IMG/VR virus record: IMGVR_UViG_3300035187_002824 | Location: 1 to 64,000 of that record | Reading direction: 5' to 3' (one strand) | DNA: 64,000 bases | Origin: a virus | Part shown: in pieces, positions 1 through 64,000 of the stretch | Layout: every line of letters starts with the position of its first letter | How positions within the stretch are numbered: the stretch's first letter is position 1 | Translations under genes and position numbers: made by a program | The notes under the pieces: generated by a model | The model's input: only the letters and a program-made list of their open reading frames with translations | Databases searched by the model: none | What the model was told of the DNA's origin: nothing

Positions 1-2
1 TG

Positions 3-500
3 AATGCAAATGTTAAGCCGGACTCCAATGAAGTAAGCCAGCGTCTTGCATTGGCCCGTGAACACAATGCTAACCATGCCAAGGTAGCAGACTTCTCAAG
101 AGCTTACGAAGAACTGAACAGCCTTCAGCAAGAGTCAGAGAAGAAAACACTCAAGCTTCAGCAACTGAAGGATGAGAAGGTTACTCTCTTCCAGAAATCA
201 TCCATCGGTAAGATTGTTAATGGACTCACCTTTGATGATGACCGACTGTATTATAATGGCAAACCATTCGACGAGCAGACACAGCCGAAGTCTGTAATCA
301 TTGGGGTTGGAATGCGTATCGCCATGGCAATGAACCCGGAACTGAAAGTTATTGTTATCAACGATGGATCGCTTCTCGATAACGAATCGCTATCAACAGC
401 TATCAAGGTAGCAAACAAATACGGATACCAATTAATTGTTGAGGTTGTTGGTAACAAAGATGAAAGTCTCCACGTAGAATACACAGAAGAAAATAATTAA
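3..500 (+). CDS. SbcC/SMC-like ATPase, C-terminal part (5' end outside window)
   Basis: The frame is open from the first bases, so the start lies upstream of the window. The visible ~165 residues begin with a charged coiled-coil stretch (EELNSLQQESEKKTLKLQQL). They continue into a compact C-terminal lobe with a hydrophobic strand ending in acidic residues (LKVIVINDGSLLD), which looks like the Walker B/D-loop half of an SbcC/RecN/SMC-type ABC ATPase. Such proteins process DNA ends with an SbcD-like nuclease partner, and a calcineurin-type phosphoesterase is encoded at 44158-45603. The gene heads the replication module. The family call rests on architecture only. Confidence 0.6.
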   Translation, partial: NANVKPDSNEVSQRLALAREHNANHAKVADFSRAYEELNSLQQESEKKTLKLQQLKDEKVTLFQKSSIGKIVNGLTFDDDRLYYNGKPFDEQTQPKSVIIGVGMRIAMAMNPELKVIVINDGSLLDNESLSTAIKVANKYGYQLIVEVVGNKDESLHVEYTEENN

Positions 501-506
501 TCACAA

Positions 507-526
507 GGCCCGGGTAACTCCGGGCC
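507..526 (+). terminator. GC-rich hairpin after the ATPase gene
   Basis: Seven-base perfect arms (GGCCCGG / CCGGGCC) enclose a 6-nt loop just after the stop codon. The following bases are AT-rich but lack a real U-tract, so this may be a weak terminator or an mRNA 3'-end stabiliser. Confidence 0.5.
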
Positions 527-541
527 ATAACTTAAACTTGT

Positions 542-979
542 ATGTCATCAAAGGAAGCAATAGAGAAATTGTATGCAAAGACCGCTGTATTCGCGGCATC
601 AGTTGTCACAGACTCAGAGGAAGATCATTCATCTGTAGCTGCCCAGGTCCATATAACATCTGCCGTATGCCTGATTGAGAAAGCTCTCAGTTACTACGAT
701 GGAAGATACGCTATCAATCTCACAGGCCCAGATCTTATTGATATGCCAAAGCCAAGCGAAGAAATTATTGATGCCGATGGTGATTTCGATAAACTAAATA
801 TGATCGATGATGAGATCATCCGTATCAAAGCTAAGGCGAAATACATGATGGATGCCATCACTGAGATCGGATCAACACCGGTTGATGAATCAAAGAAGAT
901 TGCATGGGGTTATGTTGCACTGGCAACACAACACTTAGAACAGTCAGTGTATTTCTTCATCGATAGAATCAGGGCATGA
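542..979 (+). CDS. hypothetical protein, helical, weakly Acb2/Tad1-like
   Basis: A 145-residue acidic, mostly helical protein with no family I can name firmly. The last helix (ALATQHLEQSVYFFIDRI) follows the A..HLE.A....RI pattern of the C-terminal helix of Acb2/Tad1 hairpin proteins. A similar pattern recurs near residues 30-50 (AAQVHITSAVCLIEKAL), as if the helix were duplicated. Its stop overlaps the start of the SNF2 helicase by 4 nt, so it belongs to the replication operon. The function is unknown and the Acb2 resemblance is only a hint. Confidence 0.6.
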   Translation: MSSKEAIEKLYAKTAVFAASVVTDSEEDHSSVAAQVHITSAVCLIEKALSYYDGRYAINLTGPDLIDMPKPSEEIIDADGDFDKLNMIDDEIIRIKAKAKYMMDAITEIGSTPVDESKKIAWGYVALATQHLEQSVYFFIDRIRA

Positions 980-2712
980 TACACACTCACGTAACAGTAA
1001 CTGCACATGGGCAAGTTGTCTTTCACAGGTATGCTTGGACCGCAGATGACATGTTTACCGCTGAGTGTCTTGGCTTCGAGGTTGATCCATCTTCAGGGAA
1101 TATCACAGCAGACATTGCAAAGACAAAGCGACAAGCTTTACTAGCATGGATGAAAGAAGTTGTGTATGATTTCTGGCACCAGAAGAGTGATCATCAGAAG
1201 CTTGTGATGCAAACCATTAAGCAGTGGTACGCATACTACCGGTCCATCTACACCAACAACTACTACCCGCGCCTTAAGTATTCCCGCACATTATACGATC
1301 ACCAAAACGATACGATAATATCCGGACTTGGTACGCAACACAATCTGTTTGCTCTCGACATGGGTTTAGGAAAGACCATCACTACATCATCACTATCAAA
1401 GATGATGAACTATGGCCGGACCATTATCGTTTGTCCTGCGCTGGTTAAATGGAACTGGATGAGGGATATGTCTGGATGGGGATACAACAACATGTACTGG
1501 TCTATCTATGATGCCAAACCTAGCAAGACCAAGCGTGCATTCATCGAGCGCTTTGTTGTTGTGAACTTCGAGACTATCGAGAAACACTTCAATACTATCA
1601 CTGCAGATTCATGTGAACATATCATCATCGATGAGTGTCACTACATCAAGAACCATAAGTCAGGCAGGTACAAGAATGTTGAGCGACTTGTCAAGAAGTA
1701 TCCGAATGCCAGGGTGACATTGCTGTCAGGTACCCCGTTCACCAACAGGATCAATGACATGTTCGCTTACCTAAAGCTGTGTGGTCATCCATTGGGCCGG
1801 GACTACAAAGCATTTCTCGACAGGTATACAGACTACTCTCAAGGATCGAGAGGTATGAAGATACGTGGGTCAAAGAACATTGATGAGCTTAAGCTTCGCA
1901 TATCTAACTTTATGATCCGCAAGAAGACTGAAGAGTGTATCGATCTACCTCCATTACTCATCAACAACTACTACTTCAGTCTTGATGATGATGACTTCCG
2001 TAAACAATACGATGAGATCCTTGGAGACATCGTAGCACAGGAGGAGGAGAGAGAACAGCTCGATGGTCAAGAGAAACGTCAGAAGACCATAGCAATGAAT
2101 GGTAATTTAACAAAGCTTAACAGGCTTGTTACCATGACCAAGATCAAAGATGCTATCAAGTTGATTGATTCTATCAATGAAGAAGGTCGCAAAGCTATTG
2201 TGTTCTCAGGGTTTACAGGACCACTTGATATGTTACTGAAACATTATGGAAGGAAGGCCGTAAAGATTGATGGTAGTGTGGACTCTCATAAGCGTGACTT
2301 GATTGTTGAGCAGTTCAAGAATGATGAAGAGGTGATGGTGTTCCTTGGTAACAACAAGGCTGCAGGTGTAGGTATCAATCTTGTGAATGCAAGTGATGTC
2401 ATCCTCCTGAATCTGCCATGGACTCCTGATGATATTGAACAACCATTCAAACGTGCGCACCGAATAGGTCAGAACAGAACAGTGAACGTGTACATCCTAC
2501 TTGCAATGCAGACTGTAGATGAGTATATCTACAACCTGATTACTGACAAGGCCGGAGATATCAACAAGCTAATTGATGATGACAACACCAAGGGAGTGAT
2601 ACGATACGATAGTATCCCGGGAGATCTGTTCAAAGCATTGATCGATGAATACCGAAGCAGCCACGGAATGGCTATAAAAGAAAGAGGTAAAGGAAACTTA
2701 ATTCAAGTATAA
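976..2712 (+). CDS. SNF2-family DNA helicase/translocase
   Basis: The 578-residue protein shows the full set of superfamily 2 motifs. Walker A is LDMGLGKT (about residues 127-134) and motif II is IIIDECH (about 216-222). Motif III is LLSGTPFTNR, and motif VI is RAHRIGQNR (about 493-501), which is diagnostic for SNF2/Rad54-like ATPases. Phage SNF2 proteins are thought to remodel protein-DNA complexes or assist replication and recombination. It lies between a small helical protein (ATGA overlap) and the clamp gene. The N-terminal ~100 residues have no recognised domain. Confidence 0.93.
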   Translation: MIHTHVTVTAHGQVVFHRYAWTADDMFTAECLGFEVDPSSGNITADIAKTKRQALLAWMKEVVYDFWHQKSDHQKLVMQTIKQWYAYYRSIYTNNYYPRLKYSRTLYDHQNDTIISGLGTQHNLFALDMGLGKTITTSSLSKMMNYGRTIIVCPALVKWNWMRDMSGWGYNNMYWSIYDAKPSKTKRAFIERFVVVNFETIEKHFNTITADSCEHIIIDECHYIKNHKSGRYKNVERLVKKYPNARVTLLSGTPFTNRINDMFAYLKLCGHPLGRDYKAFLDRYTDYSQGSRGMKIRGSKNIDELKLRISNFMIRKKTEECIDLPPLLINNYYFSLDDDDFRKQYDEILGDIVAQEEEREQLDGQEKRQKTIAMNGNLTKLNRLVTMTKIKDAIKLIDSINEEGRKAIVFSGFTGPLDMLLKHYGRKAVKIDGSVDSHKRDLIVEQFKNDEEVMVFLGNNKAAGVGINLVNASDVILLNLPWTPDDIEQPFKRAHRIGQNRTVNVYILLAMQTVDEYIYNLITDKAGDINKLIDDDNTKGVIRYDSIPGDLFKALIDEYRSSHGMAIKERGKGNLIQV

Positions 2713-2715
2713 ACC

Positions 2716-2892
2716 ATGGGACAAGAATCGAAACCGGTGATGACTCCGGAACAAGCCAAAGAAGAATACAGTAAATGTATTCAAGACTACGACTACTTTG
2801 TAAACAAGTACATCGTAGTTCAAGAAGAGAATCCTAACCAAACAAAAATCAATTTCCCTGATGAGCAAGAGCAAGGTAACGGCACAATTTAA
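2716..2892 (+). CDS. 58-residue protein between helicase and clamp
   Basis: A short frame starts 4 nt after the helicase stop and overlaps the clamp start by 32 nt, so its packing suggests a real gene. The protein is acidic. The segment KCIQDYDYFVNKYIVV resembles the short motif found near the N-terminus of many phage terminase large subunits and related ATPases (C..D..YF..KY..I). No other domain fits in this length. It could be a small partner of the helicase or clamp. Confidence 0.6.
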   Translation: MGQESKPVMTPEQAKEEYSKCIQDYDYFVNKYIVVQEENPNQTKINFPDEQEQGNGTI

Positions 2893-4003
2893 AACGGCGG
2901 AGCTTCATGCAGCCATTAAGAAATGTCTTCCAGCGGTGCCGTCAAAAGCTATCGAGAGATATCATGAGCTTGCGCTTATCGAGGTCAGTAGTGAGAACGG
3001 TATCTGCAAGATCACCGCAGGTACCGTTGACTACCAGATTGAATCGCATGTATCTTGTGAGTCAAAGGATGATGTGAAGTTCTGTATCGACCCGGATCTG
3101 GTTCTCAATACGCTAACCGGTTTTCAGGAGGAGGACTGCAAGATTGATTTCGTTGTTGACAATGGAAAGTATTTCATTGCCATCAAGACTACCAACAACA
3201 AGAACGGGTACAAGATATCTTCACTACCAAGTGATCACTATCCTGTTGCTAAGGTATCGAGTGACGTGGTAGCTACCATCAAGTTCAGTCTTGAGGAGAT
3301 GAAGAAAGCTTTCGCATTCGTTTCCGGAATACCAAACAAGAACGATCTCGTGTTGTCAATGAGAGGTATCCGTTTGATGAAGTCTACTGATGACAAGTTC
3401 TCTCTCACCGCAGTAAGCAACGCTTTCTTATGTAAGGCTGAGGTTCACAGTACCATAACAGTTCCTACATTTACCTGCGTGTGCCTGCCTGATATAATCA
3501 ACCCTGGAACTGGTACTGGAATGGCTGAGCTTATTATCACAAACAAGCACATTACATTCATTCACTCCGGTATAACAGTGAAAGGAAGGTTGATCGATGA
3601 GAAGTTCCCGAATGCAGAACAACTCATGAGTAGGAATCCTGGTGGTGAAATCGTAATGGACCGGGTCATTACCCTTCAAGCAATGAAGCGATTAAAAGCT
3701 TTCACATCGAGAGAAAGTATGATCGAGTTCAATATGAAGAATGAGGGTGAGATGGTTGTATCAGCGTTCAACAAAGAGGTTGAGAACCACGGCATAGAAA
3801 CATTACCTGCTACCACTACGTATGAATTACCAATATCGTTTGGGGCAAATGTTGATTACATGATTGATGCCTTATCGAATTTACCATGTGATCAGTTTGT
3901 TATTTCAACAAAGAACGATGTAAAGATGCCGTTGTTTGTTTCTCAATTTGACAAAGGAGATGCATCATTTGAATCTTTAATCTGCAAGATGCGCACAGTA
4001 TGA
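2861..4003 (+). CDS. dnaN: DNA polymerase III beta-like sliding clamp
   Basis: At 380 residues this is the usual length of a bacterial beta clamp with three clamp folds. Family hallmarks are visible: YKISSLPSDHYPV near residue 115 (the loop usually ending in FP) and GRLIDEKFPNAEQLM near residue 245 (canonical G.LIdGkFPdY). It would form a ring on DNA and tether the replicative polymerase, which is not in this window. It is tightly packed with its neighbours (32-nt overlap upstream, 4-nt downstream). Confidence 0.9.
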   Translation: MSKSKVTAQFKTAELHAAIKKCLPAVPSKAIERYHELALIEVSSENGICKITAGTVDYQIESHVSCESKDDVKFCIDPDLVLNTLTGFQEEDCKIDFVVDNGKYFIAIKTTNNKNGYKISSLPSDHYPVAKVSSDVVATIKFSLEEMKKAFAFVSGIPNKNDLVLSMRGIRLMKSTDDKFSLTAVSNAFLCKAEVHSTITVPTFTCVCLPDIINPGTGTGMAELIITNKHITFIHSGITVKGRLIDEKFPNAEQLMSRNPGGEIVMDRVITLQAMKRLKAFTSRESMIEFNMKNEGEMVVSAFNKEVENHGIETLPATTTYELPISFGANVDYMIDALSNLPCDQFVISTKNDVKMPLFVSQFDKGDASFESLICKMRTV

Positions 4004-4938
4004 CCATAACCATGTACAAGAATGCTTTCGATACTACCGGTTCTCCGGTGGATATGAATGAGTTTCTTGAACTGATTGGACTAGGAGAATGGGAAGAAGA
4101 TGTCAAGACTATCCGTGAATCAAAAGATCAAAAGCTTATTGACTCACTGAAGAAGAGGCTACCTTGTGTCACATTCTCCGGCCAGTTCAGTCAGCGAGGC
4201 ATAGAGTATTGCACTGAGTACAATGGCATGTACGTTATCGACATTGATAAACTCAATAAGAAACGTATCGCAGAGATATGGTCCATGCTTGAGCATGATG
4301 AGTATGTGTACTCCATGTTCACATCACCATCCGGAAACGGGCTGAAGATTATATTTGCAACAACAAACACAGACCCATTGTTGCATAGCAAGATGTTCCA
4401 GGTTGTAGCCTATTACTTCTTGACTGTGTACAATATCACTATCGACAAGTCAGGTTCAGATATCTCAAGGCTTTGCTTTGCATCATACGATCCAATGGTT
4501 CACTACAACAGTACGTTCTCACGCATCAATCTAATGTCGGTGAACATGCCTATTCAGAGATCGAAGAACAGGTATGAACACATGGTGAATGTGTCTGCTC
4601 AGTCAATGATTGAAAAAGGGATGGTAGAGACTGATATCAGAAGGATATACAAAGTGGTTCGTGGATGGGTAGAGAGTCGTGGTATACACTACCGGAAGGG
4701 GCACCGCCATAACTTCCTACTGAACATGGCGTGTGCTATGTACCGCGCTGGTGTACGTACTGATGACATCATTCGTATTATTCATCGCAATCACTCGATC
4801 GATCAGGAGATGAGCAAAGATCTTGAGAGGATTATCAAATCAATCAACGACGATTATTCAAATCAATTTAATACAAAACCTATATGGGCAAGAAGAAACA
4901 AACCTACATTGGGATTGGACCTCACGGGTCTGACATGA
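4000..4938 (+). CDS. BT4734/VirE-type primase-like protein
   Basis: Residues about 45-180 match the BT4734-like/VirE N-terminal domain common in Bacteroidetes mobile elements (YVIDIDKL, then FTSPSGNGLKII, then SRLCFASYDP). This is an archaeo-eukaryotic primase-like fold with metal-binding aspartates. Residues about 215-300 are helical with a primase C-terminal look (RHNFLLNMACAMYRAGV). It probably primes phage replication. It overlaps the clamp by 4 nt and the nuclease by 55 nt. Confidence 0.82.
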   Translation: MTITMYKNAFDTTGSPVDMNEFLELIGLGEWEEDVKTIRESKDQKLIDSLKKRLPCVTFSGQFSQRGIEYCTEYNGMYVIDIDKLNKKRIAEIWSMLEHDEYVYSMFTSPSGNGLKIIFATTNTDPLLHSKMFQVVAYYFLTVYNITIDKSGSDISRLCFASYDPMVHYNSTFSRINLMSVNMPIQRSKNRYEHMVNVSAQSMIEKGMVETDIRRIYKVVRGWVESRGIHYRKGHRHNFLLNMACAMYRAGVRTDDIIRIIHRNHSIDQEMSKDLERIIKSINDDYSNQFNTKPIWARRNKPTLGLDLTGLT

Positions 4939-5525
4939 TCTGCGATTCATGGGAAGAAGTTCACTTCACATGGTGGCTGAAAGAATTAAAGGACCGTGGA
5001 TTCGTTGATGATTACATGAGAAGCAAGACCTATGCACTGAATCATGGCCTTGACATGGAGCTCAATGTTCTGCGCAAGAGAAAAGGAAAACTCGTGGAGG
5101 TTAAATCTATCGTGAATATAATTCCGGCAAAGGAGTACACACCAGATTTCGTTGTGAGGTTCAATAAGATATCGCAAGATATATTCTACAGTCATACGAA
5201 GCTTAAGTATTTTAGTGAACCAGTAAGTGTTGTTGAGGTTAAGCCGGCTTTTGATTTCAAGAACATGACCCGTCTTGCTCAGACAAACATTGCCTTCTTG
5301 CATGCAACAGAAGGTATCGTTACCGACTTGACTATTCCTTCCGGAAAGAAAGGGTGCTTGTTCGAACAGACATTTACTCCGAAGAGATTCCTGTTTCAAG
5401 ATATGACCAATAAGAAGAGGACCATCACAAAGTTCAAAGTTCGTACACTGGATGAGTTCCTAGCTATGGAAGCCAGCCTTGCGATTCAGGAGAATATTAT
5501 TGGAGATGACGGAGATCTTTTATAA
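4884..5525 (+). CDS. PD-(D/E)XK-type nuclease
   Basis: The 213-residue protein carries an early acid (SWEEVHF, E24/E25), then YTPDFVV (D88) and VVEVKP (E118-x-K120). These are the spacing and motifs of a restriction-endonuclease-fold nuclease, similar to T7 endonuclease I or TnsA-like enzymes. It may resolve recombination or replication intermediates. Its start lies 55 nt inside the primase gene, an unusually long overlap that suggests translational coupling. Confidence 0.75.
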   Translation: MGKKKQTYIGIGPHGSDMICDSWEEVHFTWWLKELKDRGFVDDYMRSKTYALNHGLDMELNVLRKRKGKLVEVKSIVNIIPAKEYTPDFVVRFNKISQDIFYSHTKLKYFSEPVSVVEVKPAFDFKNMTRLAQTNIAFLHATEGIVTDLTIPSGKKGCLFEQTFTPKRFLFQDMTNKKRTITKFKVRTLDEFLAMEASLAIQENIIGDDGDLL

Positions 5526-5546
5526 CTTCGCACAAAAGAAATTAAC

Positions 5547-5837
5547 ATGGCACTATTGGAAGTTTACAAAGTTGTGGAAGTCAAAGGAGACGAAGGCTTC
5601 AAGGATAGCGTGAAGTATAAAGTTGAGGTAGATGTTATCGACACTGTCGACATCAAGTCAGCTCGTATCTTCCGCCCATCGAAGAAGCATGCTGAATCCG
5701 GTATCCGTTCAGAGATGATACGTATCTATTTTAAAACCGGTGGAGAGATGACTATCCTAGAGAAATGGGAATCATTCAGTCAAAGAGCAAATGTCGTTAA
5801 AGCGCCAGCCCCAATCAAAGAAGTCGCAAAGGATTAA
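5547..5837 (+). CDS. hypothetical protein in replication operon
   Basis: A 96-residue protein, beta-rich at the N-terminus (YKVVEVKGDEG...YKVEVDVIDTVD), with a basic middle and a Pro/Ala/Lys tail. The position just before an HTH-like protein and SSB suggests a DNA-metabolism accessory role, but no family is recognised. It overlaps the next frame by 47 nt. Confidence 0.65.
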   Translation: MALLEVYKVVEVKGDEGFKDSVKYKVEVDVIDTVDIKSARIFRPSKKHAESGIRSEMIRIYFKTGGEMTILEKWESFSQRANVVKAPAPIKEVAKD

Positions 5838-6156
5838 TGCTGAGCGCCGGAATATATCCGGTGTATACAATGATCCAATCGTTTCATCAGCAGAGATCAA
5901 GAGAATAATTGTATCCAAGATTATTGAATATGATCTTGATCCAAGACTATTGTCTGTTGCCATAGGTCTTGATGAGACAAAGCTCAGCAATCTTTACCTC
6001 AAGAAGAAGAAGCCCATGAGGACACCAAACCTATCCTCATATGAGATAATCAATCTCGCTTCGATACTTGGTGTTCAAATAAAAATTAATCTGTATTTGA
6101 AACCTTCTGAAGAAATCAACGTTGAAGAACTTAAAAGGCAATATGGAAAAGCCTAA
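5791..6156 (+). CDS. small DNA-binding-like protein (HTH pattern)
   Basis: The 121-residue protein has a very basic N-terminus. Its helical core (VASAIGLDETKLSNLYLKKK-like pattern, residues about 55-80) ends in EIINLASILGVQIKINLYL, the layout of a Cro/CI-type helix-turn-helix. The first residues overlap the preceding gene. A similar C-terminal pattern (LLRIAYALGMEVKLTI) closes the XRE protein at 63381-63674, supporting a regulator role. Confidence 0.6.
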   Translation: MSLKRQPQSKKSQRINAERRNISGVYNDPIVSSAEIKRIIVSKIIEYDLDPRLLSVAIGLDETKLSNLYLKKKKPMRTPNLSSYEIINLASILGVQIKINLYLKPSEEINVEELKRQYGKA

Positions 6157-6373
6157 GCTAGTGAGATCGAAATCGGATGAGGCAACGCTTGAGACTATTA
6201 CAAACAGGTTAAGCGAGCTGAGTATCGATGTGCATCAGATTGAAATAACAGATAACAGAACTGCAGTTGCTCGCGCTCTAAGCAAGTGCAGGACATTGAA
6301 AGCTGAAGTAGACTTATTCTACGCCAGATTAAAAGTTGAGCGAGACAGATTAGCAAACCTTAAAAAACAATAA
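6143..6373 (+). CDS. 76-residue coiled-coil hypothetical protein
   Basis: I chose the ATG at 6143, which overlaps the previous stop by 14 nt, over the upstream TTG at 6122. The protein is charged and helical, with a heptad-like C-terminal half (KCRTLKAEVDLFYARLKVER). The stop is 3 nt before the SSB start. Function unknown. Confidence 0.6.
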   Translation: MEKPKLVRSKSDEATLETITNRLSELSIDVHQIEITDNRTAVARALSKCRTLKAEVDLFYARLKVERDRLANLKKQ

Positions 6374-6376
6374 AGT

Positions 6377-6913
6377 ATGTCAAGAAGAGGCTCTATGCAG
6401 CAAGTCGGTTCCGGCGCAGACTGGAATCCAAAGAAAAATGAAGACGGAACAGACCGCGTGTTTGATCCAAAGAACCCACCTGCAATCGAGGGGTGGTACC
6501 TTGGTGGTGTACCTAACCAAGGGAAGGATGGTAACAGTACATTGCATTCAATGTTGTGTAGCCATGTTGATGGCACTGATCATCCAAAAGGTAAGGAGGT
6601 ATCGATCAACTTCTGGGGATCACATGTGCTCGATGATCAACTCTCGAAGATCCGTCCGGGTGTATTCGCTGCGATCGAATACGAGGGTGTAAAGCAACCT
6701 ACAACAAAAGGCGGCCGTTCGTACAACTCTTACAAAGTGTTTAAGGATGAGAAAGACTTCCGCCCTGAACTCGTAGGAGGGGCTCCGGTAGCACCAGCTC
6801 AGGCACCTGCACAAAACGTTGCAGCTGCACCTGTAGCACAAGCACCATCTCCAAGCGCAGCTGCTCCGGTAGCAAACGTTATACCAGATGATACAGACGA
6901 TCTCCCATTCTAA
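6377..6913 (+). CDS. ssb: single-stranded DNA-binding protein with acidic tip
   Basis: At 178 residues the protein has an OB-fold-like N-terminal ~125 residues and a flexible Ala/Pro/Gln linker (residues about 135-168). It ends in DDTDDLPF, the classic SSB C-terminal tip that recruits replication and repair proteins. It closes the main replication operon and is followed by a terminator hairpin. The OB core is divergent, so the tail and the context carry the call. Confidence 0.75.
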   Translation: MSRRGSMQQVGSGADWNPKKNEDGTDRVFDPKNPPAIEGWYLGGVPNQGKDGNSTLHSMLCSHVDGTDHPKGKEVSINFWGSHVLDDQLSKIRPGVFAAIEYEGVKQPTTKGGRSYNSYKVFKDEKDFRPELVGGAPVAPAQAPAQNVAAAPVAQAPSPSAAAPVANVIPDDTDDLPF

Positions 6914-6932
6914 ACCAAACAAGTTACAAACG

Positions 6933-6959
6933 AAAAGCCTGGGCTAGTTCCAGGCTTTT
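6933..6959 (+). terminator. Rho-independent terminator after ssb
   Basis: Arms AAAAGCCTGG and CCAGGCTTTT enclose a 7-nt loop. It belongs to a family of A-flanked AAAAGCC...GGCTTTT terminators that recurs at 41784, 45915 and 47277. Confidence 0.85.
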
Positions 6960-6974
6960 AAATTCCATCTAGTT

Positions 6975-7280
6975 ATGAAAAAAGAAATGATCGTATCGTG
7001 CGATAACAACGAGAAAGATTTGACTGAGTTGTTTGACTTTATCTGGAGTAAGACTACTCATGATGCCAGTGACAACAAGAAGAAGTACTTGAATAATGGA
7101 GTTGCAAATGCAAACAGTTTACTCCGGTTCTGCAACGACAAGAAGTTGCATGTTGAATTCAACAGTGAGGTTGCTCCTGTTGTTGTTCACTACTCTGAAG
7201 ATGTTGATGAGGCTTTCGAGAAGACACCTGGTGTTGACAAGGAAGATCTTGATGACTCACTCCCTTTTGAAATAGGTTAA
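6975..7280 (+). CDS. small acidic protein with SSB-like C-terminal tip
   Basis: A 101-residue protein with no recognised domain. Its C-terminus (EDLDDSLPFEIG) repeats the DDxLPF element of the SSB encoded just upstream. That suggests it binds the same protein pocket, perhaps as a competitor or scaffold. It follows the terminator, so it may have its own promoter. It converges with the minus-strand gene at 7277 and overlaps it by 4 nt. Confidence 0.7.
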   Translation: MKKEMIVSCDNNEKDLTELFDFIWSKTTHDASDNKKKYLNNGVANANSLLRFCNDKKLHVEFNSEVAPVVVHYSEDVDEAFEKTPGVDKEDLDDSLPFEIG

Positions 7281-7483
7281 TCCTCATCCTTTTTAGAGGT
7301 ACCATTCTTGATGGCCAGCAGTTCTTCGAACCTGGCCATTCCTTTTTTTATCTCCGACTCACCATACGCTTCTTCTTTGTATGAGTGATTCATGTCGTAA
7401 GTCCCGGTTCTTTCTACCTCACAGAATGATATTACGATACCGCGATCCTTCGCATAAACACTTAAGTTTTCAATCATTGACAT
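7277..7483 (-). CDS. hypothetical protein downstream of endolysin
   Basis: A 68-residue charged protein, last gene of the leftward late operon, 3 nt after the endolysin stop. Ends of this gene and the rightward gene at 6975 overlap by 4 nt, so the two operons converge here without a visible terminator between them. No family recognised. Confidence 0.6.
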   Translation of the reverse strand: MSMIENLSVYAKDRGIVISFCEVERTGTYDMNHSYKEEAYGESEIKKGMARFEELLAIKNGTSKKDED

Positions 7484-7486
7484 AGG

Positions 7487-7960
7487 TTAGTCATTTAGAT
7501 GGTTGACAAATATTACTCCTGCTTTAGAGTATGCACGCTTGCGCTTGTATACGCCATCGCCATTTGATTGGCTGCCAGCAATACCGGCAGATGTATTCCC
7601 TTCGATGGAGTAGAATTCTTTTCTTGAGTCATCAACCCATCCAATGAAGATACCGGTATGATCCATCTTCTTGTCCTTGTTGAAGTCGAACAATACAATG
7701 TCACCGGCTTTTGGATTCTCAGTTAATAAACCTTTCTTCCTCCAGAAGTTGTATGCTGATGGACAGTAGTGGTATCCTTTAGGTGAGTCGATCTTTCCAA
7801 GAGGTAATCCGGCTTTATCGTACACGAACGATACAAACATGGCGCACCATGCAAGACCATCCATGCCGTACCATTTACCGAAAATGTTTTTGTTTCCGGC
7901 AGATTCTTTATAGCCAACATGATGTTCGGCAACGGAGATTATATCAGCCCTGGTTCCCAT
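7487..7960 (-). CDS. endolysin with CHAP-type peptidase domain
   Basis: The 157 residues form a single CHAP-like cysteine peptidase/amidase domain: WCAMFVSFVYDKAG (Cys39), GDIVLFDF, DHTGIFIGW (His101) and SIEGNTS (Glu120). It would cleave peptidoglycan peptide bonds at lysis. There is no signal peptide, so it depends on the holin encoded immediately upstream, whose gene overlaps it by 17 nt. Confidence 0.9.
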   Translation of the reverse strand: MGTRADIISVAEHHVGYKESAGNKNIFGKWYGMDGLAWCAMFVSFVYDKAGLPLGKIDSPKGYHYCPSAYNFWRKKGLLTENPKAGDIVLFDFNKDKKMDHTGIFIGWVDDSRKEFYSIEGNTSAGIAGSQSNGDGVYKRKRAYSKAGVIFVNHLND

Positions 7961-8153
7961 CCTTGTTTCTTTTTAATCGTGGTTGAATATATGTTTTGAA
8001 TACGTATTGACCAAGCATACCACAGAAGCCACCTATAATACCGTATAAGCCAACCTCAAAGATATGCCATCCGTATTCGTATACTGTCTTGAAGACTGAG
8101 AGTAGCACGCCACCGGCGAACCCAACTACTTCTGGTGTATGGTCATGAGTCAT
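7944..8153 (-). CDS. holin-like membrane protein
   Basis: A 69-residue protein with two hydrophobic segments (about residues 9-25 and 33-53) and a basic C-terminus (RLKRNKDGNQG), the usual layout of a small holin. It sits directly upstream of the endolysin and overlaps it. A TAACTTTG promoter element lies 4 nt before its start codon, so the lysis genes can be transcribed separately from the fibre operon. Confidence 0.75.
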   Translation of the reverse strand: MTHDHTPEVVGFAGGVLLSVFKTVYEYGWHIFEVGLYGIIGGFCGMLGQYVFKTYIQPRLKRNKDGNQG

Positions 8154-8157
8154 GTGG

Positions 8158-8165
8158 CAAAGTTA
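8158..8165 (-). promoter_or_regulatory. Bacteroidetes-type -7 element for lysis genes
   Basis: TAACTTTG (minus strand) ends 4 nt from the holin ATG, predicting an almost leaderless mRNA. No good TTG -33 element is visible at 19-21 nt, so this is weaker than the other late promoters. Confidence 0.5.
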
Positions 8166-8184
8166 ATGAAAAAATATAAACAAT

Positions 8185-8207
8185 ACGGGCTCCTTTCGAG
8201 AGCCCGT
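8185..8207 (-). terminator. terminator of the fibre operon
   Basis: Perfect 8-bp arms (ACGGGCTC / GAGCCCGT). On the minus strand the stem is followed by a T-rich run. It separates the fibre operon (8233 upward) from the lysis genes. Confidence 0.8.
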
Positions 8208-8232
8208 TAAATCGTTTTAGAATGTAGTTTCC

Positions 8233-8661
8233 TTACGGAAGGTCAGTCCAAGGGCGTTGTTGCTTCTCGTAGCCAGCGATGTATTCTGCTTGAGCCTGCA
8301 GATACTCTTCTCTTGCTGTTCCGGTAAGTGTTGTTTCAACACCATGAGAAACTTTAGCTACAGCATTCTGGATGGTGAATCCAATTGTGATGTCGTAGTT
8401 GTTTCCTCCGGTAGGGACAAGTGAGAATGTATTACTTCTCGATGTATCCTTGGTTACAAAGATAGGATCGTTGTCTTTAGCTGAGTTCTCAACGTCATCA
8501 GCATAGTTTTGGAAGAAGTCATTGAAATCTTGAGATCCAAACTCAAGAGTTGACATCACCGGGTAAACGTACTGTACTGATACGTTCACGTCGAATTCAA
8601 CATCCATTTGGATAGGTACAACAGGATCTCCTTCTTGTGTTACAGTGTAGTTAACTGACAT
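8233..8661 (-). CDS. virion-associated hypothetical protein
   Basis: The ATG at 8661 gives a 142-residue beta-rich protein starting MSVNYTVTQEGDP. The upstream in-frame extension to 8808 is a hydrophobic shadow of the neighbouring gene and is rejected. The C-terminal ~20 residues are helical and end in KQQRPWTDLP. It is the last gene of the fibre operon. No family recognised, probably an accessory tail or fibre component. Confidence 0.65.
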   Translation of the reverse strand: MSVNYTVTQEGDPVVPIQMDVEFDVNVSVQYVYPVMSTLEFGSQDFNDFFQNYADDVENSAKDNDPIFVTKDTSRSNTFSLVPTGGNNYDITIGFTIQNAVAKVSHGVETTLTGTAREEYLQAQAEYIAGYEKQQRPWTDLP

Positions 8662-8683
8662 ATTTTTGTTTTTAAATTTACGA

Positions 8684-9967
8684 TTAGGTGTATGAAATAT
8701 TAACAGCAACTTGGTTAGCTGGAATAGCACCAGTGTCTGTATGAGCAATACCAGTAGTAATAGCGTAAGCAATACCGGAAGATAAACGTATTCCAAAAGG
8801 TCCTCCATTTATTTGAATTGTATCGTTGGCTGGAATCATAATCGTCTTAGCAGGTGTGTCTGAAGCAAGGACTGGTGCAGCATTCTTATTGTACAGCTTG
8901 AAGTATACTGGTGATGCTCCGTTGTTGCTAAGAGTGATCTCATTAATACTTGCAGCAGTAGCTTTAACAGACGTTAAGTTTGTTGAGTTTGCACCTATAA
9001 CATTGTGTTGTGTAGAAGCACCCTGACCTGTTTGCGGAACGTTTGTTATAACTTGGTTTGATCCAAGAGTGATAGCTGCAGCTGTAACATTCAATCGTGC
9101 AGCTGTATTTTGTTGTACGTTAAGTCTCGTAGACATCCATGGCACTTGAGAGAACGTGGTATTAACCCTTACGTTACCTCCAGTGAATCCTGTTGATACG
9201 CGTATACGAACATACCTTGATTGCACAGCGCCTGTAAATACCCTGTTGGAGTTTGCTGCAATTGTTATTGCCGCAATGTTTGGATCTGAACCTAAAACGG
9301 ATTCTTCAAATACCGGCCATGGAATACCGGTAGTGATGGTATTATCATTTGTCTGTTCAAAGATAATTGCCCCGGCAGATATACCAGCGGAACCTATGAT
9401 TGAAACAGAGAATGAATTGAAGTTACGCACATCGAACCAACCGTTTACTACATTGGTAAGTAGATCTGTGTTGACGGCTGTTATTGTAGGTGAATCTACC
9501 AGAACTTTCTTCGATAAGTTCACTGGGGCAGCAGAGTTTCCGTCTGAATAACCAAGGACTGGAAGTTTTGCTTCAATAGCTTCAAGACCAGATACAACAC
9601 TTGATGTATCGCCAGCTCCACAATTCGCTTTAATAGCATCTTGTATATCTGTTGCCGCTTTCTTCAAGCCTGCAAGGTTAGGTGTCCATGTAGCTTGATT
9701 GGTTACATCTTGGATATCGAAATCCAAACGAGCAACATTACCTTGTCCATCAGTGAAGTTGATCGTTAATTTAAGCAGGTCATTCCAATGGTATCCGGAG
9801 TTGGGGAGAGATCTGTAGTTCGGGAAGTACATCGGTTCAACACTCTTGATGTTACAAACCGAGAACACGTAGTTATGCTGACCAGTTGATGTTGGTGCAG
9901 CTCCTGTATTTTCAATTACGATAGTATTACCATCGATCACTACTGTCTTTTGTCTGTTCAGAACCAT
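8684..9967 (-). CDS. fibre-like structural protein
   Basis: A 427-residue protein rich in Thr, Asn, Ser and small residues with regular beta-strand spacing. Its C-terminal part (VYFKLYNKNAAPVLASDTP, then PANDTIQINGGPFGI) resembles beta-sandwich modules seen in Bacteroidetes phage structural proteins. Its position among collagen-like proteins suggests a receptor-binding or decoration role. Function is inferred from context. Confidence 0.6.
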   Translation of the reverse strand: MVLNRQKTVVIDGNTIVIENTGAAPTSTGQHNYVFSVCNIKSVEPMYFPNYRSLPNSGYHWNDLLKLTINFTDGQGNVARLDFDIQDVTNQATWTPNLAGLKKAATDIQDAIKANCGAGDTSSVVSGLEAIEAKLPVLGYSDGNSAAPVNLSKKVLVDSPTITAVNTDLLTNVVNGWFDVRNFNSFSVSIIGSAGISAGAIIFEQTNDNTITTGIPWPVFEESVLGSDPNIAAITIAANSNRVFTGAVQSRYVRIRVSTGFTGGNVRVNTTFSQVPWMSTRLNVQQNTAARLNVTAAAITLGSNQVITNVPQTGQGASTQHNVIGANSTNLTSVKATAASINEITLSNNGASPVYFKLYNKNAAPVLASDTPAKTIMIPANDTIQINGGPFGIRLSSGIAYAITTGIAHTDTGAIPANQVAVNISYT

Positions 9968-9968
9968 A

Positions 9969-10634
9969 TCAATTGTTGATTAAGTATCCAATGCCTACTC
10001 CGTAAACAAACATGGCTGGCCTGGATAAGTACCATGGTGTTTTATTTTCCTTCACCACAATATTGTTCACGTAAGGAACTGTGGTGTATGGGTTGTATGA
10101 ATTTAACTGAACAATAGGCTCAGCCTTTTTAAACAATCCTTTCTTTTTGTACCCTATTGTTACGTCGAACTTGTTGATGAATCGCAATGAATCAATGAAT
10201 ACGTAGTTGTCAAACACTCTACCGTCGATCGAAGCCCACTCATTATTCATCATGAATCTATTCGTGGTGTCAATGTACATTGTGTCTTTATTATAAACAG
10301 TATCAACCACATATGGAACTTTAACATTCTTAATCTCTGTTAAGAGCTCCGCCTTTGTCACGCTTTGCAATTTCTTAAATGACTCAAACTCTTTCCCGAG
10401 AAGGTTCATCGCTTTATCTTGTGAGATAATATGCTGCCTCATCCGGATAGACTCATGCACCGCCATGTCACGGTGAGAAATCAATTGAGCATTTTCTTTC
10501 TCAAGGAACGATATCTGGTCCTCGTATTCAGAGGATACTTCAGCAATCTTATTACATGAAGCAGCTTGGTTTATCACGAATGATACAGCAAGCAGGAATG
10601 ACAACGCCTTCCATATGTTAAAGCCTTTGATCAT
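9969..10634 (-). CDS. membrane-anchored coiled-coil protein
   Basis: 221 residues: an N-terminal hydrophobic segment (residues about 8-27, ending in a Cys), a coiled coil (about 35-95), then a beta-rich region with repeated D/Y/V strands and a hydrophobic end (FVYGVGIGYLI). This is an inner-membrane-anchored layout facing the periplasm and could be spanin-like. Similar proteins are common in Bacteroidetes phages without known function. It overlaps the membrane protein upstream by 4 nt. Confidence 0.55.
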   Translation of the reverse strand: MIKGFNIWKALSFLLAVSFVINQAASCNKIAEVSSEYEDQISFLEKENAQLISHRDMAVHESIRMRQHIISQDKAMNLLGKEFESFKKLQSVTKAELLTEIKNVKVPYVVDTVYNKDTMYIDTTNRFMMNNEWASIDGRVFDNYVFIDSLRFINKFDVTIGYKKKGLFKKAEPIVQLNSYNPYTTVPYVNNIVVKENKTPWYLSRPAMFVYGVGIGYLINN

Positions 10635-10825
10635 TTCTCTTTATAAAAGTTAGTGATCAATGCACCTACCATAGCTGACACTATGACAGCTTTGTGTAAG
10701 AATGGAAACGGTGACAAGAAATCAATTGAGAATTCAAGTGCACCTATAGCTGTCAATGCAGCCCCAATCCTACGCATCTTCGCAGGAGTGGGGGCATTGA
10801 AATTATTTATGAGTTTCCTTAACAT
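10631..10825 (-). CDS. small two-helix membrane protein
   Basis: The ATG at 10825 shares one base with the preceding stop (TAATG), so the 64-residue product MLRKLINNFNAP... is preferred over a longer upstream frame. It has a basic N-terminus and two hydrophobic stretches (RIGAALTAIGALEFSIDFLS and KAVIVSAMVGALIT). It could be a second holin or an antiholin. Confidence 0.6.
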   Translation of the reverse strand: MLRKLINNFNAPTPAKMRRIGAALTAIGALEFSIDFLSPFPFLHKAVIVSAMVGALITNFYKEK

Positions 10826-11604
10826 TACGGTACTACTACGTTTTGAACACTGGTACATCCGTTTGCATCTGTAACGGTACATGCATAGTTTCCAGCAAGA
10901 GGGGCTACTATGTTTTGTGTAGTAGCAGTGAATCCACCAGGACCGGTCCATGAGTATGCGTATGGAAGCGTACCTCCAGAAGCAATCACAGATACATTTG
11001 CAGTAGGCGCAGCACCAACGGTGTTTGCTCCAGTAACAAGCAGGTTAGGCTGTGTCAGCGTAAATGTGATAGCCACCTCGTCACCATTTGAATCAGTGAT
11101 GGTAACAGTGTTGTTTCCGGCAGGAAGGTTTCCGGCGGTACCCTTCTCATAAGAGATAGAGTAAGGACCTTCTCCTCCGGTAATGTTCAGCTGAATATTA
11201 CCATTGCTCAAGCCATTACAGCTTGGGTTCTCAAAGCTGATGATAGTTGCTGCAAGACCTGGATTGGTTGATACCGAACCAGTGCAAGCTCCAGTCAATG
11301 GATCTGGTGTGCTTGTTGCCTGTACATTGAGGCCATTAACAAGGTCAAGATATTGTTGACCGGTAAGCGTTCCGGCTTTAGCAAGGCAAAGAGCATCATC
11401 AAGAATTTTCTTAGCTGCCTCGCATGCGCAGTCACAGTCACCAAGTACTGATGGCAATAAAGAACCGGTAACCACCATGTAAGTACATGCCGGGCATCCG
11501 TATTTTATGGTAAGCAAATTACCATTTTCGGAATCAAGGAATAACCATGCTTCGTTTGCCGCAGGATTCGGAGTTTCGTTTCTTGTTTGAACAGGGATAA
11601 TCAT
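10825..11604 (-). CDS. SprB-repeat/Ig-like virion surface protein
   Basis: The 259-residue protein has a Cys-rich N-terminal half. Two Ig-like repeats follow: NPSCNGLSNGNIQLNITGG...GNNTVTITDSNG and YAYSWTGPGGFTATTQNI...GNYACTVTDANGCT. The pattern NPSCnGxxnG...YsWsxG...GxYxcTvtDxnGCt is that of SprB-type repeats of Bacteroidetes gliding adhesins. In a phage it probably decorates the virion or fibre and mediates weak host-surface contacts. Confidence 0.75.
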   Translation of the reverse strand: MIIPVQTRNETPNPAANEAWLFLDSENGNLLTIKYGCPACTYMVVTGSLLPSVLGDCDCACEAAKKILDDALCLAKAGTLTGQQYLDLVNGLNVQATSTPDPLTGACTGSVSTNPGLAATIISFENPSCNGLSNGNIQLNITGGEGPYSISYEKGTAGNLPAGNNTVTITDSNGDEVAITFTLTQPNLLVTGANTVGAAPTANVSVIASGGTLPYAYSWTGPGGFTATTQNIVAPLAGNYACTVTDANGCTSVQNVVVP

Positions 11605-11608
11605 GTCC

Positions 11609-11878
11609 TTATGGAGTTACAATTACTGAATAGTCCGAAGCGGATACACAACCAAGGAACTTTCCGGTTGTTGGGTGGTATGCTTTAACATACCCCTCTC
11701 CACATTTAACACGAGCATCATTGTATTGCTCAGCGTCAGAAGGAGTGAGACAACCTACATGCTTGTCGCATTCGTAAATAGCAACAAGACCTGGAGGGCA
11801 ACACCCGCAATCTTCTTTTGGTTCGCAGTCTTCACAAGGCTGGAACTTATTGTATACTGTTTGATTCTCGTATGGCAT
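11609..11878 (-). CDS. cysteine-rich small protein
   Basis: 89 residues with a Cys cluster near the N-terminus (CEDCEPKEDCGCCPPG) and further cysteines downstream, suggesting disulphides or a metal site. The C-terminal part (YVKAYHPTTGKFLGCVSASDY) looks like a small beta module. It sits in the fibre operon. No family recognised. Confidence 0.6.
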   Translation of the reverse strand: MPYENQTVYNKFQPCEDCEPKEDCGCCPPGLVAIYECDKHVGCLTPSDAEQYNDARVKCGEGYVKAYHPTTGKFLGCVSASDYSVIVTP

Positions 11879-11880
11879 CG

Positions 11881-12240
11881 TTAACAGGTTGAACAGTGTT
11901 TATACATGGTATCAATTAGTGCACACAGTTCATCTTGCTTAATGCAATTGACTTCGTCAGGGTGCACTGATGCTTTCGGCAAAGATACCGAATTCTTGTA
12001 TTTTTCAAAAGCAAATCTTCCTTTACTGGAGAAGACTACTGTGTCGTAATTTATGACAGGATTTGCGACATACTCATCAAGCTCTTGAGCAAGCCACATA
12101 AGGTAGTTTATTGAATTCCATAACGCATCTGCTTCGGATATTCTACCCAAAGACATGAGCTCGACATACTTAACGGCAATACCGGAAGAGCAATCTTTAA
12201 TCCTTATTGAGGATGAGCATATGAAATTCTTACTCAGCAT
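11881..12240 (-). CDS. hypothetical protein in fibre operon
   Basis: A 119-residue helical protein with several cysteines, including a C-terminal CSTC. It overlaps the collagen-like gene upstream by one base. The layout of short Cys-containing helices resembles the 184-residue protein at 14147-14701, perhaps small adaptor or chaperone-type proteins for fibres. This is a context-only inference. Confidence 0.55.
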   Translation of the reverse strand: MLSKNFICSSSIRIKDCSSGIAVKYVELMSLGRISEADALWNSINYLMWLAQELDEYVANPVINYDTVVFSSKGRFAFEKYKNSVSLPKASVHPDEVNCIKQDELCALIDTMYKHCSTC

Positions 12241-13001
12241 TACTGAAGAGGTATGATTATCTGTCCGCGAATATAGAATCTCTTACTAGAGAATGATGCT
12301 GGAATTTTTATTGTTGAGAACTTAATGAGTGAAGAGCCAACATTACAGTATGCCAACATACCCTCATTAGAATCTAAACCTGACTCAGGATCGAGTGTTG
12401 AACCATTGGCCATGTTCGCTCCATTCTCATAAACAAAACTCATGACAGACCTAACTTCTTTTGCAGCAGTGTTTGATCCGGCAAGAGTTATCTCTACGGC
12501 AGTTGTGATAGGAAGTCCTCCGGCGTTTGCAAGGTTTAACTCAAGCATGATGTTTACGAACATTGTCTTACCAACAATGAGGTATGACGAATCAGTACTG
12601 GTTGTGGAACCTATACCAAAGTCAATATCTGATGGATCGACATTTGTCCATGCTGTTGAGAAAGCAATATCACCAGAAGGACCAGCAGGACCGGCAGGGC
12701 CAGCAGGACCCGGATCGCCATCATCGCCCTTATCTCCCTTTGGACCAGCCACACCTTGAATACCTTGAGGTCCGGCAGGACCGCGATCTCCAGTATCACC
12801 TTTGTCACCCTTTGGACCTTGAGGACCTGGATCGCCAGCTTCACCTTGTTCTCCTTGAGGTCCGGCTACACCCTGCTCACCTTGAGGACCGGCAGGACCA
12901 GCGGGACCGGTATCACCTTTGTCCCCTTTATCACCTTTAGGGCCTACAGGTATTTGCTTGTCTCCGCAACCGCATTCGTCTTCGAATTCATTGAACGCCA
13001 T
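12240..13001 (-). CDS. collagen-like fibre protein 1
   Basis: 253 residues. About residues 18-108 are uninterrupted Gly-X-Y triplets rich in [13 protein letters not shown] and GPQGEQG, which form a collagen triple helix. A C-terminal globular beta domain (~140 residues) likely trimerises, in C1q/TNF style. Collagen-like proteins are common in tail fibres. The Gly-X-Y tract also opens long reading frames on the other strand, which are artefacts. Confidence 0.88.
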
Positions 13002-13002
13002 A

Positions 13003-13563
13003 TCAAGATACTTTAAGTGCTACAATAGATGCTCCAAGGATTTGGATGTTTGCTCCTCCGGAAGTTTCCCAAACATATATCTCTACAACATCACCAGCGT
13101 TAAGCGGACTTGGTCCGGCATGCAAGTGCATTGTTACAGGGTATGTTCCTGGAGTTCTTCCAGCTGTACTCTCTTGACCATTCCAACCTTGGTTATTGAG
13201 AATGGTTCCGTTTACACGAAGAGCCATATTGAATACACCTCCGGCGCCAACAGCACAGTTCGTTTGAAACAGTATCAAGTAAGTACCAGTTTGGTTTATT
13301 GTAAGTGACTCACCAATGTTGAATGAACCAGCAGGTACAAGGATATCTTTAGGGCCATTGTCTTTTTGGAAGACGTATGTCACGATACCGGCAGGGCCTT
13401 GAGGACCTACAGGACCTTGCTCTCCTTGCTCTCCTTGAGGGCCAGTTCCACCAGGAGGGCCTACTGGACCTTGAAGACCACGCTCGCCACGCTTGGTTAT
13501 TACTTCGCGCTCGCAGCATGAACCACCACACTTCTTTCCTTTTTTATTACAGTCTTTGCACAT
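13003..13563 (-). CDS. collagen-like fibre protein 2
   Basis: 186 residues with a Cys/Lys-rich N-terminus ([16 protein letters not shown]), a shorter Gly-X-Y tract (about residues 25-60) and a C-terminal beta domain ([19 protein letters not shown], then [11 protein letters not shown]) of the C1q/TNF-like jelly-roll type. It is one of three collagen-like genes in tandem. The N-terminal cysteines could lock trimers or bind metal. Confidence 0.87.
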
Positions 13564-13565
13564 GA

Positions 13566-14150
13566 TTATTTCATTACGAATAATTGTGGATTACTCAGTG
13601 AACATGATCCAACACCTATGGTGACAGAAGAAACTTGTATGTCAATTACCTGACCAAGATCTCCGGATACATATGTGTCATTAATCATGAATGTGATTTT
13701 CCCTCGCTCGCTTAATGACCCGGCTATTCTTTCAAATACAACAGGGTTACCATATGGTGAACCATTCTTGCGCATGCGCACAACGAAGTATACAGCTCCA
13801 GAAGATGTGTAATCAAATGATACGAACGCAACATGTGATCCTACTTCTGATATAGGATGAGCAACACCGGTTCCGAGAATGATATCAACAGCAGTTGCTA
13901 GTGCCTGAGTAGTTGTACTATCATAGCACCATTTGTTTATCTCTCCGGCAGGACCTTGGACGCCTTGGATACCTTGTGGGCCGGCAGGACCGGGAGGACC
14001 AGCAGGGCCTGTAGGACCTCCAGGATCTCCTTGATCACCCTTGTCACCTTTATCCCCCTTGGGGCCTTGAGGACCAGGATCACCTTTAGCGCCACGAGGA
14101 CCACGAGGTCCTTGTACTTCTATAGCTTCTGGGCAGTTACCTTTACTCAT
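13566..14150 (-). CDS. collagen-like fibre protein 3
   Basis: The start at 14150 overlaps the preceding stop as ATGA and is preferred over 14159. The 194-residue product has a Gly-X-Y tract (about residues 13-78, [19 protein letters not shown] onward) and a C-terminal beta domain. As with the two neighbours it would form a homotrimeric or heterotrimeric fibre. The close similarity of the collagen parts suggests recombination or duplication within the operon. Confidence 0.87.
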
Positions 14151-14701
14151 AAACAGCAATCACATAGGTTACGTAAATACTCCGCAATGACATTTGCGTC
14201 ATTGTACTTACCATGCTCAGCGGCCCACACCATGTTGGTGTATAAGTCCCTCATACGGACGGCCATTTGCGTTTCTTTGCTGTCAACTTCAAGCAAGTTT
14301 ACCTTTGCCATCTTGTTCTCTATGCAACACTTCAAACATTCACTGAACAAGAAGTAGCATTTAGTTTGTATTGTCTCAGCATCTTCTGTACCTGGCTGAT
14401 ACAAGCAAACCAACTCAACAGTGTAAACACCTGAGTCTATCTTTTGAAGACCGAGATCTTCGGCAAGCAATTCAAACCCGAGTTCAGTTGCAGAAGGGAA
14501 GATACCGGTTGTATCTATCTTCTTTACTTCACTCATTGTTGGGCCTTTGATTAACAAATAAGACTCACTGATATCTGTAGTCTTCAGGTTAGGTTCTCCC
14601 CACCCGGTTTCATTACAACACTCTGAATACTCTCCAGATGTTTCATATACGATAACAGACTGGCAGTCAGATGAAGTTTTTATTTTGATCTCGTTGGCCA
14701 T
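14147..14701 (-). CDS. first gene of fibre operon, Cys-rich hypothetical
   Basis: A 184-residue protein with a beta-rich N-terminal half and a helical C-terminal half containing several Cys pairs ([15 protein letters not shown]). It starts 7 nt after a strong TTG-N19-TATCTTTG promoter, so it heads the fibre operon. Function unknown. Position suggests an adaptor or assembly factor for the collagen-like fibres. Confidence 0.65.
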
Positions 14702-14707
14702 TTAACG

Positions 14708-14737
14708 CAAAGATAAGGTAAATTGTTTCAATTGCAA
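14708..14737 (-). promoter_or_regulatory. strong Bacteroidetes-type promoter of fibre operon
   Basis: On the minus strand TTG (14737-14735), 19 nt, then TATCTTTG (14715-14708). The ATG at 14701 is 6 nt past the -7 box, so transcription should start at or next to the start codon (leaderless). Confidence 0.82.
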
Positions 14738-17700
14738 TTAATATAATTTCGTCACTTGCGGTGGTTCAGGATCTGATTCTCGAACCATGATAGCGTCATT
14801 GAATTCATTGCCTTGGTCGATAACGGAGTTCTTGCCCATCCATAATTGCATGAGTGCTTTCCGGCGGAACCTTGAGAATATCTTATTCAAATACTCTTGA
14901 GCCTGTGTATCAGACATTGTAGCTATCTTGTCCAAACCGGTGTCAAGCAGGAATTGCTTAGCCTCTGTACCTGACTGCTTAATAATATCCCAGTATTGGT
15001 CATCGGTAATCTTTGTGCCATCAGGAAGTTCCTGCCCCTTGTTGTAATCAGGAATGAACAGTCCTCTCTTTATGAGTGGAGTATACACGGGGTGTTCCTT
15101 AACCTCTTGAGAGAATCTATCCCCGTACTTTATCGGTTCGCCAAGTGCATTCAGTTTTTCTCCGGAAGCCCTTCTTACAAATGGAATGTTCGCAGCAATC
15201 ATGGATAGAAGATCATCTCTTCTGTACACATTACTGTCTGTCATCCGGTCGATATTGGATAACAATCCTTTCCAAGGAATGAATCCGGAAAGAGGTCTTG
15301 TTAAATTACCTACAGTTTTCTCAAATGCATTCATGTCACCTTTGCTATCAACAAGCCCAGAGAGGAACCCATTAATACCGGTTAAGTATGATTGCTCAAG
15401 CATTCCTGACACAGATCTCTGAAGGACAAATGCTGACTCAGTCAAGATGTCCGATTCATTCTGATCACTCCATCTTCTGTGGTCTGCTGTATTCCCGGCG
15501 AAAGAAAGCACGGCGAACAATGGTGAGAACTGGTATGAGTAGTACTTGTCACCAATCTTGATTGAATACGGAAGCCACCCGGTTTCTCTTAACTGAGCTT
15601 GCTTATCCCAATCGGTAGGACCTTTACCATAGATTTTAAATCCTGAGTCATCATCATCATCATAAGCCAATGCTACCGCAGTCAGTAGTGTTGAACCTAC
15701 AACTACCTTCAAAGCGGATCTTGCCTGCTCTTCTCTTTCATTTTCCCTCCTAACTCCAGGTATTCCAAATGGGGTGTACCCAAGCATTTCATTGAAGACG
15801 TTGGCAACAACTTTAGTGAATGGAACCACAAGTCTTAATGCAGGCATCTTCTTCACTCCGTTGTTTATGAGCTCAGCTACTATACCAAGAACACCTTGGG
15901 GTTTGTAGTTATATGTGAATTTACGACCGTAGTTTTTAGCTCGTTCAATGTAGTGAGCGTCTACCTTATTCTCCCATATCTCCCAAGCTCTACGATATGT
16001 CATAGCTCTTTTCTTAGTTGGAGAATAGTTTTCGCCCATGTACTTCATATCCGACTCAACATCTTTTGTTGCCTCGGCAATTGTTTCACTCCATTCTTTC
16101 TTGGTGTACCCCATTTTTTCGTTAACGAAATCATTGAGGGCTTTCCCGGAAAGACCTTTATTCCTTCCTTCCATGTGAACGATTTCGTAAAGCTTAACAG
16201 CCTCTGCTCCAGAGAAGAATATCTCATCAGTAGCAGCCATAAAACGTCCAACGTATTTCAGGTAATTCAATGGGTTTATAGATCCTCCTTTATATCGAAC
16301 ATCTTCAAGAGGATTCACAACATTCTCTATACCGGTAAGATCGGATCGTATTGTAGATGACGGTCCGTAAGCAATTGTTGATGCAGCTTCAGATACACCT
16401 TTTGTACCTACACCAGTAGCAAAAGCTTTCCATATCGACACAGCTCTCTTCATGTCAGGATATGTCAATACTTTACTCTTACCTACTTTTATTCCCGGGA
16501 TGTTTGATGCTTCGCTTTTTAATCTGGGAGTTAATGCAAGTATGGAATTGATAGGCATCTCAACAAGAGACTTAATCAAGTTTGCATTGAAGTTTAGTTT
16601 CTGTGTATCAATAGATGATAATGTGTTAGCATACCACATAGACCACATCAAGTCAGATGGTGGTACCGGTATTTTGTTCTTGGCATCTTTAGATCCATAT
16701 ACAGAATAATTGTACATGGACTTCATGATCTCAATAGCTACTTTCCTCTTGGCTGCATCGGTCTTAAGATTCTTCAATTTCTCTTGAAGAGATTCTATGT
16801 ATGACACGAAGTCTTTATCGGGATCTTTTATACCGTATTCCTTCTTGATTATGTTTTCAATTTCATCCCTAGTCATCAATGAGCCATCACCTAGAATGTC
16901 ATCTATAGCCTTCTTTAGCTTACGATTAACAACTGGAGCGTTATCACTTACTACTTTTGAAGCGTCATTCTTTTGAGTTGTAACTTTGTCGACAACATCT
17001 TTGGCTATTTTAGAAGCAACATCTTTTGACAGACCGTAATCTTTTGCTATTGTTTCTACAAGCTTATCGGTAACACCGTCTTTAAGAATTGAATTCAAAG
17101 TATTTGATAACTCTTCTTTAGATTTTTCCGGCGATTGCTTAGCTGGCTTATCAACTTGATTCTGTACAGCTTCATCAATTGTTTTTGGCAGACTCTTGAT
17201 GACGTTGTCCATTGATTTCTCATACAGAGAAATGAATTCATTTATCTTCTCACGATTCTTTTCTATGTTAGATCTAATCTTATTGTTCTGAACATTCATC
17301 AAAGCAAGGAATTGCTTTGGAGAAAACTCATTCAGTATTTTCAACGCATCAACACCACGACCAAGCTCTGTAGCAAACTTCATCATGAAGTTTGTAATCT
17401 CTACTGAACGCTCTCTTACTCTGTCTGCAGAAACTTGCTCGCCTTTAGACTCAAAGTCTTTAGCCATTTCTTCTGATGACTTAACGATCATTGATGCGAG
17501 AGTAATCCTTACAGCAGCATCAAGACCATTACGCTTATTCATAGCAATAGTAGTAGCAACGTCTACGCCAAACTTATCTATGATGTTCTTAGCTTCTTGC
17601 TCGTTTATAGATCTGCTTCTCTGGTAGTATGTCTCAACTTCTTTAACAGCTTCCGCGGCTTGTTCTGTCAACTCTTTTTCATTTGACAATAATCTTTCCG

Positions 17701-20700
17701 CTGTTTTTCTTTTCGCAGTTCTAGTGCCTTCATCTTCGATGTTTGAGAATTCAGGATCTGCTACTTTCTCAAGTTCAGCTTTTATGAAATTCTTCATATC
17801 GTTCACAGCCTTCTCCCTTGCTTGTTCTGGAAGAGACTGGAAGTATTCTGTAGTCTGAAAGAATCCAATTGCATTCGCCACAGCCTGTGCTACTGATCCG
17901 GATGTTTCTATTGTTTTAGCTGCGAGCTCAATCATACCATCCCATGCTTTAAGCAGTAGCTTGTTAGCTCCGGCTGCACCAGCCATATCTTTCATGAATT
18001 GCTCCGGCATCTTTAATTTCCGGGTAGCGTCTGCAACCTTCTTGAATTTATCTTTGATGGAAGTAGATTCTTCTTTAGTCTGCTTCTCTGCAAACATTCT
18101 GTCAAACACTTCTCTTACATCTTCATCAATCTTTACATTGATTGGAGATCCTTTAAGTGCAGAATAAATTTCAGTGAACCAATCCTTCATTCTATCGAAC
18201 ACTGACTTCAATTCAGGAGATGGAGCTTTACCATCTCTCATGTATCTCTCACCTGCACGAGCAACTTTCTCTTCAGCTTTAACGTCCCATACTCCATCTT
18301 TAACTCCAGCCCATTGCTCAAGAGTTTTAATGTCCTCATCTATCTGTGACTTCAATTCTGGAGTTGATGCGTTATCTCTTGCTTCATAAATGTCACGTCT
18401 GAAGCCATGGAACAATTCATGGATGAGTGTGCTTATGTCTGCAGATTCAAACGCATGTATGATGTATGCAGAGTTATCACCAAACTCTATAGCACCTTTC
18501 TCTCCTTGGGAAAGTTTCTTTGTAATGTCGACAGTTCTGTTCTCTGCAGGTTTACCCTGCATCTTTCTGTTTACAGTATTGATCGACATGGTCCATCCGC
18601 CGTTCTCTGCTTTAGAGTCAAGAACGATTCTGTCTCCCGGATTCATATCGATTGTTTCAATCATGGTTTCTTCCGGAGATATCATCTCTCTTTCTTCGTC
18701 AGAAAGTAATGATCTTTCAGATACATTTCTTGCCTCAACCTCGCCTGATGACTTGGTGTATATTTTTTTTGCAGTAGGTTTTGAATATCCAGCTGCAACA
18801 AAATCTTCCGGCGCTGACCCTGGTTGAAAACCTTCTTGCTTCTGGATAAAATGTTGTACTTCGTGACGCAACGTGAGATACATATCAGCTATAGATCCAG
18901 CGCGTACAGCAATCTTGTTGTTCGATAGATCAGCATAACCCAGAGCTTTGGCTTCTGCGAGCTCTGAGTTCTTTGAATCCTGTATTTCTATTTCAATATC
19001 CTTAAGGAATGGATGTGATTCATAAAGCTCATTCCATTCAAGGACTTCAGAAAGTTTCTTTGTTCCCGGAACAACATCACCGTTATCATTCGATGATGGC
19101 TTGAATACAACATTGTCTTGACCTGGAACTTCTGTCTTCCATTTGTCATCAGCTCTGTCATAGTACCATCCGGTTTTTTGCCACACACTAGTAGCATCAG
19201 ATCCTGAATCCTGAAGCTTTTTAGCTGAAGATAAATCAGTCTTCTGCTTAGGTGTAAGGTTGGATCCTTCTCCTACGAACTGGTATAATACTGGTTGGTC
19301 AACCAGATCTTCCGGTGAAGATTCCTGGGCAGACTTATCTGCATACCATTCGTCAATATCTTTTCCGGTTTGTTTGGACCATACTTTTGCTCTTGCCTCG
19401 GCAAGTGATAATGCTGCACTTATCTGATCAGTGTCAGCTTTACCTTCAAAAGCTACATTGACAGATTGTTCAAACGCTTCTCTGTTTGGTGATGGAACTT
19501 TTACTGTTTCCGGTTTTATTTCTTCTTGAACAGGTTGTTGCACTTGTTCTTCTTTGGCGAGCTCTGCTTGTACCTCCGGCTTTGATGCAGTCTTTGATAC
19601 AGCATTAGCAACTGAGTTCACAACATTGCCTATTACTTCTGCGACAATAGGGTCTACTTTCTTCTTCTGTTCCTCAGTGAGTGTTTTATACTTTGACTTG
19701 AATACATCCATTGATGAGTTGTATCCAAATGCAGCACCCATAACAAATGATCCGACAAGGAACTCTTGCCAAGATTCCATGTCAGGAAACTTTTCCTTTA
19801 CAGCATCGATGAACGATTGACCATTCTCTGTTTCAAGATAAATGTTCGTGAGCTCTTCACCTAATTCCTGTCCGGTCTCACCAATACCACGAGATACTAC
19901 TGCACCGGTTTTATCAACAGAAGAAGCAATAGCTTTCACCCCTCTATCTGTTAATAGTTTCTTTGTATACATGGCACCTTTCTCAGTAGCAGCAACACTC
20001 AGTGCTTTACCAATAAACGGCTCAACAGCTTGACCTAAAATTGATCCGGCAAAACCGGCTGCGAAGTTAAGTTGATCTTCATTATTTGTGAAGATATTCC
20101 CAGCCATCTCAAATGAATACGCTTCATCAAGAGCCTTTCCTATTGCTTTAGCAATCTTGCTGTTTGAGTTTACAAAAGAGGAAACATATGCAGCTTCAAG
20201 AGATGTTGCTTTCCCGGCTTTATCTATGGCGGACAATCCTTTCTGAAGCGATCCTAAAGCTGGTACATTTCTTGTCATCAGCAATGGTATCATTATACCA
20301 CCTGTAGTTCCTGCGAGCTCACCCAATCTATCAGCATCAAAGTCTGTAACCCATGAAGCTGGATTGTACCACTTGAAATCAGATTGCATTAAAGGATCAG
20401 GAGTGGATTGCTCTATGTTTGCGCCAAGCTGAGCTTGGTTTATATTCTCGTTCTTTACCCCGATGTCATTCAACATAGACACGACAAGAGCATTCCTGTC
20501 TGAGTATTTTGTACTCTTTGTTCCTTCAACATTTGGAGATATCATTGACAGAGCAGACTCTGTTGCGCTGGCAGCAAAACCAGGTTCATTACCAAATCCG
20601 GAAATGGATGAGTTGAGGAAGAACAATGGAGCCATCACCTGAAGATCTCTCTTCAATCTGTAGTAACGATCTCTGTCATCATCTTTGAGTGCATCTCCTG

Positions 20701-21982
20701 CAATAGGGATCTGTGAAAGGAAATCCTTTGGAGCATCCATAGCTCCGCCGTAACTCTGAGACAACGTAATATATTCGTCATACATTGTTTTGTACCACAG
20801 TTCGAACTTCTCTTTCTCAGACAATCCAGATGGCAATGCATCAAGAAGTTTGATTGAGGAATCAGAAACGGTATTCTTTACTTCATCAATAGTAGGGATA
20901 GCGGAGAAGAAGTCTCCGCGCATAGCTTTGTATTCGTCGAGTTTATTCTCGTAGAAATCCCTCTGCGATGGCGTGAGATTTCTTTCGAGCATCTTCTCCA
21001 TTTGAGATACAGCAGCATCAACATTCTGATATCTCTTGTTACGGAATTCATTATACTGCTTCTCGTATTCTCGGTACTTCTGTCCAAAGTAATTATCATC
21101 CGAATATCCAGGAACAGACTTGAGTCTTTCCATTTCTGATTTAAGGAAATATTCTTTCGACACAAGATTCATGTAGTCCTGATTGATACCATCGCCACCG
21201 AAGAAAGATACTCCAGTGTTCGGATCTACATCTTGATTAGTAGCAAGAGATCTAGCCATCTCACGTTTTTGAGATGACATATATTGATCAACAGTTTTAC
21301 CTTGAGCCTCAGCCTTCTTCTTTTCTACAGCTGTAGTCAATGCAAAATTATAGAAGTTGTCATACGTTGATTTATTCTGACGAAAGAACTCTGACTGGTT
21401 TATACCTTGCGATGCGGTCTGATCAGCACCGGTTGATACATCAGGATTCAATGGGTCATAAACTTCTTCTGTAGCTTGTTGTTGAGGCAATAGCTTATTA
21501 AGCTCACTGAGCATTTTCTTTTGCTGATCATCGAGATAATAATCTGCAGGCTTGATGTTTGAAGCAATTGACTTTACATCAAACGGAGATTGCTCGGCAC
21601 CTTGTTGTTCAACACCTGCTCCGAAAGCTTCATTGAATAAAGAAGATACTTCAGTTTCTGTTGTTGGAGTTGCTGGTGTTCCCTCCCAGACTTGCTGAAA
21701 ATTTGATTGGACCGATTGTTGCGCTGAAGGAGCAGGTTGCCCATTTACTGAAAACGTTGCTCCATATCCGCCACCATTTTCTGCTGTCACCTCCACCGGT
21801 GTGGCTTGCTGTATTGCTGGTGAAGGTTCCGCTTTTTTTAATGGCACACCTCCTGCAGGGATCTCATCATCAATCTCACCGGCAGCAGATGACGTTGGTG
21901 CAACATTAACTTTTGCTGTAGTACTTTTTAATGGAACTCCACCTGCCGGGATTTCATCATCCAATTCATTTCCGTTGCTCAT
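14738..21982 (-). CDS. giant polyvalent/ejected internal virion protein with two zincin motifs
   Basis: 2414 residues. The N-terminus has a duplicated DDEIPAGGVPLK motif (residues 8 and 38). The middle carries two HExxH sites: HEVQH at ~1040 followed by GEVEAR, and HELFH at ~1188 followed by EEKVARAGERYM. Both resemble zincin domains of phage polyvalent proteins. The C-terminal region (about residues 2050-2200, including GWLPYSIKIGDKYYSYQFSP) matches my memory of large polyvalent-protein-associated domain 38. By position it corresponds to T7 gp16, the last ejected core protein. I see no RNA polymerase DxDxD-type motif. Confidence 0.75.
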   Translation of the reverse strand: MSNGNELDDEIPAGGVPLKSTTAKVNVAPTSSAAGEIDDEIPAGGVPLKKAEPSPAIQQATPVEVTAENGGGYGATFSVNGQPAPSAQQSVQSNFQQVWEGTPATPTTETEVSSLFNEAFGAGVEQQGAEQSPFDVKSIASNIKPADYYLDDQQKKMLSELNKLLPQQQATEEVYDPLNPDVSTGADQTASQGINQSEFFRQNKSTYDNFYNFALTTAVEKKKAEAQGKTVDQYMSSQKREMARSLATNQDVDPNTGVSFFGGDGINQDYMNLVSKEYFLKSEMERLKSVPGYSDDNYFGQKYREYEKQYNEFRNKRYQNVDAAVSQMEKMLERNLTPSQRDFYENKLDEYKAMRGDFFSAIPTIDEVKNTVSDSSIKLLDALPSGLSEKEKFELWYKTMYDEYITLSQSYGGAMDAPKDFLSQIPIAGDALKDDDRDRYYRLKRDLQVMAPLFFLNSSISGFGNEPGFAASATESALSMISPNVEGTKSTKYSDRNALVVSMLNDIGVKNENINQAQLGANIEQSTPDPLMQSDFKWYNPASWVTDFDADRLGELAGTTGGIMIPLLMTRNVPALGSLQKGLSAIDKAGKATSLEAAYVSSFVNSNSKIAKAIGKALDEAYSFEMAGNIFTNNEDQLNFAAGFAGSILGQAVEPFIGKALSVAATEKGAMYTKKLLTDRGVKAIASSVDKTGAVVSRGIGETGQELGEELTNIYLETENGQSFIDAVKEKFPDMESWQEFLVGSFVMGAAFGYNSSMDVFKSKYKTLTEEQKKKVDPIVAEVIGNVVNSVANAVSKTASKPEVQAELAKEEQVQQPVQEEIKPETVKVPSPNREAFEQSVNVAFEGKADTDQISAALSLAEARAKVWSKQTGKDIDEWYADKSAQESSPEDLVDQPVLYQFVGEGSNLTPKQKTDLSSAKKLQDSGSDATSVWQKTGWYYDRADDKWKTEVPGQDNVVFKPSSNDNGDVVPGTKKLSEVLEWNELYESHPFLKDIEIEIQDSKNSELAEAKALGYADLSNNKIAVRAGSIADMYLTLRHEVQHFIQKQEGFQPGSAPEDFVAAGYSKPTAKKIYTKSSGEVEARNVSERSLLSDEEREMISPEETMIETIDMNPGDRIVLDSKAENGGWTMSINTVNRKMQGKPAENRTVDITKKLSQGEKGAIEFGDNSAYIIHAFESADISTLIHELFHGFRRDIYEARDNASTPELKSQIDEDIKTLEQWAGVKDGVWDVKAEEKVARAGERYMRDGKAPSPELKSVFDRMKDWFTEIYSALKGSPINVKIDEDVREVFDRMFAEKQTKEESTSIKDKFKKVADATRKLKMPEQFMKDMAGAAGANKLLLKAWDGMIELAAKTIETSGSVAQAVANAIGFFQTTEYFQSLPEQAREKAVNDMKNFIKAELEKVADPEFSNIEDEGTRTAKRKTAERLLSNEKELTEQAAEAVKEVETYYQRSRSINEQEAKNIIDKFGVDVATTIAMNKRNGLDAAVRITLASMIVKSSEEMAKDFESKGEQVSADRVRERSVEITNFMMKFATELGRGVDALKILNEFSPKQFLALMNVQNNKIRSNIEKNREKINEFISLYEKSMDNVIKSLPKTIDEAVQNQVDKPAKQSPEKSKEELSNTLNSILKDGVTDKLVETIAKDYGLSKDVASKIAKDVVDKVTTQKNDASKVVSDNAPVVNRKLKKAIDDILGDGSLMTRDEIENIIKKEYGIKDPDKDFVSYIESLQEKLKNLKTDAAKRKVAIEIMKSMYNYSVYGSKDAKNKIPVPPSDLMWSMWYANTLSSIDTQKLNFNANLIKSLVEMPINSILALTPRLKSEASNIPGIKVGKSKVLTYPDMKRAVSIWKAFATGVGTKGVSEAASTIAYGPSSTIRSDLTGIENVVNPLEDVRYKGGSINPLNYLKYVGRFMAATDEIFFSGAEAVKLYEIVHMEGRNKGLSGKALNDFVNEKMGYTKKEWSETIAEATKDVESDMKYMGENYSPTKKRAMTYRRAWEIWENKVDAHYIERAKNYGRKFTYNYKPQGVLGIVAELINNGVKKMPALRLVVPFTKVVANVFNEMLGYTPFGIPGVRRENEREEQARSALKVVVGSTLLTAVALAYDDDDDSGFKIYGKGPTDWDKQAQLRETGWLPYSIKIGDKYYSYQFSPLFAVLSFAGNTADHRRWSDQNESDILTESAFVLQRSVSGMLEQSYLTGINGFLSGLVDSKGDMNAFEKTVGNLTRPLSGFIPWKGLLSNIDRMTDSNVYRRDDLLSMIAANIPFVRRASGEKLNALGEPIKYGDRFSQEVKEHPVYTPLIKRGLFIPDYNKGQELPDGTKITDDQYWDIIKQSGTEAKQFLLDTGLDKIATMSDTQAQEYLNKIFSRFRRKALMQLWMGKNSVIDQGNEFNDAIMVRESDPEPPQVTKLY

Positions 21983-23964
21983 TGCTGATATTTTAAGCGT
22001 TCTTTAGACATCTCTTCATCGTAGATTGTATGGCCTTTAGCTTGCGCCTCTTTGTAAGTTTCAGGATCAGAGATTGTGTACTCAGTACCAGATCTTGTTA
22101 CCGCCACAACCTTCTTACCTTCTGGCCATGCTGCCTCTTGTGATTTCTTTGTTGTACTGTATGAGTCTTCAGCCACATTTTTAACTGTAGCATTAGAGTT
22201 TTGTTCCTGATATTTATATGCAGCACCAGCATCTGAAGCAGTGAAAGTAGAATGATTATTTCTTGTGTCTACAGCTGCAGGTATTCTTTGAGTAGTCTTA
22301 ACTGTTTTCACAACCTGACCAGTCACAGGATCTGTTACCTGTATCTCTTTCTCAACATTGAAATAACCAACGGCAACACGGACAACTTCTTCTTTACCGT
22401 TTGCGCCTTTCACTTTCATATCACTGAATTCAGTTGGAACAAACGCTCCGTCTTTAGGTAATTCTTTATCAACAACATTACCATTAGAATCATAGATGAT
22501 GGCACTACTTAAGTAAACCGGTTTTGCGTTTGATTTAGCGCCGGTGGCAACAGCATTATTTGTATTGAACAACATGCCGTCATCCTGTTTGTTTACAACG
22601 TAATACCCATCAGCGCCTTTGCGAACATATTGTCCTTCGTTCATTTTTATGTAAGCAGAAACTTTGTCTGCGCCATACTTCTTGATGTACTCATCAGGAA
22701 TCTTAAGACCAGATTCGTTGGCAAAGTTGTTTACTTTATTTTGCTGAACAGTAAGGTTTTCTACTTTCTGTTCGTAACCAGCTCCGCCCCTTGTAGGTGT
22801 TGATACAGTACGTATGTCAGACTCTTGGATATCAGGCATCATTGCCTTGAGTCTTTTGTAGATCATGTCCTCAGTAACCCATGGAACATTATAATATTGA
22901 CCTCCTTCAGCTTTCAATTGCTTAGCTATTTCTCTGGCACCTTTCTCGATAGTTTCGTAACGAGATTTTCTAGCAAGATCATATTCTCCTTGAGCTGCAA
23001 ATTTACCCCAGTTCTCGTTAACCTGACGTTCAAGTTCAGGAAGGATTTGAGACTTAAGTTTCTCATCGAGAGACATTGTACCTACAAGCTCATTGAGATT
23101 CTTACGTATGTTTACATCAACTTTTCCGTTGGCAAAATCTTCAATACCTTTTTTGTATTCACGGTACTTCTGCATTGTGTCGGCTGAATACGTACCTTTT
23201 CCTTCTTTATCGTCCTTCTCAATAGTAGCCATGATGTCGGTGATATTGTCTATCTCCTTAGCTACTGTATTGTAGTTATCAAGTGTTTGAGCAAAGTTTC
23301 TACCAAGAGCTGATCGAGGATCCTGCAGCATTACAGCCCACTTATCTCCGTACATCTTCTTTGATTCATCTACATACTTATTTACAGTAGCGTAGAATTC
23401 GTCCTGAAGTGCACCTGTCCATCTAGCTTCTTTTGTTGTAGGAGCTTCAGGCATATCGAACTTTGAAAGAGCTGCAGCCCTTGCTGCGATAGCAGCTTTC
23501 TGAGCACGGTCTCTTGCATCGACAAGACCCCATGGCATGTATCCACCTGATCTTACAAAGATCGGATTGTTCCCAACTATCCTTCCGGAGTAATTCCCCT
23601 TAAGAATTGGATCCTCAAGACCAGGCATATACTCTGTTCTGTCAAGCTTTTCTATAGCAGGAAGAGGGAGTTGTGAGTCTATGTTGGCAAGAAGATCTTT
23701 ATCCATTGTGGATAAAGCTTGAAGGTCCGCGCCAGAAAGGATGTTGTCAATAGATACATATCTCTCCCCGTTATTCGGAGGTAAGGTTAATCCAGGAACT
23801 GGAGATTGAACTGGTTGAGTAGGTGTTACCTGTGGTATTTCAATAGGAACTGGAGGCGGTGTAGCTGGTGTACCAGCAGTTGGCAATACAAATTCAGTCT
23901 GAGGCTGCGCACTCAGATTCCCGGCTTCGAGGTCCTGGTTTAGGTAATCAATAGGATCTGGCAT
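21979..23964 (-). CDS. internal virion protein (gp15-like by position)
   Basis: 661 residues. A Pro/Thr-rich N-terminus is followed by long charged helical stretches and a C-terminal segment of short strands (GSKKVVAVTRSGTEYTI-like). It overlaps the giant protein by 4 nt and the next upstream gene by one base. Order nozzle, 228-residue, 661-residue, 2414-residue mirrors T7 gp12-gp14-gp15-gp16, so an internal core or ejected protein is likely. No sequence family recognised. Confidence 0.65.
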   Translation of the reverse strand: MPDPIDYLNQDLEAGNLSAQPQTEFVLPTAGTPATPPPVPIEIPQVTPTQPVQSPVPGLTLPPNNGERYVSIDNILSGADLQALSTMDKDLLANIDSQLPLPAIEKLDRTEYMPGLEDPILKGNYSGRIVGNNPIFVRSGGYMPWGLVDARDRAQKAAIAARAAALSKFDMPEAPTTKEARWTGALQDEFYATVNKYVDESKKMYGDKWAVMLQDPRSALGRNFAQTLDNYNTVAKEIDNITDIMATIEKDDKEGKGTYSADTMQKYREYKKGIEDFANGKVDVNIRKNLNELVGTMSLDEKLKSQILPELERQVNENWGKFAAQGEYDLARKSRYETIEKGAREIAKQLKAEGGQYYNVPWVTEDMIYKRLKAMMPDIQESDIRTVSTPTRGGAGYEQKVENLTVQQNKVNNFANESGLKIPDEYIKKYGADKVSAYIKMNEGQYVRKGADGYYVVNKQDDGMLFNTNNAVATGAKSNAKPVYLSSAIIYDSNGNVVDKELPKDGAFVPTEFSDMKVKGANGKEEVVRVAVGYFNVEKEIQVTDPVTGQVVKTVKTTQRIPAAVDTRNNHSTFTASDAGAAYKYQEQNSNATVKNVAEDSYSTTKKSQEAAWPEGKKVVAVTRSGTEYTISDPETYKEAQAKGHTIYDEEMSKERLKYQQ

Positions 23965-24650
23965 TACACTACGTTTTCTGGAGCTGTCATTGAATCAACC
24001 CCGGTTCCTTCTACGCCTTTGTTTTGAAAAAGGTTCTGAAGCAATGATTGAACTTTGTTTCCACCCTTATTGAGTAACTCATCATACTTTCCGGAAGCTA
24101 CTCCTGACATGATGTTCATGGTATTTTCTTTACCATACTGAGCTTCCTCGGCAGCGGCTTGTGCTTTATCAAGAAGCGTGAGCTCAAGTTTACGCTGAGA
24201 CAATCTATCAAGCATCTGGTCTTGAAGACTGGTGTAGAACGGTATGCGTGTTTGCGCTTGAGCAACAGCGTTATTAACACCTTGCTGTTGCATCTTCTGA
24301 GACTTCAATAAAGCATCAACAGTCTGACCGGCATTCCCGCCAGTAGATCTAACAAGAGAGCCTCTTGTGGCTTCAGCTGCATCAGCAACTTCTCCAATGG
24401 CGGCTTGAGTAGTGATGTCGGTTCCCATCTCTGTAGACATTCGCTTAGCTCTAATCTCTTCGAGAAGAGCACGTTGCTCAGGATCTTCCATTAATGGCCT
24501 GGCATTGTCAGCTTTATTCTTAGCAACGGAAGTATCGACTAGATTACCAAAGGCAGAGCCAATACCCATACCTACTGATGTTCCGACACCTGGCGCTACA
24601 GAACCTGCTGCTGCACCTAATAAGGATCCTATGGCTGCACCTCTTGACAT
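23964..24650 (-). CDS. glycine-zipper internal virion protein (gp14-like by position)
   Basis: 228 residues. The N-terminal ~40 residues form a Gly/Ala zipper (GSLLGAAAGSVAPG, then VGMGIGSAFG) typical of membrane-inserting ejected proteins, followed by helical Ala/Gln-rich segments (QTVDALLKSQKMQQQGVNNA). In podoviruses such proteins build a pore in the outer membrane during DNA ejection. Assignment is by composition and gene order. Confidence 0.65.
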   Translation of the reverse strand: MSRGAAIGSLLGAAAGSVAPGVGTSVGMGIGSAFGNLVDTSVAKNKADNARPLMEDPEQRALLEEIRAKRMSTEMGTDITTQAAIGEVADAAEATRGSLVRSTGGNAGQTVDALLKSQKMQQQGVNNAVAQAQTRIPFYTSLQDQMLDRLSQRKLELTLLDKAQAAAEEAQYGKENTMNIMSGVASGKYDELLNKGGNKVQSLLQNLFQNKGVEGTGVDSMTAPENVV

Positions 24651-27600
24651 TACTTAAGAATTTTAAATTGAACCTCTACATCTATCACGCCGAACTCGGA
24701 TGCTAAGTTATGAATTATACGGTACAGAAGCAAACGACCTTGTACTCTCGACCTTTTGAAATCGTAGTTATAATCCTTCCTCGGGATGCCCTGCTCCCAC
24801 CCTCCATAATTCTTCAAGAACAATGGACCTTTAGAGGCCAGGTCTAGCCTACACATCACGGAACCGTTCTCATCGATAAATTGTATCTCATCAGGCTTTG
24901 ATCCTCTCAATGTCTTAGCGCGGAACCGGATGAATTCCTTCTCATCCTTTTGCTGAGCAGAGAACGGAGCTTCTACCATGCATTGAATTGGAGAGCCATT
25001 GATAATGTATCCTCGATCAAGAACAAATGTTCCGCCATCTCTTGAACCGTATGATACATCCCCATCGGAAGCGTATCGTTCAAATCTGTACGTATACCTA
25101 CCATTCCAATGAGACTTCTTGGCAGAGAAAGCGAAAAGAATATTCTCTTTATCGCAGCAATCATCTATGGATTCAGCTTCGATTTGTATCCAGTACTCGT
25201 CATATGCTGAATCATAATGACCGGCAACAAGACTGTAGTACCCTGGAAGTACTCTCGATAAGGCTGGTTTAAGTTTAGAGCTGTAATCATTTTGTATATC
25301 AACAACTCTATTCATTGATAGCATGAATACGGATTCTTGGTTACCCCAGAAGCATGCATCAACTTTTTCTTCCCCGGCCTGTGATTGAATTGGTATGGAT
25401 GCGTCAGCTCTTGATCTCCACATTTCATCATTACATCCGATTGTTCTTGACAACCAGTATTCACCCTGTATTACAGCATCAGTCTGCATTACAGATATCT
25501 CATCAGCATTGATGTTTGAAAGTATTGATTTCTTTGTAAGGATTAAGCATACGCCTTTGTTTGTAACAGCGTATATGTTATCACCTTTGCCTTCAAACTT
25601 GGCATCGTAAGCGAATTTTATAGGACCGGTATCGTCATTCAAGTAATAAACAGTAGCCGCCAAGAATGTTTTTAAACCTGGAGCATCCTGTGAGTTTACA
25701 GCCCGAGGTAATGACGGGGCCACTGCTGTACAAAAATGTGTCTTCTCTTCAAACCCGACTTTAGGTTTACTTGTATGATCGATAGGAGATTCTTTGCTGT
25801 AGTCAACATTGAATGATTGAATAAATCTGAATCCACCATAGGTCCAGAGTAAGTGTTCATTTGGATAGTCGTTAAAATAATCAACGAATATGTTATTGTC
25901 ATTTGCGACATCGCTCATTCCGGATCCGAATGAAGAATCATCAAACCTATTTGGCCTCATGATATAGTGCGTCTTCGGATAGTATTGTGTTGAGTCGGCC
26001 AAGTTGAAAGCATAGTGTGTTGCTATCCTACTTTCGCAGCAGAACATAACAACAAGCTGACGTATGTATCCAAGGTTTGCTTGCTCGTCGTTTTGAATCT
26101 TGTTTACACCAGTAGTATCCCTTACGATATAATGGCGAGGATTCATTCTATACTGACGGAATGGGAATCCTAGATTCATTATGAATTGCTCATCCTTCTG
26201 GTCTTGATCGTCTTTACCATTTGCTTTCCTGTCTATAGGAGAGAATAGTGTTTCACCAACAGTGGTGTCTCCACCGAAAACAATGATTGGCATAGTATCG
26301 TCGTACTTCACAACAACGTAATGTTGATCGGGAACGTTAAACCCGGGGAGATTAAACTCTATTGTGAATTTACGATTGTCAGAAGACACTGAGTGATTGT
26401 AAACACCATATACATTTACTCCCCCAGATGTTGTATGGAATCCGTTGACAGCTATGTCGTTTACTATTGTGGTATAGTCTACCGCAGACTTATATGACAC
26501 ATCTATCCACGCGTATGAATTCCCGGCTTTATCTTTTATGTAAACGAATGCATCTCTGGAAGCGAATGGACCAGAAGAAGATCTATCAGAGATACAGTCT
26601 TCCCATCTCTCATCCACAAGTTCAAATGATTGATTGGCGGTGCCATCACCTAATCCGATTATAGATTCAAGTTTCTGGTAGTGTCCAGTAGAAAGATACT
26701 CATTGATGTTCTCGTCTATTATCTGCTTGCCTTCAGCTATTATATTGATGATGTAGAATGGTTCGGTCCAGTCTCTCAATTCAGGATCGTTGAACTCGCT
26801 TCCGCTTGTTCCGCCAACTCCATAAGTCTGATACACTTGGGTATCAAGCTGTAACTCAACGTATGTATTCCGCCCTTCTGTTTGAGTTTTTACAGAGTTC
26901 AAATTGTACGCACCTGTTGTACCATTGATGGAGAATATTCCACCATTTACAGCGTGAGAGTTTCTGTATTTGTTGAATGCAACGTATCCACCTACACCAA
27001 CTCCGGATTCTCCCGGATTAATCTGGCCGGTATCAAATAATACTCTTGCGTAGGAGATCATGTCTACAATCCTGGATCTACGCTGAGGCAATGTATCTCC
27101 TTCGAAGTTGTACACTTCAGAGTAGAAGCCAAGAGGAGAAACAAATTCTATACGGTAGTTTCCGGGATTTGATATGATGTCGCTGAGCTGATCTCCAGAA
27201 GCTATGCCTGATGCAAAGTCCGGTGAATAGAACCACAACCTGTCAAGTCTTTTTGTGGCAAGAGCTTTGTTGCCAATGAAATCGAAATCACCAGAATTCA
27301 TGGCATACATACCTATACCCTGGGCGATAACTCTACCTGCTGCTTTCTTTCGAACAACAGAAAATGATTTCATCCATGCAGGGAAGTTTCTTACACCGGA
27401 AATAGCAATGCCTTTCGAGTAGTAATTATGGCGATAACATACTGGAGAATATCTGAGCCATGATGACCCATCATTTACTTCAACGTTAGCAAGGTATCCA
27501 GTGTTATCGTTTCTGTCGTTATTACCAACAGGTCCATATGGTGCGTATGGAGGTTTGACATCATTAAGGATTGTGACTTTTGCTCCGTAATCTTCAGGGT

Positions 27601-29080
27601 CAGTATTACACCAGTTGTTCACTGTAGCCAATGGCTTATTACCTTTCTTGAGAATATTCCTGAACGAACATCCGTCGTTTTTACCGACGGCATTCGAATG
27701 ATCGATAGCTTCAAAAACTTCACTTACAACACCGTTAACATTGGCAGCAACAGGAACCCCATCATAAGAGTAAAGGGATGATGTTGCACTCACTGGAGTT
27801 CTTCTACTTGGGAATGTGTAGTTAAGCAGGGATGGTACCTCCTGAACAAATGATTTACCAGCAGCAGCGTCATATCCTTGGATACCAAATGAGTATCTTT
27901 CATTAGACATGTATCCCTTGTAGTACGTATGATTGAACGGATCTGAATGCCCATTAATTCCTAGGTTTTTAACAACAGGGAATGACTCTTGTCCATCAGT
28001 CTGTGTGAATTCAAGCTCAAGCTCTCTCTTAGGGAATGTGATATTCATCAACCACAATCTTGTGTCGTAGTATCTGATTGCTTTCGCTCTCTCGATATAT
28101 GCAAGCTGTCCTGCATCTTCAGTGTTGGTAACTACCTCTATTGTGTTTGATGCAATAGGATCAATGAACTCTCGAATGGATATTTCCTGCGGAGCAATAT
28201 CGATCTTAGCGATAACCTCTGTAACCGGAGTGTAGTTCGGGCCACCCTCTGTATTGTTTGAGATTCTGATTAGCTCAATGTAGTTGTAGTTCGAAATATT
28301 TGTTACTCTGAACTTCAGTTTTATTCCGTAAGAAGTAGGGAATTCCGTGTTCGAATTCGACCCGCCTGTTTTAGATGACGGATAAGTATAAGAAGCATCA
28401 GCCAGTGTTTGAACCACAGGAATGGGCGGAGTAAGAGGACCTCGATTAGTCCGGTCACCAGCTTCAGTAACATAACGAATAGCGTACTGATAAGTTCCGA
28501 CGGGTAGACCCGCGCCTCCACCAACGTTTGTAAGACTATCAAAAACAGGAATATCAAGGGGAGCAACAAGATTAACATAGTACAAGTCAGGATTAAAGTC
28601 TGAGAAATATTTCTGTGTTCCGTATGAATCGATCATGTCTCCAATGTTGAGTATCATTGGAGGAACATTGTCATCTGTGATAAATATTTCACCACCATCA
28701 CAGCTTTCGTTTTTATCGATCTGTAACGGGAAATCATACTTGAATGGTATACGTGGTGACTTGGCGTATATCACGCCATTTATTCTTATAATTGGATCTT
28801 CAACACCGAATGCATCTACCATTACTTCGACAACCTTCTTGTGCACAACAATCATTCCTATGCACTGGTAGATTCCGGAAGTTGTAACATCTGGATAAAC
28901 AACTTCCTCTCCCTTAATTTTGTTTAAGGAAAGATCATCGCCGGTTATAGATGTTGACCTGAGATTTATTGCATCAGAATACTGCCCAGTATTAGAGGCA
29001 CCAAGTAATTCCTTCGCAATGTTCGGGTGTGCACCTTTGTAGAACGTGCGTATGTCGGATGGATGGTTCTCTGTATTCAT
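24650..29080 (-). CDS. large tail nozzle/muzzle protein
   Basis: A 1476-residue beta-rich protein beginning RTFYKGAHPNIAKELLG. Its length, composition and position, after the ring/adaptor proteins and before the internal proteins, match the nozzle (T7 gp12-like) or muzzle protein of crAss-like podoviruses. It shares single-base junctions with both neighbours. The C-terminal 150 residues contain strands typical of tail tube ends (FIRFRAKTLRGSKPDEIQF). The call is structural inference from context. Confidence 0.7.
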   Translation of the reverse strand: MNTENHPSDIRTFYKGAHPNIAKELLGASNTGQYSDAINLRSTSITGDDLSLNKIKGEEVVYPDVTTSGIYQCIGMIVVHKKVVEVMVDAFGVEDPIIRINGVIYAKSPRIPFKYDFPLQIDKNESCDGGEIFITDDNVPPMILNIGDMIDSYGTQKYFSDFNPDLYYVNLVAPLDIPVFDSLTNVGGGAGLPVGTYQYAIRYVTEAGDRTNRGPLTPPIPVVQTLADASYTYPSSKTGGSNSNTEFPTSYGIKLKFRVTNISNYNYIELIRISNNTEGGPNYTPVTEVIAKIDIAPQEISIREFIDPIASNTIEVVTNTEDAGQLAYIERAKAIRYYDTRLWLMNITFPKRELELEFTQTDGQESFPVVKNLGINGHSDPFNHTYYKGYMSNERYSFGIQGYDAAAGKSFVQEVPSLLNYTFPSRRTPVSATSSLYSYDGVPVAANVNGVVSEVFEAIDHSNAVGKNDGCSFRNILKKGNKPLATVNNWCNTDPEDYGAKVTILNDVKPPYAPYGPVGNNDRNDNTGYLANVEVNDGSSWLRYSPVCYRHNYYSKGIAISGVRNFPAWMKSFSVVRKKAAGRVIAQGIGMYAMNSGDFDFIGNKALATKRLDRLWFYSPDFASGIASGDQLSDIISNPGNYRIEFVSPLGFYSEVYNFEGDTLPQRRSRIVDMISYARVLFDTGQINPGESGVGVGGYVAFNKYRNSHAVNGGIFSINGTTGAYNLNSVKTQTEGRNTYVELQLDTQVYQTYGVGGTSGSEFNDPELRDWTEPFYIINIIAEGKQIIDENINEYLSTGHYQKLESIIGLGDGTANQSFELVDERWEDCISDRSSSGPFASRDAFVYIKDKAGNSYAWIDVSYKSAVDYTTIVNDIAVNGFHTTSGGVNVYGVYNHSVSSDNRKFTIEFNLPGFNVPDQHYVVVKYDDTMPIIVFGGDTTVGETLFSPIDRKANGKDDQDQKDEQFIMNLGFPFRQYRMNPRHYIVRDTTGVNKIQNDEQANLGYIRQLVVMFCCESRIATHYAFNLADSTQYYPKTHYIMRPNRFDDSSFGSGMSDVANDNNIFVDYFNDYPNEHLLWTYGGFRFIQSFNVDYSKESPIDHTSKPKVGFEEKTHFCTAVAPSLPRAVNSQDAPGLKTFLAATVYYLNDDTGPIKFAYDAKFEGKGDNIYAVTNKGVCLILTKKSILSNINADEISVMQTDAVIQGEYWLSRTIGCNDEMWRSRADASIPIQSQAGEEKVDACFWGNQESVFMLSMNRVVDIQNDYSSKLKPALSRVLPGYYSLVAGHYDSAYDEYWIQIEAESIDDCCDKENILFAFSAKKSHWNGRYTYRFERYASDGDVSYGSRDGGTFVLDRGYIINGSPIQCMVEAPFSAQQKDEKEFIRFRAKTLRGSKPDEIQFIDENGSVMCRLDLASKGPLFLKNYGGWEQGIPRKDYNYDFKRSRVQGRLLLYRIIHNLASEFGVIDVEVQFKILK

Positions 29081-29823
29081 CAGTAATTCATTCTTGACAT
29101 GTATTCTTTGAAGTCTTGGCGCTCTTTGTCGTTAGCTCGCTTAACCCTACGCTTAGCTTCCTCCCATGGCCCGGATAGATCGTATATCTTTTTCTCATTG
29201 GAAGCAGCAATTGTTCTGTACAATTGAAAGTTCTCCTTGTCATTAGCCATGTAAACCTCCGCAAGATTAAAGCTTGACCATACGATTATGGCTTGCTTTA
29301 AATACTCAGGTATGAATGGAACTTTAAAGAGATCTCCGCCGGTTCCGTTATATACCAGTAGAATGTTTTCGTAGCCTCCAGAATAAGCAAACATAAGCAT
29401 GCCGTTTTGCATGGAGCATATTGGTTGAGTACCCAATCCTGAAGTTCTTTCTTTATAGAAAGGATCGTTCATGTTTGGGTTTCCGGTATGCTTTGCAAAG
29501 TATCCTGCTCCGCTTACTATCATATCCTTCTTAAAGTACACGCGTCTTGCCGTCTGAATATTACATTCATTCCCGTTAAACAAATACACTTCTTTTATAT
29601 TGAACACCCCAGCAGGAAGTTCAAGTACATTATTTTCAGGATACGGTAAAGCTTCGTGACGCTTATCGAAGAACGATTCGAAAGCAAGTTCTCTTAACGC
29701 GTCTTGGACAATTTGCTTATAGAAACCTTTGGACATTATCTTGAAAGATCTGTCACCTAGTCTTGATGATAAAGAAGAAACGACCTCGTCCAATGATACG
29801 AGGTCCTTTGGTGAGAAGTCCAT
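29080..29823 (-). CDS. tail adaptor/ring protein
   Basis: 247 residues with an N-terminal helical part and a beta centre that includes FNIKEVYLFNGNECNIQTARRVYF. It resembles gatekeeper/tail tubular A-type proteins in which a helical bundle precedes a small beta domain. It abuts the nozzle gene. Probably part of the portal-to-nozzle ring stack. Confidence 0.6.
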   Translation of the reverse strand: MDFSPKDLVSLDEVVSSLSSRLGDRSFKIMSKGFYKQIVQDALRELAFESFFDKRHEALPYPENNVLELPAGVFNIKEVYLFNGNECNIQTARRVYFKKDMIVSGAGYFAKHTGNPNMNDPFYKERTSGLGTQPICSMQNGMLMFAYSGGYENILLVYNGTGGDLFKVPFIPEYLKQAIIVWSSFNLAEVYMANDKENFQLYRTIAASNEKKIYDLSGPWEEAKRRVKRANDKERQDFKEYMSRMNY

Positions 29824-29833
29824 AGGCTAAGAA

Positions 29834-30556
29834 TTACTGAGCTTGCTGAGATGTGTCAGCTACTGACACCAATTTATTGGTAGGCACCTGGCTTCCAGAT
29901 ACCATATTGGCTCCATCGTTTGCTCGCTCTTGTGGCAAAAGTAAGGAGAATCTACCAAGATCCAAAACCCTACGCTTAAGAACTTCGATGAGTTCTTCCG
30001 GGAAATCAAAAGGAGCATCGATGTCGATATCCTGAACAGGACTTATTGTCATAAACAAACCTACCTCTACATTCTTGATTGGAATACATTCAACACCAAG
30101 AAGATACACATACTGATGTACCCTGTAGAAATAAGGATTGTCTGGAGTTGGAGCTTCAAATCTTGAAACAAGATTTTCCATCTCAGATATTGTTGTTCTC
30201 GAAAACTGAACCCTTGTGAATTCAGGAAGGTCTCCGAGCTTTTCTTTTTCATTGTAATATGCAACAAACTCTATACCACCGTCACGATCAAAGTCAAATA
30301 CAGAACCAGGAAGTTCGAAGTACTTCCGGTTCATCACCTGGTTTGGGTTTGCGTTTGATGTAAAGTAAGATACCGGTATTATAAACGTTGACAAGAAAGC
30401 TCCTGTGCTGCGCTTAGGTATGTGCTTTGAAAGTATGTTGTTTCCAACAACTATACACCAGTAAGCGATCTGTGCTTTTGTGATTGACTGGTCATCAATC
30501 ATCTGCTTTAGATCAACCTCTATGTCATCGATTATTGTTCTTAACTTCGTTGCCAT
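29834..30556 (-). CDS. ring/head-completion protein
   Basis: 240 residues. It starts with helices (RTIIDDIEVDLKQMIDDQSITKAQIAYW), the pattern of podovirus head-tail adaptor proteins, followed by a beta-rich domain. It overlaps its upstream neighbour by one base. It belongs to three consecutive ~245-residue genes that likely make stacked rings below the portal. Confidence 0.58.
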   Translation of the reverse strand: MATKLRTIIDDIEVDLKQMIDDQSITKAQIAYWCIVVGNNILSKHIPKRSTGAFLSTFIIPVSYFTSNANPNQVMNRKYFELPGSVFDFDRDGGIEFVAYYNEKEKLGDLPEFTRVQFSRTTISEMENLVSRFEAPTPDNPYFYRVHQYVYLLGVECIPIKNVEVGLFMTISPVQDIDIDAPFDFPEELIEVLKRRVLDLGRFSLLLPQERANDGANMVSGSQVPTNKLVSVADTSQQAQ

Positions 30557-31293
30557 CAGTTCATCAATTTAACAAGTGATGCAACATCTTGAGATGTTAC
30601 CAGGTAAAGACTTGTTCTGTCTCCTTGCTTGAACGAGATATACTTAAGAGCAAGTTCTGTTATTAAATTCACCAGAGAGTCCGGGAACTCTATGTTACCT
30701 TGCTGAGTAGATGGGTATGAAGGTGTCTTGATATATTCTATACCGACAAACTTACCAGCAACGGATGGTCTGATTTCTATCTCGCTTACTCCGGAAACAT
30801 TACCATGACTCTTGTACCCGTAATCAAGGAATGACTTTGACTGCACATTATTTCCAGCGATGAAAATGTTGCTTTCACCTTTAGACCATACTTCATCAGT
30901 AATCAACGAAGCGTATTTTCCGGAAACGTAAATCAAATCGTTTCTTAAAACAGATGTCAAAGGATTGGCTTGTGAAGGAGGAGTTGTTACCGGGTGCACT
31001 TTAGGTTCCGGAGATACACTGATGATCGTCCATAACGAATGATTGATGGATGACAGCAGCGATGTATCTATTCTTGAGAACTGATTCGCTTGAAATACTT
31101 TTGTGTATTTAAGATCTCTCAAGTTTTCCGGCGCGAACTTCTTCTCTCCGAATGCAGTGTTGAATACAGAGACGATGAAGTCGATTGAATATTGTATTGC
31201 AGGTTTATAATCCTGATCCCATAAATAACGGTCGCTGCCCTCGGCATCGAGAGCAGCTTCCATTCTTTTTATGACTGATGAAACAGGTATCAT
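30556..31293 (-). CDS. ring/adaptor protein
   Basis: 245 residues. The N-terminal helices (IPVSSVIKRMEAALDAEG...YKPAIQYSIDFIVSVFN) and the C-terminal pair of helices (LVNLITELALKYISFKQGD) flank a beta domain, consistent with an adaptor ring protein. It overlaps the upstream gene by 4 nt. Assigned by position. Confidence 0.58.
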   Translation of the reverse strand: MIPVSSVIKRMEAALDAEGSDRYLWDQDYKPAIQYSIDFIVSVFNTAFGEKKFAPENLRDLKYTKVFQANQFSRIDTSLLSSINHSLWTIISVSPEPKVHPVTTPPSQANPLTSVLRNDLIYVSGKYASLITDEVWSKGESNIFIAGNNVQSKSFLDYGYKSHGNVSGVSEIEIRPSVAGKFVGIEYIKTPSYPSTQQGNIEFPDSLVNLITELALKYISFKQGDRTSLYLVTSQDVASLVKLMN

Positions 31294-32078
31294 TTTTTAC
31301 CGAAAAACAATTCGTCAGCTATATCGTCGACTGATCTTACATTGACAACATGTTCGTTTGCTATCTCTCTTTGAGCAAGCACTGTTGCAACTTGCATTTT
31401 AATCTTCTGTCCATCTTGACGATCCATATCATCACCGGAAATTTGAATTCCATTTTCACGGGCCATTTGAAGAACGTCGTAAACAGGTCTGTTTGCAAGC
31501 ATGTTGTTGATCTTCGATATTTTCTGAGCGAAGCGAATATCAACAGACTCATTAATGTCTGATCTTTCAAAGAACATGACATTGAACATTGAGTGCTTTT
31601 TCAAAAACTCATACTCCTTCTTGCTCTTACAGATAAATCGAGATACAAGAACAAGGCTTGTGTCTCTCCCGTTTCCATTTCGAGATGTTGATACGTGCTC
31701 GAAGTTTATTGGACCGAGAGGAGCAAGAACTGAACGTCCTTGAACAAGATCATCAGCAATACAATAGAACGATGTGTATGCGTAGAATGTAACAGGCTTT
31801 TCAAGAACATCATTTGGATCAATATCTGCAGAGTCACGGAATGACCTGTACTTGATCTCATTAACACTTTCTTGTCGAGCCGGGATGAGAGTCTTTAACG
31901 CAGCGATAAGTTCGCTGTTACTGTTATTGACTTCATTCTTCTTGTCAAGCTCCGCCTTTAATCGTTGAATCAATTCAAGAGCTTCTTTCATTGTTGGCTC
32001 TTGTGATTGAACTTGCGGTGTTTCTTTTGTTTTAGCTTCCGAGCCTTTGCTCAAATCTTCTTGAACTTTTAATGACAT
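31290..32078 (-). CDS. capsid-associated hypothetical protein
   Basis: 262 residues. The N-terminal ~65 residues are charged coiled coil with Gln/Glu. A compact middle domain (about 85-175) and a C-terminal helical part follow. It is the first gene after the major capsid protein and its terminator. A capsid decoration/auxiliary role is plausible from position, but no family is recognised. Confidence 0.58.
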   Translation of the reverse strand: MSLKVQEDLSKGSEAKTKETPQVQSQEPTMKEALELIQRLKAELDKKNEVNNSNSELIAALKTLIPARQESVNEIKYRSFRDSADIDPNDVLEKPVTFYAYTSFYCIADDLVQGRSVLAPLGPINFEHVSTSRNGNGRDTSLVLVSRFICKSKKEYEFLKKHSMFNVMFFERSDINESVDIRFAQKISKINNMLANRPVYDVLQMARENGIQISGDDMDRQDGQKIKMQVATVLAQREIANEHVVNVRSVDDIADELFFGKK

Positions 32079-32104
32079 ACGTTTTTGTTTTTATGAATAA
32101 AATA

Positions 32105-32127
32105 AGGGCCGGGATTTTCCCAGCCCT
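32105..32127 (-). terminator. terminator after the major capsid gene
   Basis: Stem AGGGCcGGG / CCCaGCCCT, followed on the minus strand by a T-rich stretch. It probably allows partial read-through, giving more capsid than tail mRNA. Confidence 0.75.
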
Positions 32128-32141
32128 AATCTTTTCAATTT

Positions 32142-33416
32142 TTACAGGAGGTCGATGATGAAGGACCCGAGTGGGTTGTTGAATTTCAATCCCATTTGTC
32201 CTTTAACCCACCAGTCTTTGTTTGCAGACAAGGTTTGGTTTTGGATCGAGTCAGGAGTTTCTCCAACTTCAAAGGCTTGCATTCCTTTTACTTTGGTTGG
32301 AGTGATGGTGTCTTGATCGAGGATGATCAAGCGTCTGCGCCACTCAGGACCGAAGCATGATTGCTCACGCCACAGTTCACATGGAACCAACACGAAGTTC
32401 ATTCCACCTACTTCGATACGCTGCAAGTCAAGCTTGATAGTAGTATCGTTTGGAGTGTAACGAAGACCCGGTTGTTTGTAGATCTTGCTCAACTCATTGA
32501 GCATCTCTGCGGTTCCGTAGATGAAACGGGTACCACCTTCAACTTTGAAGTTGGTTGCGAAAGCAAGCTGTTCGAAAACAGTTTGGAGGGTAGCAAGAGT
32601 TGGGTTACCAACTGCTGAACCTGCAGCGATCATGGTAGGATAAACACCACCCATTGCTTTTGCTGCAACACCGGAAGCAAGTTGATACTCACCACGGTTA
32701 CCATTCCAGTACGCATTGAACATGTCAATACGAAGCTGTTTAATTTGGTGCTCCTTATCCTTATTCAGGTAATCGGTAGTACCACTGTTGATGTGCTTCT
32801 GAAGCTCCATGCGTGACCAGCGACGGGCACGAGCGAAGAGTTGCACGTAGTTGTAACGAGTTACAGTTTCAGTGCGCTCATAGTTTTGGAACCCAACAGC
32901 ACCATCATGCTCGATGGAAGAAAGGATCGGGAACACGTCGTTCGCAGCTACAGCAGGAAGACCATTGCTAGTCTGTGATGCAACTGTAACGTTAAGACCG
33001 GCGATGGATCGAACAACAGCTTTAGTGTTGTTTGGATACACGATGATCAAATCTGGGGTGAGTCGCTGTACGGATTGAGCCGTCATAGGAATCACTTGGG
33101 TTACTACTGCGCCAGGCACAGCAGCTACAGCGGCTACGATACCGGTAGCTGATACGGCAGTACGACCAAAGGTCATTTCGAGGTATTCAAACTCATCGTT
33201 GTTCACATCCTCGAAAGGTTTCATCATGAGGATTTTCATCGCATCATAACGAGCAGGAGCAGTATCAAAGATAGCAGCCTGTACAGCCTTTGCAATAAGG
33301 ATTGTTTCAGCGGTGGTGAAACCGGATTCTTGTGCGTAATTAGAACCTTGTGGGTTCAACGGCAAGTTTCCATAAGGAGCATTAGCGGCTCCGGGGGTAT
33401 AAGCAATTGCGCTCAT
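32142..33416 (-). CDS. major capsid protein
   Basis: 424 residues with the composition of an HK97-fold capsid protein: a helical N-terminal part (ETILIAKAVQAAIFDTAPARYDAMKILMM), a long central region with YVQLFARARRWSRMELQKHI, and an alternating beta C-terminus. It follows a scaffold-like gene and lies two genes after the portal, the usual place. A terminator directly follows it. The fold is inferred, not shown. Confidence 0.78.
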   Translation of the reverse strand: MSAIAYTPGAANAPYGNLPLNPQGSNYAQESGFTTAETILIAKAVQAAIFDTAPARYDAMKILMMKPFEDVNNDEFEYLEMTFGRTAVSATGIVAAVAAVPGAVVTQVIPMTAQSVQRLTPDLIIVYPNNTKAVVRSIAGLNVTVASQTSNGLPAVAANDVFPILSSIEHDGAVGFQNYERTETVTRYNYVQLFARARRWSRMELQKHINSGTTDYLNKDKEHQIKQLRIDMFNAYWNGNRGEYQLASGVAAKAMGGVYPTMIAAGSAVGNPTLATLQTVFEQLAFATNFKVEGGTRFIYGTAEMLNELSKIYKQPGLRYTPNDTTIKLDLQRIEVGGMNFVLVPCELWREQSCFGPEWRRRLIILDQDTITPTKVKGMQAFEVGETPDSIQNQTLSANKDWWVKGQMGLKFNNPLGSFIIDLL

Positions 33417-33434
33417 TTTTTAGAGTTTAGGTTT

Positions 33435-34691
33435 TTAATAGGTAGAACTTGTGTTTGGTGGAAGGACTTTGTTTATGTAATCCTTAACCGCATCCTGACC
33501 TCCTTTAGTATTGCCATTTCCATTCTCGATAGCAGTAGCTACCTTCTCCGGTGTTCTGACAATTACTTCCGCTTTCGCAGCATTTGCTGACTTGACAACT
33601 TCTTTGTTGACAATCATGTTTACGATCTCATCACCATACTTGATGAACAACATAAACTTAGCCGCGTTATCATTTAACGAGCCATCGCTATTTCTGAAGT
33701 AGGAATCGAAGTTACCACTTACTAAGCTTGATTCGATTTCTTTCAAAACCGGCTCAGCTGTTTCAGGAAGTACTTGCTTCAACTTATCAACGGAACTAAC
33801 TGCTGAAGACTCAACACGCTGTCTGTATTCAACGGCAAGTTTATTCTCGTTAGCACGTTTGTTCTTGAAGAAATCCTTCTGTTCATTATAGGAACGAACT
33901 GCGTTTTCATGTGCAAATTTAATGGCTTTCGCTTGTGGGGATGTAGGATCCTGGGAAGCTATTTCGAAATCTTCTTCTGAAAACTCGTTTGGATTATAAA
34001 TTCCAAGCAAAGTTTTAGCATCAATATCTTTAGCTTCTTTGGAGAAATCCACAGACAAAGGTCTTGCAGTAATAGGCTTTGTCCAGTCCTCGTTTTTAAG
34101 GAATGATTCAATAGCCGCGAAGATAGGTTCAGGAAGTTGATCAAACAACTTGTTGTACCTGTTAACCTGATCGCTTACTTTAGACAAGTCTTGCGAAGAG
34201 TTACGCCATTTTTCAACAGACTCAAAGAACTTCTTGGGCTCTTTAATCCCATATTTCTTTTCGATGAATTGAACTGCTTCAGGTGTTGAGAGCAATTCAG
34301 GAATGTCAGAAACAACCTCTTTAGCTGGCTCTTGACTTTTCTTATTCAAGAAAGACAAACCTTTATCGGATTGATTACCGTTGTTGTCATCTCCCTTTTT
34401 AGAATCATCTCCAGCTGCTCCGGCATTACCATTTTCATCTGGATTGCCGCCTTGGTTTTCGGTGCCTGCTCCATTACTTCCTTCGTTTCCTCCAGAATTG
34501 CCAGCTCCTGCATTCCCATTAGGGTCATTAGCCGGCTGGACATTACTGGGGTTCCCGGAAATTTCTTGAGCTTGTTTCACAAAATCACCTAATGCACTCT
34601 GAGGCATTAGACCGGATAACGCTCCGGATATCAGTGATGCTGCTCCACTTACTTGTTGAGCTCCACCTTGTTCTTGACTTCCATTATTCAT
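33435..34691 (-). CDS. scaffold-like protein
   Basis: The ATG at 34691 (MNNGSQEQGGAQQ) is chosen because a strong promoter lies 6 nt upstream and the longer frame would run through it. The 418 residues have a low-complexity Gly/Asn/Gln N-terminus (about 35-105) and a highly charged helical body, which is typical of capsid scaffolds. It sits between portal and capsid genes. I see no protease motif. Confidence 0.72.
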   Translation of the reverse strand: MNNGSQEQGGAQQVSGAASLISGALSGLMPQSALGDFVKQAQEISGNPSNVQPANDPNGNAGAGNSGGNEGSNGAGTENQGGNPDENGNAGAAGDDSKKGDDNNGNQSDKGLSFLNKKSQEPAKEVVSDIPELLSTPEAVQFIEKKYGIKEPKKFFESVEKWRNSSQDLSKVSDQVNRYNKLFDQLPEPIFAAIESFLKNEDWTKPITARPLSVDFSKEAKDIDAKTLLGIYNPNEFSEEDFEIASQDPTSPQAKAIKFAHENAVRSYNEQKDFFKNKRANENKLAVEYRQRVESSAVSSVDKLKQVLPETAEPVLKEIESSLVSGNFDSYFRNSDGSLNDNAAKFMLFIKYGDEIVNMIVNKEVVKSANAAKAEVIVRTPEKVATAIENGNGNTKGGQDAVKDYINKVLPPNTSSTY

Positions 34692-34697
34692 ACGATG

Positions 34698-34727
34698 CAA
34701 AGTTAATTGTTTGTTGATAAAAAACAA
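34698..34727 (-). promoter_or_regulatory. strong Bacteroidetes-type promoter for scaffold-capsid operon
   Basis: On the minus strand TTTG with its TTG at 34727-34725, 19 nt, then TAACTTTG (34705-34698). The scaffold ATG is 6 nt beyond the box, the same spacing as at 14708, implying a leaderless transcript. Confidence 0.82.
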
Positions 34728-34744
34728 ATATTTATTGAAACCTT

Positions 34745-36961
34745 TTACATTGGTATGCGTTGTGACGCATCTTCTATTGCTTTACCGGTAATCATTTCAT
34801 CTGTCTTAAGCTTTGATTTTGCTGCGATCTCACGTTCTTTAACACTGGCATCTATGTTTCGCTGACCGACGTATTCAGCAAGCCTTGTGTTCATATCTTC
34901 AGCAACCTTAGCTTTAGCTTCAACTTCTTTTTGCTTATTGATTTCAGCCGACTTGATAGCAACCATTGCTTTTTCTTTAGCAAAACGTCTCAGATATGTT
35001 CCAACCTGGAATGGTGTTGATCTTCCAAATAGATCCGCCAGTATTTTATCGTCGATGAGTTGAGCTTGGTACAATTGCATAAGCATGGAGTCTGCTTGCT
35101 GCATCAGCATTTCGTTTGTATTTTCCCTGTTGACAAATATACGCATGTCTTCAAGTTGTATATCCTTGTCAAGTTTGGCAACCTTAACAAAGTCATCACC
35201 AACCCTTATAGCGAACTCTCTCTCGTTCTCAATAAAGATGTCTCTACCAACGTGTGCGTAGTAATCCATGGCAGATATATAAGCTTCTTGTATAGCATTA
35301 TAGAATGGCTCCTGCATCAAGGACCCTCTCTGGAGTAGCATCTTCGTTACTCCAACCAATTGTTCAGACCCCATTGATTCACCGCGCAAAGCTTCGTTTA
35401 CTCCGGTAGCTTGCTGGATCATGTTGGCGTATCCGTTTATGATATTGAATAAGGAATAGGTTCCTTGCGGGACATTGTTGTCATACTTCTGAACCATATT
35501 CGGAACACCTCTACCCTTAGTTGTTACCTTAACCGGTCTTCCGTTCTTCATGTCAGAAAGGAATTGTATCTCATCATCTACAGCGCTTTCATCATAGAAG
35601 AAGCTGGATCCTCCAGAGTTGTTGAGTTGGCTTTCAACTACAGAATTGATTCTGTTTATCATCTTCTGAGGATCAATAGCATCCTCGATCGGGGCTACTA
35701 TTTCTCCATCTATATAAGCCCAAGTTGATATCGAGTACGGGAATGTGATGTTGTTTGGCTTCTCGTTTCTTTCACCTTGATATTGGTAAACACCATATTC
35801 AAGGACGATATCCTTAAGCTCATTTGATGGTGTCGACTGAGTAGCGATGCACTCTGATGGTATTAAATAGCAGTAACGGAGAACATCGTATACAGACTTC
35901 CTTGTTTTCTTTGATGCATTAAGACCAAGCTTTCTTGCTTCAGCTGTATCAGGAGGAGTTACAACATCCTTATCTGTATACCTCGGTTCTGTTTCCCCGG
36001 GGTACGTGTAGTTTATTTTCTGAAGTTCGAGGTATCCATATTTGTTCTGGATATATCCCCATGTATCTTGCTGGATGTCGATCCAGAAGCAAGTGTACAC
36101 AGCAATCCTTCCAGCGTCTGATTGTGATGTAGAGTTGAATGCAGATACTCCGCCGTTGGCAACAAACCTTTCGATGTTCAATCTGTCTTCCGGTTTGATG
36201 TCTTGAAAAGATTCGAATATGGAAGATGGGTCCAGCAGTGACCAGTGCCCCATGAATGAAGCATCCTTAAGATCGCTCTCCCTGGCGTTTCTATCAAAGA
36301 AGAATCGTTCAGATTCAAGTACTGTTGTCTTCAGGAATGTACCATGATTATAATGGTGCATTACAACGGCTCCGGAGAACGCAAGGTTCTCTGCCATCTT
36401 CAGCTGTTTCTTTGTCAAATCATTTTCTTTGGCAATATGCTGAATGAGATGCGTTATCATCTCTGAGTAGTTGTCGACGTATTCGTTTATGAATATCTGA
36501 TATGTCTCCTCACTTGTTTTTCCTACGTTGAAGTTCTTTCTTATACCTTCAGAGAAAGTAGGTATCTCATTCTGAAGTCTAGTCATGAACATCTTATCTT
36601 CAAGAGCCTGGTCCATCCTTGTCTTTACACGAGGAGAGATGCTTCTTGCTGAAGCATTCATATTAAGGAGTATCGAATTACCTCGGTAGTTCTCAACGAG
36701 TGGACGTATTGTGTTTTGAACAATGCGCATACGTGTGGCAACTTCTCCAGATTCGTCGGTAAGGAATGAGTCGATATCTTCTTTCTCCCACTGGTTGCCC
36801 TTATAGAACTCCTTATGTCTCTTGATTTTTTCAAGCCATTTATTATGCCTCCAGTCGGAAGCTTGTCCTAAATAGAATCTGCAGAACTTTGAGTGATAGG
36901 TCTCGTCTTTTGTATCAGAGATCCTGTTCGGCCTGGTTGATATTTGGAGTGCAGATGACAT
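34745..36961 (-). CDS. portal protein
   Basis: 738 residues, the size seen in large podoviruses. An N-terminal region (FYLGQASDWRHNKWLEKIKR, then QWEKEDIDS) is followed by a portal-like core with RIVQNTIRPLVENYRGN. Central residues include QQATGVNEALRGESMGSEQL, the wing/stem region pattern common in portals. The C-terminal ~100 residues are Ala/Lys-rich coiled coil, like the barrel. It follows the terminase gene directly. Confidence 0.82.
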   Translation of the reverse strand: MSSALQISTRPNRISDTKDETYHSKFCRFYLGQASDWRHNKWLEKIKRHKEFYKGNQWEKEDIDSFLTDESGEVATRMRIVQNTIRPLVENYRGNSILLNMNASARSISPRVKTRMDQALEDKMFMTRLQNEIPTFSEGIRKNFNVGKTSEETYQIFINEYVDNYSEMITHLIQHIAKENDLTKKQLKMAENLAFSGAVVMHHYNHGTFLKTTVLESERFFFDRNARESDLKDASFMGHWSLLDPSSIFESFQDIKPEDRLNIERFVANGGVSAFNSTSQSDAGRIAVYTCFWIDIQQDTWGYIQNKYGYLELQKINYTYPGETEPRYTDKDVVTPPDTAEARKLGLNASKKTRKSVYDVLRYCYLIPSECIATQSTPSNELKDIVLEYGVYQYQGERNEKPNNITFPYSISTWAYIDGEIVAPIEDAIDPQKMINRINSVVESQLNNSGGSSFFYDESAVDDEIQFLSDMKNGRPVKVTTKGRGVPNMVQKYDNNVPQGTYSLFNIINGYANMIQQATGVNEALRGESMGSEQLVGVTKMLLQRGSLMQEPFYNAIQEAYISAMDYYAHVGRDIFIENEREFAIRVGDDFVKVAKLDKDIQLEDMRIFVNRENTNEMLMQQADSMLMQLYQAQLIDDKILADLFGRSTPFQVGTYLRRFAKEKAMVAIKSAEINKQKEVEAKAKVAEDMNTRLAEYVGQRNIDASVKEREIAAKSKLKTDEMITGKAIEDASQRIPM

Positions 36962-37569
36962 TATGTTTTATTTTTGACGTAGTGTTCGATCCTGTTAATA
37001 AACTTGGACTCCTGTGCTACTGATACTTCTTTTGTTGAGTACCCTTCCTCTTGCTTCTTTATCAGCTTATCAAGGTCTTCGGCAATATCAAGCATCGTTT
37101 GTGAGTATGCTCTTTTCTTTGCCCAGTCAAGTTCTCCGGAAGCATTCTTAAACATGTTGTCATCCGGTCTTTCATCAATGATTGACTCAAGATTGCTGAC
37201 GATTTTATTCAATGCTACCTTGGCTCTTACCCTTGCAAGTGTGTTAAAAGAACGCATTCGAGATATAGCCTCGTTGATTATAGTAGGGAATCTCTTGTTC
37301 ATGTATTCATTCTTTAGCTTATCGCTGAATGAATAATGCATATTGTCTTCAATATGTTCTATAGATATCCTTACCCTCTCCTCGTCGACATCAACTCCAT
37401 TCATTAATAAAGGTGATGAAGAGCATGCGTACAAGTAAACAAAGATTAGCTCATACGCTTTGAGTTGCTTGAACTCAGGATATGATGAAAGCTCTGGATA
37501 CTCAGATAAGAGTGCATACCCGGTTGACGGGAAGAACACCCTCATTCTTTCAATCTCTTCTTTAGTCAT
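36961..37569 (-). CDS. helical hypothetical protein between TerL and portal
   Basis: A 202-residue, almost entirely helical and charged protein. It overlaps TerL by 8 nt and the portal by one base. The position between terminase and portal might suit a packaging accessory, but no family is recognised. Confidence 0.6.
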   Translation of the reverse strand: MTKEEIERMRVFFPSTGYALLSEYPELSSYPEFKQLKAYELIFVYLYACSSSPLLMNGVDVDEERVRISIEHIEDNMHYSFSDKLKNEYMNKRFPTIINEAISRMRSFNTLARVRAKVALNKIVSNLESIIDERPDDNMFKNASGELDWAKKRAYSQTMLDIAEDLDKLIKKQEEGYSTKEVSVAQESKFINRIEHYVKNKT

Positions 37570-39898
37570 ACATCTTCACCTTTACTTGTTGTCTGTAAAG
37601 AGTTCCATCAGGATTCCTCTTTAGCACATGTCGGTACCTTACATTGGTCTCAGAGGTTTTAACTTCCTCGATATTAACCGGCTCTCTACCTACGCTTAAA
37701 GCGCAAATATACGAATAAACTACTGCAAACAAAACGTCATCAGGGTAGTTGCGCTTATCCACTGATCCCCAGGTTTCATTCCCCTTGTCGGTCATTGATA
37801 CTACGAATGTCCTCAACTGGTCCCATATATCTCTTATGTAGATTCTGTCACCATATGTTACAAGTAGTTCATGCAGGTAGTTGATTATTATTCTGTTACG
37901 GCCTCTGTGGTTGTCTATACCTTTGTTCATCCCTCCTCCTTGTAAGGATTCGATAAGCTCTGTATTGTAAAGCACGCTGTGTTTATCCCCCTTCAATTCA
38001 ACGTAGTCCATGTAGTTTTGACCTACGTTACCCTCTACAAGTTCTCTTATTCGCTTCTTGTTCGGGGTGGTGTTGTAGTATAATCCGGCCAAGTAAACCT
38101 GTAGGTATGTATTCTTATGGTTCGATTCCCGGTAATTAACGATACATGCTACTGTCTTGTATAAGTGATCCCATATTGATGTTGCCATTTTTGACACACC
38201 ATTATCAGAAGACACAGGGTCAGTTCCTTGGTAGAACCGGTGATCATACTTACGGTTGTTCTGTATAAACATCACAGCACTTGCGCGAGGATCTCCTACT
38301 TCTGTGGGGATAAACTCAGCGCCTATTATATCGTATGGAGTATCGCTGTTTTCACCGCACGGTTTTGAGTAGTCATATATTGGCTCGAAGTATCCATGCC
38401 TTGGCCTTTGATTATGAGGCATGTCATTGATCTTCTTGATGTTTTTGTTTATGTATGTTGACGGAACAATGGTCTTGTGTGATGATAGGAACATGTCCTC
38501 TATACAATCAGGATATGCCTGACGGAATTGAACCATTCGCTCTTCAGCTTCAGGACCGTCTATGGTATAAGCTTTCTTCTCAGATTCATAAAACTCCTTC
38601 GTTATTCCCGGGCGTGTTGTCCAGTCAAAGAACAATGGTATGATACCATAAGAGAAGTCTCTTTCTTTCCACTTCTTAATGGTGTTCATGTACTCAATCT
38701 CATAAGCTTTCCCGGCCCGGTCCATCTCTCCTCCGGTACCCCAGATGATTATTTGTCTCTGCATTTCGAGAGCACCTGTAACGGTGTTCTTTCTGTACAT
38801 TGTCGGACGGGCCTCCTTAATCATCTTACCTAACATGGAGATGTATCCGGCCTCGTCTATAAGGACAAGTTGCGGAGATCCACCATTGATGGCTCCTACT
38901 GATGGAGGTACGATAAGGAGTTCCGAGTTTAATCCGTCGATCTTACCTTTCTCTGTCTTTGATTTGAATGATATCTTGTTGTCTGTATCGTTATAAACCT
39001 TTGGCCTCATCCATACCGGCAACTCGGAGAATGGGTATTTCACCTTATGGGAGAAGATCTCCTGTACTTTTGCCTCGTCCTGGGCTATGAACTTTATGAA
39101 GAAGTTTTGATTGAATATAAGCTTCTTGAGTGATAGTGCACCAATGGTTGTGGTAGCAGCAATCTGCCTTGGCTTACCCATCTCAAAGCTGTATCCACAA
39201 TCGAATAGGAATGCTATTACTTTGTGTACTGGAGCAGAACGATACTGCATGTATCCATCATCAAGGTCACCTTCTTTAACGTGGATGTACCTGTCAAGGA
39301 AATAGTATGAGTTCTCGTCGCACCGGAACAGCTCTGAATCAATGTAGCTTTCCATGTCTGGCTCGGTGGTACAGTCAGATATTGACCGATCTTCCGATAG
39401 CCATATCTCAGCCTGCTTACAATACAGCTCGAATGGTTTGTATCTAACCATGGATTGAAAGCCTTCGTTAATGCTATCGATCCATGCTACAAATTCTTTG
39501 TCGTGATTTATTCTGTCTTTCGGGAACCAGTCTGCTTTCCTGATTTCCTTACCACCTCCATGGATTGTTTTGTTTACAAGATCCTGTATTACATCATCAT
39601 TAGCAACGACTTCAACAAGAGATCTTCCGGAGTTTATTCCATTGCCTTCAATGATGGAAATGAATTCGTCCGCTATTTTTGATTCCTCGGTAACAGCAAC
39701 TACCGATTCATCAATCTTAATTTCTTTTTCTTTTACAGGCTCTTCAGAACGGCTAAAGCCGTACTGTTCAAGTACGGCTTGCTGTTCTGCGCTTATCGGC
39801 AATCCTTGTTCTTTCAGGAACTGAATAAACTCGGCATGCCTTTCTGCTGCTTTTTGTTTATTGTTCAGCGCTTGCTTCTGTGTTTTCTGCATTTGCAC
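37562..39898 (-). CDS. terL: terminase large subunit
   Basis: 778 residues. The ATPase part has a Walker A-like KPRQIAATTTIG (about residue 240) and Walker B QLVLIDEAG (about residue 345), followed by IIIWGTGGE (coupling motif). The nuclease part has GTDP (first metal-binding Asp, about 545) and a late DDVLFAVVYSYICAL. The first ~100 residues are an extra charged helical extension. It would cut and pump phage DNA into the capsid. Confidence 0.9.
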   Translation of the reverse strand: MQMQKTQKQALNNKQKAAERHAEFIQFLKEQGLPISAEQQAVLEQYGFSRSEEPVKEKEIKIDESVVAVTEESKIADEFISIIEGNGINSGRSLVEVVANDDVIQDLVNKTIHGGGKEIRKADWFPKDRINHDKEFVAWIDSINEGFQSMVRYKPFELYCKQAEIWLSEDRSISDCTTEPDMESYIDSELFRCDENSYYFLDRYIHVKEGDLDDGYMQYRSAPVHKVIAFLFDCGYSFEMGKPRQIAATTTIGALSLKKLIFNQNFFIKFIAQDEAKVQEIFSHKVKYPFSELPVWMRPKVYNDTDNKISFKSKTEKGKIDGLNSELLIVPPSVGAINGGSPQLVLIDEAGYISMLGKMIKEARPTMYRKNTVTGALEMQRQIIIWGTGGEMDRAGKAYEIEYMNTIKKWKERDFSYGIIPLFFDWTTRPGITKEFYESEKKAYTIDGPEAEERMVQFRQAYPDCIEDMFLSSHKTIVPSTYINKNIKKINDMPHNQRPRHGYFEPIYDYSKPCGENSDTPYDIIGAEFIPTEVGDPRASAVMFIQNNRKYDHRFYQGTDPVSSDNGVSKMATSIWDHLYKTVACIVNYRESNHKNTYLQVYLAGLYYNTTPNKKRIRELVEGNVGQNYMDYVELKGDKHSVLYNTELIESLQGGGMNKGIDNHRGRNRIIINYLHELLVTYGDRIYIRDIWDQLRTFVVSMTDKGNETWGSVDKRNYPDDVLFAVVYSYICALSVGREPVNIEEVKTSETNVRYRHVLKRNPDGTLYRQQVKVKMYD

Positions 39899-40835
39899 TT
39901 TCAGTGTTTGATGCTTCAGTATCAGGAGCGTTCACCGGTCCTGGTTCACCAACTGGTAATTCAGATTCCGGTTCATCGCTGGTTGAATCTTCTTCAACGT
40001 CGATAATGACAGGAGGCTCTGGTGTTTCGTCTGTTTTTGGTTCTCCTCCCATAAGTGGGCCAAGGAGCTCCCCTCCTGATTCACTCAGCTTCTCTTCGAA
40101 TTCATCAAAAGAATCCTTCTCTTTATTGAAGTCAAATGAATTACCAAGGTCTTTTACCCAGTCTTTAACTGAGTCGATTTCAGATTGGATCGAATCAAAG
40201 TCGATATCCAAAGGCTTGGCATCCGTTCCGAGGATAATCTTCTTACCAAACGTCTCGTAGGTAAGTTTCGAGATCTCAGCAAGAACGCGGTTGGTAACCT
40301 GTTCTGTGACCGTAGCATGGATGCTTGCGGTTATTTTACCGGTGGCAGATGTGAGGTCTTTGTACTCTTGCTTTACTGCACCTCCTGATTCACCAAAAGC
40401 AGAGAAAGAAACTTCCTCGTAAATCTTCTGGATCTTCATAACCGGTGTTTCAAAAAGGTCATTGATCTCTTTTGAGATGGATGTGTAATGCGCTGAAAGT
40501 TTTGCGCGGCCAATGAGAAGCTCATTTCGAATGGCTTCGATTTGTGATAAGAAATTGATTGCTTGCATATAGTTGATTTTAAACCACTTATCTAAAGGAC
40601 ACTGCGATTGTAGGGACCGGCATTTGGCAGCAAGAGGGCAGCCACATTCAGAGCATTTGTATTCGCTCATACCTGTGTCTTCGAGTTTCCTTGTTATTGA
40701 ATTGAATATGAATTTAGGTAAAAGCTTTGGCTTATCGCATTCACTGCAGATCTTAGCTCTTTCAATAGCTACTGCGTCTACCTGTTTATTGGGTATCGCA
40801 TTGTTTTTCCAGCCTTCTATAATTTCTTTTACCAT
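39858..40835 (-). CDS. zinc-ribbon protein upstream of TerL
   Basis: 325 residues. The N-terminal 85 contain CSECDKPK...YKCSECGCPLAAKCRS...CP, a paired-Cys zinc ribbon seen in many phage proteins next to terminases. A helical middle and a very acidic Pro/Glu/Ser tail (about 235-325) follow. It overlaps TerL by 41 nt. It may be a small-terminase-like DNA recogniser, but this is not shown. The leader contains the tmRNA coding piece. Confidence 0.65.
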   Translation of the reverse strand: MVKEIIEGWKNNAIPNKQVDAVAIERAKICSECDKPKLLPKFIFNSITRKLEDTGMSEYKCSECGCPLAAKCRSLQSQCPLDKWFKINYMQAINFLSQIEAIRNELLIGRAKLSAHYTSISKEINDLFETPVMKIQKIYEEVSFSAFGESGGAVKQEYKDLTSATGKITASIHATVTEQVTNRVLAEISKLTYETFGKKIILGTDAKPLDIDFDSIQSEIDSVKDWVKDLGNSFDFNKEKDSFDEFEEKLSESGGELLGPLMGGEPKTDETPEPPVIIDVEEDSTSDEPESELPVGEPGPVNAPDTEASNTESANAENTEASAEQ

Positions 40836-40847
40836 ACTTCCTTCCCG

Positions 40848-41004
40848 TTAGGGGTAAGCCCCTACTATGCCGGGGCCTACAAATTTGGGCCGATCAAGCT
40901 GCGATGCGGGTAGCACGCGTAGCGATCATGTTGACAGTGTTGTCAGTTATTTTTCAATACACTCTCCTATGCTCTTTCATCAAATGTCAAATCCAGTCGG
41001 CCCC
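40848..41004 (-). ncRNA. ssrA: permuted tmRNA, coding piece (5' end plus tag)
   Basis: On the minus strand the RNA begins GGGGCCGACTGGATTTGACA, the hallmark tmRNA 5' end with its D-loop-like region. Nucleotides 61-111 follow an A-rich stretch (AAAAATAACT), as at the E. coli resume site, and encode DNTVNMIATRATRIAA then TGA. A TAGGGG/CCCCTA hairpin ends the piece just before the zinc-ribbon gene. Nt 1-7 pair perfectly with the acceptor piece at 41059, including a G3-U70 wobble, the alanine identity element. The piece lies downstream of the acceptor piece, so the gene is circularly permuted. Confidence 0.82.
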
Positions 41005-41058
41005 AATGTTAAATTTTTAACAACCGATTTGTGTGCGCATATGCGTAACCGGTTTTAT

Positions 41059-41121
41059 TGGTGGAGCCGGAGGGGATCGAACCCTCGTCCAAAAGATTTC
41101 CAAACACAATCAACGAACGTA
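41059..41121 (-). ncRNA. ssrA: permuted tmRNA, acceptor piece (T-arm and CCA end)
   Basis: Minus strand: GGAC, T-arm GAGGG-TTCGATC-CCCTC, acceptor strand CGGCTCC, then ACCA ending at 41059. The GGACG directly before the T-arm is a tmRNA signature not seen in tRNAs. The preceding UCUUUU (41096-41091) can pair with GAAAGA of the coding piece to form the base of helix 2. The 5' end is set by a promoter box at 41128. A 54-nt intervening stretch separates it from the coding piece. Confidence 0.82.
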
Positions 41122-41127
41122 TCTGTG

Positions 41128-41135
41128 CAAATGTA
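41128..41135 (-). promoter_or_regulatory. -7 element for the tmRNA / terminase transcript
   Basis: TACATTTG on the minus strand, ~7 nt before the predicted acceptor-piece start. A TTTG lies upstream but at 23 nt spacing, slightly long for the family. Transcription from here would read tmRNA, zinc-ribbon gene and terL as one unit. Confidence 0.5.
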
Positions 41136-41147
41136 CGTTATGTTTTG

Positions 41148-41155
41148 TACTTTTG
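41148..41155 (+). promoter_or_regulatory. -7 element for the small gene at 41177
   Basis: TACTTTTG, 21 nt before the ATG, back to back with the minus-strand box at 41128. The -33 region is poor. Confidence 0.45.
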
Positions 41156-41176
41156 TTTCAAATTAAATTCGATTTT

Positions 41177-41449
41177 ATGAGTGATACCTGCGCATGCGGT
41201 TCCGGGAAGATGAATCAAAAGTTTCTTTTCTCTGACAAAGCTGTTGATACTAAGCCAGTTAACCCTGACTTCGTTATTACGTTTGAGAAAAACAATGATT
41301 CTGCAAATGTGAAAGGAAAGTACCAGATCATCTTTGCTGTCGCAGATCAAGGAACTAAAGCCAGGGATATTATTTGGTATTTCGTGGAAGAGGAAGACCG
41401 GAATAAAGCTTACGACAACATAAAATGTCTGCTTGGTTTTCCAGTTTAA
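41177..41449 (+). CDS. small hypothetical protein with Cys motif
   Basis: The ATG at 41177 is chosen, since upstream in-frame codons run into the tmRNA. The 90-residue product starts MSDTCACGSGKMNQKF, a possible metal site, and continues with beta strands (YQIIFAVADQGTKARDIIWYFVEEED). No family recognised. It is the first gene of a short rightward unit. Confidence 0.6.
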   Translation: MSDTCACGSGKMNQKFLFSDKAVDTKPVNPDFVITFEKNNDSANVKGKYQIIFAVADQGTKARDIIWYFVEEEDRNKAYDNIKCLLGFPV

Positions 41450-41462
41450 TTTAATATCTTTG
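41433..41462 (+). promoter_or_regulatory. strong Bacteroidetes-type promoter
   Basis: TTG (41433-41435), 19 nt, TATCTTTG (41455-41462), with a 32-nt leader to the ATG at 41495. It lies across the end of the previous gene. Confidence 0.8.
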
Positions 41463-41494
41463 CTACCATTGTTGTTTTATAAAACATTTTTGAC

Positions 41495-41761
41495 ATGAGC
41501 GCTATTGCCAAACCTTTCGTACATTCATCCGGAGCAGGAGTTTTATCTGCTAACCCAGTAGCAATCGAGGAGATTGCCGGGTTTTCAAAAGGAACTCGCG
41601 TTGCCCAGCCAGGGTCTGCACCTGAGGCTTACACTATTGATTTTTCCATGAAGACTGTGGATCACAAACCTTCAGGTTCTGTTCAGTGGGTGTTCTCAAG
41701 TGAGGTGACTCGCGATGCAAAGTTCACTGCACTTCAAACTGCTGTGTCCACCGCGATCTAA
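41495..41761 (+). CDS. small hypothetical protein with own promoter and terminator
   Basis: An 88-residue soluble protein with no recognised family, rich in Ala, Ser and Val. It is a self-contained transcription unit: strong promoter at 41433 and terminator at 41784. That suggests high expression, for example an early host-takeover protein or an abundant small virion protein. Confidence 0.7.
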   Translation: MSAIAKPFVHSSGAGVLSANPVAIEEIAGFSKGTRVAQPGSAPEAYTIDFSMKTVDHKPSGSVQWVFSSEVTRDAKFTALQTAVSTAI

Positions 41762-41783
41762 GGATCTTCGATCTTTGAAAAGA

Positions 41784-41810
41784 AAAAGCCAGGTTTTATT
41801 CCTGGCTTTT
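41784..41810 (+). terminator. Rho-independent terminator
   Basis: Arms AAAAGCCAGG / CCTGGCTTTT with a 7-nt loop and a following T-run. It is a clear terminator for the gene at 41495. Confidence 0.9.
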
Positions 41811-41824
41811 TTATTTTAACAACT

Positions 41825-41840
41825 TGTTAAAATTTTAACA
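41825..41840. promoter_or_regulatory. TGTTAAA-NN-TTTAACA palindrome (operator-like)
   Basis: Perfect 16-bp palindrome ending 2 nt before the ATG at 41843, so a bound protein would block the ribosome-binding or start region. The same arms recur at 41007-41022, 52438-52453 and 53621-53636 with different 2-nt centres. Confidence 0.6.
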
Positions 41841-41842
41841 TT

Positions 41843-42142
41843 ATGATGTTTTTTGTGCGACTACAGGGCGAGGATGGAAAGTTCCGCAATTACGAGATGT
41901 CAGTATTTGATGTCTCTATCATACGTCCAATCGATGAAAACAATATCGATAAAGGAACTGAGATAACAACCACAAGAGGGTTTACATACATCTCAAACCA
42001 ACCGATCGATATCATCATGCTTGAGAAAAGGAAAGTGGAGAGCGAGTACTCAACCAAGATACTGCTGGCTATCGCTTCCGGAAAGGTGGAAACGGACGGT
42101 CCTGAACCGAAAACAACACGTCGACGTACCAAACGGACATAG
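41843..42142 (+). CDS. hypothetical protein with basic tail
   Basis: 99 residues: a beta-rich N-terminal part (FFVRLQGEDGKFRNYEMSVFD) and a C-terminus of Lys/Arg/Thr (TTRRRTKRT) suited to nucleic-acid binding. It begins right after an operator-like palindrome, so it may be regulated by a repressor. No family recognised. Confidence 0.6.
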   Translation: MMFFVRLQGEDGKFRNYEMSVFDVSIIRPIDENNIDKGTEITTTRGFTYISNQPIDIIMLEKRKVESEYSTKILLAIASGKVETDGPEPKTTRRRTKRT

Positions 42143-42511
42143 TATCCCATTGTGTGTTGATTGATGTCCTGAAAAAAGTTGGTCCTTTAAATCAGTTTTT
42201 CCTTGTAGATACTTGTATCTGGTATCCGTGTGACTTCCTTCGGAGGGAGGGTTTCAGAGAGGGACGGTAGAATAAGAGTATGAAATATCCACACCTCTCC
42301 ATTCTACCTCTTCCTTACGTCGGGATGGGAACGTCGATATAAGACAGGCTGCGGCAGGAAAGAGTACGAGTCCATGCACCGCATTTAAAAAGTTATTTGA
42401 CACCGTGGCCACAACGTACCATCCGGAAATATCAAAACGAATGAGGGTGACCACCGCCTTCCTTGTGAGTTGGCTGAGCTTTTCTTGTATTGAAATCCTT
42501 GCAAGCGTAAA
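42143..42511. other. gene-poor 370-bp stretch
   Basis: Only short, codon-poor frames on both strands, which I judge to be spurious. It contains small inverted repeats such as TTCCTTCGGAGGGA near 42231-42245. A structured RNA is possible, but no known class is recognised. Confidence 0.4.
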
Positions 42512-42532
42512 AAGGATCGCTTATGTAAGCGA
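42512..42532 (-). terminator. terminator after the minus-strand gene at 42535
   Basis: TCGCTTA / TAAGCGA stem. On the minus strand it is followed by CCTTTTTACG. Its position 3 nt past the stop supports the gene at 42535-42780 being real. Confidence 0.75.
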
Positions 42533-42534
42533 CC

Positions 42535-42780
42535 TTATGTATCGAATAATCCTTCTTGAATTGCTCCAGGCTCCTGGAGTTTGCCGGTTCCAAGATCAAG
42601 ATTGTCGGTATCCACTACAATATCTATTCCGCAGATAGCCTCTCTGTTCTTTTCACTGACAGGTATGAACTTAATGTAATCCCCGTTCATGTCGGATATG
42701 CGGGTGAATGGGATGAAGAATCCTCCTCGTCCATCAACCTGCTGTATCTCTACTCTACTAAAACTCAAACGTACTTTCAT
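42535..42780 (-). CDS. small hypothetical protein downstream of tRNA-Met
   Basis: An 81-residue protein with a beta-rich N-terminus (MKVRLSFSRVEIQQVDG) and an acidic, Gly-rich C-terminus. It lies behind a tRNA-Met and a leader with alternative hairpins, and is followed by a terminator. This gives a complete leftward unit: tRNA, leader, gene, terminator. No family recognised. Confidence 0.62.
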   Translation of the reverse strand: MKVRLSFSRVEIQQVDGRGGFFIPFTRISDMNGDYIKFIPVSEKNREAICGIDIVVDTDNLDLGTGKLQEPGAIQEGLFDT

Positions 42781-42796
42781 ACAATATTAAAAGAAA

Positions 42797-42878
42797 AGCC
42801 CCCGATTGCACAAACCACTAAAATGCTCTCGGGGGCTAGAAGAACCATTTGGTTCAGCGGGGGCTCTTAAAAGTGGTT
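42797..42878 (-). promoter_or_regulatory. attenuator-like leader with competing stems
   Basis: Minus strand, in order: AACCACT, AGCCCCCG, GAACCA-tt-TGGTTC, AGCCCCCG again, AGTGGTT, CGGGGGCT, then TTTTCTTTTA. Either AGCCCCCG copy can pair with CGGGGGCT to make a terminator, and AACCACT can pair with AGTGGTT. This could be an attenuator for the gene at 42780 or an elaborate tRNA terminator. Confidence 0.55.
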
Positions 42879-42887
42879 AACTTTTTG

Positions 42888-42959
42888 TAGCGGGAGACGG
42901 ATTCGAACCGCCGGCCTTCGAGTTATGAGCCCGACGAGCTACCGCTGCTCTATCCCGCT
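42888..42959 (-). tRNA. tRNA-Met (CAT)
   Basis: A full 72-nt cloverleaf: acceptor AGCGGGA/TCCCGCT, D-arm with GGTAGCTCG, anticodon loop CTCATAA (CAT), T-arm GGCGG-TTCGAAT-CCGTC, discriminator A. No encoded CCA. The GGG run in the anticodon stem resembles initiator tRNA, but the opposite strand (CTC) has a wobble. A promoter lies immediately upstream. Confidence 0.9.
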
Positions 42960-42963
42960 GAAA

Positions 42964-42993
42964 CAAAATTACATCTTTTTCCGTAAATCCAAA
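42964..42993 (-). promoter_or_regulatory. promoter for tRNA-Met
   Basis: Minus strand: TTTG (42993-42990), 18 nt, TAATTTTG (42971-42964). The tRNA 5' end is 5 nt downstream, about where transcription should begin. Confidence 0.7.
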
Positions 42994-43015
42994 TAAACAA
43001 CATCAAAAAAATATC

Positions 43016-43480
43016 ATGAATCGTAAAATAGATTTCAGAACATTAAGAAAACCAGTCGATTATCTCGTCGAAGAAATGATTGGAATGCAATTCCAAATCA
43101 ATAAGCAGCAGGAATTAATCGAGGAACTATGTAATGATGCAATCAATCATGGGGCAAGTATATCTACGGAACCATTCATTCCGGAATACATATGCATGCA
43201 GCATACATATGTTGAAGATAAAGAGACGGGATCACGCGATTCAATGTACATCTATAAGGAAGATGATCTTGAGATCGCAATTACAAAACATCCTATCAGC
43301 GTAGCTACCGGGGAAAACCTCGAAGAGAATAACACTTCTTGGATAGTAACGAGCAGCGTTATTAGTCCTATTGTAATAAAGATCGAGAACATGCTTGACG
43401 CGATCCACATGATGAAGATCCTCGGAAGCAAGAGAATAACTATCGATAACTACATAACCGGGAAACTCTGTGTGAAATGA
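43016..43480 (+). CDS. hypothetical protein
   Basis: 154 residues with an N-terminal helical part (EEMIGMQFQINKQQELIEELCNDAINHG) and a mixed C-terminal domain. It overlaps the glucosaminidase-like gene by 4 nt (ATGA). No family recognised. It could be part of a cell-wall or lysis unit. Confidence 0.65.
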   Translation: MNRKIDFRTLRKPVDYLVEEMIGMQFQINKQQELIEELCNDAINHGASISTEPFIPEYICMQHTYVEDKETGSRDSMYIYKEDDLEIAITKHPISVATGENLEENNTSWIVTSSVISPIVIKIENMLDAIHMMKILGSKRITIDNYITGKLCVK

Positions 43481-44010
43481 AAATAGCTCAGTACATAATC
43501 CTGCTTATCAACTCAACGGTATATTCCGGAAAGCCTTCTGAAGAGCAGGTTATGATGTACATAGCAGCCTCAGATATACAGCACAAAGAGATCGTTGCGG
43601 CTCAGGCCATTGCAGAAACAATGCATATGAGGTGTACAAACTGTTCAATGCAGTTTAATAACCTGTTCGGCTTCCGCGTTTACGGCTATTTAAAATTCAA
43701 ACACTGGACATCATCAATAGATTATTATGAGCAATGGCAAGAAAAGAGGTACAAGGACGGAGAAGATTACTACGCATTCCTCAAAAGAGTTAGATACGCC
43801 CAATCAGAAAGCTATTCTAAGCTCATCCGGTCAGTTGAAGCTTACGTCAGAAAGAGGTACCGAACAATTTTTGCTGCTGCAGAATATCTTTCAAATGCGG
43901 TATCTTCATGGGAAGAGTTCCAAAGAAATCTCAGAATCACTATCTTTGCCAAAGCACTTGATCTCAAAGTTTCTATACAGGCACGGTTTGTCGCAGCGTT
44001 ACCTGACTAA
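43477..44010 (+). CDS. glucosaminidase-like (GH73-type) peptidoglycan hydrolase
   Basis: Residues about 30-120 match the lysozyme-like glucosaminidase pattern common in Bacteroidetes: VAAQAIAET (likely catalytic Glu47), FNNLFGFR (60-67), HWTSSIDYYEQWQEKRY and DYYAFLKRVRYAQSESY. There is no signal peptide, so the protein may be a second lysin or a virion-associated enzyme. The last ~55 residues overlap another frame (43895-44152) that looks like a real HTH protein, so the true C-terminus is uncertain. Confidence 0.72.
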   Translation: MKIAQYIILLINSTVYSGKPSEEQVMMYIAASDIQHKEIVAAQAIAETMHMRCTNCSMQFNNLFGFRVYGYLKFKHWTSSIDYYEQWQEKRYKDGEDYYAFLKRVRYAQSESYSKLIRSVEAYVRKRYRTIFAAAEYLSNAVSSWEEFQRNLRITIFAKALDLKVSIQARFVAALPD

Positions 44011-44152
44011 TTTCCTCGGTGAAAAAGAAGCTTTTAGAATCATATCTTCTCATGAACATGAAAGACTCAACCCAAGAAAACAACCATTCTCAAAAAATGA
44101 AATGGACTATGGGTGCGACGGAAAACTCCCCGATCACGTTTACTTAACATAA
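43895..44152 (+). CDS. HTH protein in a frame overlapping the glucosaminidase gene
   Basis: In the +1 frame, MRYLHGKSSKEISESLSLPK and KHLISKFLYRHGL form a textbook helix-turn-helix. The frame is open from 43727. The helix before it (QFLLLQNIFQ) suggests that the protein begins upstream of the ATG at 43895, for example at the TTG 43835 or by frameshifting from the glucosaminidase frame. The product would be 85 residues or more, with a charged tail. Confidence 0.5.
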   Translation: MRYLHGKSSKEISESLSLPKHLISKFLYRHGLSQRYLTNFLGEKEAFRIISSHEHERLNPRKQPFSKNEMDYGCDGKLPDHVYLT

Positions 44153-44157
44153 AGCAA

Positions 44158-45603
44158 ATGAATAGAGCACTAAGAGAAAAGATTGTACAAACACTTGCCG
44201 AGGCAATGTCGAATGGTGTTGTTACTACAACTGAAGATGTAATGAGGTTCATAAAAAAGAACTTCAACATTCAGATAGCTAAAAGAACATCTTTCGAATA
44301 CAAGGTGAGAGCTTCAGAGATCATGATCGGTAATGTTGTTATAAACCCGATTGATCAAGATCCTGAGAAAACGAAGTTCACGGTAGATCATTCCGGATAC
44401 ACAATCAGGACAAAGCAAGGAGATGTGCAAGTCTCCATTGAGATGGCGGACCGGTTGATGTATGAATACTCTGAGCATGGATTAAACATGACCCAGGTTG
44501 AGATCATCAACAAATACCGGTTCACTCCTGTTCAGTTCCACGCTATCAAGAGTGCACTTGGAATGTACAAGAAGGCGAACATCTTCTGCCAGTTCACGAT
44601 GGATAACCTTCCAAAGGAAGAGATCGCCGAAAGAACAGAAAAGCTTATCAGCAATGCTCTTGATGACAGAAACAATATCAAGAACATTTACGATAGAACC
44701 GTAACAAAGAAGTCCAAGGAGCAGATTAATGCTGTTCAATCCCGGGAACTTGCCAAACAGATATTATCCATTGAGATATCAAACCTCCTGGCCGAGTCAT
44801 CAATTCAAAAAGTTTCCATATTAAGAAACAAAGAATCAAACCTCAGACCTATAGTTGTGAATACTGCTGACTGGCATGTTGGCGCTGAGGTATCTGGACT
44901 TCATAAAACAAAAGACTATAGCCCGGAAATTCTTGAATCATACATAGAGCAGATCGGTGAGATTACATCATCCTATTGTTCTTCAGATGTCACGCTTGTA
45001 ATCAACGGTGACATCATCGAATCATTTACCGGTAAGATGCATAAGAACCAGTTCATGAGTATTGCCAAGGGATACTACGGCTCAAAGGTTGTAGTTGAAG
45101 CGTACAAGATGATCCTTCTTCTTGCTTCGAAAATAGAGAACCTGAAGACAATCGTTATTACAGGAGGGAACCACGACCGGTTCTCGGATGACAATGACTT
45201 CGATGTCAATGGTGAAATTGCAGAGATCATCTCTTATATGGTGGCTACCACGCTGAAAGATAATGTGACAGTCATTTACTCAAATGGGGTCGTATCGCAG
45301 GAGATTGATGGGATAAATTACGTGTGGGCCCACGGACACAAGAAGCGTGACGCTATGCCAGCAGACAGGATCTTGTTTAAATATGGAAGGCAGAGCATGT
45401 TCAATATGATCATCCACGCGCACAAGCATACGAGGGAGATAAACAAAGATGACCTGCAGTATCGTGTACTCAGGTTGCCATCTTTGTTTACCGGTAATAG
45501 CTACTCAGAAGATCTTGGGTTCTCCACGCTTGGAGGATTCGTTATCACATACAACAACGGGAAAGGATACCCGGTTACGGTTGATCATCCATTGGCGTTA
45601 TAA
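44158..45603 (+). CDS. calcineurin-like metallophosphoesterase (SbcD/Mre11-like fold)
   Basis: The start at 44158 (MNRALREKIVQ) is preferred because it follows the previous stop. The 481-residue protein has helical, possibly DNA-binding N-terminal ~200 residues. The metallophosphoesterase motifs follow in order: DWHVG (~238), GDIIE (~283), GGNHDR (~336), AHGHKK (~392) and HAHKH (~420). It could be a phosphodiesterase or nuclease partner for the SbcC-like ATPase at the left edge, although the two genes are not adjacent here. Confidence 0.82.
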   Translation: MNRALREKIVQTLAEAMSNGVVTTTEDVMRFIKKNFNIQIAKRTSFEYKVRASEIMIGNVVINPIDQDPEKTKFTVDHSGYTIRTKQGDVQVSIEMADRLMYEYSEHGLNMTQVEIINKYRFTPVQFHAIKSALGMYKKANIFCQFTMDNLPKEEIAERTEKLISNALDDRNNIKNIYDRTVTKKSKEQINAVQSRELAKQILSIEISNLLAESSIQKVSILRNKESNLRPIVVNTADWHVGAEVSGLHKTKDYSPEILESYIEQIGEITSSYCSSDVTLVINGDIIESFTGKMHKNQFMSIAKGYYGSKVVVEAYKMILLLASKIENLKTIVITGGNHDRFSDDNDFDVNGEIAEIISYMVATTLKDNVTVIYSNGVVSQEIDGINYVWAHGHKKRDAMPADRILFKYGRQSMFNMIIHAHKHTREINKDDLQYRVLRLPSLFTGNSYSEDLGFSTLGGFVITYNNGKGYPVTVDHPLAL

Positions 45604-45895
45604 CACCAGAGAACATAGTATCAGAATAACATGTGAAGGCGAGATGGACATTTCCATTCTCGTCTTTTCCTGTTACAGCCACACCACACAAGTGTCCAAA
45701 TATTGCATTGCTGAATCCCGGGAACTTACTGTTTACAATCATGATCTGCATGTTGATACGCTTATCATCAAGATCAAGATCCTCATCATCAATCTCGTCA
45801 TCGTCATCCATCCCAGCAATCATTGGTGCCGGTGGCTCAACAGACGGCCCGACGAAAATCATATGATCATTTCCTAAAATAACTTTGTGTTCCAT
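45575..45895 (-). CDS. acidic hypothetical protein
   Basis: 106 residues with a poly-acidic stretch (MDDDDEIDDEDLDLDD, about 29-44) flanked by small beta segments. It converges with the phosphoesterase gene and overlaps its end by 29 nt. The acidic run could mimic DNA. No family recognised. Confidence 0.62.
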   Translation of the reverse strand: MEHKVILGNDHMIFVGPSVEPPAPMIAGMDDDDEIDDEDLDLDDKRINMQIMIVNSKFPGFSNAIFGHLCGVAVTGKDENGNVHLAFTCYSDTMFSGVITPMDDQP

Positions 45896-45914
45896 AGTGT
45901 ATTGTTACGAATAA

Positions 45915-45940
45915 AAAAGCCGGATGTTACTCCGGCTTTT
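45915..45940 (-). terminator. terminator between 46011 unit and 45895 gene
   Basis: AAAAGCCGGA / TCCGGCTTTT stem, a member of the same AAAAGCC...GGCTTTT family. Near-symmetrical and probably active in both directions. Confidence 0.85.
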
Positions 45941-45942
45941 GA

Positions 45943-46011
45943 TTATTTTTTCGGCGGGTTCCAGGAGTCCTCAAGAACTCCGTTTGGAAGTTTAACAATA
46001 ACGTCACTCAT
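45943..46011 (-). CDS. 22-residue microprotein
   Basis: A tiny frame (MSDVIVKLPNGVLEDSWNPP plus KK) whose ATG overlaps the preceding stop as ATGA and which ends just before a terminator. Such coupling supports translation. Function unknown. Confidence 0.45.
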   Translation of the reverse strand: MSDVIVKLPNGVLEDSWNPPKK

Positions 46012-46334
46012 AGTATCTGCATTTCAAAATACAAAGTTAACTCTTTATTCAAATACCTTTCTTCTGGAATCTTAGAAAAAGATGGCCACGGCTTAAAGAT
46101 AAACAAGCCAAGATCCCTTTCGTGAAACAGCCACTTCTGGTTGTACTTATCCACATATAGGAACTTTTCAGGATTCTCCTCAGCATCAGGTAGATACTCA
46201 GTCACAACCATTAACATGTTGTTTGGTTCTGATTGTTTAAGTGGCTTCAGAAACTGAAACCACTTTCTTTTTTCCTGCTTGAGAAAAACCGGGAATACCG
46301 ATTTAATTACACCTTTAAAAAGTTTTCGCTTCAT
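46008..46334 (-). CDS. hypothetical protein
   Basis: 108 residues with a basic N-terminus (MKRKLFKGVIKSVF) and an aromatic-rich body. It overlaps the dNMP kinase gene upstream by 20 nt and the 22-residue frame downstream by 4 nt. No family recognised. Confidence 0.6.
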   Translation of the reverse strand: MKRKLFKGVIKSVFPVFLKQEKRKWFQFLKPLKQSEPNNMLMVVTEYLPDAEENPEKFLYVDKYNQKWLFHERDLGLFIFKPWPSFSKIPEERYLNKELTLYFEMQIL

Positions 46335-46980
46335 TCTCCATGATGTATTTCAAAAGCGTATCAACAATCTCTTCAGTGGATGATATCTCTGTGTTGAACA
46401 CATCATCAAATATCTCAAGATACTTGTCATCATCAAGAGCAGTCTCAGAGATGTGGTTCAAGTTACGGTTAGAGTTTGCTCTAACTTTGGCCGGATCACC
46501 TTCAAGGCGGATACACAGTCTTTTGATACCATCGTTCTTAGGTGCAAACATGTCGAGCTCATTCGGGAATCGAACATCAGGAACAATCACCAAGGTATCT
46601 ATGTTGGAAAACCCAACTCTGAACGCTTCCTTAATCTTCTTCTCAGCAATATTTACCCAGATATTCTCGCCGAAAATCTCACGCATGCCTACTCCAAACT
46701 TCTGCATGAATTCACCATATGTAACATTGTCAAAAGCAATGTCATTCTTGTGCTCTTGAGATGGCTCACCATTCTCATCAACAACCATCCCGAGATTGTT
46801 TGCTGCGAAATTCTTGATGGCCGATGCAAAAGAAATGTATTGAACATTCATTCTGTACGGACGTCCGATGACCATGTTGGAATCGTTCAGCTTTTCAATT
46901 ACATAAGCCAAAGCATTTTGAGTTGTGGTCTTTCCGGATCCAATCTTACCGGAGATACCGAGGATGATTTTTCTTCCCAT
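46315..46980 (-). CDS. deoxynucleoside monophosphate kinase
   Basis: 221 residues. P-loop GISGKIGSGKTT (residues 8-19), then DVRFPNELD and NHISETALDDD, conserved in T4 gp1-like dNMP kinases. The enzyme converts dNMPs released from host DNA to dNDPs and so supplies phage replication. It sits in the leftward accessory operon, not in the replication module. Confidence 0.86.
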   Translation of the reverse strand: MGRKIILGISGKIGSGKTTTQNALAYVIEKLNDSNMVIGRPYRMNVQYISFASAIKNFAANNLGMVVDENGEPSQEHKNDIAFDNVTYGEFMQKFGVGMREIFGENIWVNIAEKKIKEAFRVGFSNIDTLVIVPDVRFPNELDMFAPKNDGIKRLCIRLEGDPAKVRANSNRNLNHISETALDDDKYLEIFDDVFNTEISSTEEIVDTLLKYIMENEAKTF

Positions 46981-46983
46981 AGA

Positions 46984-47238
46984 TTATTTTATTTTTTGTT
47001 TCATACCGATTACTGTTCCGATGGCCCCTCCAATAAGATGAGCTATAATAGTGAGATACTCAGAGCCTATGTTCATCACTGCTTTCGCGCCGAGTCCAGT
47101 TGTTATCAACCAAAGTATACCAACACCGGTCCCGGAAACTACAGCGCCTACCATGTTATCGCGGGATGTATACTTGACATTTATGGTTCTCAGATAGAGA
47201 AATCCTATTTGCGCGAACAACACGATTAAAGCTTCCAT
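46984..47238 (-). CDS. small multi-span membrane protein
   Basis: 84 residues with three hydrophobic segments (about 3-18, 29-48 and 60-78) and a basic C-terminus (GMKQKIK). It could be a holin-like or superinfection-exclusion protein. It ends 3 nt before the dNMP kinase start. No family recognised. Confidence 0.6.
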   Translation of the reverse strand: MEALIVLFAQIGFLYLRTINVKYTSRDNMVGAVVSGTGVGILWLITTGLGAKAVMNIGSEYLTIIAHLIGGAIGTVIGMKQKIK

Positions 47239-47244
47239 TGATTA

Positions 47245-47275
47245 TTGTAACGTATCTTGTAATTTTTTGTTACAA
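47245..47275. promoter_or_regulatory. inverted repeat upstream of the membrane-protein gene
   Basis: Perfect 7-bp arms TTGTAAC / GTTACAA with a 17-nt AT-rich spacer, just before the ATG at 47238. Could be an operator or an mRNA leader hairpin. Confidence 0.4.
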
Positions 47276-47276
47276 A

Positions 47277-47303
47277 AAAAGCCGGGAGATTATCCCGGCT
47301 TTT
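47277..47303 (-). terminator. terminator after the Acb2/Tad1-like gene
   Basis: AAAAGCCGGG / CCCGGCTTTT stem. On the minus strand it is followed by a T-run. It isolates the gene at 47322 from its downstream neighbour. Confidence 0.88.
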
Positions 47304-47321
47304 AAAATAGTTTTTAGAATC

Positions 47322-47636
47322 TTACCAAGTGATAGCTTTCACAGCCCACATCTGAGCTCCTTGAGCCTCGGTGATTGCAATTGAATACAATCGCTTTTTC
47401 TCCGGATCATCAGTTTGATTTCGCTTATCATTGAGGTCATCAATAATATGTGAGAATAACGACTTCTGATAATCTACATCAGAGTTATTGCTTGGATTAA
47501 AAGATAACCCTACAGCCTTAGCTCCATAGCTTTGTGCTGGGATGTCATGTTGACGGCCTGCCTCTGCAGGTACTTCAGAACGGACACCGCGTTCTTCAAT
47601 TTCTTGTCCTTCTTCTTCTTTTGTAACTTCACTCAT
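47322..47636 (-). CDS. Acb2/Tad1-hairpin-like protein (putative anti-defence nucleotide sponge)
   Basis: 104 residues. After a charged leader, YGAKAVGLSFNPSNNSDVDY and SIAITEAQGAQMWAVKAITW match a widespread small phage family that I recall being grouped with the Acb2/Tad1 hairpin domain. Studied members bind cyclic oligonucleotides or related signals and block CBASS or Thoeris defence. Binding specificity here is unknown. The gene has its own terminator and may form a separate unit. Confidence 0.72.
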   Translation of the reverse strand: MSEVTKEEEGQEIEERGVRSEVPAEAGRQHDIPAQSYGAKAVGLSFNPSNNSDVDYQKSLFSHIIDDLNDKRNQTDDPEKKRLYSIAITEAQGAQMWAVKAITW

Positions 47637-47752
47637 AAATAGTTTTTTAAAGTTTGAAAATGTATTGATAGAGACTTCGTTTACGTATCTGGGCGGGGAA
47701 AAGTTACAGTAGTTTTAAGACAGGTAAACGCAATGTAAATCAACTATTTAGC

Positions 47753-47822
47753 AATTGTTTCCCTCATTGATAAGGGAAACAATTATCATCCATAATAACC
47801 GTATTGGAATGTTATGGATGAT
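47753..47822. terminator. two tandem strong hairpins
   Basis: 12-bp arms AATTGTTTCCCT / AGGGAAACAATT (47753-47784) and 11-bp arms ATCATCCATAA / TTATGGATGAT (47785-47822), directly adjacent. They lie after the DUF3307-like gene and may end its transcript or be part of a recombination site. Confidence 0.6.
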
Positions 47823-47843
47823 TAAGCGAGACTTAGCGGGGAG

Positions 47844-48182
47844 TTATGCACAATAATAAGCGACCGTAGCCATCCAAAGAATATGAACTACATTGTCAAC
47901 TATTACGTGTCCCCAAAATCTACTTATTTCAGGTTGAAATTTTCCTGTTACTCTACAAAACCAAGCAATTATATAAGTACGGTCTTGTATGTAGTGTTGC
48001 ACTGCTATTAAAAGCAATCCAAGTGGGTTTATACTTGTGAATATAAATGGTATCATATAAGTTAAAATATGAACCAAGCAAATCCAACTGTTTTTCTTTT
48101 TGTTTAATGCCATCCAATCGTTTTGAAGTAGATAATCCCCGATTAAGTGGGCATAAATCCATGGTAAAGCAAATCCAATCAT
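47844..48182 (-). CDS. DUF3307-like membrane protein
   Basis: I chose the ATG at 48182 (MIGFALPWIYAHLIGDYLLQ), since the upstream 13 residues lack support. The motif HLIGDYLLQNDWMALNKKKN, four hydrophobic segments and an internal VQHYIQDR match the DUF3307 family (unknown function, often near SatD-like genes). The stop codon lies inside GCATAAC, as in the HD gene at 48814, suggesting a cassette boundary. Confidence 0.75.
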   Translation of the reverse strand: MIGFALPWIYAHLIGDYLLQNDWMALNKKKNSWICLVHILTYMIPFIFTSINPLGLLLIAVQHYIQDRTYIIAWFCRVTGKFQPEISRFWGHVIVDNVVHILWMATVAYYCA

Positions 48183-48217
48183 TTTATTTAAGTGTTTAAT
48201 TAATAATAAATTACTGT

Positions 48218-48347
48218 GCATAACAAGCGGTCATAAAACATTGGGGTTTAATCTGTTATTCAAACTTTACCCACATGCAAAGTTCCGTTTCGGCTGATAG
48301 GTTTGTAGCTCGCATTCCCCAACGATTTTATACCGCCAGCCGTTACC
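48218..48347 (-). repeat. attC-like imperfect hairpin 1
   Basis: Long imperfect arms: plus-strand CATAAAACATTGGGG region (48218-48246) against CCCCAACGATTTTATACCGC (48317-48347). It starts with GCATAAC and ends with CGTTACC. It resembles an integron attC or a similar cassette-junction repeat. No integrase is visible. Confidence 0.45.
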
Positions 48348-48354
48348 TGCAAGT

Positions 48355-48696
48355 CTACGTGACGTTTTCAAAATAAAGTTTATTACTTGGGTTTTCAGGG
48401 TTCAAGTTGTTCAATGCCAACCGACCAAAAGAACCTTTTTCAACCGACTTTTCAATTAACGCAACTGATAATTGTTCGTGAGTAAATCCGTTCTGTTTAG
48501 CAAATGAAAAAGCAACCTGTATCAAGTCCACAAATTCCATAATATCCTTATGGTCGCTTGCTTGAATTTCAGCTAATTCCTCACGAACTTTAATTGCATA
48601 AAGTCGGTTCAATTCGTCTTGGTCGGTAATAGTTTCCCATTCACCCTCTTTTAGTTTTTCAGTAATAAACTTTCTGATTAATTTCTTTGGTTTCAT
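48355..48696 (-). CDS. MazG/PRA-PH-like nucleotide pyrophosphohydrolase
   Basis: 113 residues with the pattern of the MazG-like/phosphoribosyl-ATP-pyrophosphohydrolase family: KKLIRKFITEKL start, KVREELAEIQ, then DIMEFVDLIQVAFSFAKQNG with the E..E...E/D layout that binds Mg. Such enzymes hydrolyse NTPs or modified nucleotides. It lies between two attC-like repeats. Confidence 0.7.
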   Translation of the reverse strand: MKPKKLIRKFITEKLKEGEWETITDQDELNRLYAIKVREELAEIQASDHKDIMEFVDLIQVAFSFAKQNGFTHEQLSVALIEKSVEKGSFGRLALNNLNPENPSNKLYFENVT

Positions 48697-48730
48697 TTTC
48701 GTGTTTTAATTAAATTCCTACTGATAAACC

Positions 48731-48819
48731 GCCCAACAGATAACAGCGGTTTGTGGTCATTAACCAGACCACACAAGGCTTTGCTTCGTTAACGAACCAC
48801 AAGTCGAAAAGCGTTATGC
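48731..48819 (-). repeat. attC-like imperfect hairpin 2
   Basis: Bounded on the minus strand by GCATAAC (with the stop codon of the HD gene) and GTTGGGC (GTTRRRY). Internal arms are CTTGTGG / CCACAAA with AACGC against GCTGTT. This has the layout of an attC site. Confidence 0.48.
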
Positions 48820-49353
48820 GTTACGCAACGCTGCCGTGTGCCCCAACAATATTTTCAAATCATTGACAATATATCGGTAATGGTGCATTTCGCTTTCGTT
48901 TGGAAATAATGATTGCAAAAAATCATCATTCTCTTTCTGATAAACACCATACATCCGTGACATATTATCGTAGCTATATTGGACGTTTGCAAGCCTATCA
49001 CATAGCTTTACATACTTTGCCCACATTGTTTTTCTGATGCCATCGTAGTAAGCCTCGTTTGCTCTTTCTTTTCGGTTCTTGCCTTTCTCATTCGTTACAG
49101 CATAAACAATGTTTGCGACCGTTTCACCAGCTACTTGTTTCACATCGTTGTAAGTAAGCCTACAATCCTCAATCGTATCGTGTAACCAACAAGCTGCCAA
49201 TACATCGCTTTGAGCCTGTACAGGTATGCAATCAATATACTTTTGTGCAATCATAGCTACCATAGCTAAATGCACCGAATAAGGTTTACCATCGTATAAA
49301 TGGTTTGTGTTGTTGTGTGCTTCAATTGCGAAGCTGATAATTTTACTGTTCAT
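48814..49353 (-). CDS. HD-domain hydrolase, MESH1/SpoT-like
   Basis: 179 residues. H28 (PYSVHL), CWLHDTIED (H58, D59) and KLCDRLANV (D119) match the HD motif set of SpoT/MESH1-type (p)ppGpp hydrolases, with VTNEKGKNRKER between. It probably destroys alarmones or related nucleotides and would blunt the host stringent response or an alarmone-triggered defence. It is the third cassette-like gene of the run. Confidence 0.8.
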   Translation of the reverse strand: MNSKIISFAIEAHNNTNHLYDGKPYSVHLAMVAMIAQKYIDCIPVQAQSDVLAACWLHDTIEDCRLTYNDVKQVAGETVANIVYAVTNEKGKNRKERANEAYYDGIRKTMWAKYVKLCDRLANVQYSYDNMSRMYGVYQKENDDFLQSLFPNESEMHHYRYIVNDLKILLGHTAALRNA

Positions 49354-49410
49354 ATTTCAAATTTCAATTCGTTTTCAAAAAGACAGAACACATAACATTT
49401 ATGTGCAGAA

Positions 49411-49635
49411 CTACAATTCTACTATCCAAGAAGGATATGGGTATTGATGTCTTTCTCCGATTACTGGTGCAGGAGCCATCCAATCATTTCCATCAGGATG
49501 CCTTACAGGTTTTTTATCTACGATTTTTAAACCGTTCTTAATTAAGTGCAGCTCAAACATAGCATTCCATTCCGGGCCTGAACCTGCATACTGTAACGCA
49601 TCATCTATTATTGTATTGTATTTCTCATGTGTCAT
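49411..49635 (-). CDS. hypothetical protein
   Basis: A 74-residue protein ending PYPSWIVEL, no recognised family. Its stop is followed by a small CACATAA-atg-TTATGTG hairpin. Part of the cassette-like run. Confidence 0.55.
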   Translation of the reverse strand: MTHEKYNTIIDDALQYAGSGPEWNAMFELHLIKNGLKIVDKKPVRHPDGNDWMAPAPVIGERHQYPYPSWIVEL

Positions 49636-49681
49636 TTCGTCTCAATTTAAAAATACATATAACAAGTTTTCAGTAACGGAA

Positions 49682-49837
49682 TTAATCACTTTCTTGATTA
49701 ATGCCAATAATTATCAAGTAAATGATCGCGTAAATTATAGGAGCTACCCCAATTAAAGGTAAAGGATTTTCCCAGCTTACCTTAAAACATATTAGCAATC
49801 CCATTGCGATAATTAAAATTTTGTCTATTACTTTCAT
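49682..49837 (-). CDS. 51-residue membrane protein
   Basis: A short frame, MKVIDKILIIAMGLLICFKV followed by IGVAPIIYAIIYLIIIG, gives two transmembrane helices and a charged end (NQESD). It fills an otherwise empty gap. Function unknown; may be a small accessory or toxin-like protein. Confidence 0.55.
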   Translation of the reverse strand: MKVIDKILIIAMGLLICFKVSWENPLPLIGVAPIIYAIIYLIIIGINQESD

Positions 49838-49916
49838 ATTTGAATGAGTTATTATACGTTATCTATTGTGGCCGTAGTTAATGAATGATATAGTAGTTAT
49901 TGCTTTATAAAGTGAT

Positions 49917-50111
49917 CTAATTTATTGTGCAAAGATTCCCTTCTTCGCCAATGGGTCCTTCTGGATACTGTTTCAATGCTTGATACTTTTCAATCCTAGC
50001 CATTACAGCGGCAGCCTGTTCCTGGAAATTATAATAATCTCCGTGTATGATTTCTGAAATATCTCTTACGAGTTTACCTTTCTCAGAATCGGGATGAATG
50101 ATTTCGCTCAT
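49917..50111 (-). CDS. small acidic hypothetical protein
   Basis: The ATG at 50111 (MSEIIHPDSEKGKLVRD) is preferred over 50129. About 64 residues, helical, with AVMARIEKYQALKQYPEG. No family recognised. Confidence 0.5.
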   Translation of the reverse strand: MSEIIHPDSEKGKLVRDISEIIHGDYYNFQEQAAAVMARIEKYQALKQYPEGPIGEEGNLCTIN

Positions 50112-50129
50112 GTTATTCTTTATTATCAT

Positions 50130-50298
50130 TAAAATAATTTACCACCGAAAACCGGCTATCGCCTAACGTCATTTTTACCGGCTCGGGAATGCTCTCCTTT
50201 CGGCATATTAGGCATCCTCTGTGGTAAATATTTGTACCCGCCCGGGTACGCTCGGGCCGGAAAATGATATATCACAAACCCGTAAGGGTATAAAATTT
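50130..50298. other. structured gene-free stretch
   Basis: Nested inverted repeats: ATTTACCAC / GTGGTAAAT outer arms around GCCTAA / TTAGGC, then GTACCCG / CGGGTAC (50234-50249) and ACCC / GGGT (about 50279-50290). No protein frame. It could be another recombination repeat or a structured RNA. Confidence 0.45.
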
Positions 50299-50511
50299 CT
50301 ACCGTCTACCACTCCAGAGATAAGATATGAAAAACACCATAGACATAAATAAAGAAATCAAATAAAGAACTAATGTTGAAAGAAAAACCAACTTCTCCCA
50401 ATCATATATCTTTCGATCGCCGTCAATGTGTAAACACACAAGCGCGTAAACTAATTGTATGTACATGGCTATTAAACAAAACACTGAAGTATTTATAAGG
50501 ATCTTTCTCAT
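50299..50511 (-). CDS. small two-span membrane protein
   Basis: The ATG at 50511 (MRKILINTSVFCLIAMYIQL) is chosen because it follows the previous stop by a few bases. 70 residues, helices at about 5-25 and 38-62, basic end (WSGRR). No family recognised. Confidence 0.55.
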   Translation of the reverse strand: MRKILINTSVFCLIAMYIQLVYALVCLHIDGDRKIYDWEKLVFLSTLVLYLISLFMSMVFFISYLWSGRR

Positions 50512-50515
50512 GGTT

Positions 50516-50776
50516 TTATATATCGTAATAAGTTTCTTTCCCGCAATCCACACATGTATGCTTAGCATACCTTTCTTGATAGTTGTTTTTAATTTTAACA
50601 CGAAAATGATCGCAACGACAAGGGCCGGATTCTTTTTTCTCCATGAAAGCGACAGCTGCCTTTTCTATTTCGATAAGCTCATCATCCATAGACATTTTAC
50701 TTACAGGATAAACCCTTCCTCGTGGATACTTTCTGCTCCAGTCAGCAAGTCTCTTTACTATATCTTCAGCGTTCAT
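50516..50776 (-). CDS. small zinc-ribbon-like protein
   Basis: ATG at 50776 (MNAEDIVKRLADW) or 50785. The C-terminal half has CRCDHF and THTCVDCGKE-like cysteines (CRC...CVDC) fitting a zinc ribbon. Overlaps the MazG-like gene end. Function unknown; perhaps a regulator. Confidence 0.6.
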   Translation of the reverse strand: MNAEDIVKRLADWSRKYPRGRVYPVSKMSMDDELIEIEKAAVAFMEKKESGPCRCDHFRVKIKNNYQERYAKHTCVDCGKETYYDI

Positions 50777-50777
50777 A

Positions 50778-51509
50778 TCAAACATTTACTTTTAAAAACT
50801 CAGAATCTCCTATGAAGATTTTTTTCTTAATCTCCCCTTTCTCAAACCCGGAACCGCTACTACCTTTCTCTCCGTATATGATGATATAGTCAGGAGTTAT
50901 CTCGTAGAATTTATTTGCAGTAGCATATAGCTCATCGTTCTTGTATATCTCCGCAACCTGCCAGTACCTGGAGTCATAGTGTTTCAGCACGAATTTATTC
51001 TTGTTTACGCGGGGAGAAATATTTTCTTTTTCAAAAACGATTGCATTTTTCTTGGCCTGCTCTTCTTTATAGTATTCTAATGGAGAAATCAAAATAGGCG
51101 CAACACTTTCATTATCAGGAATATAAGACTGAACATCAGACTCTTTAATCTGTCCTACGAGTTTCGCTCTATGGGAACGATTCAACCGGTCCGCCAGCCG
51201 GATCAGTTTTCTTTCCACGCTGATATCGATACGCTCCTTACACAGGAACGTCTCCAGCTGGGCGATCATGATCTTAACGTCAGCTACCTCACTACACAGC
51301 TCGTTGTATACATTGATATCTTCAATAGACATTTCAGAATGTGGTCTTGTGATACGTTCTTCAGAGACGAGCCCGGATCGGCGGGCCTTATTGATAGCTT
51401 TTATCAACTCGGACATTTCCTCAATAGCCATCATTAGCTGATCAGAAACGCCCCATGTTCTTACCGCTGACTTAAATAGATGCTCACTATCTTTCAATGG
51501 ATCACTCAT
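50778..51509 (-). CDS. MazG-like protein with C-terminal extension
   Basis: 243 residues. The N-terminal ~100 match MazG-type helical NTP pyrophosphohydrolases (QLMMAIEEMSELIKAINKAR, then NELCSEVADVKIMIAQLE with E..E...E..D metal ligands). The C-terminal half is a beta-rich domain of unknown type (RYWQVAEIYKNDELYATAN). It is a second MazG-like enzyme in the window, which suggests active management of the nucleotide pool. Confidence 0.72.
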   Translation of the reverse strand: MSDPLKDSEHLFKSAVRTWGVSDQLMMAIEEMSELIKAINKARRSGLVSEERITRPHSEMSIEDINVYNELCSEVADVKIMIAQLETFLCKERIDISVERKLIRLADRLNRSHRAKLVGQIKESDVQSYIPDNESVAPILISPLEYYKEEQAKKNAIVFEKENISPRVNKNKFVLKHYDSRYWQVAEIYKNDELYATANKFYEITPDYIIIYGEKGSSGSGFEKGEIKKKIFIGDSEFLKVNV

Positions 51510-51515
51510 ATAGGA

Positions 51516-51689
51516 TTAGTTTTTAGGGTAAACAAAGATTACACAAATCAGCGCAGCAACCATCACAACAAACAGTACTGCGGACCCGATCATAGCGCGG
51601 GGATCACCAGATTCTTTCGACTTAAAGAACATAGCCGCAAAGAACAGTAAGAAGAATAGCAGGAATGTGATAGGCATAAATGCTGACAT
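51516..51689 (-). CDS. 57-residue membrane protein
   Basis: MSAFMPITFLLFFLLFFAAM, then a short KSKESGDPRA loop, then a second hydrophobic helix (MIGSAVLFVVMVAALICVIF). A small two-helix hairpin located between a terminator and a MazG-like gene. No family recognised. Confidence 0.55.
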   Translation of the reverse strand: MSAFMPITFLLFFLLFFAAMFFKSKESGDPRAMIGSAVLFVVMVAALICVIFVYPKN

Positions 51690-51711
51690 AAGTTTTTTAT
51701 TACATATACGA

Positions 51712-51742
51712 AACCCCGGAACGTAATGTTTCGCCCGGGGTT
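51712..51742. terminator. GC-rich terminator hairpin
   Basis: AACCCCGG / CCGGGGTT arms. A good T-run follows on the plus strand, weaker on the minus. It separates the gene at 51768 from the small membrane protein. Confidence 0.75.
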
Positions 51743-51767
51743 CACTTTTTTATTAACAATAGTAATA

Positions 51768-52415
51768 CTATTTAAAGTGTTTGTTCAGCAGCTCAATATT
51801 TTCCGGGTCGGAGAGGAAGTCTTCTGCTGAGTTTGCAGACTTGAAACTGCCATAATGAGGACAAGTACAAGCAACCCGTCTCCATTGATTTAATTCTGAA
51901 TAATACACCTGCACCTTGCCGCCTTCATTCATCTTATGTTCTAGCTGTTTGCGCTCGAACCATGCTTCGGCTGCCTCCTTGGTGCGGTGGACGTTGCCGA
52001 TGGAGAGTTGAGCATTATCATAAACACCATCATTCCAAGTGCATAAAACACCTATTCCTGCCATATTGCATATGAAATACTTATCCCTCACCTTCGGCCA
52101 TTCATCCTTCGGTTGCTGCTGAGATAGTTGGGCTTTTAACTCCGCGTTCTCTTTGCGTAAGCGTTCGAGCTCATCTTCTTCTGCTATATCAGATAGCGTT
52201 ATTGGCTCGTAATTATTAATTTCATGATCCCATTTACCATCTTTAGGAATAATGGCAATAGGAAAAGATACCCTAACAGGAGAGTACTCTGTATATCTCT
52301 TGTCGCTACACCATTTTAACCCCGCTTCATCAAGCATCTTCGCCAGTTTGTCGTATTCATCACGGTTTGTAACTACAATTCCACAGCCACTTTCAATTAT
52401 GTCTTTCAGTTTCAT
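51768..52415 (-). CDS. hypothetical coiled-coil protein
   Basis: 215 residues with a short coiled coil (DELERLRKENAELKAQLSQ, about 82-101) joining an N-terminal domain to a C-terminal one containing HRTKEAAEAWFERKQ. A TGTTAAA-NN-TTTAACA palindrome lies about 20 nt before its start, so it may be repressed. No family recognised. Confidence 0.6.
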   Translation of the reverse strand: MKLKDIIESGCGIVVTNRDEYDKLAKMLDEAGLKWCSDKRYTEYSPVRVSFPIAIIPKDGKWDHEINNYEPITLSDIAEEDELERLRKENAELKAQLSQQQPKDEWPKVRDKYFICNMAGIGVLCTWNDGVYDNAQLSIGNVHRTKEAAEAWFERKQLEHKMNEGGKVQVYYSELNQWRRVACTCPHYGSFKSANSAEDFLSDPENIELLNKHFK

Positions 52416-52419
52416 AATG

Positions 52420-52944
52420 TTAATTCTTTTTATGGTTTGTTAAATTTTTAACAATTAGTTCAGAAATCTCAACAATTTGTGAATAACTGAGATCCTGCCC
52501 ATGTCGCTGGATAATACTTACCAGGGCATCAAGCACATCGGGGGATCCCTTACTTATGAACCTGTAAGGAAAAGAATACAAGCATTTCAATGTAACCTTA
52601 TCGCTTATCCTTCTCTTAAACAGTTCATACACGCCGCTGCTCATTTCCGGGCGGAACCTTTCAGACGGATCGGTACACAACATCCACGGCCCAGGCATCA
52701 TACTCGGAGGATAAAACATAAGGACTTTAGCGGGAATAACATACCCCTTCATCCCTATAAGATCTACACCACCATTACGAGTTTCCATGGTCCGGACACC
52801 TGGTTGGATTGGATAATCCTCTGAGATATAGACAAGGTCACCAGGCTTGAAAGCAATACCACTAAAAAGACCGTTGTAACAAACAGGATAGTGTAGCTCT
52901 CGGCGCCCATCAAAAAAAGTTTTATACATAATGTTCATACACAC
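52420..52944 (-). CDS. hypothetical protein, first gene of leftward accessory operon
   Basis: 174 residues (MCMNIMYKTFF; M6 is an alternative start). Beta-rich N-terminal half and a helical end (ALVSIIQRHGQDLSYSQIVE). It faces the gene-free region at 52945-54368. No family recognised. Confidence 0.58.
   Translation of the reverse strand: MCMNIMYKTFFDGRRELHYPVCYNGLFSGIAFKPGDLVYISEDYPIQPGVRTMETRNGGVDLIGMKGYVIPAKVLMFYPPSMMPGPWMLCTDPSERFRPEMSSGVYELFKRRISDKVTLKCLYSFPYRFISKGSPDVLDALVSIIQRHGQDLSYSQIVEISELIVKNLTNHKKN
52438..52453. promoter_or_regulatory. TGTTAAA-TT-TTTAACA palindrome
   Basis: Same 7-bp arms as at 41007, 41825 and 53621, located in the end of the upstream gene and ~20 nt before the ATG at 52415. 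Operator-like. Confidence 0.55.
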
Positions 52945-53232
52945 TTATACACCCGGCCCATAAAAAATGTTTCAATTTCCCAACAAAAGATTTTGACATA
53001 CATAACTTCAACGATCTAACCTCTTCCCTGTTCAAGACACCAGAGCCTATACATAAATCGATCATACCCACATAATAATGCCCAAATTTTCAATGTCAAG
53101 AATAAACCACTCACCCCTATATTCCAGAGTACGCTCGTAAAGAACATGGTCCAATGGGCTAAAGTGAGGTTTGGCCACCGGTGAAACACCAGTGTTTACT
53201 GGGAAAGTTGAAAAATGAGTAGTTGATCAGGA

Positions 53233-53337
53233 TCAATAGGTGAACTCATGGGGTCAATAATTGAACACATTGCACCAATAGGTAGACTCAAGGAACCAAT
53301 AGGTGAACTCACGGCGATAAGAAGCTAGCTCACGGCG
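53233..53337. repeat. five tandem 21-bp iteron-like repeats
   Basis: Units start at 53233, 53254, 53275, 53296 and 53317 with exact 21-bp spacing. The consensus is roughly YCAATAGGTGAACTCAnGG. Units 1, 3 and 4 are closest; unit 2 has TTGAACACA and unit 5 AGCTAGCTCA. A degenerate sixth copy may precede (53212). The phased period (two helical turns) suggests protein binding on one face. Confidence 0.75.
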
Positions 53338-53620
53338 CTAAAAAGGTTGGTGTGGGAGGGGTACTGTATCCGTACAAACATCCCTCCCCTGTTTTCAGTC
53401 CCGAAACGTAACCCAAAGTTCAAAGCCCCCCGCCCTATTATCGAATAAGATTCCAGTACACTAGGGTAGGGTAGGGGGTTGCCTTGTCAGTTATGACCTG
53501 ACATATTGTCTACTTAACATAATAAATATTATACAGGCAATCTAATAACGTTTCATGCATGGGAAAAATTCGCGTATATATGGTATAAACTAAACGCCTG
53601 TTTACTAAACATTTAGGTGA

Positions 53621-53636
53621 TGTTAAATATTTAACA
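53621..53636. promoter_or_regulatory. TGTTAAA-TA-TTTAACA palindrome
   Basis: Perfect 16-bp palindrome in the divergent region, the fourth copy of this operator-like element. Confidence 0.6.
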
Positions 53637-53813
53637 CTTGAAACCTTTTTCTGCAACATCTACCCAATCCACCCCTTGCCCATGCATATTTTTACCCTAT
53701 TTCCATACCCTTTATTAACAAATTAGACTCTATATATCAGCAAGTTACATTTAGTCGATAGGTTATCAACACCATATTGTTAATATCAAGTTTGATTTTT
53801 TTTCTGCAAACTA

Positions 53814-53843
53814 TTGCAGATTAAAAAACCTTATCTATCTTTG
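53814..53843 (+). promoter_or_regulatory. strong Bacteroidetes-type promoter pointing right
   Basis: TTG (53814-53816), 19 nt, TATCTTTG (53836-53843). The first gene to the right starts only at 54369, so the transcript has a ~500-nt structured leader or a separate non-coding RNA. Confidence 0.82.
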
Positions 53844-54216
53844 TCATGTCGATATGATTAAACAACATAGAGATAAGGCCGAAAGGCTACCAGTTCTTTT
53901 ACATGTACATACATTAAACACAGGGCAACAAGGTAGTTGTCCTAATGGGAAAGGTATGTACCAAAGGTAGATAACCCGATGGTGGGTGTACTTAACAGTT
54001 AACAGGCTTTACTAACCTGTTCCTTATCTTAACCTTTGTTTGTTCATTGACGTATTGTGTAAAGCCCCTAGATATATAGGAAAGTAGTTTTACCGGAGGT
54101 AATTCGGCCGTGACCATACACGGACTACATGGGTTAAAAAGGTTAAGCGGGTACAAGTCCGCTGAAATTATCCGTCGTTTACTACACCGAATGCAGGATA
54201 TATTTAATAGACTTAA

Positions 54217-54232
54217 TGTTCCACGTGGAACA
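54217..54232. promoter_or_regulatory. parS-like centromere site
   Basis: TGTTCCACGTGGAACA, a perfect 16-bp palindrome identical to a well-known parS form bound by chromosomal ParB. No parA or parB gene is visible in the window, so it would rely on a host ParB or on genes outside. Confidence 0.75.
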
Positions 54233-54302
54233 TTTAAAATATAGCAACGTTCCTGAATGTTTGCAAACGTCACGGCAACAGGGTTACCAAAGTGAAACGT
54301 TA

Positions 54303-54351
54303 CCCCTTAATTAGTTGAAATAAGACTATAGAATCGAATTCGATTAAGGGG
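54303..54351 (+). promoter_or_regulatory. large inverted repeat before gene at 54369
   Basis: 9-bp arms CCCCTTAAT / ATTAAGGGG enclose a 14-bp palindrome AATCGAATTCGATT (54332-54345) that overlaps the right arm. It ends 17 nt before the ATG and may control its translation or transcription. Confidence 0.55.
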
Positions 54352-54368
54352 GCTAAAAATCCATAAAC

Positions 54369-54761
54369 ATGAAAAATGCAATCATTACCGTATTTCAGGC
54401 CTCTACAGGTCTTGAAATCAAAAAAGAGTACAAAGGTGAATTCCTTACTTCAGAGGAGACAAAGTCCAAAATTATTGGGTCTTCTCTTCATTCAGTTTTT
54501 TCCCTGCTCAAAGTTAGGCAAGAGACTGGTCAGAAAATCTTTAAACTTTCCGAATCATTGGATATTTCCTTTGAGATGGATGGTGTTAAGATTTCCACCG
54601 CTGAGGTACGAGAATCATTAAAAGTACGTCTGAAACTTGGCAACAAGGCAAAACAGCAAAGAAAATTTGCTCAGACCTTTAAGGCCATTATTGACTATGC
54701 TTTGACAGATAATAAGTTTATGACCTTGGAAGAGGTTATCGAATCTATCCCTGCAGAGTAA
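54369..54761 (+). CDS. hypothetical protein, first gene of right module
   Basis: 130 residues, charged and helical in the second half (VRLKLGNKAKQQRKFAQTF). It has its own long leader and a terminator at 54787, so it is probably expressed alone and strongly. A DNA- or RNA-binding regulator is possible. No family recognised. Confidence 0.65.
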   Translation: MKNAIITVFQASTGLEIKKEYKGEFLTSEETKSKIIGSSLHSVFSLLKVRQETGQKIFKLSESLDISFEMDGVKISTAEVRESLKVRLKLGNKAKQQRKFAQTFKAIIDYALTDNKFMTLEEVIESIPAE

Positions 54762-54786
54762 TTACACTACCATCATTATTTTCCCC

Positions 54787-54816
54787 GCCCGAGGTATACC
54801 GCTTCGGGCTTTTTTA
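54787..54816 (+). terminator. Rho-independent terminator
   Basis: GCCCGA / TCGGGC stem followed by TTTTTTATT, directly after the gene at 54369. Confidence 0.85.
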
Positions 54817-54836
54817 TTACCAAAAAACCACAGGTC

Positions 54837-55004
54837 ATGAAAAGTCAATTCATTTCCCCCGCCGTGCGCTCTGAAATTTCAACCATGCGCAAATATAAAG
54901 TCCGTAAACAACAAACGGATAAACACAACAGATACGTTTGGGCTGTTATCGCAGTGGCTACAATTGTGGCAATCGTATTGGACCAACTAGGCTTAATCGT
55001 ATGA
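54837..55004 (+). CDS. 55-residue single-span membrane protein
   Basis: Starts MKSQFISPAVRSEIS with a basic stretch (MRKYKVRKQQTDKHNR), then one transmembrane helix (VWAVIAVATIVAIVLDQLG). Its stop overlaps the next start (ATGA). Likely inner-membrane, N-terminus inside. Function unknown. Confidence 0.6.
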   Translation: MKSQFISPAVRSEISTMRKYKVRKQQTDKHNRYVWAVIAVATIVAIVLDQLGLIV

Positions 55005-55087
55005 AAAAGCAAAGAGACTTCACAGTAATGGCCTATATTATAGGCTATGGACTAGCGTTTATCATTGCATTACTCACTTCATTATAA
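55001..55087 (+). CDS. 28-residue single-span membrane peptide
   Basis: MKKQRDFTVMAYIIGYGLAF then IIALLTSL. It overlaps the previous gene by 4 nt, and the basic N-terminus plus one helix resembles small phage membrane toxins or accessory peptides. Coupling supports translation. Confidence 0.5.
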   Translation: MKKQRDFTVMAYIIGYGLAFIIALLTSL

Positions 55088-55094
55088 ATAAGTC

Positions 55095-55484
55095 ATGGAC
55101 GCAAAAATTTTTTACAAAGAACTGAAGCTTAACAAGCCAACAGTTTATGAGGCATTCACTAATTCGCATGGCCAAGTGGTTGTGTTGGTAGAACATCCAT
55201 GGAAAGGTGACGAATATCCAGTTATTGCCATGTTTCCCGAACTTCAAATGGCGTTCAAAACAGAATTCTTTGACACAGAAGACATGTTGGCCGAACACAA
55301 AGAGTATGAACCGTATTTTTATAACGGGAAAATAAAATATGGCGCTGGGAAAATTGAAACTTCAGATGAGGAGTTTCTTGGGTATATCATAAAAACACTC
55401 ATTCCTGACCTGAGAGAGGGAGGGCATGACTTTATTGCCGACGATATTTTCAGATTGTATGAAATGGTATCTAAACTGATGTAA
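55095..55484 (+). CDS. hypothetical protein
   Basis: 129 residues, acidic, mixed alpha/beta (SHGQVVVLVEHPWKGDEYPV). It opens a run of closely spaced small rightward genes. No family recognised. Confidence 0.65.
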   Translation: MDAKIFYKELKLNKPTVYEAFTNSHGQVVVLVEHPWKGDEYPVIAMFPELQMAFKTEFFDTEDMLAEHKEYEPYFYNGKIKYGAGKIETSDEEFLGYIIKTLIPDLREGGHDFIADDIFRLYEMVSKLM

Positions 55485-55485
55485 T

Positions 55486-55968
55486 ATGAACTATCCTTCT
55501 ATCGGGTTTCTTGCCCGTATAAAAAATTCTTGGCCGTACTCTGTACGACTGAATGAATTCATCCGACAAAAAGTCGAGAACGAATTGAAAATTGAAATAC
55601 AAGTTGTCGGAGAATCACGCGATGACTGGGAGCAAATAAGATATTCCAACCCACTAAAGCAGACTATCAGTACAATTGGTTGCGAAAATACTATCTTTGG
55701 AGACCCGCAAGTGAACATTATGTTCCGAGCATGGCATGACTACATCCATATCACAAAGCAATTGGACTTCTCGCCCATTAACGAAGCTGCCGTAGCATTC
55801 ATCCAAGCAAGTGAACTGCCTTGGGACTGGTGGTACGAGAAACAATTAATCATCGCCGAAGTTGTCGGGCAAGTTGTGAATCACGAACGTACAGGTCAGT
55901 TCAATCACGACCAACGTGCATTCACACTTAACCTACTGGCAACAGGTACAACAGACGTAAACTTTTAA
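55486..55968 (+). CDS. hypothetical protein with conserved HDYIH motif
   Basis: 160 residues. FRAWHDYIHITKQLDFSPIN looks like a possible metal-binding or catalytic site (His/Asp/His), followed by helices. I recall similar proteins in other large phages but no function. It starts right after the preceding stop. Confidence 0.65.
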   Translation: MNYPSIGFLARIKNSWPYSVRLNEFIRQKVENELKIEIQVVGESRDDWEQIRYSNPLKQTISTIGCENTIFGDPQVNIMFRAWHDYIHITKQLDFSPINEAAVAFIQASELPWDWWYEKQLIIAEVVGQVVNHERTGQFNHDQRAFTLNLLATGTTDVNF

Positions 55969-55980
55969 ATCCAACATACC

Positions 55981-56130
55981 ATGAACACAGGTAAAATTCC
56001 CGCAAACGTAGGACATTCTATGTCCAAGCAAGGTAAAATTAAAGTAGGTCGCAACGCTAAAGAGGTGGCCCGTAAACTTGAGTCCGGAGAATACATCTTC
56101 CGTGACGGATACATTGTCAAATTAAAGTAG
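55981..56130 (+). CDS. 49-residue basic protein
   Basis: MNTGKIPANVGHSMSKQGKI, then KVGRNAKEVARKLESGEYIF and RDGYIVKLK: a short helix followed by two strands, basic. Directly follows the previous gene and precedes a tRNA-like RNA. Function unknown. Confidence 0.55.
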   Translation: MNTGKIPANVGHSMSKQGKIKVGRNAKEVARKLESGEYIFRDGYIVKLK

Positions 56131-56156
56131 TATCCCGCCCCTAAAATGGGGCGCTT

Positions 56157-56244
56157 GGTCAGGTGGCGTAATTGGTGAAAGCAACGTGGGCTTGGTGAAA
56201 ATCCAACACGTCTGATGCAGGTTCGAATCCTGCCCTGACCACCA
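56157..56244 (+). ncRNA. tRNA-like RNA A (remodelled anticodon arm)
   Basis: Acceptor GGTCAGG/CCTGACC with encoded ACCA, Leu-like D-arm, and T-arm GCAGG-TTCGAAT-CCTGC are intact. The anticodon arm is abnormal: ACGTG/CACGT plus a 5' GGC bulge, then TTGG/CCAA around TGAAAAT. The 18-nt apical part replaces the 7-nt loop, and no U33-anticodon pattern fits cleanly. It could be an intron-bearing tRNA or a tRNA mimic. Confidence 0.7.
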
Positions 56245-56252
56245 ATTTAATT

Positions 56253-56358
56253 GATGAGTTCGTCTAATGGTAGGACTGATCTATGATAGATCCTGATGCT
56301 GAGTTAGTCGGCACTGAAAGTTGAAACACTTATACGGGTTCGATTCCCGTACTCATCA
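56253..56358 (+). ncRNA. tRNA-like RNA B (expanded variable region)
   Basis: Acceptor GATGAGT/ACTCATC, a Gln/Glu-like D-arm and T-arm ACGGG-TTCGATT-CCCGT are all perfect. In place of the anticodon arm there is GATCT-ATGAT-AGATC (5-nt loop), then 41 nt including a GCTGA/TCGGC hairpin. Total 106 nt against ~75 in a normal tRNA. Confidence 0.7.
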
Positions 56359-56377
56359 CTATAAAAATCCAAAGCTT

Positions 56378-56632
56378 ATGTCAGAGTTTGAAATCATTAT
56401 CCTCCTTCGCAAAGGTAATTTGAAGGATCAACTGCTCACTGAGAACAAAGTACTTGCATACGAATGGCTCAAGGAACGGGCAGCAGAGGTACTTGAGTGG
56501 GAAAAGTGTATTATCGAAGAAACGTATGAGACTATCACGGCAAGTGAAGAGGATGTATACAGTAGAATCAACAGAGATATCCGAGGTCTTGGGTATGAAT
56601 TTATTTGGCTCACAGAAGTTGAACCTCAATAA
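56378..56632 (+). CDS. small hypothetical protein
   Basis: ATG at 56378 (MSEFEIIILLRKGN); upstream frame runs back into tRNA-like RNA B and is rejected. 84 residues, acidic, helical. No family recognised. Confidence 0.6.
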   Translation: MSEFEIIILLRKGNLKDQLLTENKVLAYEWLKERAAEVLEWEKCIIEETYETITASEEDVYSRINRDIRGLGYEFIWLTEVEPQ

Positions 56633-56640
56633 AAATAATC

Positions 56641-56979
56641 ATGAGCAAACGTGCATCCAAACAAGCGTACGATTCTTTCAATAGACTGTATGCTCGGTTC
56701 GAATCAGGTGAAATTAACCTGAAAGAACAGACGGTTAATGGCAGTCCCGCGCAAAAGTATGACGGAAACATGAATGGTATTGCAAAGGACCTGAGCGAAG
56801 GTAAAGATCTTGAACAGTTATTCATCCATGCATACGACCGAGCAGACATATCCATATTCTCACAACTGGTGACTGGTGTACTGCATAAGGGAGTAAACTT
56901 CATGCCCGATGCTGCGAAGGCAAAGTTCCGTAAGAAGTATGCTCAGCTATTTGATTTAATTATCGAGAAACATTTGTAA
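56641..56979 (+). CDS. hypothetical protein
   Basis: 112 residues, basic at both ends (MSKRASKQAYDSF, AKFRKKYAQLFD) and helical, no recognised family. Tight spacing with neighbours indicates one operon. Confidence 0.6.
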   Translation: MSKRASKQAYDSFNRLYARFESGEINLKEQTVNGSPAQKYDGNMNGIAKDLSEGKDLEQLFIHAYDRADISIFSQLVTGVLHKGVNFMPDAAKAKFRKKYAQLFDLIIEKHL

Positions 56980-56981
56980 CT

Positions 56982-57446
56982 ATGGGACGCTCAGTAGATT
57001 ACCTCAGCCATGCACTACACGTAGTGTATATCGACGTTGACTATCCTGACAAAGTTGAGAACGAGGATGGTGAGATGGTAGATGCAACAGACTTTGATAA
57101 TGAATGTCATTGGGACTGGTTCACAGAAACAATCACGGAGAATCTCCCCGCCGGTATCAAGTCGCTCGATAATATTTGGAAGGAACGTAAATGGGACGGT
57201 GATGAAACACGTATCATCTTCGAGAACAAACACTGCGAGATAGGACTATCCGAGTACTGTGGTATTGCATCCATCTCTATCCGTGACAAAGATAACTCGG
57301 ACCACCCCGGCCTGGCCATAGCATGGGCGCATAAAGTATGGCCACGCATCGTCCGGAATCTACATGATACGTTCGGAGAAAATGTACTCATCAAGTTAGG
57401 TACGTTCTCCAATGGACAAAGTGTGTACGATAGAATGAAACCTTAA
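56982..57446 (+). CDS. hypothetical protein, MGRSV-type phage family
   Basis: 154 residues, starting MGRSVDYLSHALHVVYIDVD with an acidic body and many Trp/Asp. I recall a widespread small phage family that starts with MGRSV and has a WDW/WDG-rich middle and LSEYCG-like segment, as here (EIGLSEYCGIASI). Function unknown. Confidence 0.65.
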   Translation: MGRSVDYLSHALHVVYIDVDYPDKVENEDGEMVDATDFDNECHWDWFTETITENLPAGIKSLDNIWKERKWDGDETRIIFENKHCEIGLSEYCGIASISIRDKDNSDHPGLAIAWAHKVWPRIVRNLHDTFGENVLIKLGTFSNGQSVYDRMKP

Positions 57447-57458
57447 ATCCACATAGTT

Positions 57459-57698
57459 ATGAAAACACCACGCATCATTCAATTACTTGATTTACCTGAA
57501 GGTAACTCAGTTAATTCAGAGTTCGGACTAATATCTGTACTCGACCCATCGTTTCCGAGTGAGACAATCGAAGAAGAATTCTCCGAATGGATGGAGGATA
57601 CTCAAGGAGGAGGTAATGCATCAGAATTTGTTGATTACTTAAACTCAAAGTGGCCGAACATATTCGAAGTAGTGTTTGTTGAACAAATAAATCCATGA
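57459..57698 (+). CDS. small acidic hypothetical protein
   Basis: 79 residues, strongly acidic (SETIEEEFSEWMEDTQGG). No recognised family. Lies in the same operon. Confidence 0.58.
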   Translation: MKTPRIIQLLDLPEGNSVNSEFGLISVLDPSFPSETIEEEFSEWMEDTQGGGNASEFVDYLNSKWPNIFEVVFVEQINP

Positions 57699-57701
57699 AC
57701 C

Positions 57702-58022
57702 ATGAACATCACATACACCCATTCATTTGTCTTCAAGAAATCGAAGACTGTATTCAACGACTGCCCGCCGAATAAAGATGGGCGCACCGATGTTGAAGTC
57801 ACAACATTCAAGCGAGAGAATCAAATCGTATCATCCTTCCAGTATGGTAAGGTGGAATATGGCCAAGGGTACTCATCATTCTCATTCACCATGTACCAAG
57901 ATGAGTACGGTAGAATCCATAACGAATCATTCAAGCGCATCACCGACAAGATGATTCAGAAGCAACACTCAGAAGCTGTTGCTATCTTCATGAAGAACAA
58001 AGGATGGGAGGTTAAGCCATGA
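57702..58022 (+). CDS. hypothetical protein
   Basis: 106 residues, beta-rich (ITYTHSFVFKKSKTVFN, then GQGYSSFSFTMYQDEYG). Overlaps the next start by 4 nt. No family recognised. Confidence 0.58.
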   Translation: MNITYTHSFVFKKSKTVFNDCPPNKDGRTDVEVTTFKRENQIVSSFQYGKVEYGQGYSSFSFTMYQDEYGRIHNESFKRITDKMIQKQHSEAVAIFMKNKGWEVKP

Positions 58023-58312
58023 ACCAGAAGGAAATACAAGAGCGCAATAAGCAGATAGCTATGATGCTTGATACAAAATTACATGAATCACAGTTATCTA
58101 TGCCTCATCCTCATTATACTTGTTACCACTCGGATTGGAATTGGTTAATGGAAGCGGTTGAGTTTATTCAAGAACTTGAAGATAAATTAGGTGATAAAGA
58201 AAACTTCAAGATATTCAATAGAGTTCTTGCCTTATCAATAGGAACTAAAAAAGAAACTGTATTTATAGCAGTATCTGATTTCGCAAAACAGTACAATGAG
58301 AACAAGAAATAG
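58019..58312 (+). CDS. hypothetical protein
   Basis: 97 residues, helical, with PHPHYTCYHSDWNWLMEAVE. The phrase WLMEAVEFIQELE recurs in small phage proteins of unknown function in my experience. ATGA overlap upstream. Confidence 0.58.
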   Translation: MNQKEIQERNKQIAMMLDTKLHESQLSMPHPHYTCYHSDWNWLMEAVEFIQELEDKLGDKENFKIFNRVLALSIGTKKETVFIAVSDFAKQYNENKK

Positions 58313-58323
58313 GAGACACAACC

Positions 58324-58539
58324 ATGAAATACTTTCTCGTAACATTCACCGAACTGTACGACGGGTACGAGTTCACCTCAACGCACGCTATCGCAGCACA
58401 TGACCATCGATCACTAATGATTAAAGTGAATAGCCTTCGACATGAAGGCAACGACTTTGAAGACCGACTCGACAAGGTGGTTCTAATCTCCAAAGAGGAG
58501 TTCGATATGTTCAACGAATTAATTTCAAGACAACCATGA
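58324..58539 (+). CDS. small hypothetical protein
   Basis: 71 residues: MKYFLVTFTELYDGYEFTST, a beta strand then helix fold with HAIAAHDHRSLM. Overlaps the next gene by 4 nt. No family recognised. Confidence 0.58.
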   Translation: MKYFLVTFTELYDGYEFTSTHAIAAHDHRSLMIKVNSLRHEGNDFEDRLDKVVLISKEEFDMFNELISRQP

Positions 58540-58838
58540 AAGACTCAGTAACAGTACCTACCAATGCAAAGATTCTTGTATGGTGGGACGGGCAAGCCAT
58601 CGCCGTAGTAATGGGTAACACAGAGCAAGTCATTGAACAGATCGAGACTGCATGCAGAGAACATTCATGCTTCGAGTCTGTCAAGGTTATCCGCCCAGTC
58701 GATATCAACCTTGGTTTCCTGGAAAAAGTATACATCTCAGTACTCATTAATGATGGTATTGAAAAGTATGAAGGTGATGTTGAGCTAACTACCATCACTG
58801 ATTATTCACACAATAACTACATGGAGGTACAGCCATGA
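58536..58838 (+). CDS. paralogue 1 of tandem pair
   Basis: 100 residues. KILVWWDGQAIAVVMGNTEQ, VIEQIETAC and VELTTITDYS align with the next gene, so the two arose by tandem duplication. A ferredoxin-like or ACT-like alpha/beta fold is possible. It lacks the ~70-residue C-terminal extension of its paralogue. Function unknown. Confidence 0.6.
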   Translation: MKDSVTVPTNAKILVWWDGQAIAVVMGNTEQVIEQIETACREHSCFESVKVIRPVDINLGFLEKVYISVLINDGIEKYEGDVELTTITDYSHNNYMEVQP

Positions 58839-59347
58839 ACAAAGCAACAAAGATGATACTATGGTGGGAAGGACAAGTACTAGCCATTGTAATGGGTGAT
58901 GCCAAGCAGATAACCGAACAGATTGAAGAGGCGTGCCGCAACAACTTAGGCTATCCCGAATTCATGGTTGTCGAACCCAACGATCTCAACATCGGAAAGC
59001 GTGACGTAGTATCGCTCGATACAAAGTACAAGTACTCAGAAGATGGTGATTGGAATGAGGGTATGGTTGAATTAACAGAGGTACTTGATTACTCACCTCA
59101 GCGTGACACAGGATGGATCGAAACTCATTATGAAATCTCAGGTGCTATCTATCTTGAGTTCGAAAAAGATAATCCAACCGGCCTCGTAGCTGAACGACAC
59201 GCAGCACAGGGTACTGGTGGACTGTACGAACTGGCCGAAGAATTAACCGATGAGTTCGAAGAGATGAACAAGGACCGTGAATGGGACGGTGAGTACATCG
59301 AAGAACTTTATTCATTCATTCAAAACAAATTGTATGGCACTGCATAA
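58835..59347 (+). CDS. paralogue 2 of tandem pair, longer
   Basis: 170 residues. The first ~90 (MILWWEGQVLAIVMGDAKQ, TEQIEEACR, VELTEVLDYS) repeat paralogue 1. The extra C-terminal part (IYLEFEKDNPTGLVAERH, YELAEELTDEFEEM) is acidic and helical. Overlaps the preceding and following genes. Confidence 0.6.
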   Translation: MNKATKMILWWEGQVLAIVMGDAKQITEQIEEACRNNLGYPEFMVVEPNDLNIGKRDVVSLDTKYKYSEDGDWNEGMVELTEVLDYSPQRDTGWIETHYEISGAIYLEFEKDNPTGLVAERHAAQGTGGLYELAEELTDEFEEMNKDREWDGEYIEELYSFIQNKLYGTA

Positions 59348-59597
59348 CGAACACCTCCGGAAAGCTGACGAGACGTATGAGATCCGTCACGATAACAATG
59401 GCAATGCTATCCACGTATACATAGACGGGTACGGCGGGGCCAAAGTGTACCCAACACTCAACGAACTGGTCAAAGATGTGTACCTCAATGAGGATAGTGA
59501 ATCTTTCTACATCAAGGAAGATGAACTTGAATATCTGTACGACTTCGAGGAGTACAACTTTTACAAGATGCGCGAAGCATGGCTTGACAAATTTTAA
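59334..59597 (+). CDS. acidic hypothetical protein
   Basis: ATG at 59334 (MALHNEHLRKADETYEI), overlapping the preceding stop by 14 nt; a longer frame from 59277 is rejected. 87 residues, acidic and Tyr-rich (LEYLYDFEEYNFYKMREAW). No family recognised. Confidence 0.58.
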   Translation: MALHNEHLRKADETYEIRHDNNGNAIHVYIDGYGGAKVYPTLNELVKDVYLNEDSESFYIKEDELEYLYDFEEYNFYKMREAWLDKF

Positions 59598-59608
59598 TAC
59601 CAACCACC

Positions 59609-60292
59609 ATGAAAAAGAAAAATCCAGCAGTGAAAACACTACTCGTACACAACCAGGTACGTAACATCATCAATGTATACCGACAAGCATTCGACCACGA
59701 GGTTGAAGCAGGTACAAAATGGTATAAAGAGGCTCGAGAATTCTGCGAGCAATTGGCTGACAAATCAAATGGTAAGGTTCACTGGACCACAGTTGCTGCC
59801 ATCGTAGCTGTGTTATCTCCGGGAGTTACATGGGAACGCAACAAGCTTGATGCTGAAGACCTCATCCTTAAGTACCTCACTAAAGGTAAGAAGGTTAACC
59901 CATATCGCTATGCTACTTACCCTGTTAATGTTAGCAAGGCAGAAGATATCTATGCGACAGACCCTGCATACGAAAGCTATTACAATATCATAAAAGGTAA
60001 GGCAGGATTCAAGACCGCATCGTTCTTCACAAACATTCTCGGAGACCTTTCTGTTGTCACAGTAGATCGCCACGCATACAAGGTAGCAAACAATATCTAC
60101 GAAGGTGGTGCTGTCCCAATGCATGCTAAGCGTTATCGTGACACTGCTTCTGCTTATGTTAAGGCAGCTGAGATACTCGATGTTCCCCCGGCTATCGTAC
60201 AAGCGGTGACATGGGTTACATATCGTAGACTGTCCGGCCTTGTCAAGCAACAGGAAGAGCTTGCTGAAGAAACTTATGTTGAACCATTTTAA
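59609..60292 (+). CDS. divergent HhH-GPD-like DNA glycosylase/lyase-like protein
   Basis: 227 residues. AGFKTASFFTNILGDLSVVT and VDRHAYKVAN line up with the helix-hairpin-helix Gly/Pro-Asp segment of Nth/MutY-type enzymes (G.KTA...VDtH). The catalytic Asp would be in VTVDRH. AIVAVLSPGVTWERNKLDAE and QAVTWVTYRRL resemble family flanks. I recall similar phage proteins of unknown function (a DUF). It could excise modified bases, but no Fe-S cluster Cys is present. Confidence 0.6.
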   Translation: MKKKNPAVKTLLVHNQVRNIINVYRQAFDHEVEAGTKWYKEAREFCEQLADKSNGKVHWTTVAAIVAVLSPGVTWERNKLDAEDLILKYLTKGKKVNPYRYATYPVNVSKAEDIYATDPAYESYYNIIKGKAGFKTASFFTNILGDLSVVTVDRHAYKVANNIYEGGAVPMHAKRYRDTASAYVKAAEILDVPPAIVQAVTWVTYRRLSGLVKQQEELAEETYVEPF

Positions 60293-60303
60293 TTCATAAA
60301 GCC

Positions 60304-60570
60304 ATGGCACTATTAAGCAAGAGAGTATTCACTGTTATTTCTTTCTACAAGAACAAAGATAAAGATGGAGTTATCCACCTCAATCAAGAGAACGAGAGAT
60401 TCCATATCAGTTACATGCTGCAACCTGATAATGAAGATACTCCTGAATATATCTATGCTCTTCAGGATATTGGTGACAAAGTTCTTGACCTTAAAGTTGG
60501 AGATCATTTATTTTTTCAACCGAACAGGGATATTCCTGAAACTTTTGCTATCATTATACGTAATGAGTAG
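60304..60570 (+). CDS. hypothetical protein
   Basis: 88 residues, acidic, mostly beta (VFTVISFYKNKDKDGVIHL). Starts right after the previous gene. No family recognised. Confidence 0.58.
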   Translation: MALLSKRVFTVISFYKNKDKDGVIHLNQENERFHISYMLQPDNEDTPEYIYALQDIGDKVLDLKVGDHLFFQPNRDIPETFAIIIRNE

Positions 60571-60586
60571 TAGTTCTTTTCAATAC

Positions 60587-60729
60587 CGGGGAGTGGCGGA
60601 ATGGTAGACGCTACGTGTGCACACGTATAAAGGTATCGCGTAAACTTGTTTGTTGATGTAACAGTCACGATAACCAATGCAAGGAGCAGAAGCGAGAGGA
60701 ATATACAGGTTCGAATCCTGTCTCCCTGA
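60587..60729 (+). ncRNA. tRNA-like RNA C (78-nt insert)
   Basis: Acceptor CGGGGAG/CTCCCTG, Leu-like D-arm GCGGAATGGTAGACGC and T-arm ACAGG-TTCGAAT-CCTGT are intact. The anticodon arm is ACGTG-TGCA-CACGT (4-nt loop), with the same stem sequence as RNA A. Then 78 nt follow, including GGTATCG against CGATAACC. Length 143 nt. Confidence 0.7.
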
Positions 60730-60740
60730 CAAAACAAAAA

Positions 60741-60917
60741 CGCGGGATGGCGGAATGGTAACGCACTACAATTAGCAATGACCTCACGAGCGTATGACAA
60801 TTGCAGAGAGGTAGCTGTTGTTTAGAATAATGTACATGTTCAAAGACAACGTAGGTTCTCAGTACAGTTGGGCCCGGTCAGTCCATGAGAATACAGGTTC
60901 GAGTCCTGTTCCCGCGA
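60741..60917 (+). ncRNA. tRNA-like RNA D (about 110-nt insert)
   Basis: Acceptor CGCGGGA/TCCCGCG, D-arm GCGGAATGGTAACGC and T-arm ACAGG-TTCGAGT-CCTGT are intact. Between D- and T-arms lie 128 nt with their own helices: CTACAATT against AATTGCAG, GTTGT/ACAAC, and TTCTC/GAGAA just before the T-arm. No ordinary anticodon loop fits. Confidence 0.68.
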
Positions 60918-60939
60918 CAAATAAAAAAAAGTAAAGCTT

Positions 60940-61353
60940 ATGTCAATCAAAGAAGCAATCGAGAAAGCGTTAGACTCAGGTGGTATAACCTATTGCTGGT
61001 ACACCGGAAAAGAAATCACAAGAGATTATACATTACAAACATCTTTTGTATTCGCAGCCTGCCCTAACATCGGCGTCAAACCATTGGTTGGTATGACTTC
61101 AATGAACATGTTCGTTAAGCGTATGGTTGTTGAGCGCGTATCAGAAGTGATAGGTAAGTACAACGAACATGGGTTAACCTACATTGGTATCTGGGTTGAG
61201 AAGATCGAAGGTATATTCTCCATCCATGTTGATGCGGTGAGGATGTTTGAGAATGAGGACCTAGCAACAGAGTTCTGCAAGAACAATAACCAATTAGCAT
61301 ACTATGACTTCGTTACTGAACGTAGTGTGTATGTGGAAAAGAAAACAGTTTAA
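60940..61353 (+). CDS. hypothetical protein
   Basis: 137 residues, mixed alpha/beta (EAIEKALDSGGITYCWYTG). The final part (LAYYDFVTERSVYVEKK) is a strand-rich end. Framed by tRNA-like RNAs D and E. No family recognised. Confidence 0.6.
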   Translation: MSIKEAIEKALDSGGITYCWYTGKEITRDYTLQTSFVFAACPNIGVKPLVGMTSMNMFVKRMVVERVSEVIGKYNEHGLTYIGIWVEKIEGIFSIHVDAVRMFENEDLATEFCKNNNQLAYYDFVTERSVYVEKKTV

Positions 61354-61359
61354 GATAAG

Positions 61360-61438
61360 CGCGGAGGTTTAGTGGATTTTTCCTCCCCGCCCAGGCCGAT
61401 CACGACAGGGTGTTCACCGGTTCGATCCCGGGTCGGTC
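61360..61438 (+). ncRNA. degenerate tRNA-like RNA E (T-arm minihelix)
   Basis: GCGCGGAGG/CCTCCCCGC hairpin (61360-61392), then GGCCGATC (61394) pairing with GGTCGGTC (61431) across 45 nt that include an ACCGG-TTCGATC-CCGG T-arm. D- and anticodon arms are absent. Could be a remnant tRNA or a processing element between genes. Confidence 0.5.
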
Positions 61439-61453
61439 GCAAATATTTGTAGT

Positions 61454-61705
61454 ATGAAAAAGGAAAAGGTTGTTATCATTAAACAAGGAGGAGTAATCAC
61501 AGGTGTATTCTCCACAACAAAGGTAAGCTTGGTAATCATCGATCATGATGAGTTGAGTAATCAATCCAATGCAGACAATGCTATTCAGAAAGCGCTTGAT
61601 GAATACGAACCTGATTACATCTCATCTCCGGCAGAGATCGACAACGTAATACAACAGGAGCTTTGCCAGTACCGTGAGATCGATAGAGAGGAGGACAGCG
61701 TATGA
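61454..61705 (+). CDS. small hypothetical protein
   Basis: 83 residues; N-terminal KEKVVIIKQGGVITGVFSTT, beta-rich, then helices. ATGA overlap with the next gene. No family recognised. Confidence 0.58.
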   Translation: MKKEKVVIIKQGGVITGVFSTTKVSLVIIDHDELSNQSNADNAIQKALDEYEPDYISSPAEIDNVIQQELCQYREIDREEDSV

Positions 61706-62250
61706 AATATACAACGCATTTGTATTACACAACCGGAGACGAAGAGCATTATGTTGGGTTCGAACTACATAACACAAAGCAAGAAGCTACAAGAAGGATG
61801 TATGTTGTGGCACAAGACGCTATCAAGTCACCATCACATGCCGCACCTTACTGTAGATTCTCAAACAGTTATGCGCTGCACATCAAGTGCACTCAGAACA
61901 GTAACAACAAAGTTATCTTCGATCAGTTCATTGCATCATGGGATGGCAGAAGCTTTGATGTTGATGATATGTTCAGCACTATCATTCATCAAGATATTAC
62001 TGACAACCATATCGTAAGTGTCATAGCTAATGTGTCATGTGACATCTCGCTAACCACCATCTACGGTCCATCTTCCGGAACAGAAACATACCTATCAAGA
62101 GGCGTGTGTGTATACAAGGACTGTAAGTTCTCAAGGTTCAAGAGTGTTAACCGGGTGATGTATCAGCGAACTGAAGATAACAATCTAATCAAGGCACATG
62201 AAAAAGCACTGAGTGTCATTGCCAAAAAAATCGGAATGCTTTATGGCTAA
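61702..62250 (+). CDS. hypothetical protein
   Basis: 182 residues, beta-rich start (TTHLYYTTGDEEHYVGFEL), no recognised domains. Overlaps the following gene by 8 nt. Confidence 0.58.
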   Translation: MKYTTHLYYTTGDEEHYVGFELHNTKQEATRRMYVVAQDAIKSPSHAAPYCRFSNSYALHIKCTQNSNNKVIFDQFIASWDGRSFDVDDMFSTIIHQDITDNHIVSVIANVSCDISLTTIYGPSSGTETYLSRGVCVYKDCKFSRFKSVNRVMYQRTEDNNLIKAHEKALSVIAKKIGMLYG

Positions 62251-62506
62251 AGGAAAGAAAAGGATGGACCAACTGAAGGAACAGTTGACATCAATCAGAA
62301 AACAAATAGCTGAGTATGAGAAGCGTAACTTCTCCAAGCTGAGTGAACAAGAGATCAGATCATACAACCTGTTAAGGGTTGATGCTGAGATGGTTGAAAG
62401 AAAGATCTCTAACCTGCAATCCAATGAGCCGGAGCTTGGCTCGGAAAAGATATCCCACTACAGGATAGTATCCGAACAGGCTGATCGAAAGATTAACCGG
62501 TCCTAA
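62243..62506 (+). CDS. small coiled-coil protein
   Basis: ATG at 62243 (MAKGKKRMDQLKEQLTSIRK); an upstream start at 62213 is less likely. 87 residues, almost all heptad-like helix with basic N-terminus. Function unknown. Confidence 0.58.
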   Translation: MAKGKKRMDQLKEQLTSIRKQIAEYEKRNFSKLSEQEIRSYNLLRVDAEMVERKISNLQSNEPELGSEKISHYRIVSEQADRKINRS

Positions 62507-62543
62507 TTTGTAAATCAATTACACAATCAATACCTTTACAAAC

Positions 62544-62924
62544 ATGAAGCGATTACTCGCTGCCTTAAGCATGGTCCTCCTGGTGGGAGTGGCTATGAGT
62601 GCTGGCTCGTACAATGCCAGTGCTGCACAAACCAAAGAAATTGTATCCTCAGTCGGGGTTGATGTTGGATATGATACCGTTGACTATGTCTTCGTTGCCA
62701 ATGATATGCCAGCAGAAATGCCTGCCCCATCTAACAGCGACGCTATGTCGTTTGAGTTGAACGCCGAAATTGTTTACCCAGTGTACCCGAATTACCGGTG
62801 GTTTGCTACCAGTAATAGTTTGCTATGTGGTATTCAGCTAAGCTATCGAAGCAACTTATATCTAAACTCAAATTCAACATCACATCTTAGTTCCGGAATG
62901 CATCGCTTCTCTCATTCGAAGTGA
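62544..62924 (+). CDS. secreted/periplasmic small protein
   Basis: 126 residues with a clear signal peptide (MKRLLAALSMVLLVGVAMSA, cleavage likely after ASA near residue 27). The mature part has no recognised domain, with several Asn/Ser/Tyr near the end. A phage-coded exported protein could alter the host envelope or block superinfection. It has its own terminator. Confidence 0.65.
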   Translation: MKRLLAALSMVLLVGVAMSAGSYNASAAQTKEIVSSVGVDVGYDTVDYVFVANDMPAEMPAPSNSDAMSFELNAEIVYPVYPNYRWFATSNSLLCGIQLSYRSNLYLNSNSTSHLSSGMHRFSHSK

Positions 62925-62962
62925 ACACATTAACAGAATAAAAGTGTGAGAACACATTGAAG

Positions 62963-62992
62963 AATCCCCGGTGGTTGGCCGGGGATTTTTTA
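62963..62992 (+). terminator. terminator after the secreted protein gene
   Basis: AATCCCCGG / CCGGGGATT stem with a T-run. Confidence 0.88.
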
Positions 62993-63038
62993 TTTATAAA
63001 GTGAAACATTATCAATCAACATACGTATTAATTCAACA

Positions 63039-63112
63039 GGGCCTTTAGCTCATCGGGTTAGAGCAGTTGACTCATAATCAGCAGGTGGTTGGTTCGAGTC
63101 CAGCAAGGCCCA
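63039..63112 (+). tRNA. tRNA-Met (CAT), normal cloverleaf
   Basis: 74 nt: acceptor GGGCCTT/AAGGCCC, D-arm GCTCATCGGGTTAGAGC, anticodon stem GTTGA/TCAGC with loop CTCATAA (CAT), T-arm GTTGG-TTCGAGT-CCAGC. CAT could also be tRNA-Ile2 if lysidine-modified. It contrasts with the abnormal tRNA-like RNAs nearby. Confidence 0.92.
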
Positions 63113-63127
63113 CTAAATCTACAAACC

Positions 63128-63418
63128 ATGGAATTAATTAAGCCACAAGAATTGGTGCAAGGTAACATGTATTACCTGGTGCACCACAAAGTAAGAAACG
63201 AATCAGGAAGATTGTCTTGCCGCATGACAAAGGGTAAGCTTGAACACATCACAGTGTATGATGATGACAAGTACAACGCACTGTTCATGTCGAACAACAA
63301 GAACGTACTTTCATCACAGTTCTACTACGTCTTCAAGACACCGGCGGAAGCAACTGAATTCATGAAACAAGCTATCACACATGAGCCAAGTAAACAAACC
63401 AAGCAGTCAGCCTATTAA
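63128..63418 (+). CDS. hypothetical protein
   Basis: ATG at 63128 (MELIKPQELVQGNMYYLVHH); a longer frame from 63089 overlaps the tRNA. 96 residues, beta-rich. Overlaps the XRE gene by 38 nt. No family recognised. Confidence 0.6.
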   Translation: MELIKPQELVQGNMYYLVHHKVRNESGRLSCRMTKGKLEHITVYDDDKYNALFMSNNKNVLSSQFYYVFKTPAEATEFMKQAITHEPSKQTKQSAY

Positions 63419-63674
63419 CGATGCGATCGTCCTTGCCAAACTAGCTAAGCTTGGCAAGGAGATTAAGGCGTACCGTAAGAAGCTACACAACATGACTATC
63501 GATGAGCTCGTGCTTAAGTCCGGTGTGTCAGCAAGAACAATCTCGTACCTGGAAGGTCTGCCTCTTCAAATAAAAGAGATGGGTGTGCCAGAGAAGATCA
63601 TCAAAGTGAGGATCGACAACCTGCTTCGCATAGCTTATGCCCTTGGAATGGAAGTTAAACTAACCATCAAATAA
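63381..63674 (+). CDS. XRE-family transcriptional regulator
   Basis: 97 residues. A helix-turn-helix of the Cro/CI class at about 35-60 (MTIDELVLKSGVSARTISYL), followed by NLLRIAYALGMEVKLTIK, the usual C-terminal pattern of XRE proteins. It could bind the TGTTAAA-NN-TTTAACA palindromes, though this is only a possibility. Confidence 0.82.
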   Translation: MSQVNKPSSQPINDAIVLAKLAKLGKEIKAYRKKLHNMTIDELVLKSGVSARTISYLEGLPLQIKEMGVPEKIIKVRIDNLLRIAYALGMEVKLTIK

Positions 63675-63676
63675 AA

Positions 63677-64000
63677 ATGTCAGAGAAAAAAGCATTAAAC
63701 CCGGACGCAGTAGCTATGCATGCTGCACTGTCTGAAGAGTACAAGCAGATGAACATTGCTCTTGCTACCATATCTTCAGCAAGATCAGCTCTTCGCATTG
63801 CCCAACGCAACAACAGCTTAGCTCTTCAGGCTGCTATCAAACTCAAAGATGACAGCAGCATCAAGCTTATCAAAGACAATGAGAAGCGCATTGTTAAAAC
63901 ACTGACAGAGGTTACAGCTATCGTTCAGCGACTGTCAGGCTCAAACCTCACAGCCATGCTGGAGTACGGACCGTACCTTAACAAGGTGATTGAGAAGTGC
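63677..64000 (+). CDS. hypothetical coiled-coil protein (3' end outside window)
   Basis: ATG at 63677, frame open to the last base (108 residues visible). Highly helical, Ala/Lys-rich (RSALRIAQRNNSLALQAAI), no family recognised. The gene is truncated by the window edge. Confidence 0.6.
   Translation, partial: MSEKKALNPDAVAMHAALSEEYKQMNIALATISSARSALRIAQRNNSLALQAAIKLKDDSSIKLIKDNEKRIVKTLTEVTAIVQRLSGSNLTAMLEYGPYLNKVIEKC

What the first reader, a model, noticed from the sequence alone, without database searches (positions are those of the whole stretch)
40848..41121. A circularly permuted, two-piece tmRNA encoded by the phage
On the minus strand the T-arm/CCA end of a tmRNA (41121-41059) precedes its own 5' end (41004-40848) by 54 nt. 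The 5' piece starts GGGGCCGACTGGATTTGACA. The acceptor stem made by joining the two pieces pairs in all seven positions, with a G3-U70 wobble (alanine identity), and the T-arm and GGACG signature are intact. A tag frame follows an A-rich resume site and ends in a stop. Permuted tmRNAs are known in alphaproteobacteria, cyanobacteria and some betaproteobacteria. I know of none in a Bacteroidetes phage.
Basis: partly seen in the sequence, partly recalled or inferred. Interest (0 to 1): 0.95.

Follow-up and report, generated by a model that had tools for sequence, protein, structure and literature searches.

The report
Two-piece tmRNA gene in Bacteroidota phage
A bacterial virus carries a real, rearranged gene for a ribosome-rescue RNA whose two halves are encoded in swapped order and must pair up after transcription, while the bacteria it most likely infects normally encode the same RNA in one piece; the gene type is known, but this group of carriers seems not to have been described.

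Summary
ARAGORN and Rfam's permuted-tmRNA model both call a permuted tmRNA at 41121-40848 (minus strand). The record has no standard tmRNA gene. The Rfam score (67.2 bits) is not decisive alone, because the same model gives up to about 65 bits in genomes sampled from Proteobacteria. Comparative evidence decides it. Six of 19 related phage records, most with a near-50%-identical terminase, carry the same gene, four upstream of the terminase. Across 72 phage loci, 71 acceptor stems pair fully (23% when halves are swapped between loci). In 60 distinct loci the connector helix is also coevolved. The G3-U70 wobble is invariant.
The phage looks Bacteroidota-infecting: a TTTG/TAnnTTTG promoter lies just before the RNA, and the primase is BT4734-like. 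Permuted tmRNAs also occur in Maribacter phage Panino, Chryseobacterium phage MA9V-3, several Crassvirales and a Sunxiuqinia prophage, whose host also has a standard tmRNA. In a sample of that phylum, 40 of 41 genomes have the standard form.
So it is real but not unique. Phage-borne permuted tmRNAs are published, and Bacteroidota examples sit in databases, annotated only as SsrA. The phage/host mismatch in gene form, and a possible separate origin of permutation, are the new points.

The parts
41128..41162 (-). Bacteroidota-type promoter TTTG-N23-TACATTTG; the -7 element ends at 41128, six bases before the acceptor piece begins at 41121
   Evidence: 10 such sites in the window, 2.9 expected; another sits 4 nt before tRNA-Met (42993-42964). 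TAnnTTTG or a close variant lies at the same place in the related loci; 19 of 60 loci against 2.1 in shuffles
41059..41121 (-). Acceptor piece (63 nt): 3' strand of connector helix P2, T-arm, acceptor 3' strand, discriminator A, encoded CCA
41070..41086 (-). T-arm GAGGG-TTCGATC-CCCTC, preceded by GGAC
41063..41069 (-). Acceptor stem 3' strand CGGCTCC, including U70
   Evidence: pairs 7/7 with 41004-40998; 71 of 72 phage loci fully paired
41005..41058 (-). Intervening sequence removed in the predicted mature RNA (54 nt; from about 15 to 180 nt in the related phages)
40848..41004 (-). Coding piece: acceptor 5' strand GGGGCCG, D-region ACTGGATTTGAC, P2 5' strand, resume site, tag frame, post-tag hairpin. 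The 3' end is not determined
   Evidence: 3' boundary inferred
40939..40951 (-). Resume site AATAACTGACAAC (UAACU then GAC)
   Evidence: many related phage loci have AACTGGCAA or a close variant here
40894..40944 (-). Tag reading frame DNTVNMIATRATRIAA, stop TGA
   Evidence: lineage tags (read by hand) end AA, AVA or MAV
40854..40880 (-). Post-tag hairpin GTAGGCCCC/GGGGCTTAC; the region is not more stable than shuffles
   Evidence: z = -0.34
39858..40835 (-). Downstream ORF (325 aa, unknown function) with GGAAGG upstream of its ATG; probably co-transcribed
   Evidence: no terminator found in between
37562..39898 (-). Large terminase subunit, the syntenic anchor: the tmRNA lies just upstream on the same strand in G033, G039 and G045, further upstream in G004

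Best explanation
This is a functional circularly permuted (two-piece) tmRNA gene (ssrA) of a podovirus-like phage that most likely infects Bacteroidota. One precursor is transcribed from the promoter at 41162-41128, starting at or within a few bases of the acceptor piece (position inferred). Host tRNA-processing enzymes remove the 54-nt spacer: 3'-end maturation gives the CCA end at 41059, and RNase P cuts before G41004 (inferred from other two-piece tmRNAs). The pieces are held together by the 7-bp acceptor stem and the P2 connector helix (supported by covariation across phages). Host AlaRS should charge it through G3-U70, and host SmpB should load it on stalled ribosomes, since the phage record encodes no SmpB. 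The ribosome should then resume at the GAC codon and add Ala + DNTVNMIATRATRIAA. The phage thus brings its own ribosome-rescue RNA, with a tag unlike the host's (about GENNYALAA), to keep ribosomes cycling during infection and perhaps to direct tagged proteins to a different fate.
For: Two independent finders and a perfect acceptor stem with G3-U70. Eight permuted genes in the structural scan, none in 8.8 Mb of shuffles. Six of the 19 records with a related terminase carry it: 5 of the 16 portal relatives and one of the 3 helicase relatives. At terminase identities of 43-52% it has kept structure, promoter, tag and often position. Acceptor stem fully paired in 71 of 72, against 0.23 with swapped partners. 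P2 duplex energy -9.28 own, against -5.41 permuted, 0 of 5000. The promoter places the start at the acceptor piece. BT4734-like primase. A known-host case: the Sunxiuqinia indica prophage has a permuted tmRNA beside phage anti-repressor, RecT and integrase genes, and the same genome has a standard tmRNA with tag GENNYALAA.
Against: No transcript, charging or tagging data. The window's own P2 pairing is only modestly better than with swapped partners (rank 20 of 60). No pseudoknots were demonstrated and the 3' end of the coding piece is unknown. Host assignment is indirect for this phage. The RF04321 score alone is close to the 47-65 bits seen in other genomes for probable standard tmRNAs.
Confidence: 0.9

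Rival explanations
1. The 3' tRNA-like end is a copy of a host tmRNA kept as an attachment site, or a leftover of imprecise excision; the 5'-like sequence is coincidental.
For: tmRNA 3' ends are common integration sites; the authors of the Maribacter phage Panino paper suggested this for its tmRNA (PMC11590407).
Against: No integrase family hit and no standard tmRNA in the record. The downstream half has the matching acceptor strand, D-region, resume site and tag, and the two halves covary across phages. A permuted phage gene cannot simply restore a standard host gene.
Confidence: 0.04
2. A decoy or inhibitor: the phage tmRNA competes for host SmpB, AlaRS or ribosomes, or gives a tag that protects rather than degrades, so that it blocks host trans-translation.
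For: Tags differ strongly from host tags, and many end AVA or MAV rather than ALAA. [quoted passage not shown] coli (PMC11915505).
Against: A conserved, stop-terminated tag frame and resume site argue for a translated tag rather than a pure decoy; the window tag ends IAA, like a degradation tag.
Confidence: 0.25
3. A degenerate, non-functional remnant in this particular phage.
For: The window's P2 pairing is weaker than that of many relatives and no terminator is present.
Against: Intact acceptor stem, T-arm, CCA, resume site, tag, stop and promoter.
Confidence: 0.05

Closest known systems
Permuted (two-piece) tmRNA of alphaproteobacteria, some betaproteobacteria and cyanobacteria (Rfam RF04321)
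   Same: Gene order acceptor piece - spacer - coding piece; tRNA-like domain shared between pieces; G3-U70; tag frame; RF04321 match over the full model
   Different: Unlike the 27 proteobacterial, alpha-type sequences parsed (D-region mostly GGATCGAC, T-loop mostly GGCGGTA, tags mostly ANDN...), the phage has GGATTTGAC, a TTCGATC loop and a tag starting DNTV. Cyanobacterial and betaproteobacterial sequences were not compared directly
Two-piece tmRNA of Methylophilales phage Melnitz and other marine phages (PMC9004378)
   Same: Phage-borne permuted tmRNA
   Different: Melnitz's is described as closest to alphaproteobacterial SAR11 and has a predicted glutamine riboswitch; ours has a Bacteroidota-type promoter, and no riboswitch family reached its threshold
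tmRNAs of Maribacter phage Panino, Chryseobacterium phage MA9V-3 and Crassvirales cr10_1, cr125_1, cr273_1
   Same: ARAGORN calls all five permuted, with tags beginning GN or GK; RF04321 passes its cut-off in three of them, Panino, MA9V-3 and cr10_1
   Different: Other phage lineages; annotated only as SsrA, permutation not mentioned in the Panino and MA9V-3 papers
Standard tmRNA of Bacteroidota hosts and of Cellulophaga phages phi38:1 and Calle_1
   Same: Shared tRNA-like elements such as GGTTTTGACA and GTTTGGAC in some of them (nearest Bacteroidota sequence 82% identical to the window in the compared part)
   Different: One-piece gene order, about 350-400 nt; host tags such as GENNYALAA

Membership tests
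Permuted (two-piece) tmRNA | 3' tRNA-like half precedes the 5' half on the same strand, separated by a short spacer | tested here: met
Permuted (two-piece) tmRNA | The halves form a 7-bp acceptor stem with G3-U70, and a T-arm | tested here: met
   7/7 pairs; 71 of 72 related loci; G3-U70 in 72 of 72
Permuted (two-piece) tmRNA | A connector helix P2 joins the two pieces | tested here: met
   met for the group: coevolution over 60 loci, 0 of 5000 permutations; the window alone is only weakly supported (rank 20 of 60)
Permuted (two-piece) tmRNA | Resume site and tag frame ending in a hydrophobic/Ala-rich tail and stop | tested here: met
   DNTVNMIATRATRIAA*; related tags
Permuted (two-piece) tmRNA | Score over the curated threshold of RF04321 | tested here: met
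   67.2 against 47 bits; the model is not fully specific
Permuted (two-piece) tmRNA | Pseudoknots in the coding piece | tested here: inconclusive
   post-tag region not more stable than shuffles; pseudoknots were not modelled
Permuted (two-piece) tmRNA | Processed to two RNAs, charged with alanine, active with SmpB | not testable with these tools
   needs RNA and biochemistry; no SmpB encoded in the record
Alphaproteobacterial permuted tmRNA clade | Alpha-type tRNA-like sequence (AUAGGAUCGAC, T-loop GGCGGUA, ANDN tag) | tested here: not met
   72 of 72 phage sequences are nearer to Bacteroidota standard than to alpha permuted sequences
tmRNA fragment used as attachment site | Intact standard tmRNA and integrase in the element or host | tested here: not met
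   none in the phage record; the host genome is not known

The most novel reading that the evidence does not exclude
Phages of Bacteroidota carry their own lineage of permuted tmRNA that arose by a separate permutation event (beyond the alpha-, beta- and cyanobacterial ones), possibly from a Bacteroidota-type standard tmRNA, and it is kept across unrelated phage groups because the two-piece form with its own tag escapes or overrides host control of trans-translation.
Probability: 0.3. Interest if true: 0.8.

Novelty: new member of a known kind. Interest (0 to 1): 0.57.

Why it matters
Phages here use a different gene architecture of a near-universal RNA from the one their hosts use, together with their own tags. 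That makes it directly testable why phages carry tmRNA: ribosome rescue during infection, redirected proteolysis, or escape from host or defence factors that act on the host tmRNA. Because similar genes occur in cultured phages (Maribacter phage Panino, Chryseobacterium phage MA9V-3) and in a prophage of Sunxiuqinia indica, the question can be answered at the bench. It also bears on how often tmRNA genes have been permuted, and on the assumption that phage tmRNAs are attachment-site copies of host genes.

Tried and rejected
Direct DNA and protein searches of the phage collection with the window locus, portal and neighbouring ORF found nothing; a single-sequence terminase scan of viral contigs found nothing, so the helicase and portal were used. 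Rfam score as sole proof: rejected after seeing 47-65-bit matches in Proteobacteria genomes. Consensus folding of the whole joined alignment gave little beyond acceptor and T-stem, so the connector was tested by partner swapping. Seven of the eight loci from the genome contigs pattern scan are not called permuted: six are standard tmRNAs matching the pattern by chance and one has no tmRNA call. ARAGORN picked implausible tags for L003 and a few others; those tags were read by hand or left out. A sigma-70-type promoter scan found nothing useful, as expected for Bacteroidota. The hosts of the large marine group with GEQVEMAMAA-type tags were not determined. The terminase tree lacks G042 and G045, whose sequences were split between fetched pieces.

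Full report
The observation. The window is part of a 68.7-kb IMG/VR virus record. On the minus strand the sequence reads: promoter-like TTTG-N23-TACATTTG (41162-41128), an acceptor piece ending in CCA (41121-41059), a 54-nt spacer, then GGGGCCGACTGGATTTGACA from 41004, a resume-like AATAACT, a 16-codon frame DNTVNMIATRATRIAA with TGA stop (40944-40894), and a hairpin before the next ORF. ARAGORN calls it permuted; RF04321 covers it fully at 67.2 bits; the standard model sees the 3' end and nothing else of weight in the record.

How much the score is worth. RF04321 is built from alpha-, beta- and cyanobacterial permuted genes and models only the tRNA domain (PMC11915505). In 120 genomes from the phylum of one Proteobacteria genome, a group of matches scores 47-65 bits, clearly below the main group of permuted genes at 113-163 bits. 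I did not read those loci, but I take most to be 3' ends of standard tmRNAs. In Bacteroidota, the sub-threshold matches that I read are standard genes. I therefore relied on structure and comparison rather than on the score. A scan requiring a 5-bp T-stem, a fully pairing acceptor strand and a D-region motif gave eight permuted genes in the window and related records, and none in 8.8 Mb of shuffled sequence.

Relatives. The portal found 16 related contigs and the helicase found more. All 19 records chosen from these encode the terminase, most at 41-57% identity and one at 33%. Of the 19, six have the permuted tmRNA: five among the 16 portal relatives (G030, G033, G037, G039, G045) and one, G004, among the three helicase relatives. 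A short contig, L003 (G001), found by DNA pattern, has another. In G033, G039 and G045 it sits just upstream of the terminase on the same strand, as in the window, and in G004 further upstream. Several records without it end close to the terminase gene, so their lack says little; others (G002, G031, G034, G035, G036, G038, G040, G006) gave no hit. In the terminase tree carriers and non-carriers are mixed, so the gene is gained or lost at times.

Wider distribution. Three viral-contig scans with a gene-order pattern gave 144 matches; ARAGORN of these records permuted and none standard. Among named phages, ARAGORN calls permuted tmRNAs in Maribacter phage Panino, Chryseobacterium phage MA9V-3 and Crassvirales cr10_1, cr125_1 and cr273_1. 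RF04321 at its cut-off confirms three of these (Panino, MA9V-3, cr10_1). Cellulophaga phages phi38:1 and Calle_1 have the standard form.

Two pieces that pair. In 72 phage loci the acceptor stem is fully paired in 71, with several pair types at positions 4-7 and an invariant G3-U70; swapping partners between loci leaves 23% fully paired. Selection of loci used pairing of at least six of seven, so the absolute fraction is inflated, but for the pattern-found loci positions 4-7 were not part of the search pattern and nearly all match. The connector helix was not used in any selection: over 60 distinct loci its duplex energy is -9.28 kcal/mol for true partners against -5.41 for permuted ones, none of 5000 permutations reaching it. 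For the window alone the connector is only modestly better than average.

Host. The promoter type TTTG/TAnnTTTG is characteristic of Bacteroidota (established knowledge). It occurs 10 times in the window against 2.9 expected, including right before the tmRNA and right before tRNA-Met. Over 60 loci TAnnTTTG lies at the expected distance in 19, against 2.1 in shuffles. Others have a tRNA directly upstream and are probably co-transcribed with it (sequence). The primase carries a BT4734-like domain. A direct link comes from Sunxiuqinia indica, a Bacteroidota isolate, where a permuted tmRNA with tag GKTIQMFDYEAKVAA lies in a region with integrase, anti-repressor and RecT genes, while the same genome has a standard tmRNA with tag GENNYALAA. 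In the 41 genomes sampled from its phylum, 40 have a standard tmRNA over the cut-off. RF04321 exceeds its cut-off in 2 of 395: the Sunxiuqinia prophage and a second genome where the gene lies near a phage-like DNA polymerase and DnaB-type helicase.

Mechanism. Shown by sequence: gene order, stems, tag frame, promoter position, conservation, coevolution of the pieces. Inferred: transcription start, cleavage by host RNase P and 3' processing, CCA repair in relatives that do not encode CCA, alanylation through G3-U70, use of host SmpB (none in the phage record), tagging. What benefit the phage gets is open: rescue of ribosomes during infection is the plainest reading; redirected proteolysis or interference with host trans-translation are possible, given tags unlike the host's.

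Known or new. Phage permuted tmRNAs are known: PMC9004378 counted 53 two-piece among 133 distinct phage tmRNAs, mostly aquatic. Bacteroidota-phage cases are in databases as plain SsrA. The Panino and MA9V-3 papers mention a tmRNA without noting permutation, and the Panino paper proposes an attachment-site role. I found no open paper describing permuted tmRNA in Bacteroidota phages; subscription journals are not covered. Compared with alpha-type permuted genes the phage sequences differ in D-region, T-loop and tag, and all 72 are nearer to Bacteroidota standard forms. This comparison is partly biased, because the pattern scans required TTTGA and TTCGA; the lineage members found with RF04321 instead share the TTTGA feature. 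Cyanobacterial and betaproteobacterial genes were not compared, so a separate origin is a possibility, not a result.

Noticed in passing
window 56157-56241 (+), 56253-56358 (+), 60587-60730 (+), 60741-60918 (+): Four tRNA-like genes with intact acceptor stem and T-arm but an anticodon region enlarged by about 10-90 nt; Rfam's tRNA model accepts the first two, ARAGORN calls all four only when introns are allowed, Rfam finds nothing at the last two. Decoys, odd introns or degenerate tRNAs.
   Followed up: partly
window 42993-42964 (-) and tRNA-Met 42959-42887 (-): A perfect Bacteroidota-type promoter ends four bases before the tRNA-Met gene, so the tRNA is probably transcribed from near its own mature 5' end.
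   Followed up: partly
L327 2288-2456 and 929-1057; L324 149-275 and 1128-1306: Crassvirales cr125_1 and cr10_1 carry RAGATH-9 RNAs and Hatchet ribozymes near their tmRNA genes; in cr125_1 the RAGATH-9 ends where the ARAGORN-called tmRNA starts, which suggests ribozyme-made ends.
   Followed up: no
L178, L212, L221 and most of L227-L288 (viral contigs): A large set of viral contigs with permuted tmRNA, mostly short spacers and GEQVEMAMAA-type tags; the compared part of the tRNA-like domain is up to 93% identical to the window's, host unknown.
   Followed up: partly
L324 2768-2833: In cr10_1 a tRNA match overlaps the 3' end of the annotated tmRNA, so the annotated tmRNA end is probably too long.
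   Followed up: no
G075 (genome in the sampled Bacteroidota set): The only one of 41 sampled genomes of the phylum without a standard tmRNA over the cut-off; could be an intron form or an incomplete assembly.
   Followed up: no
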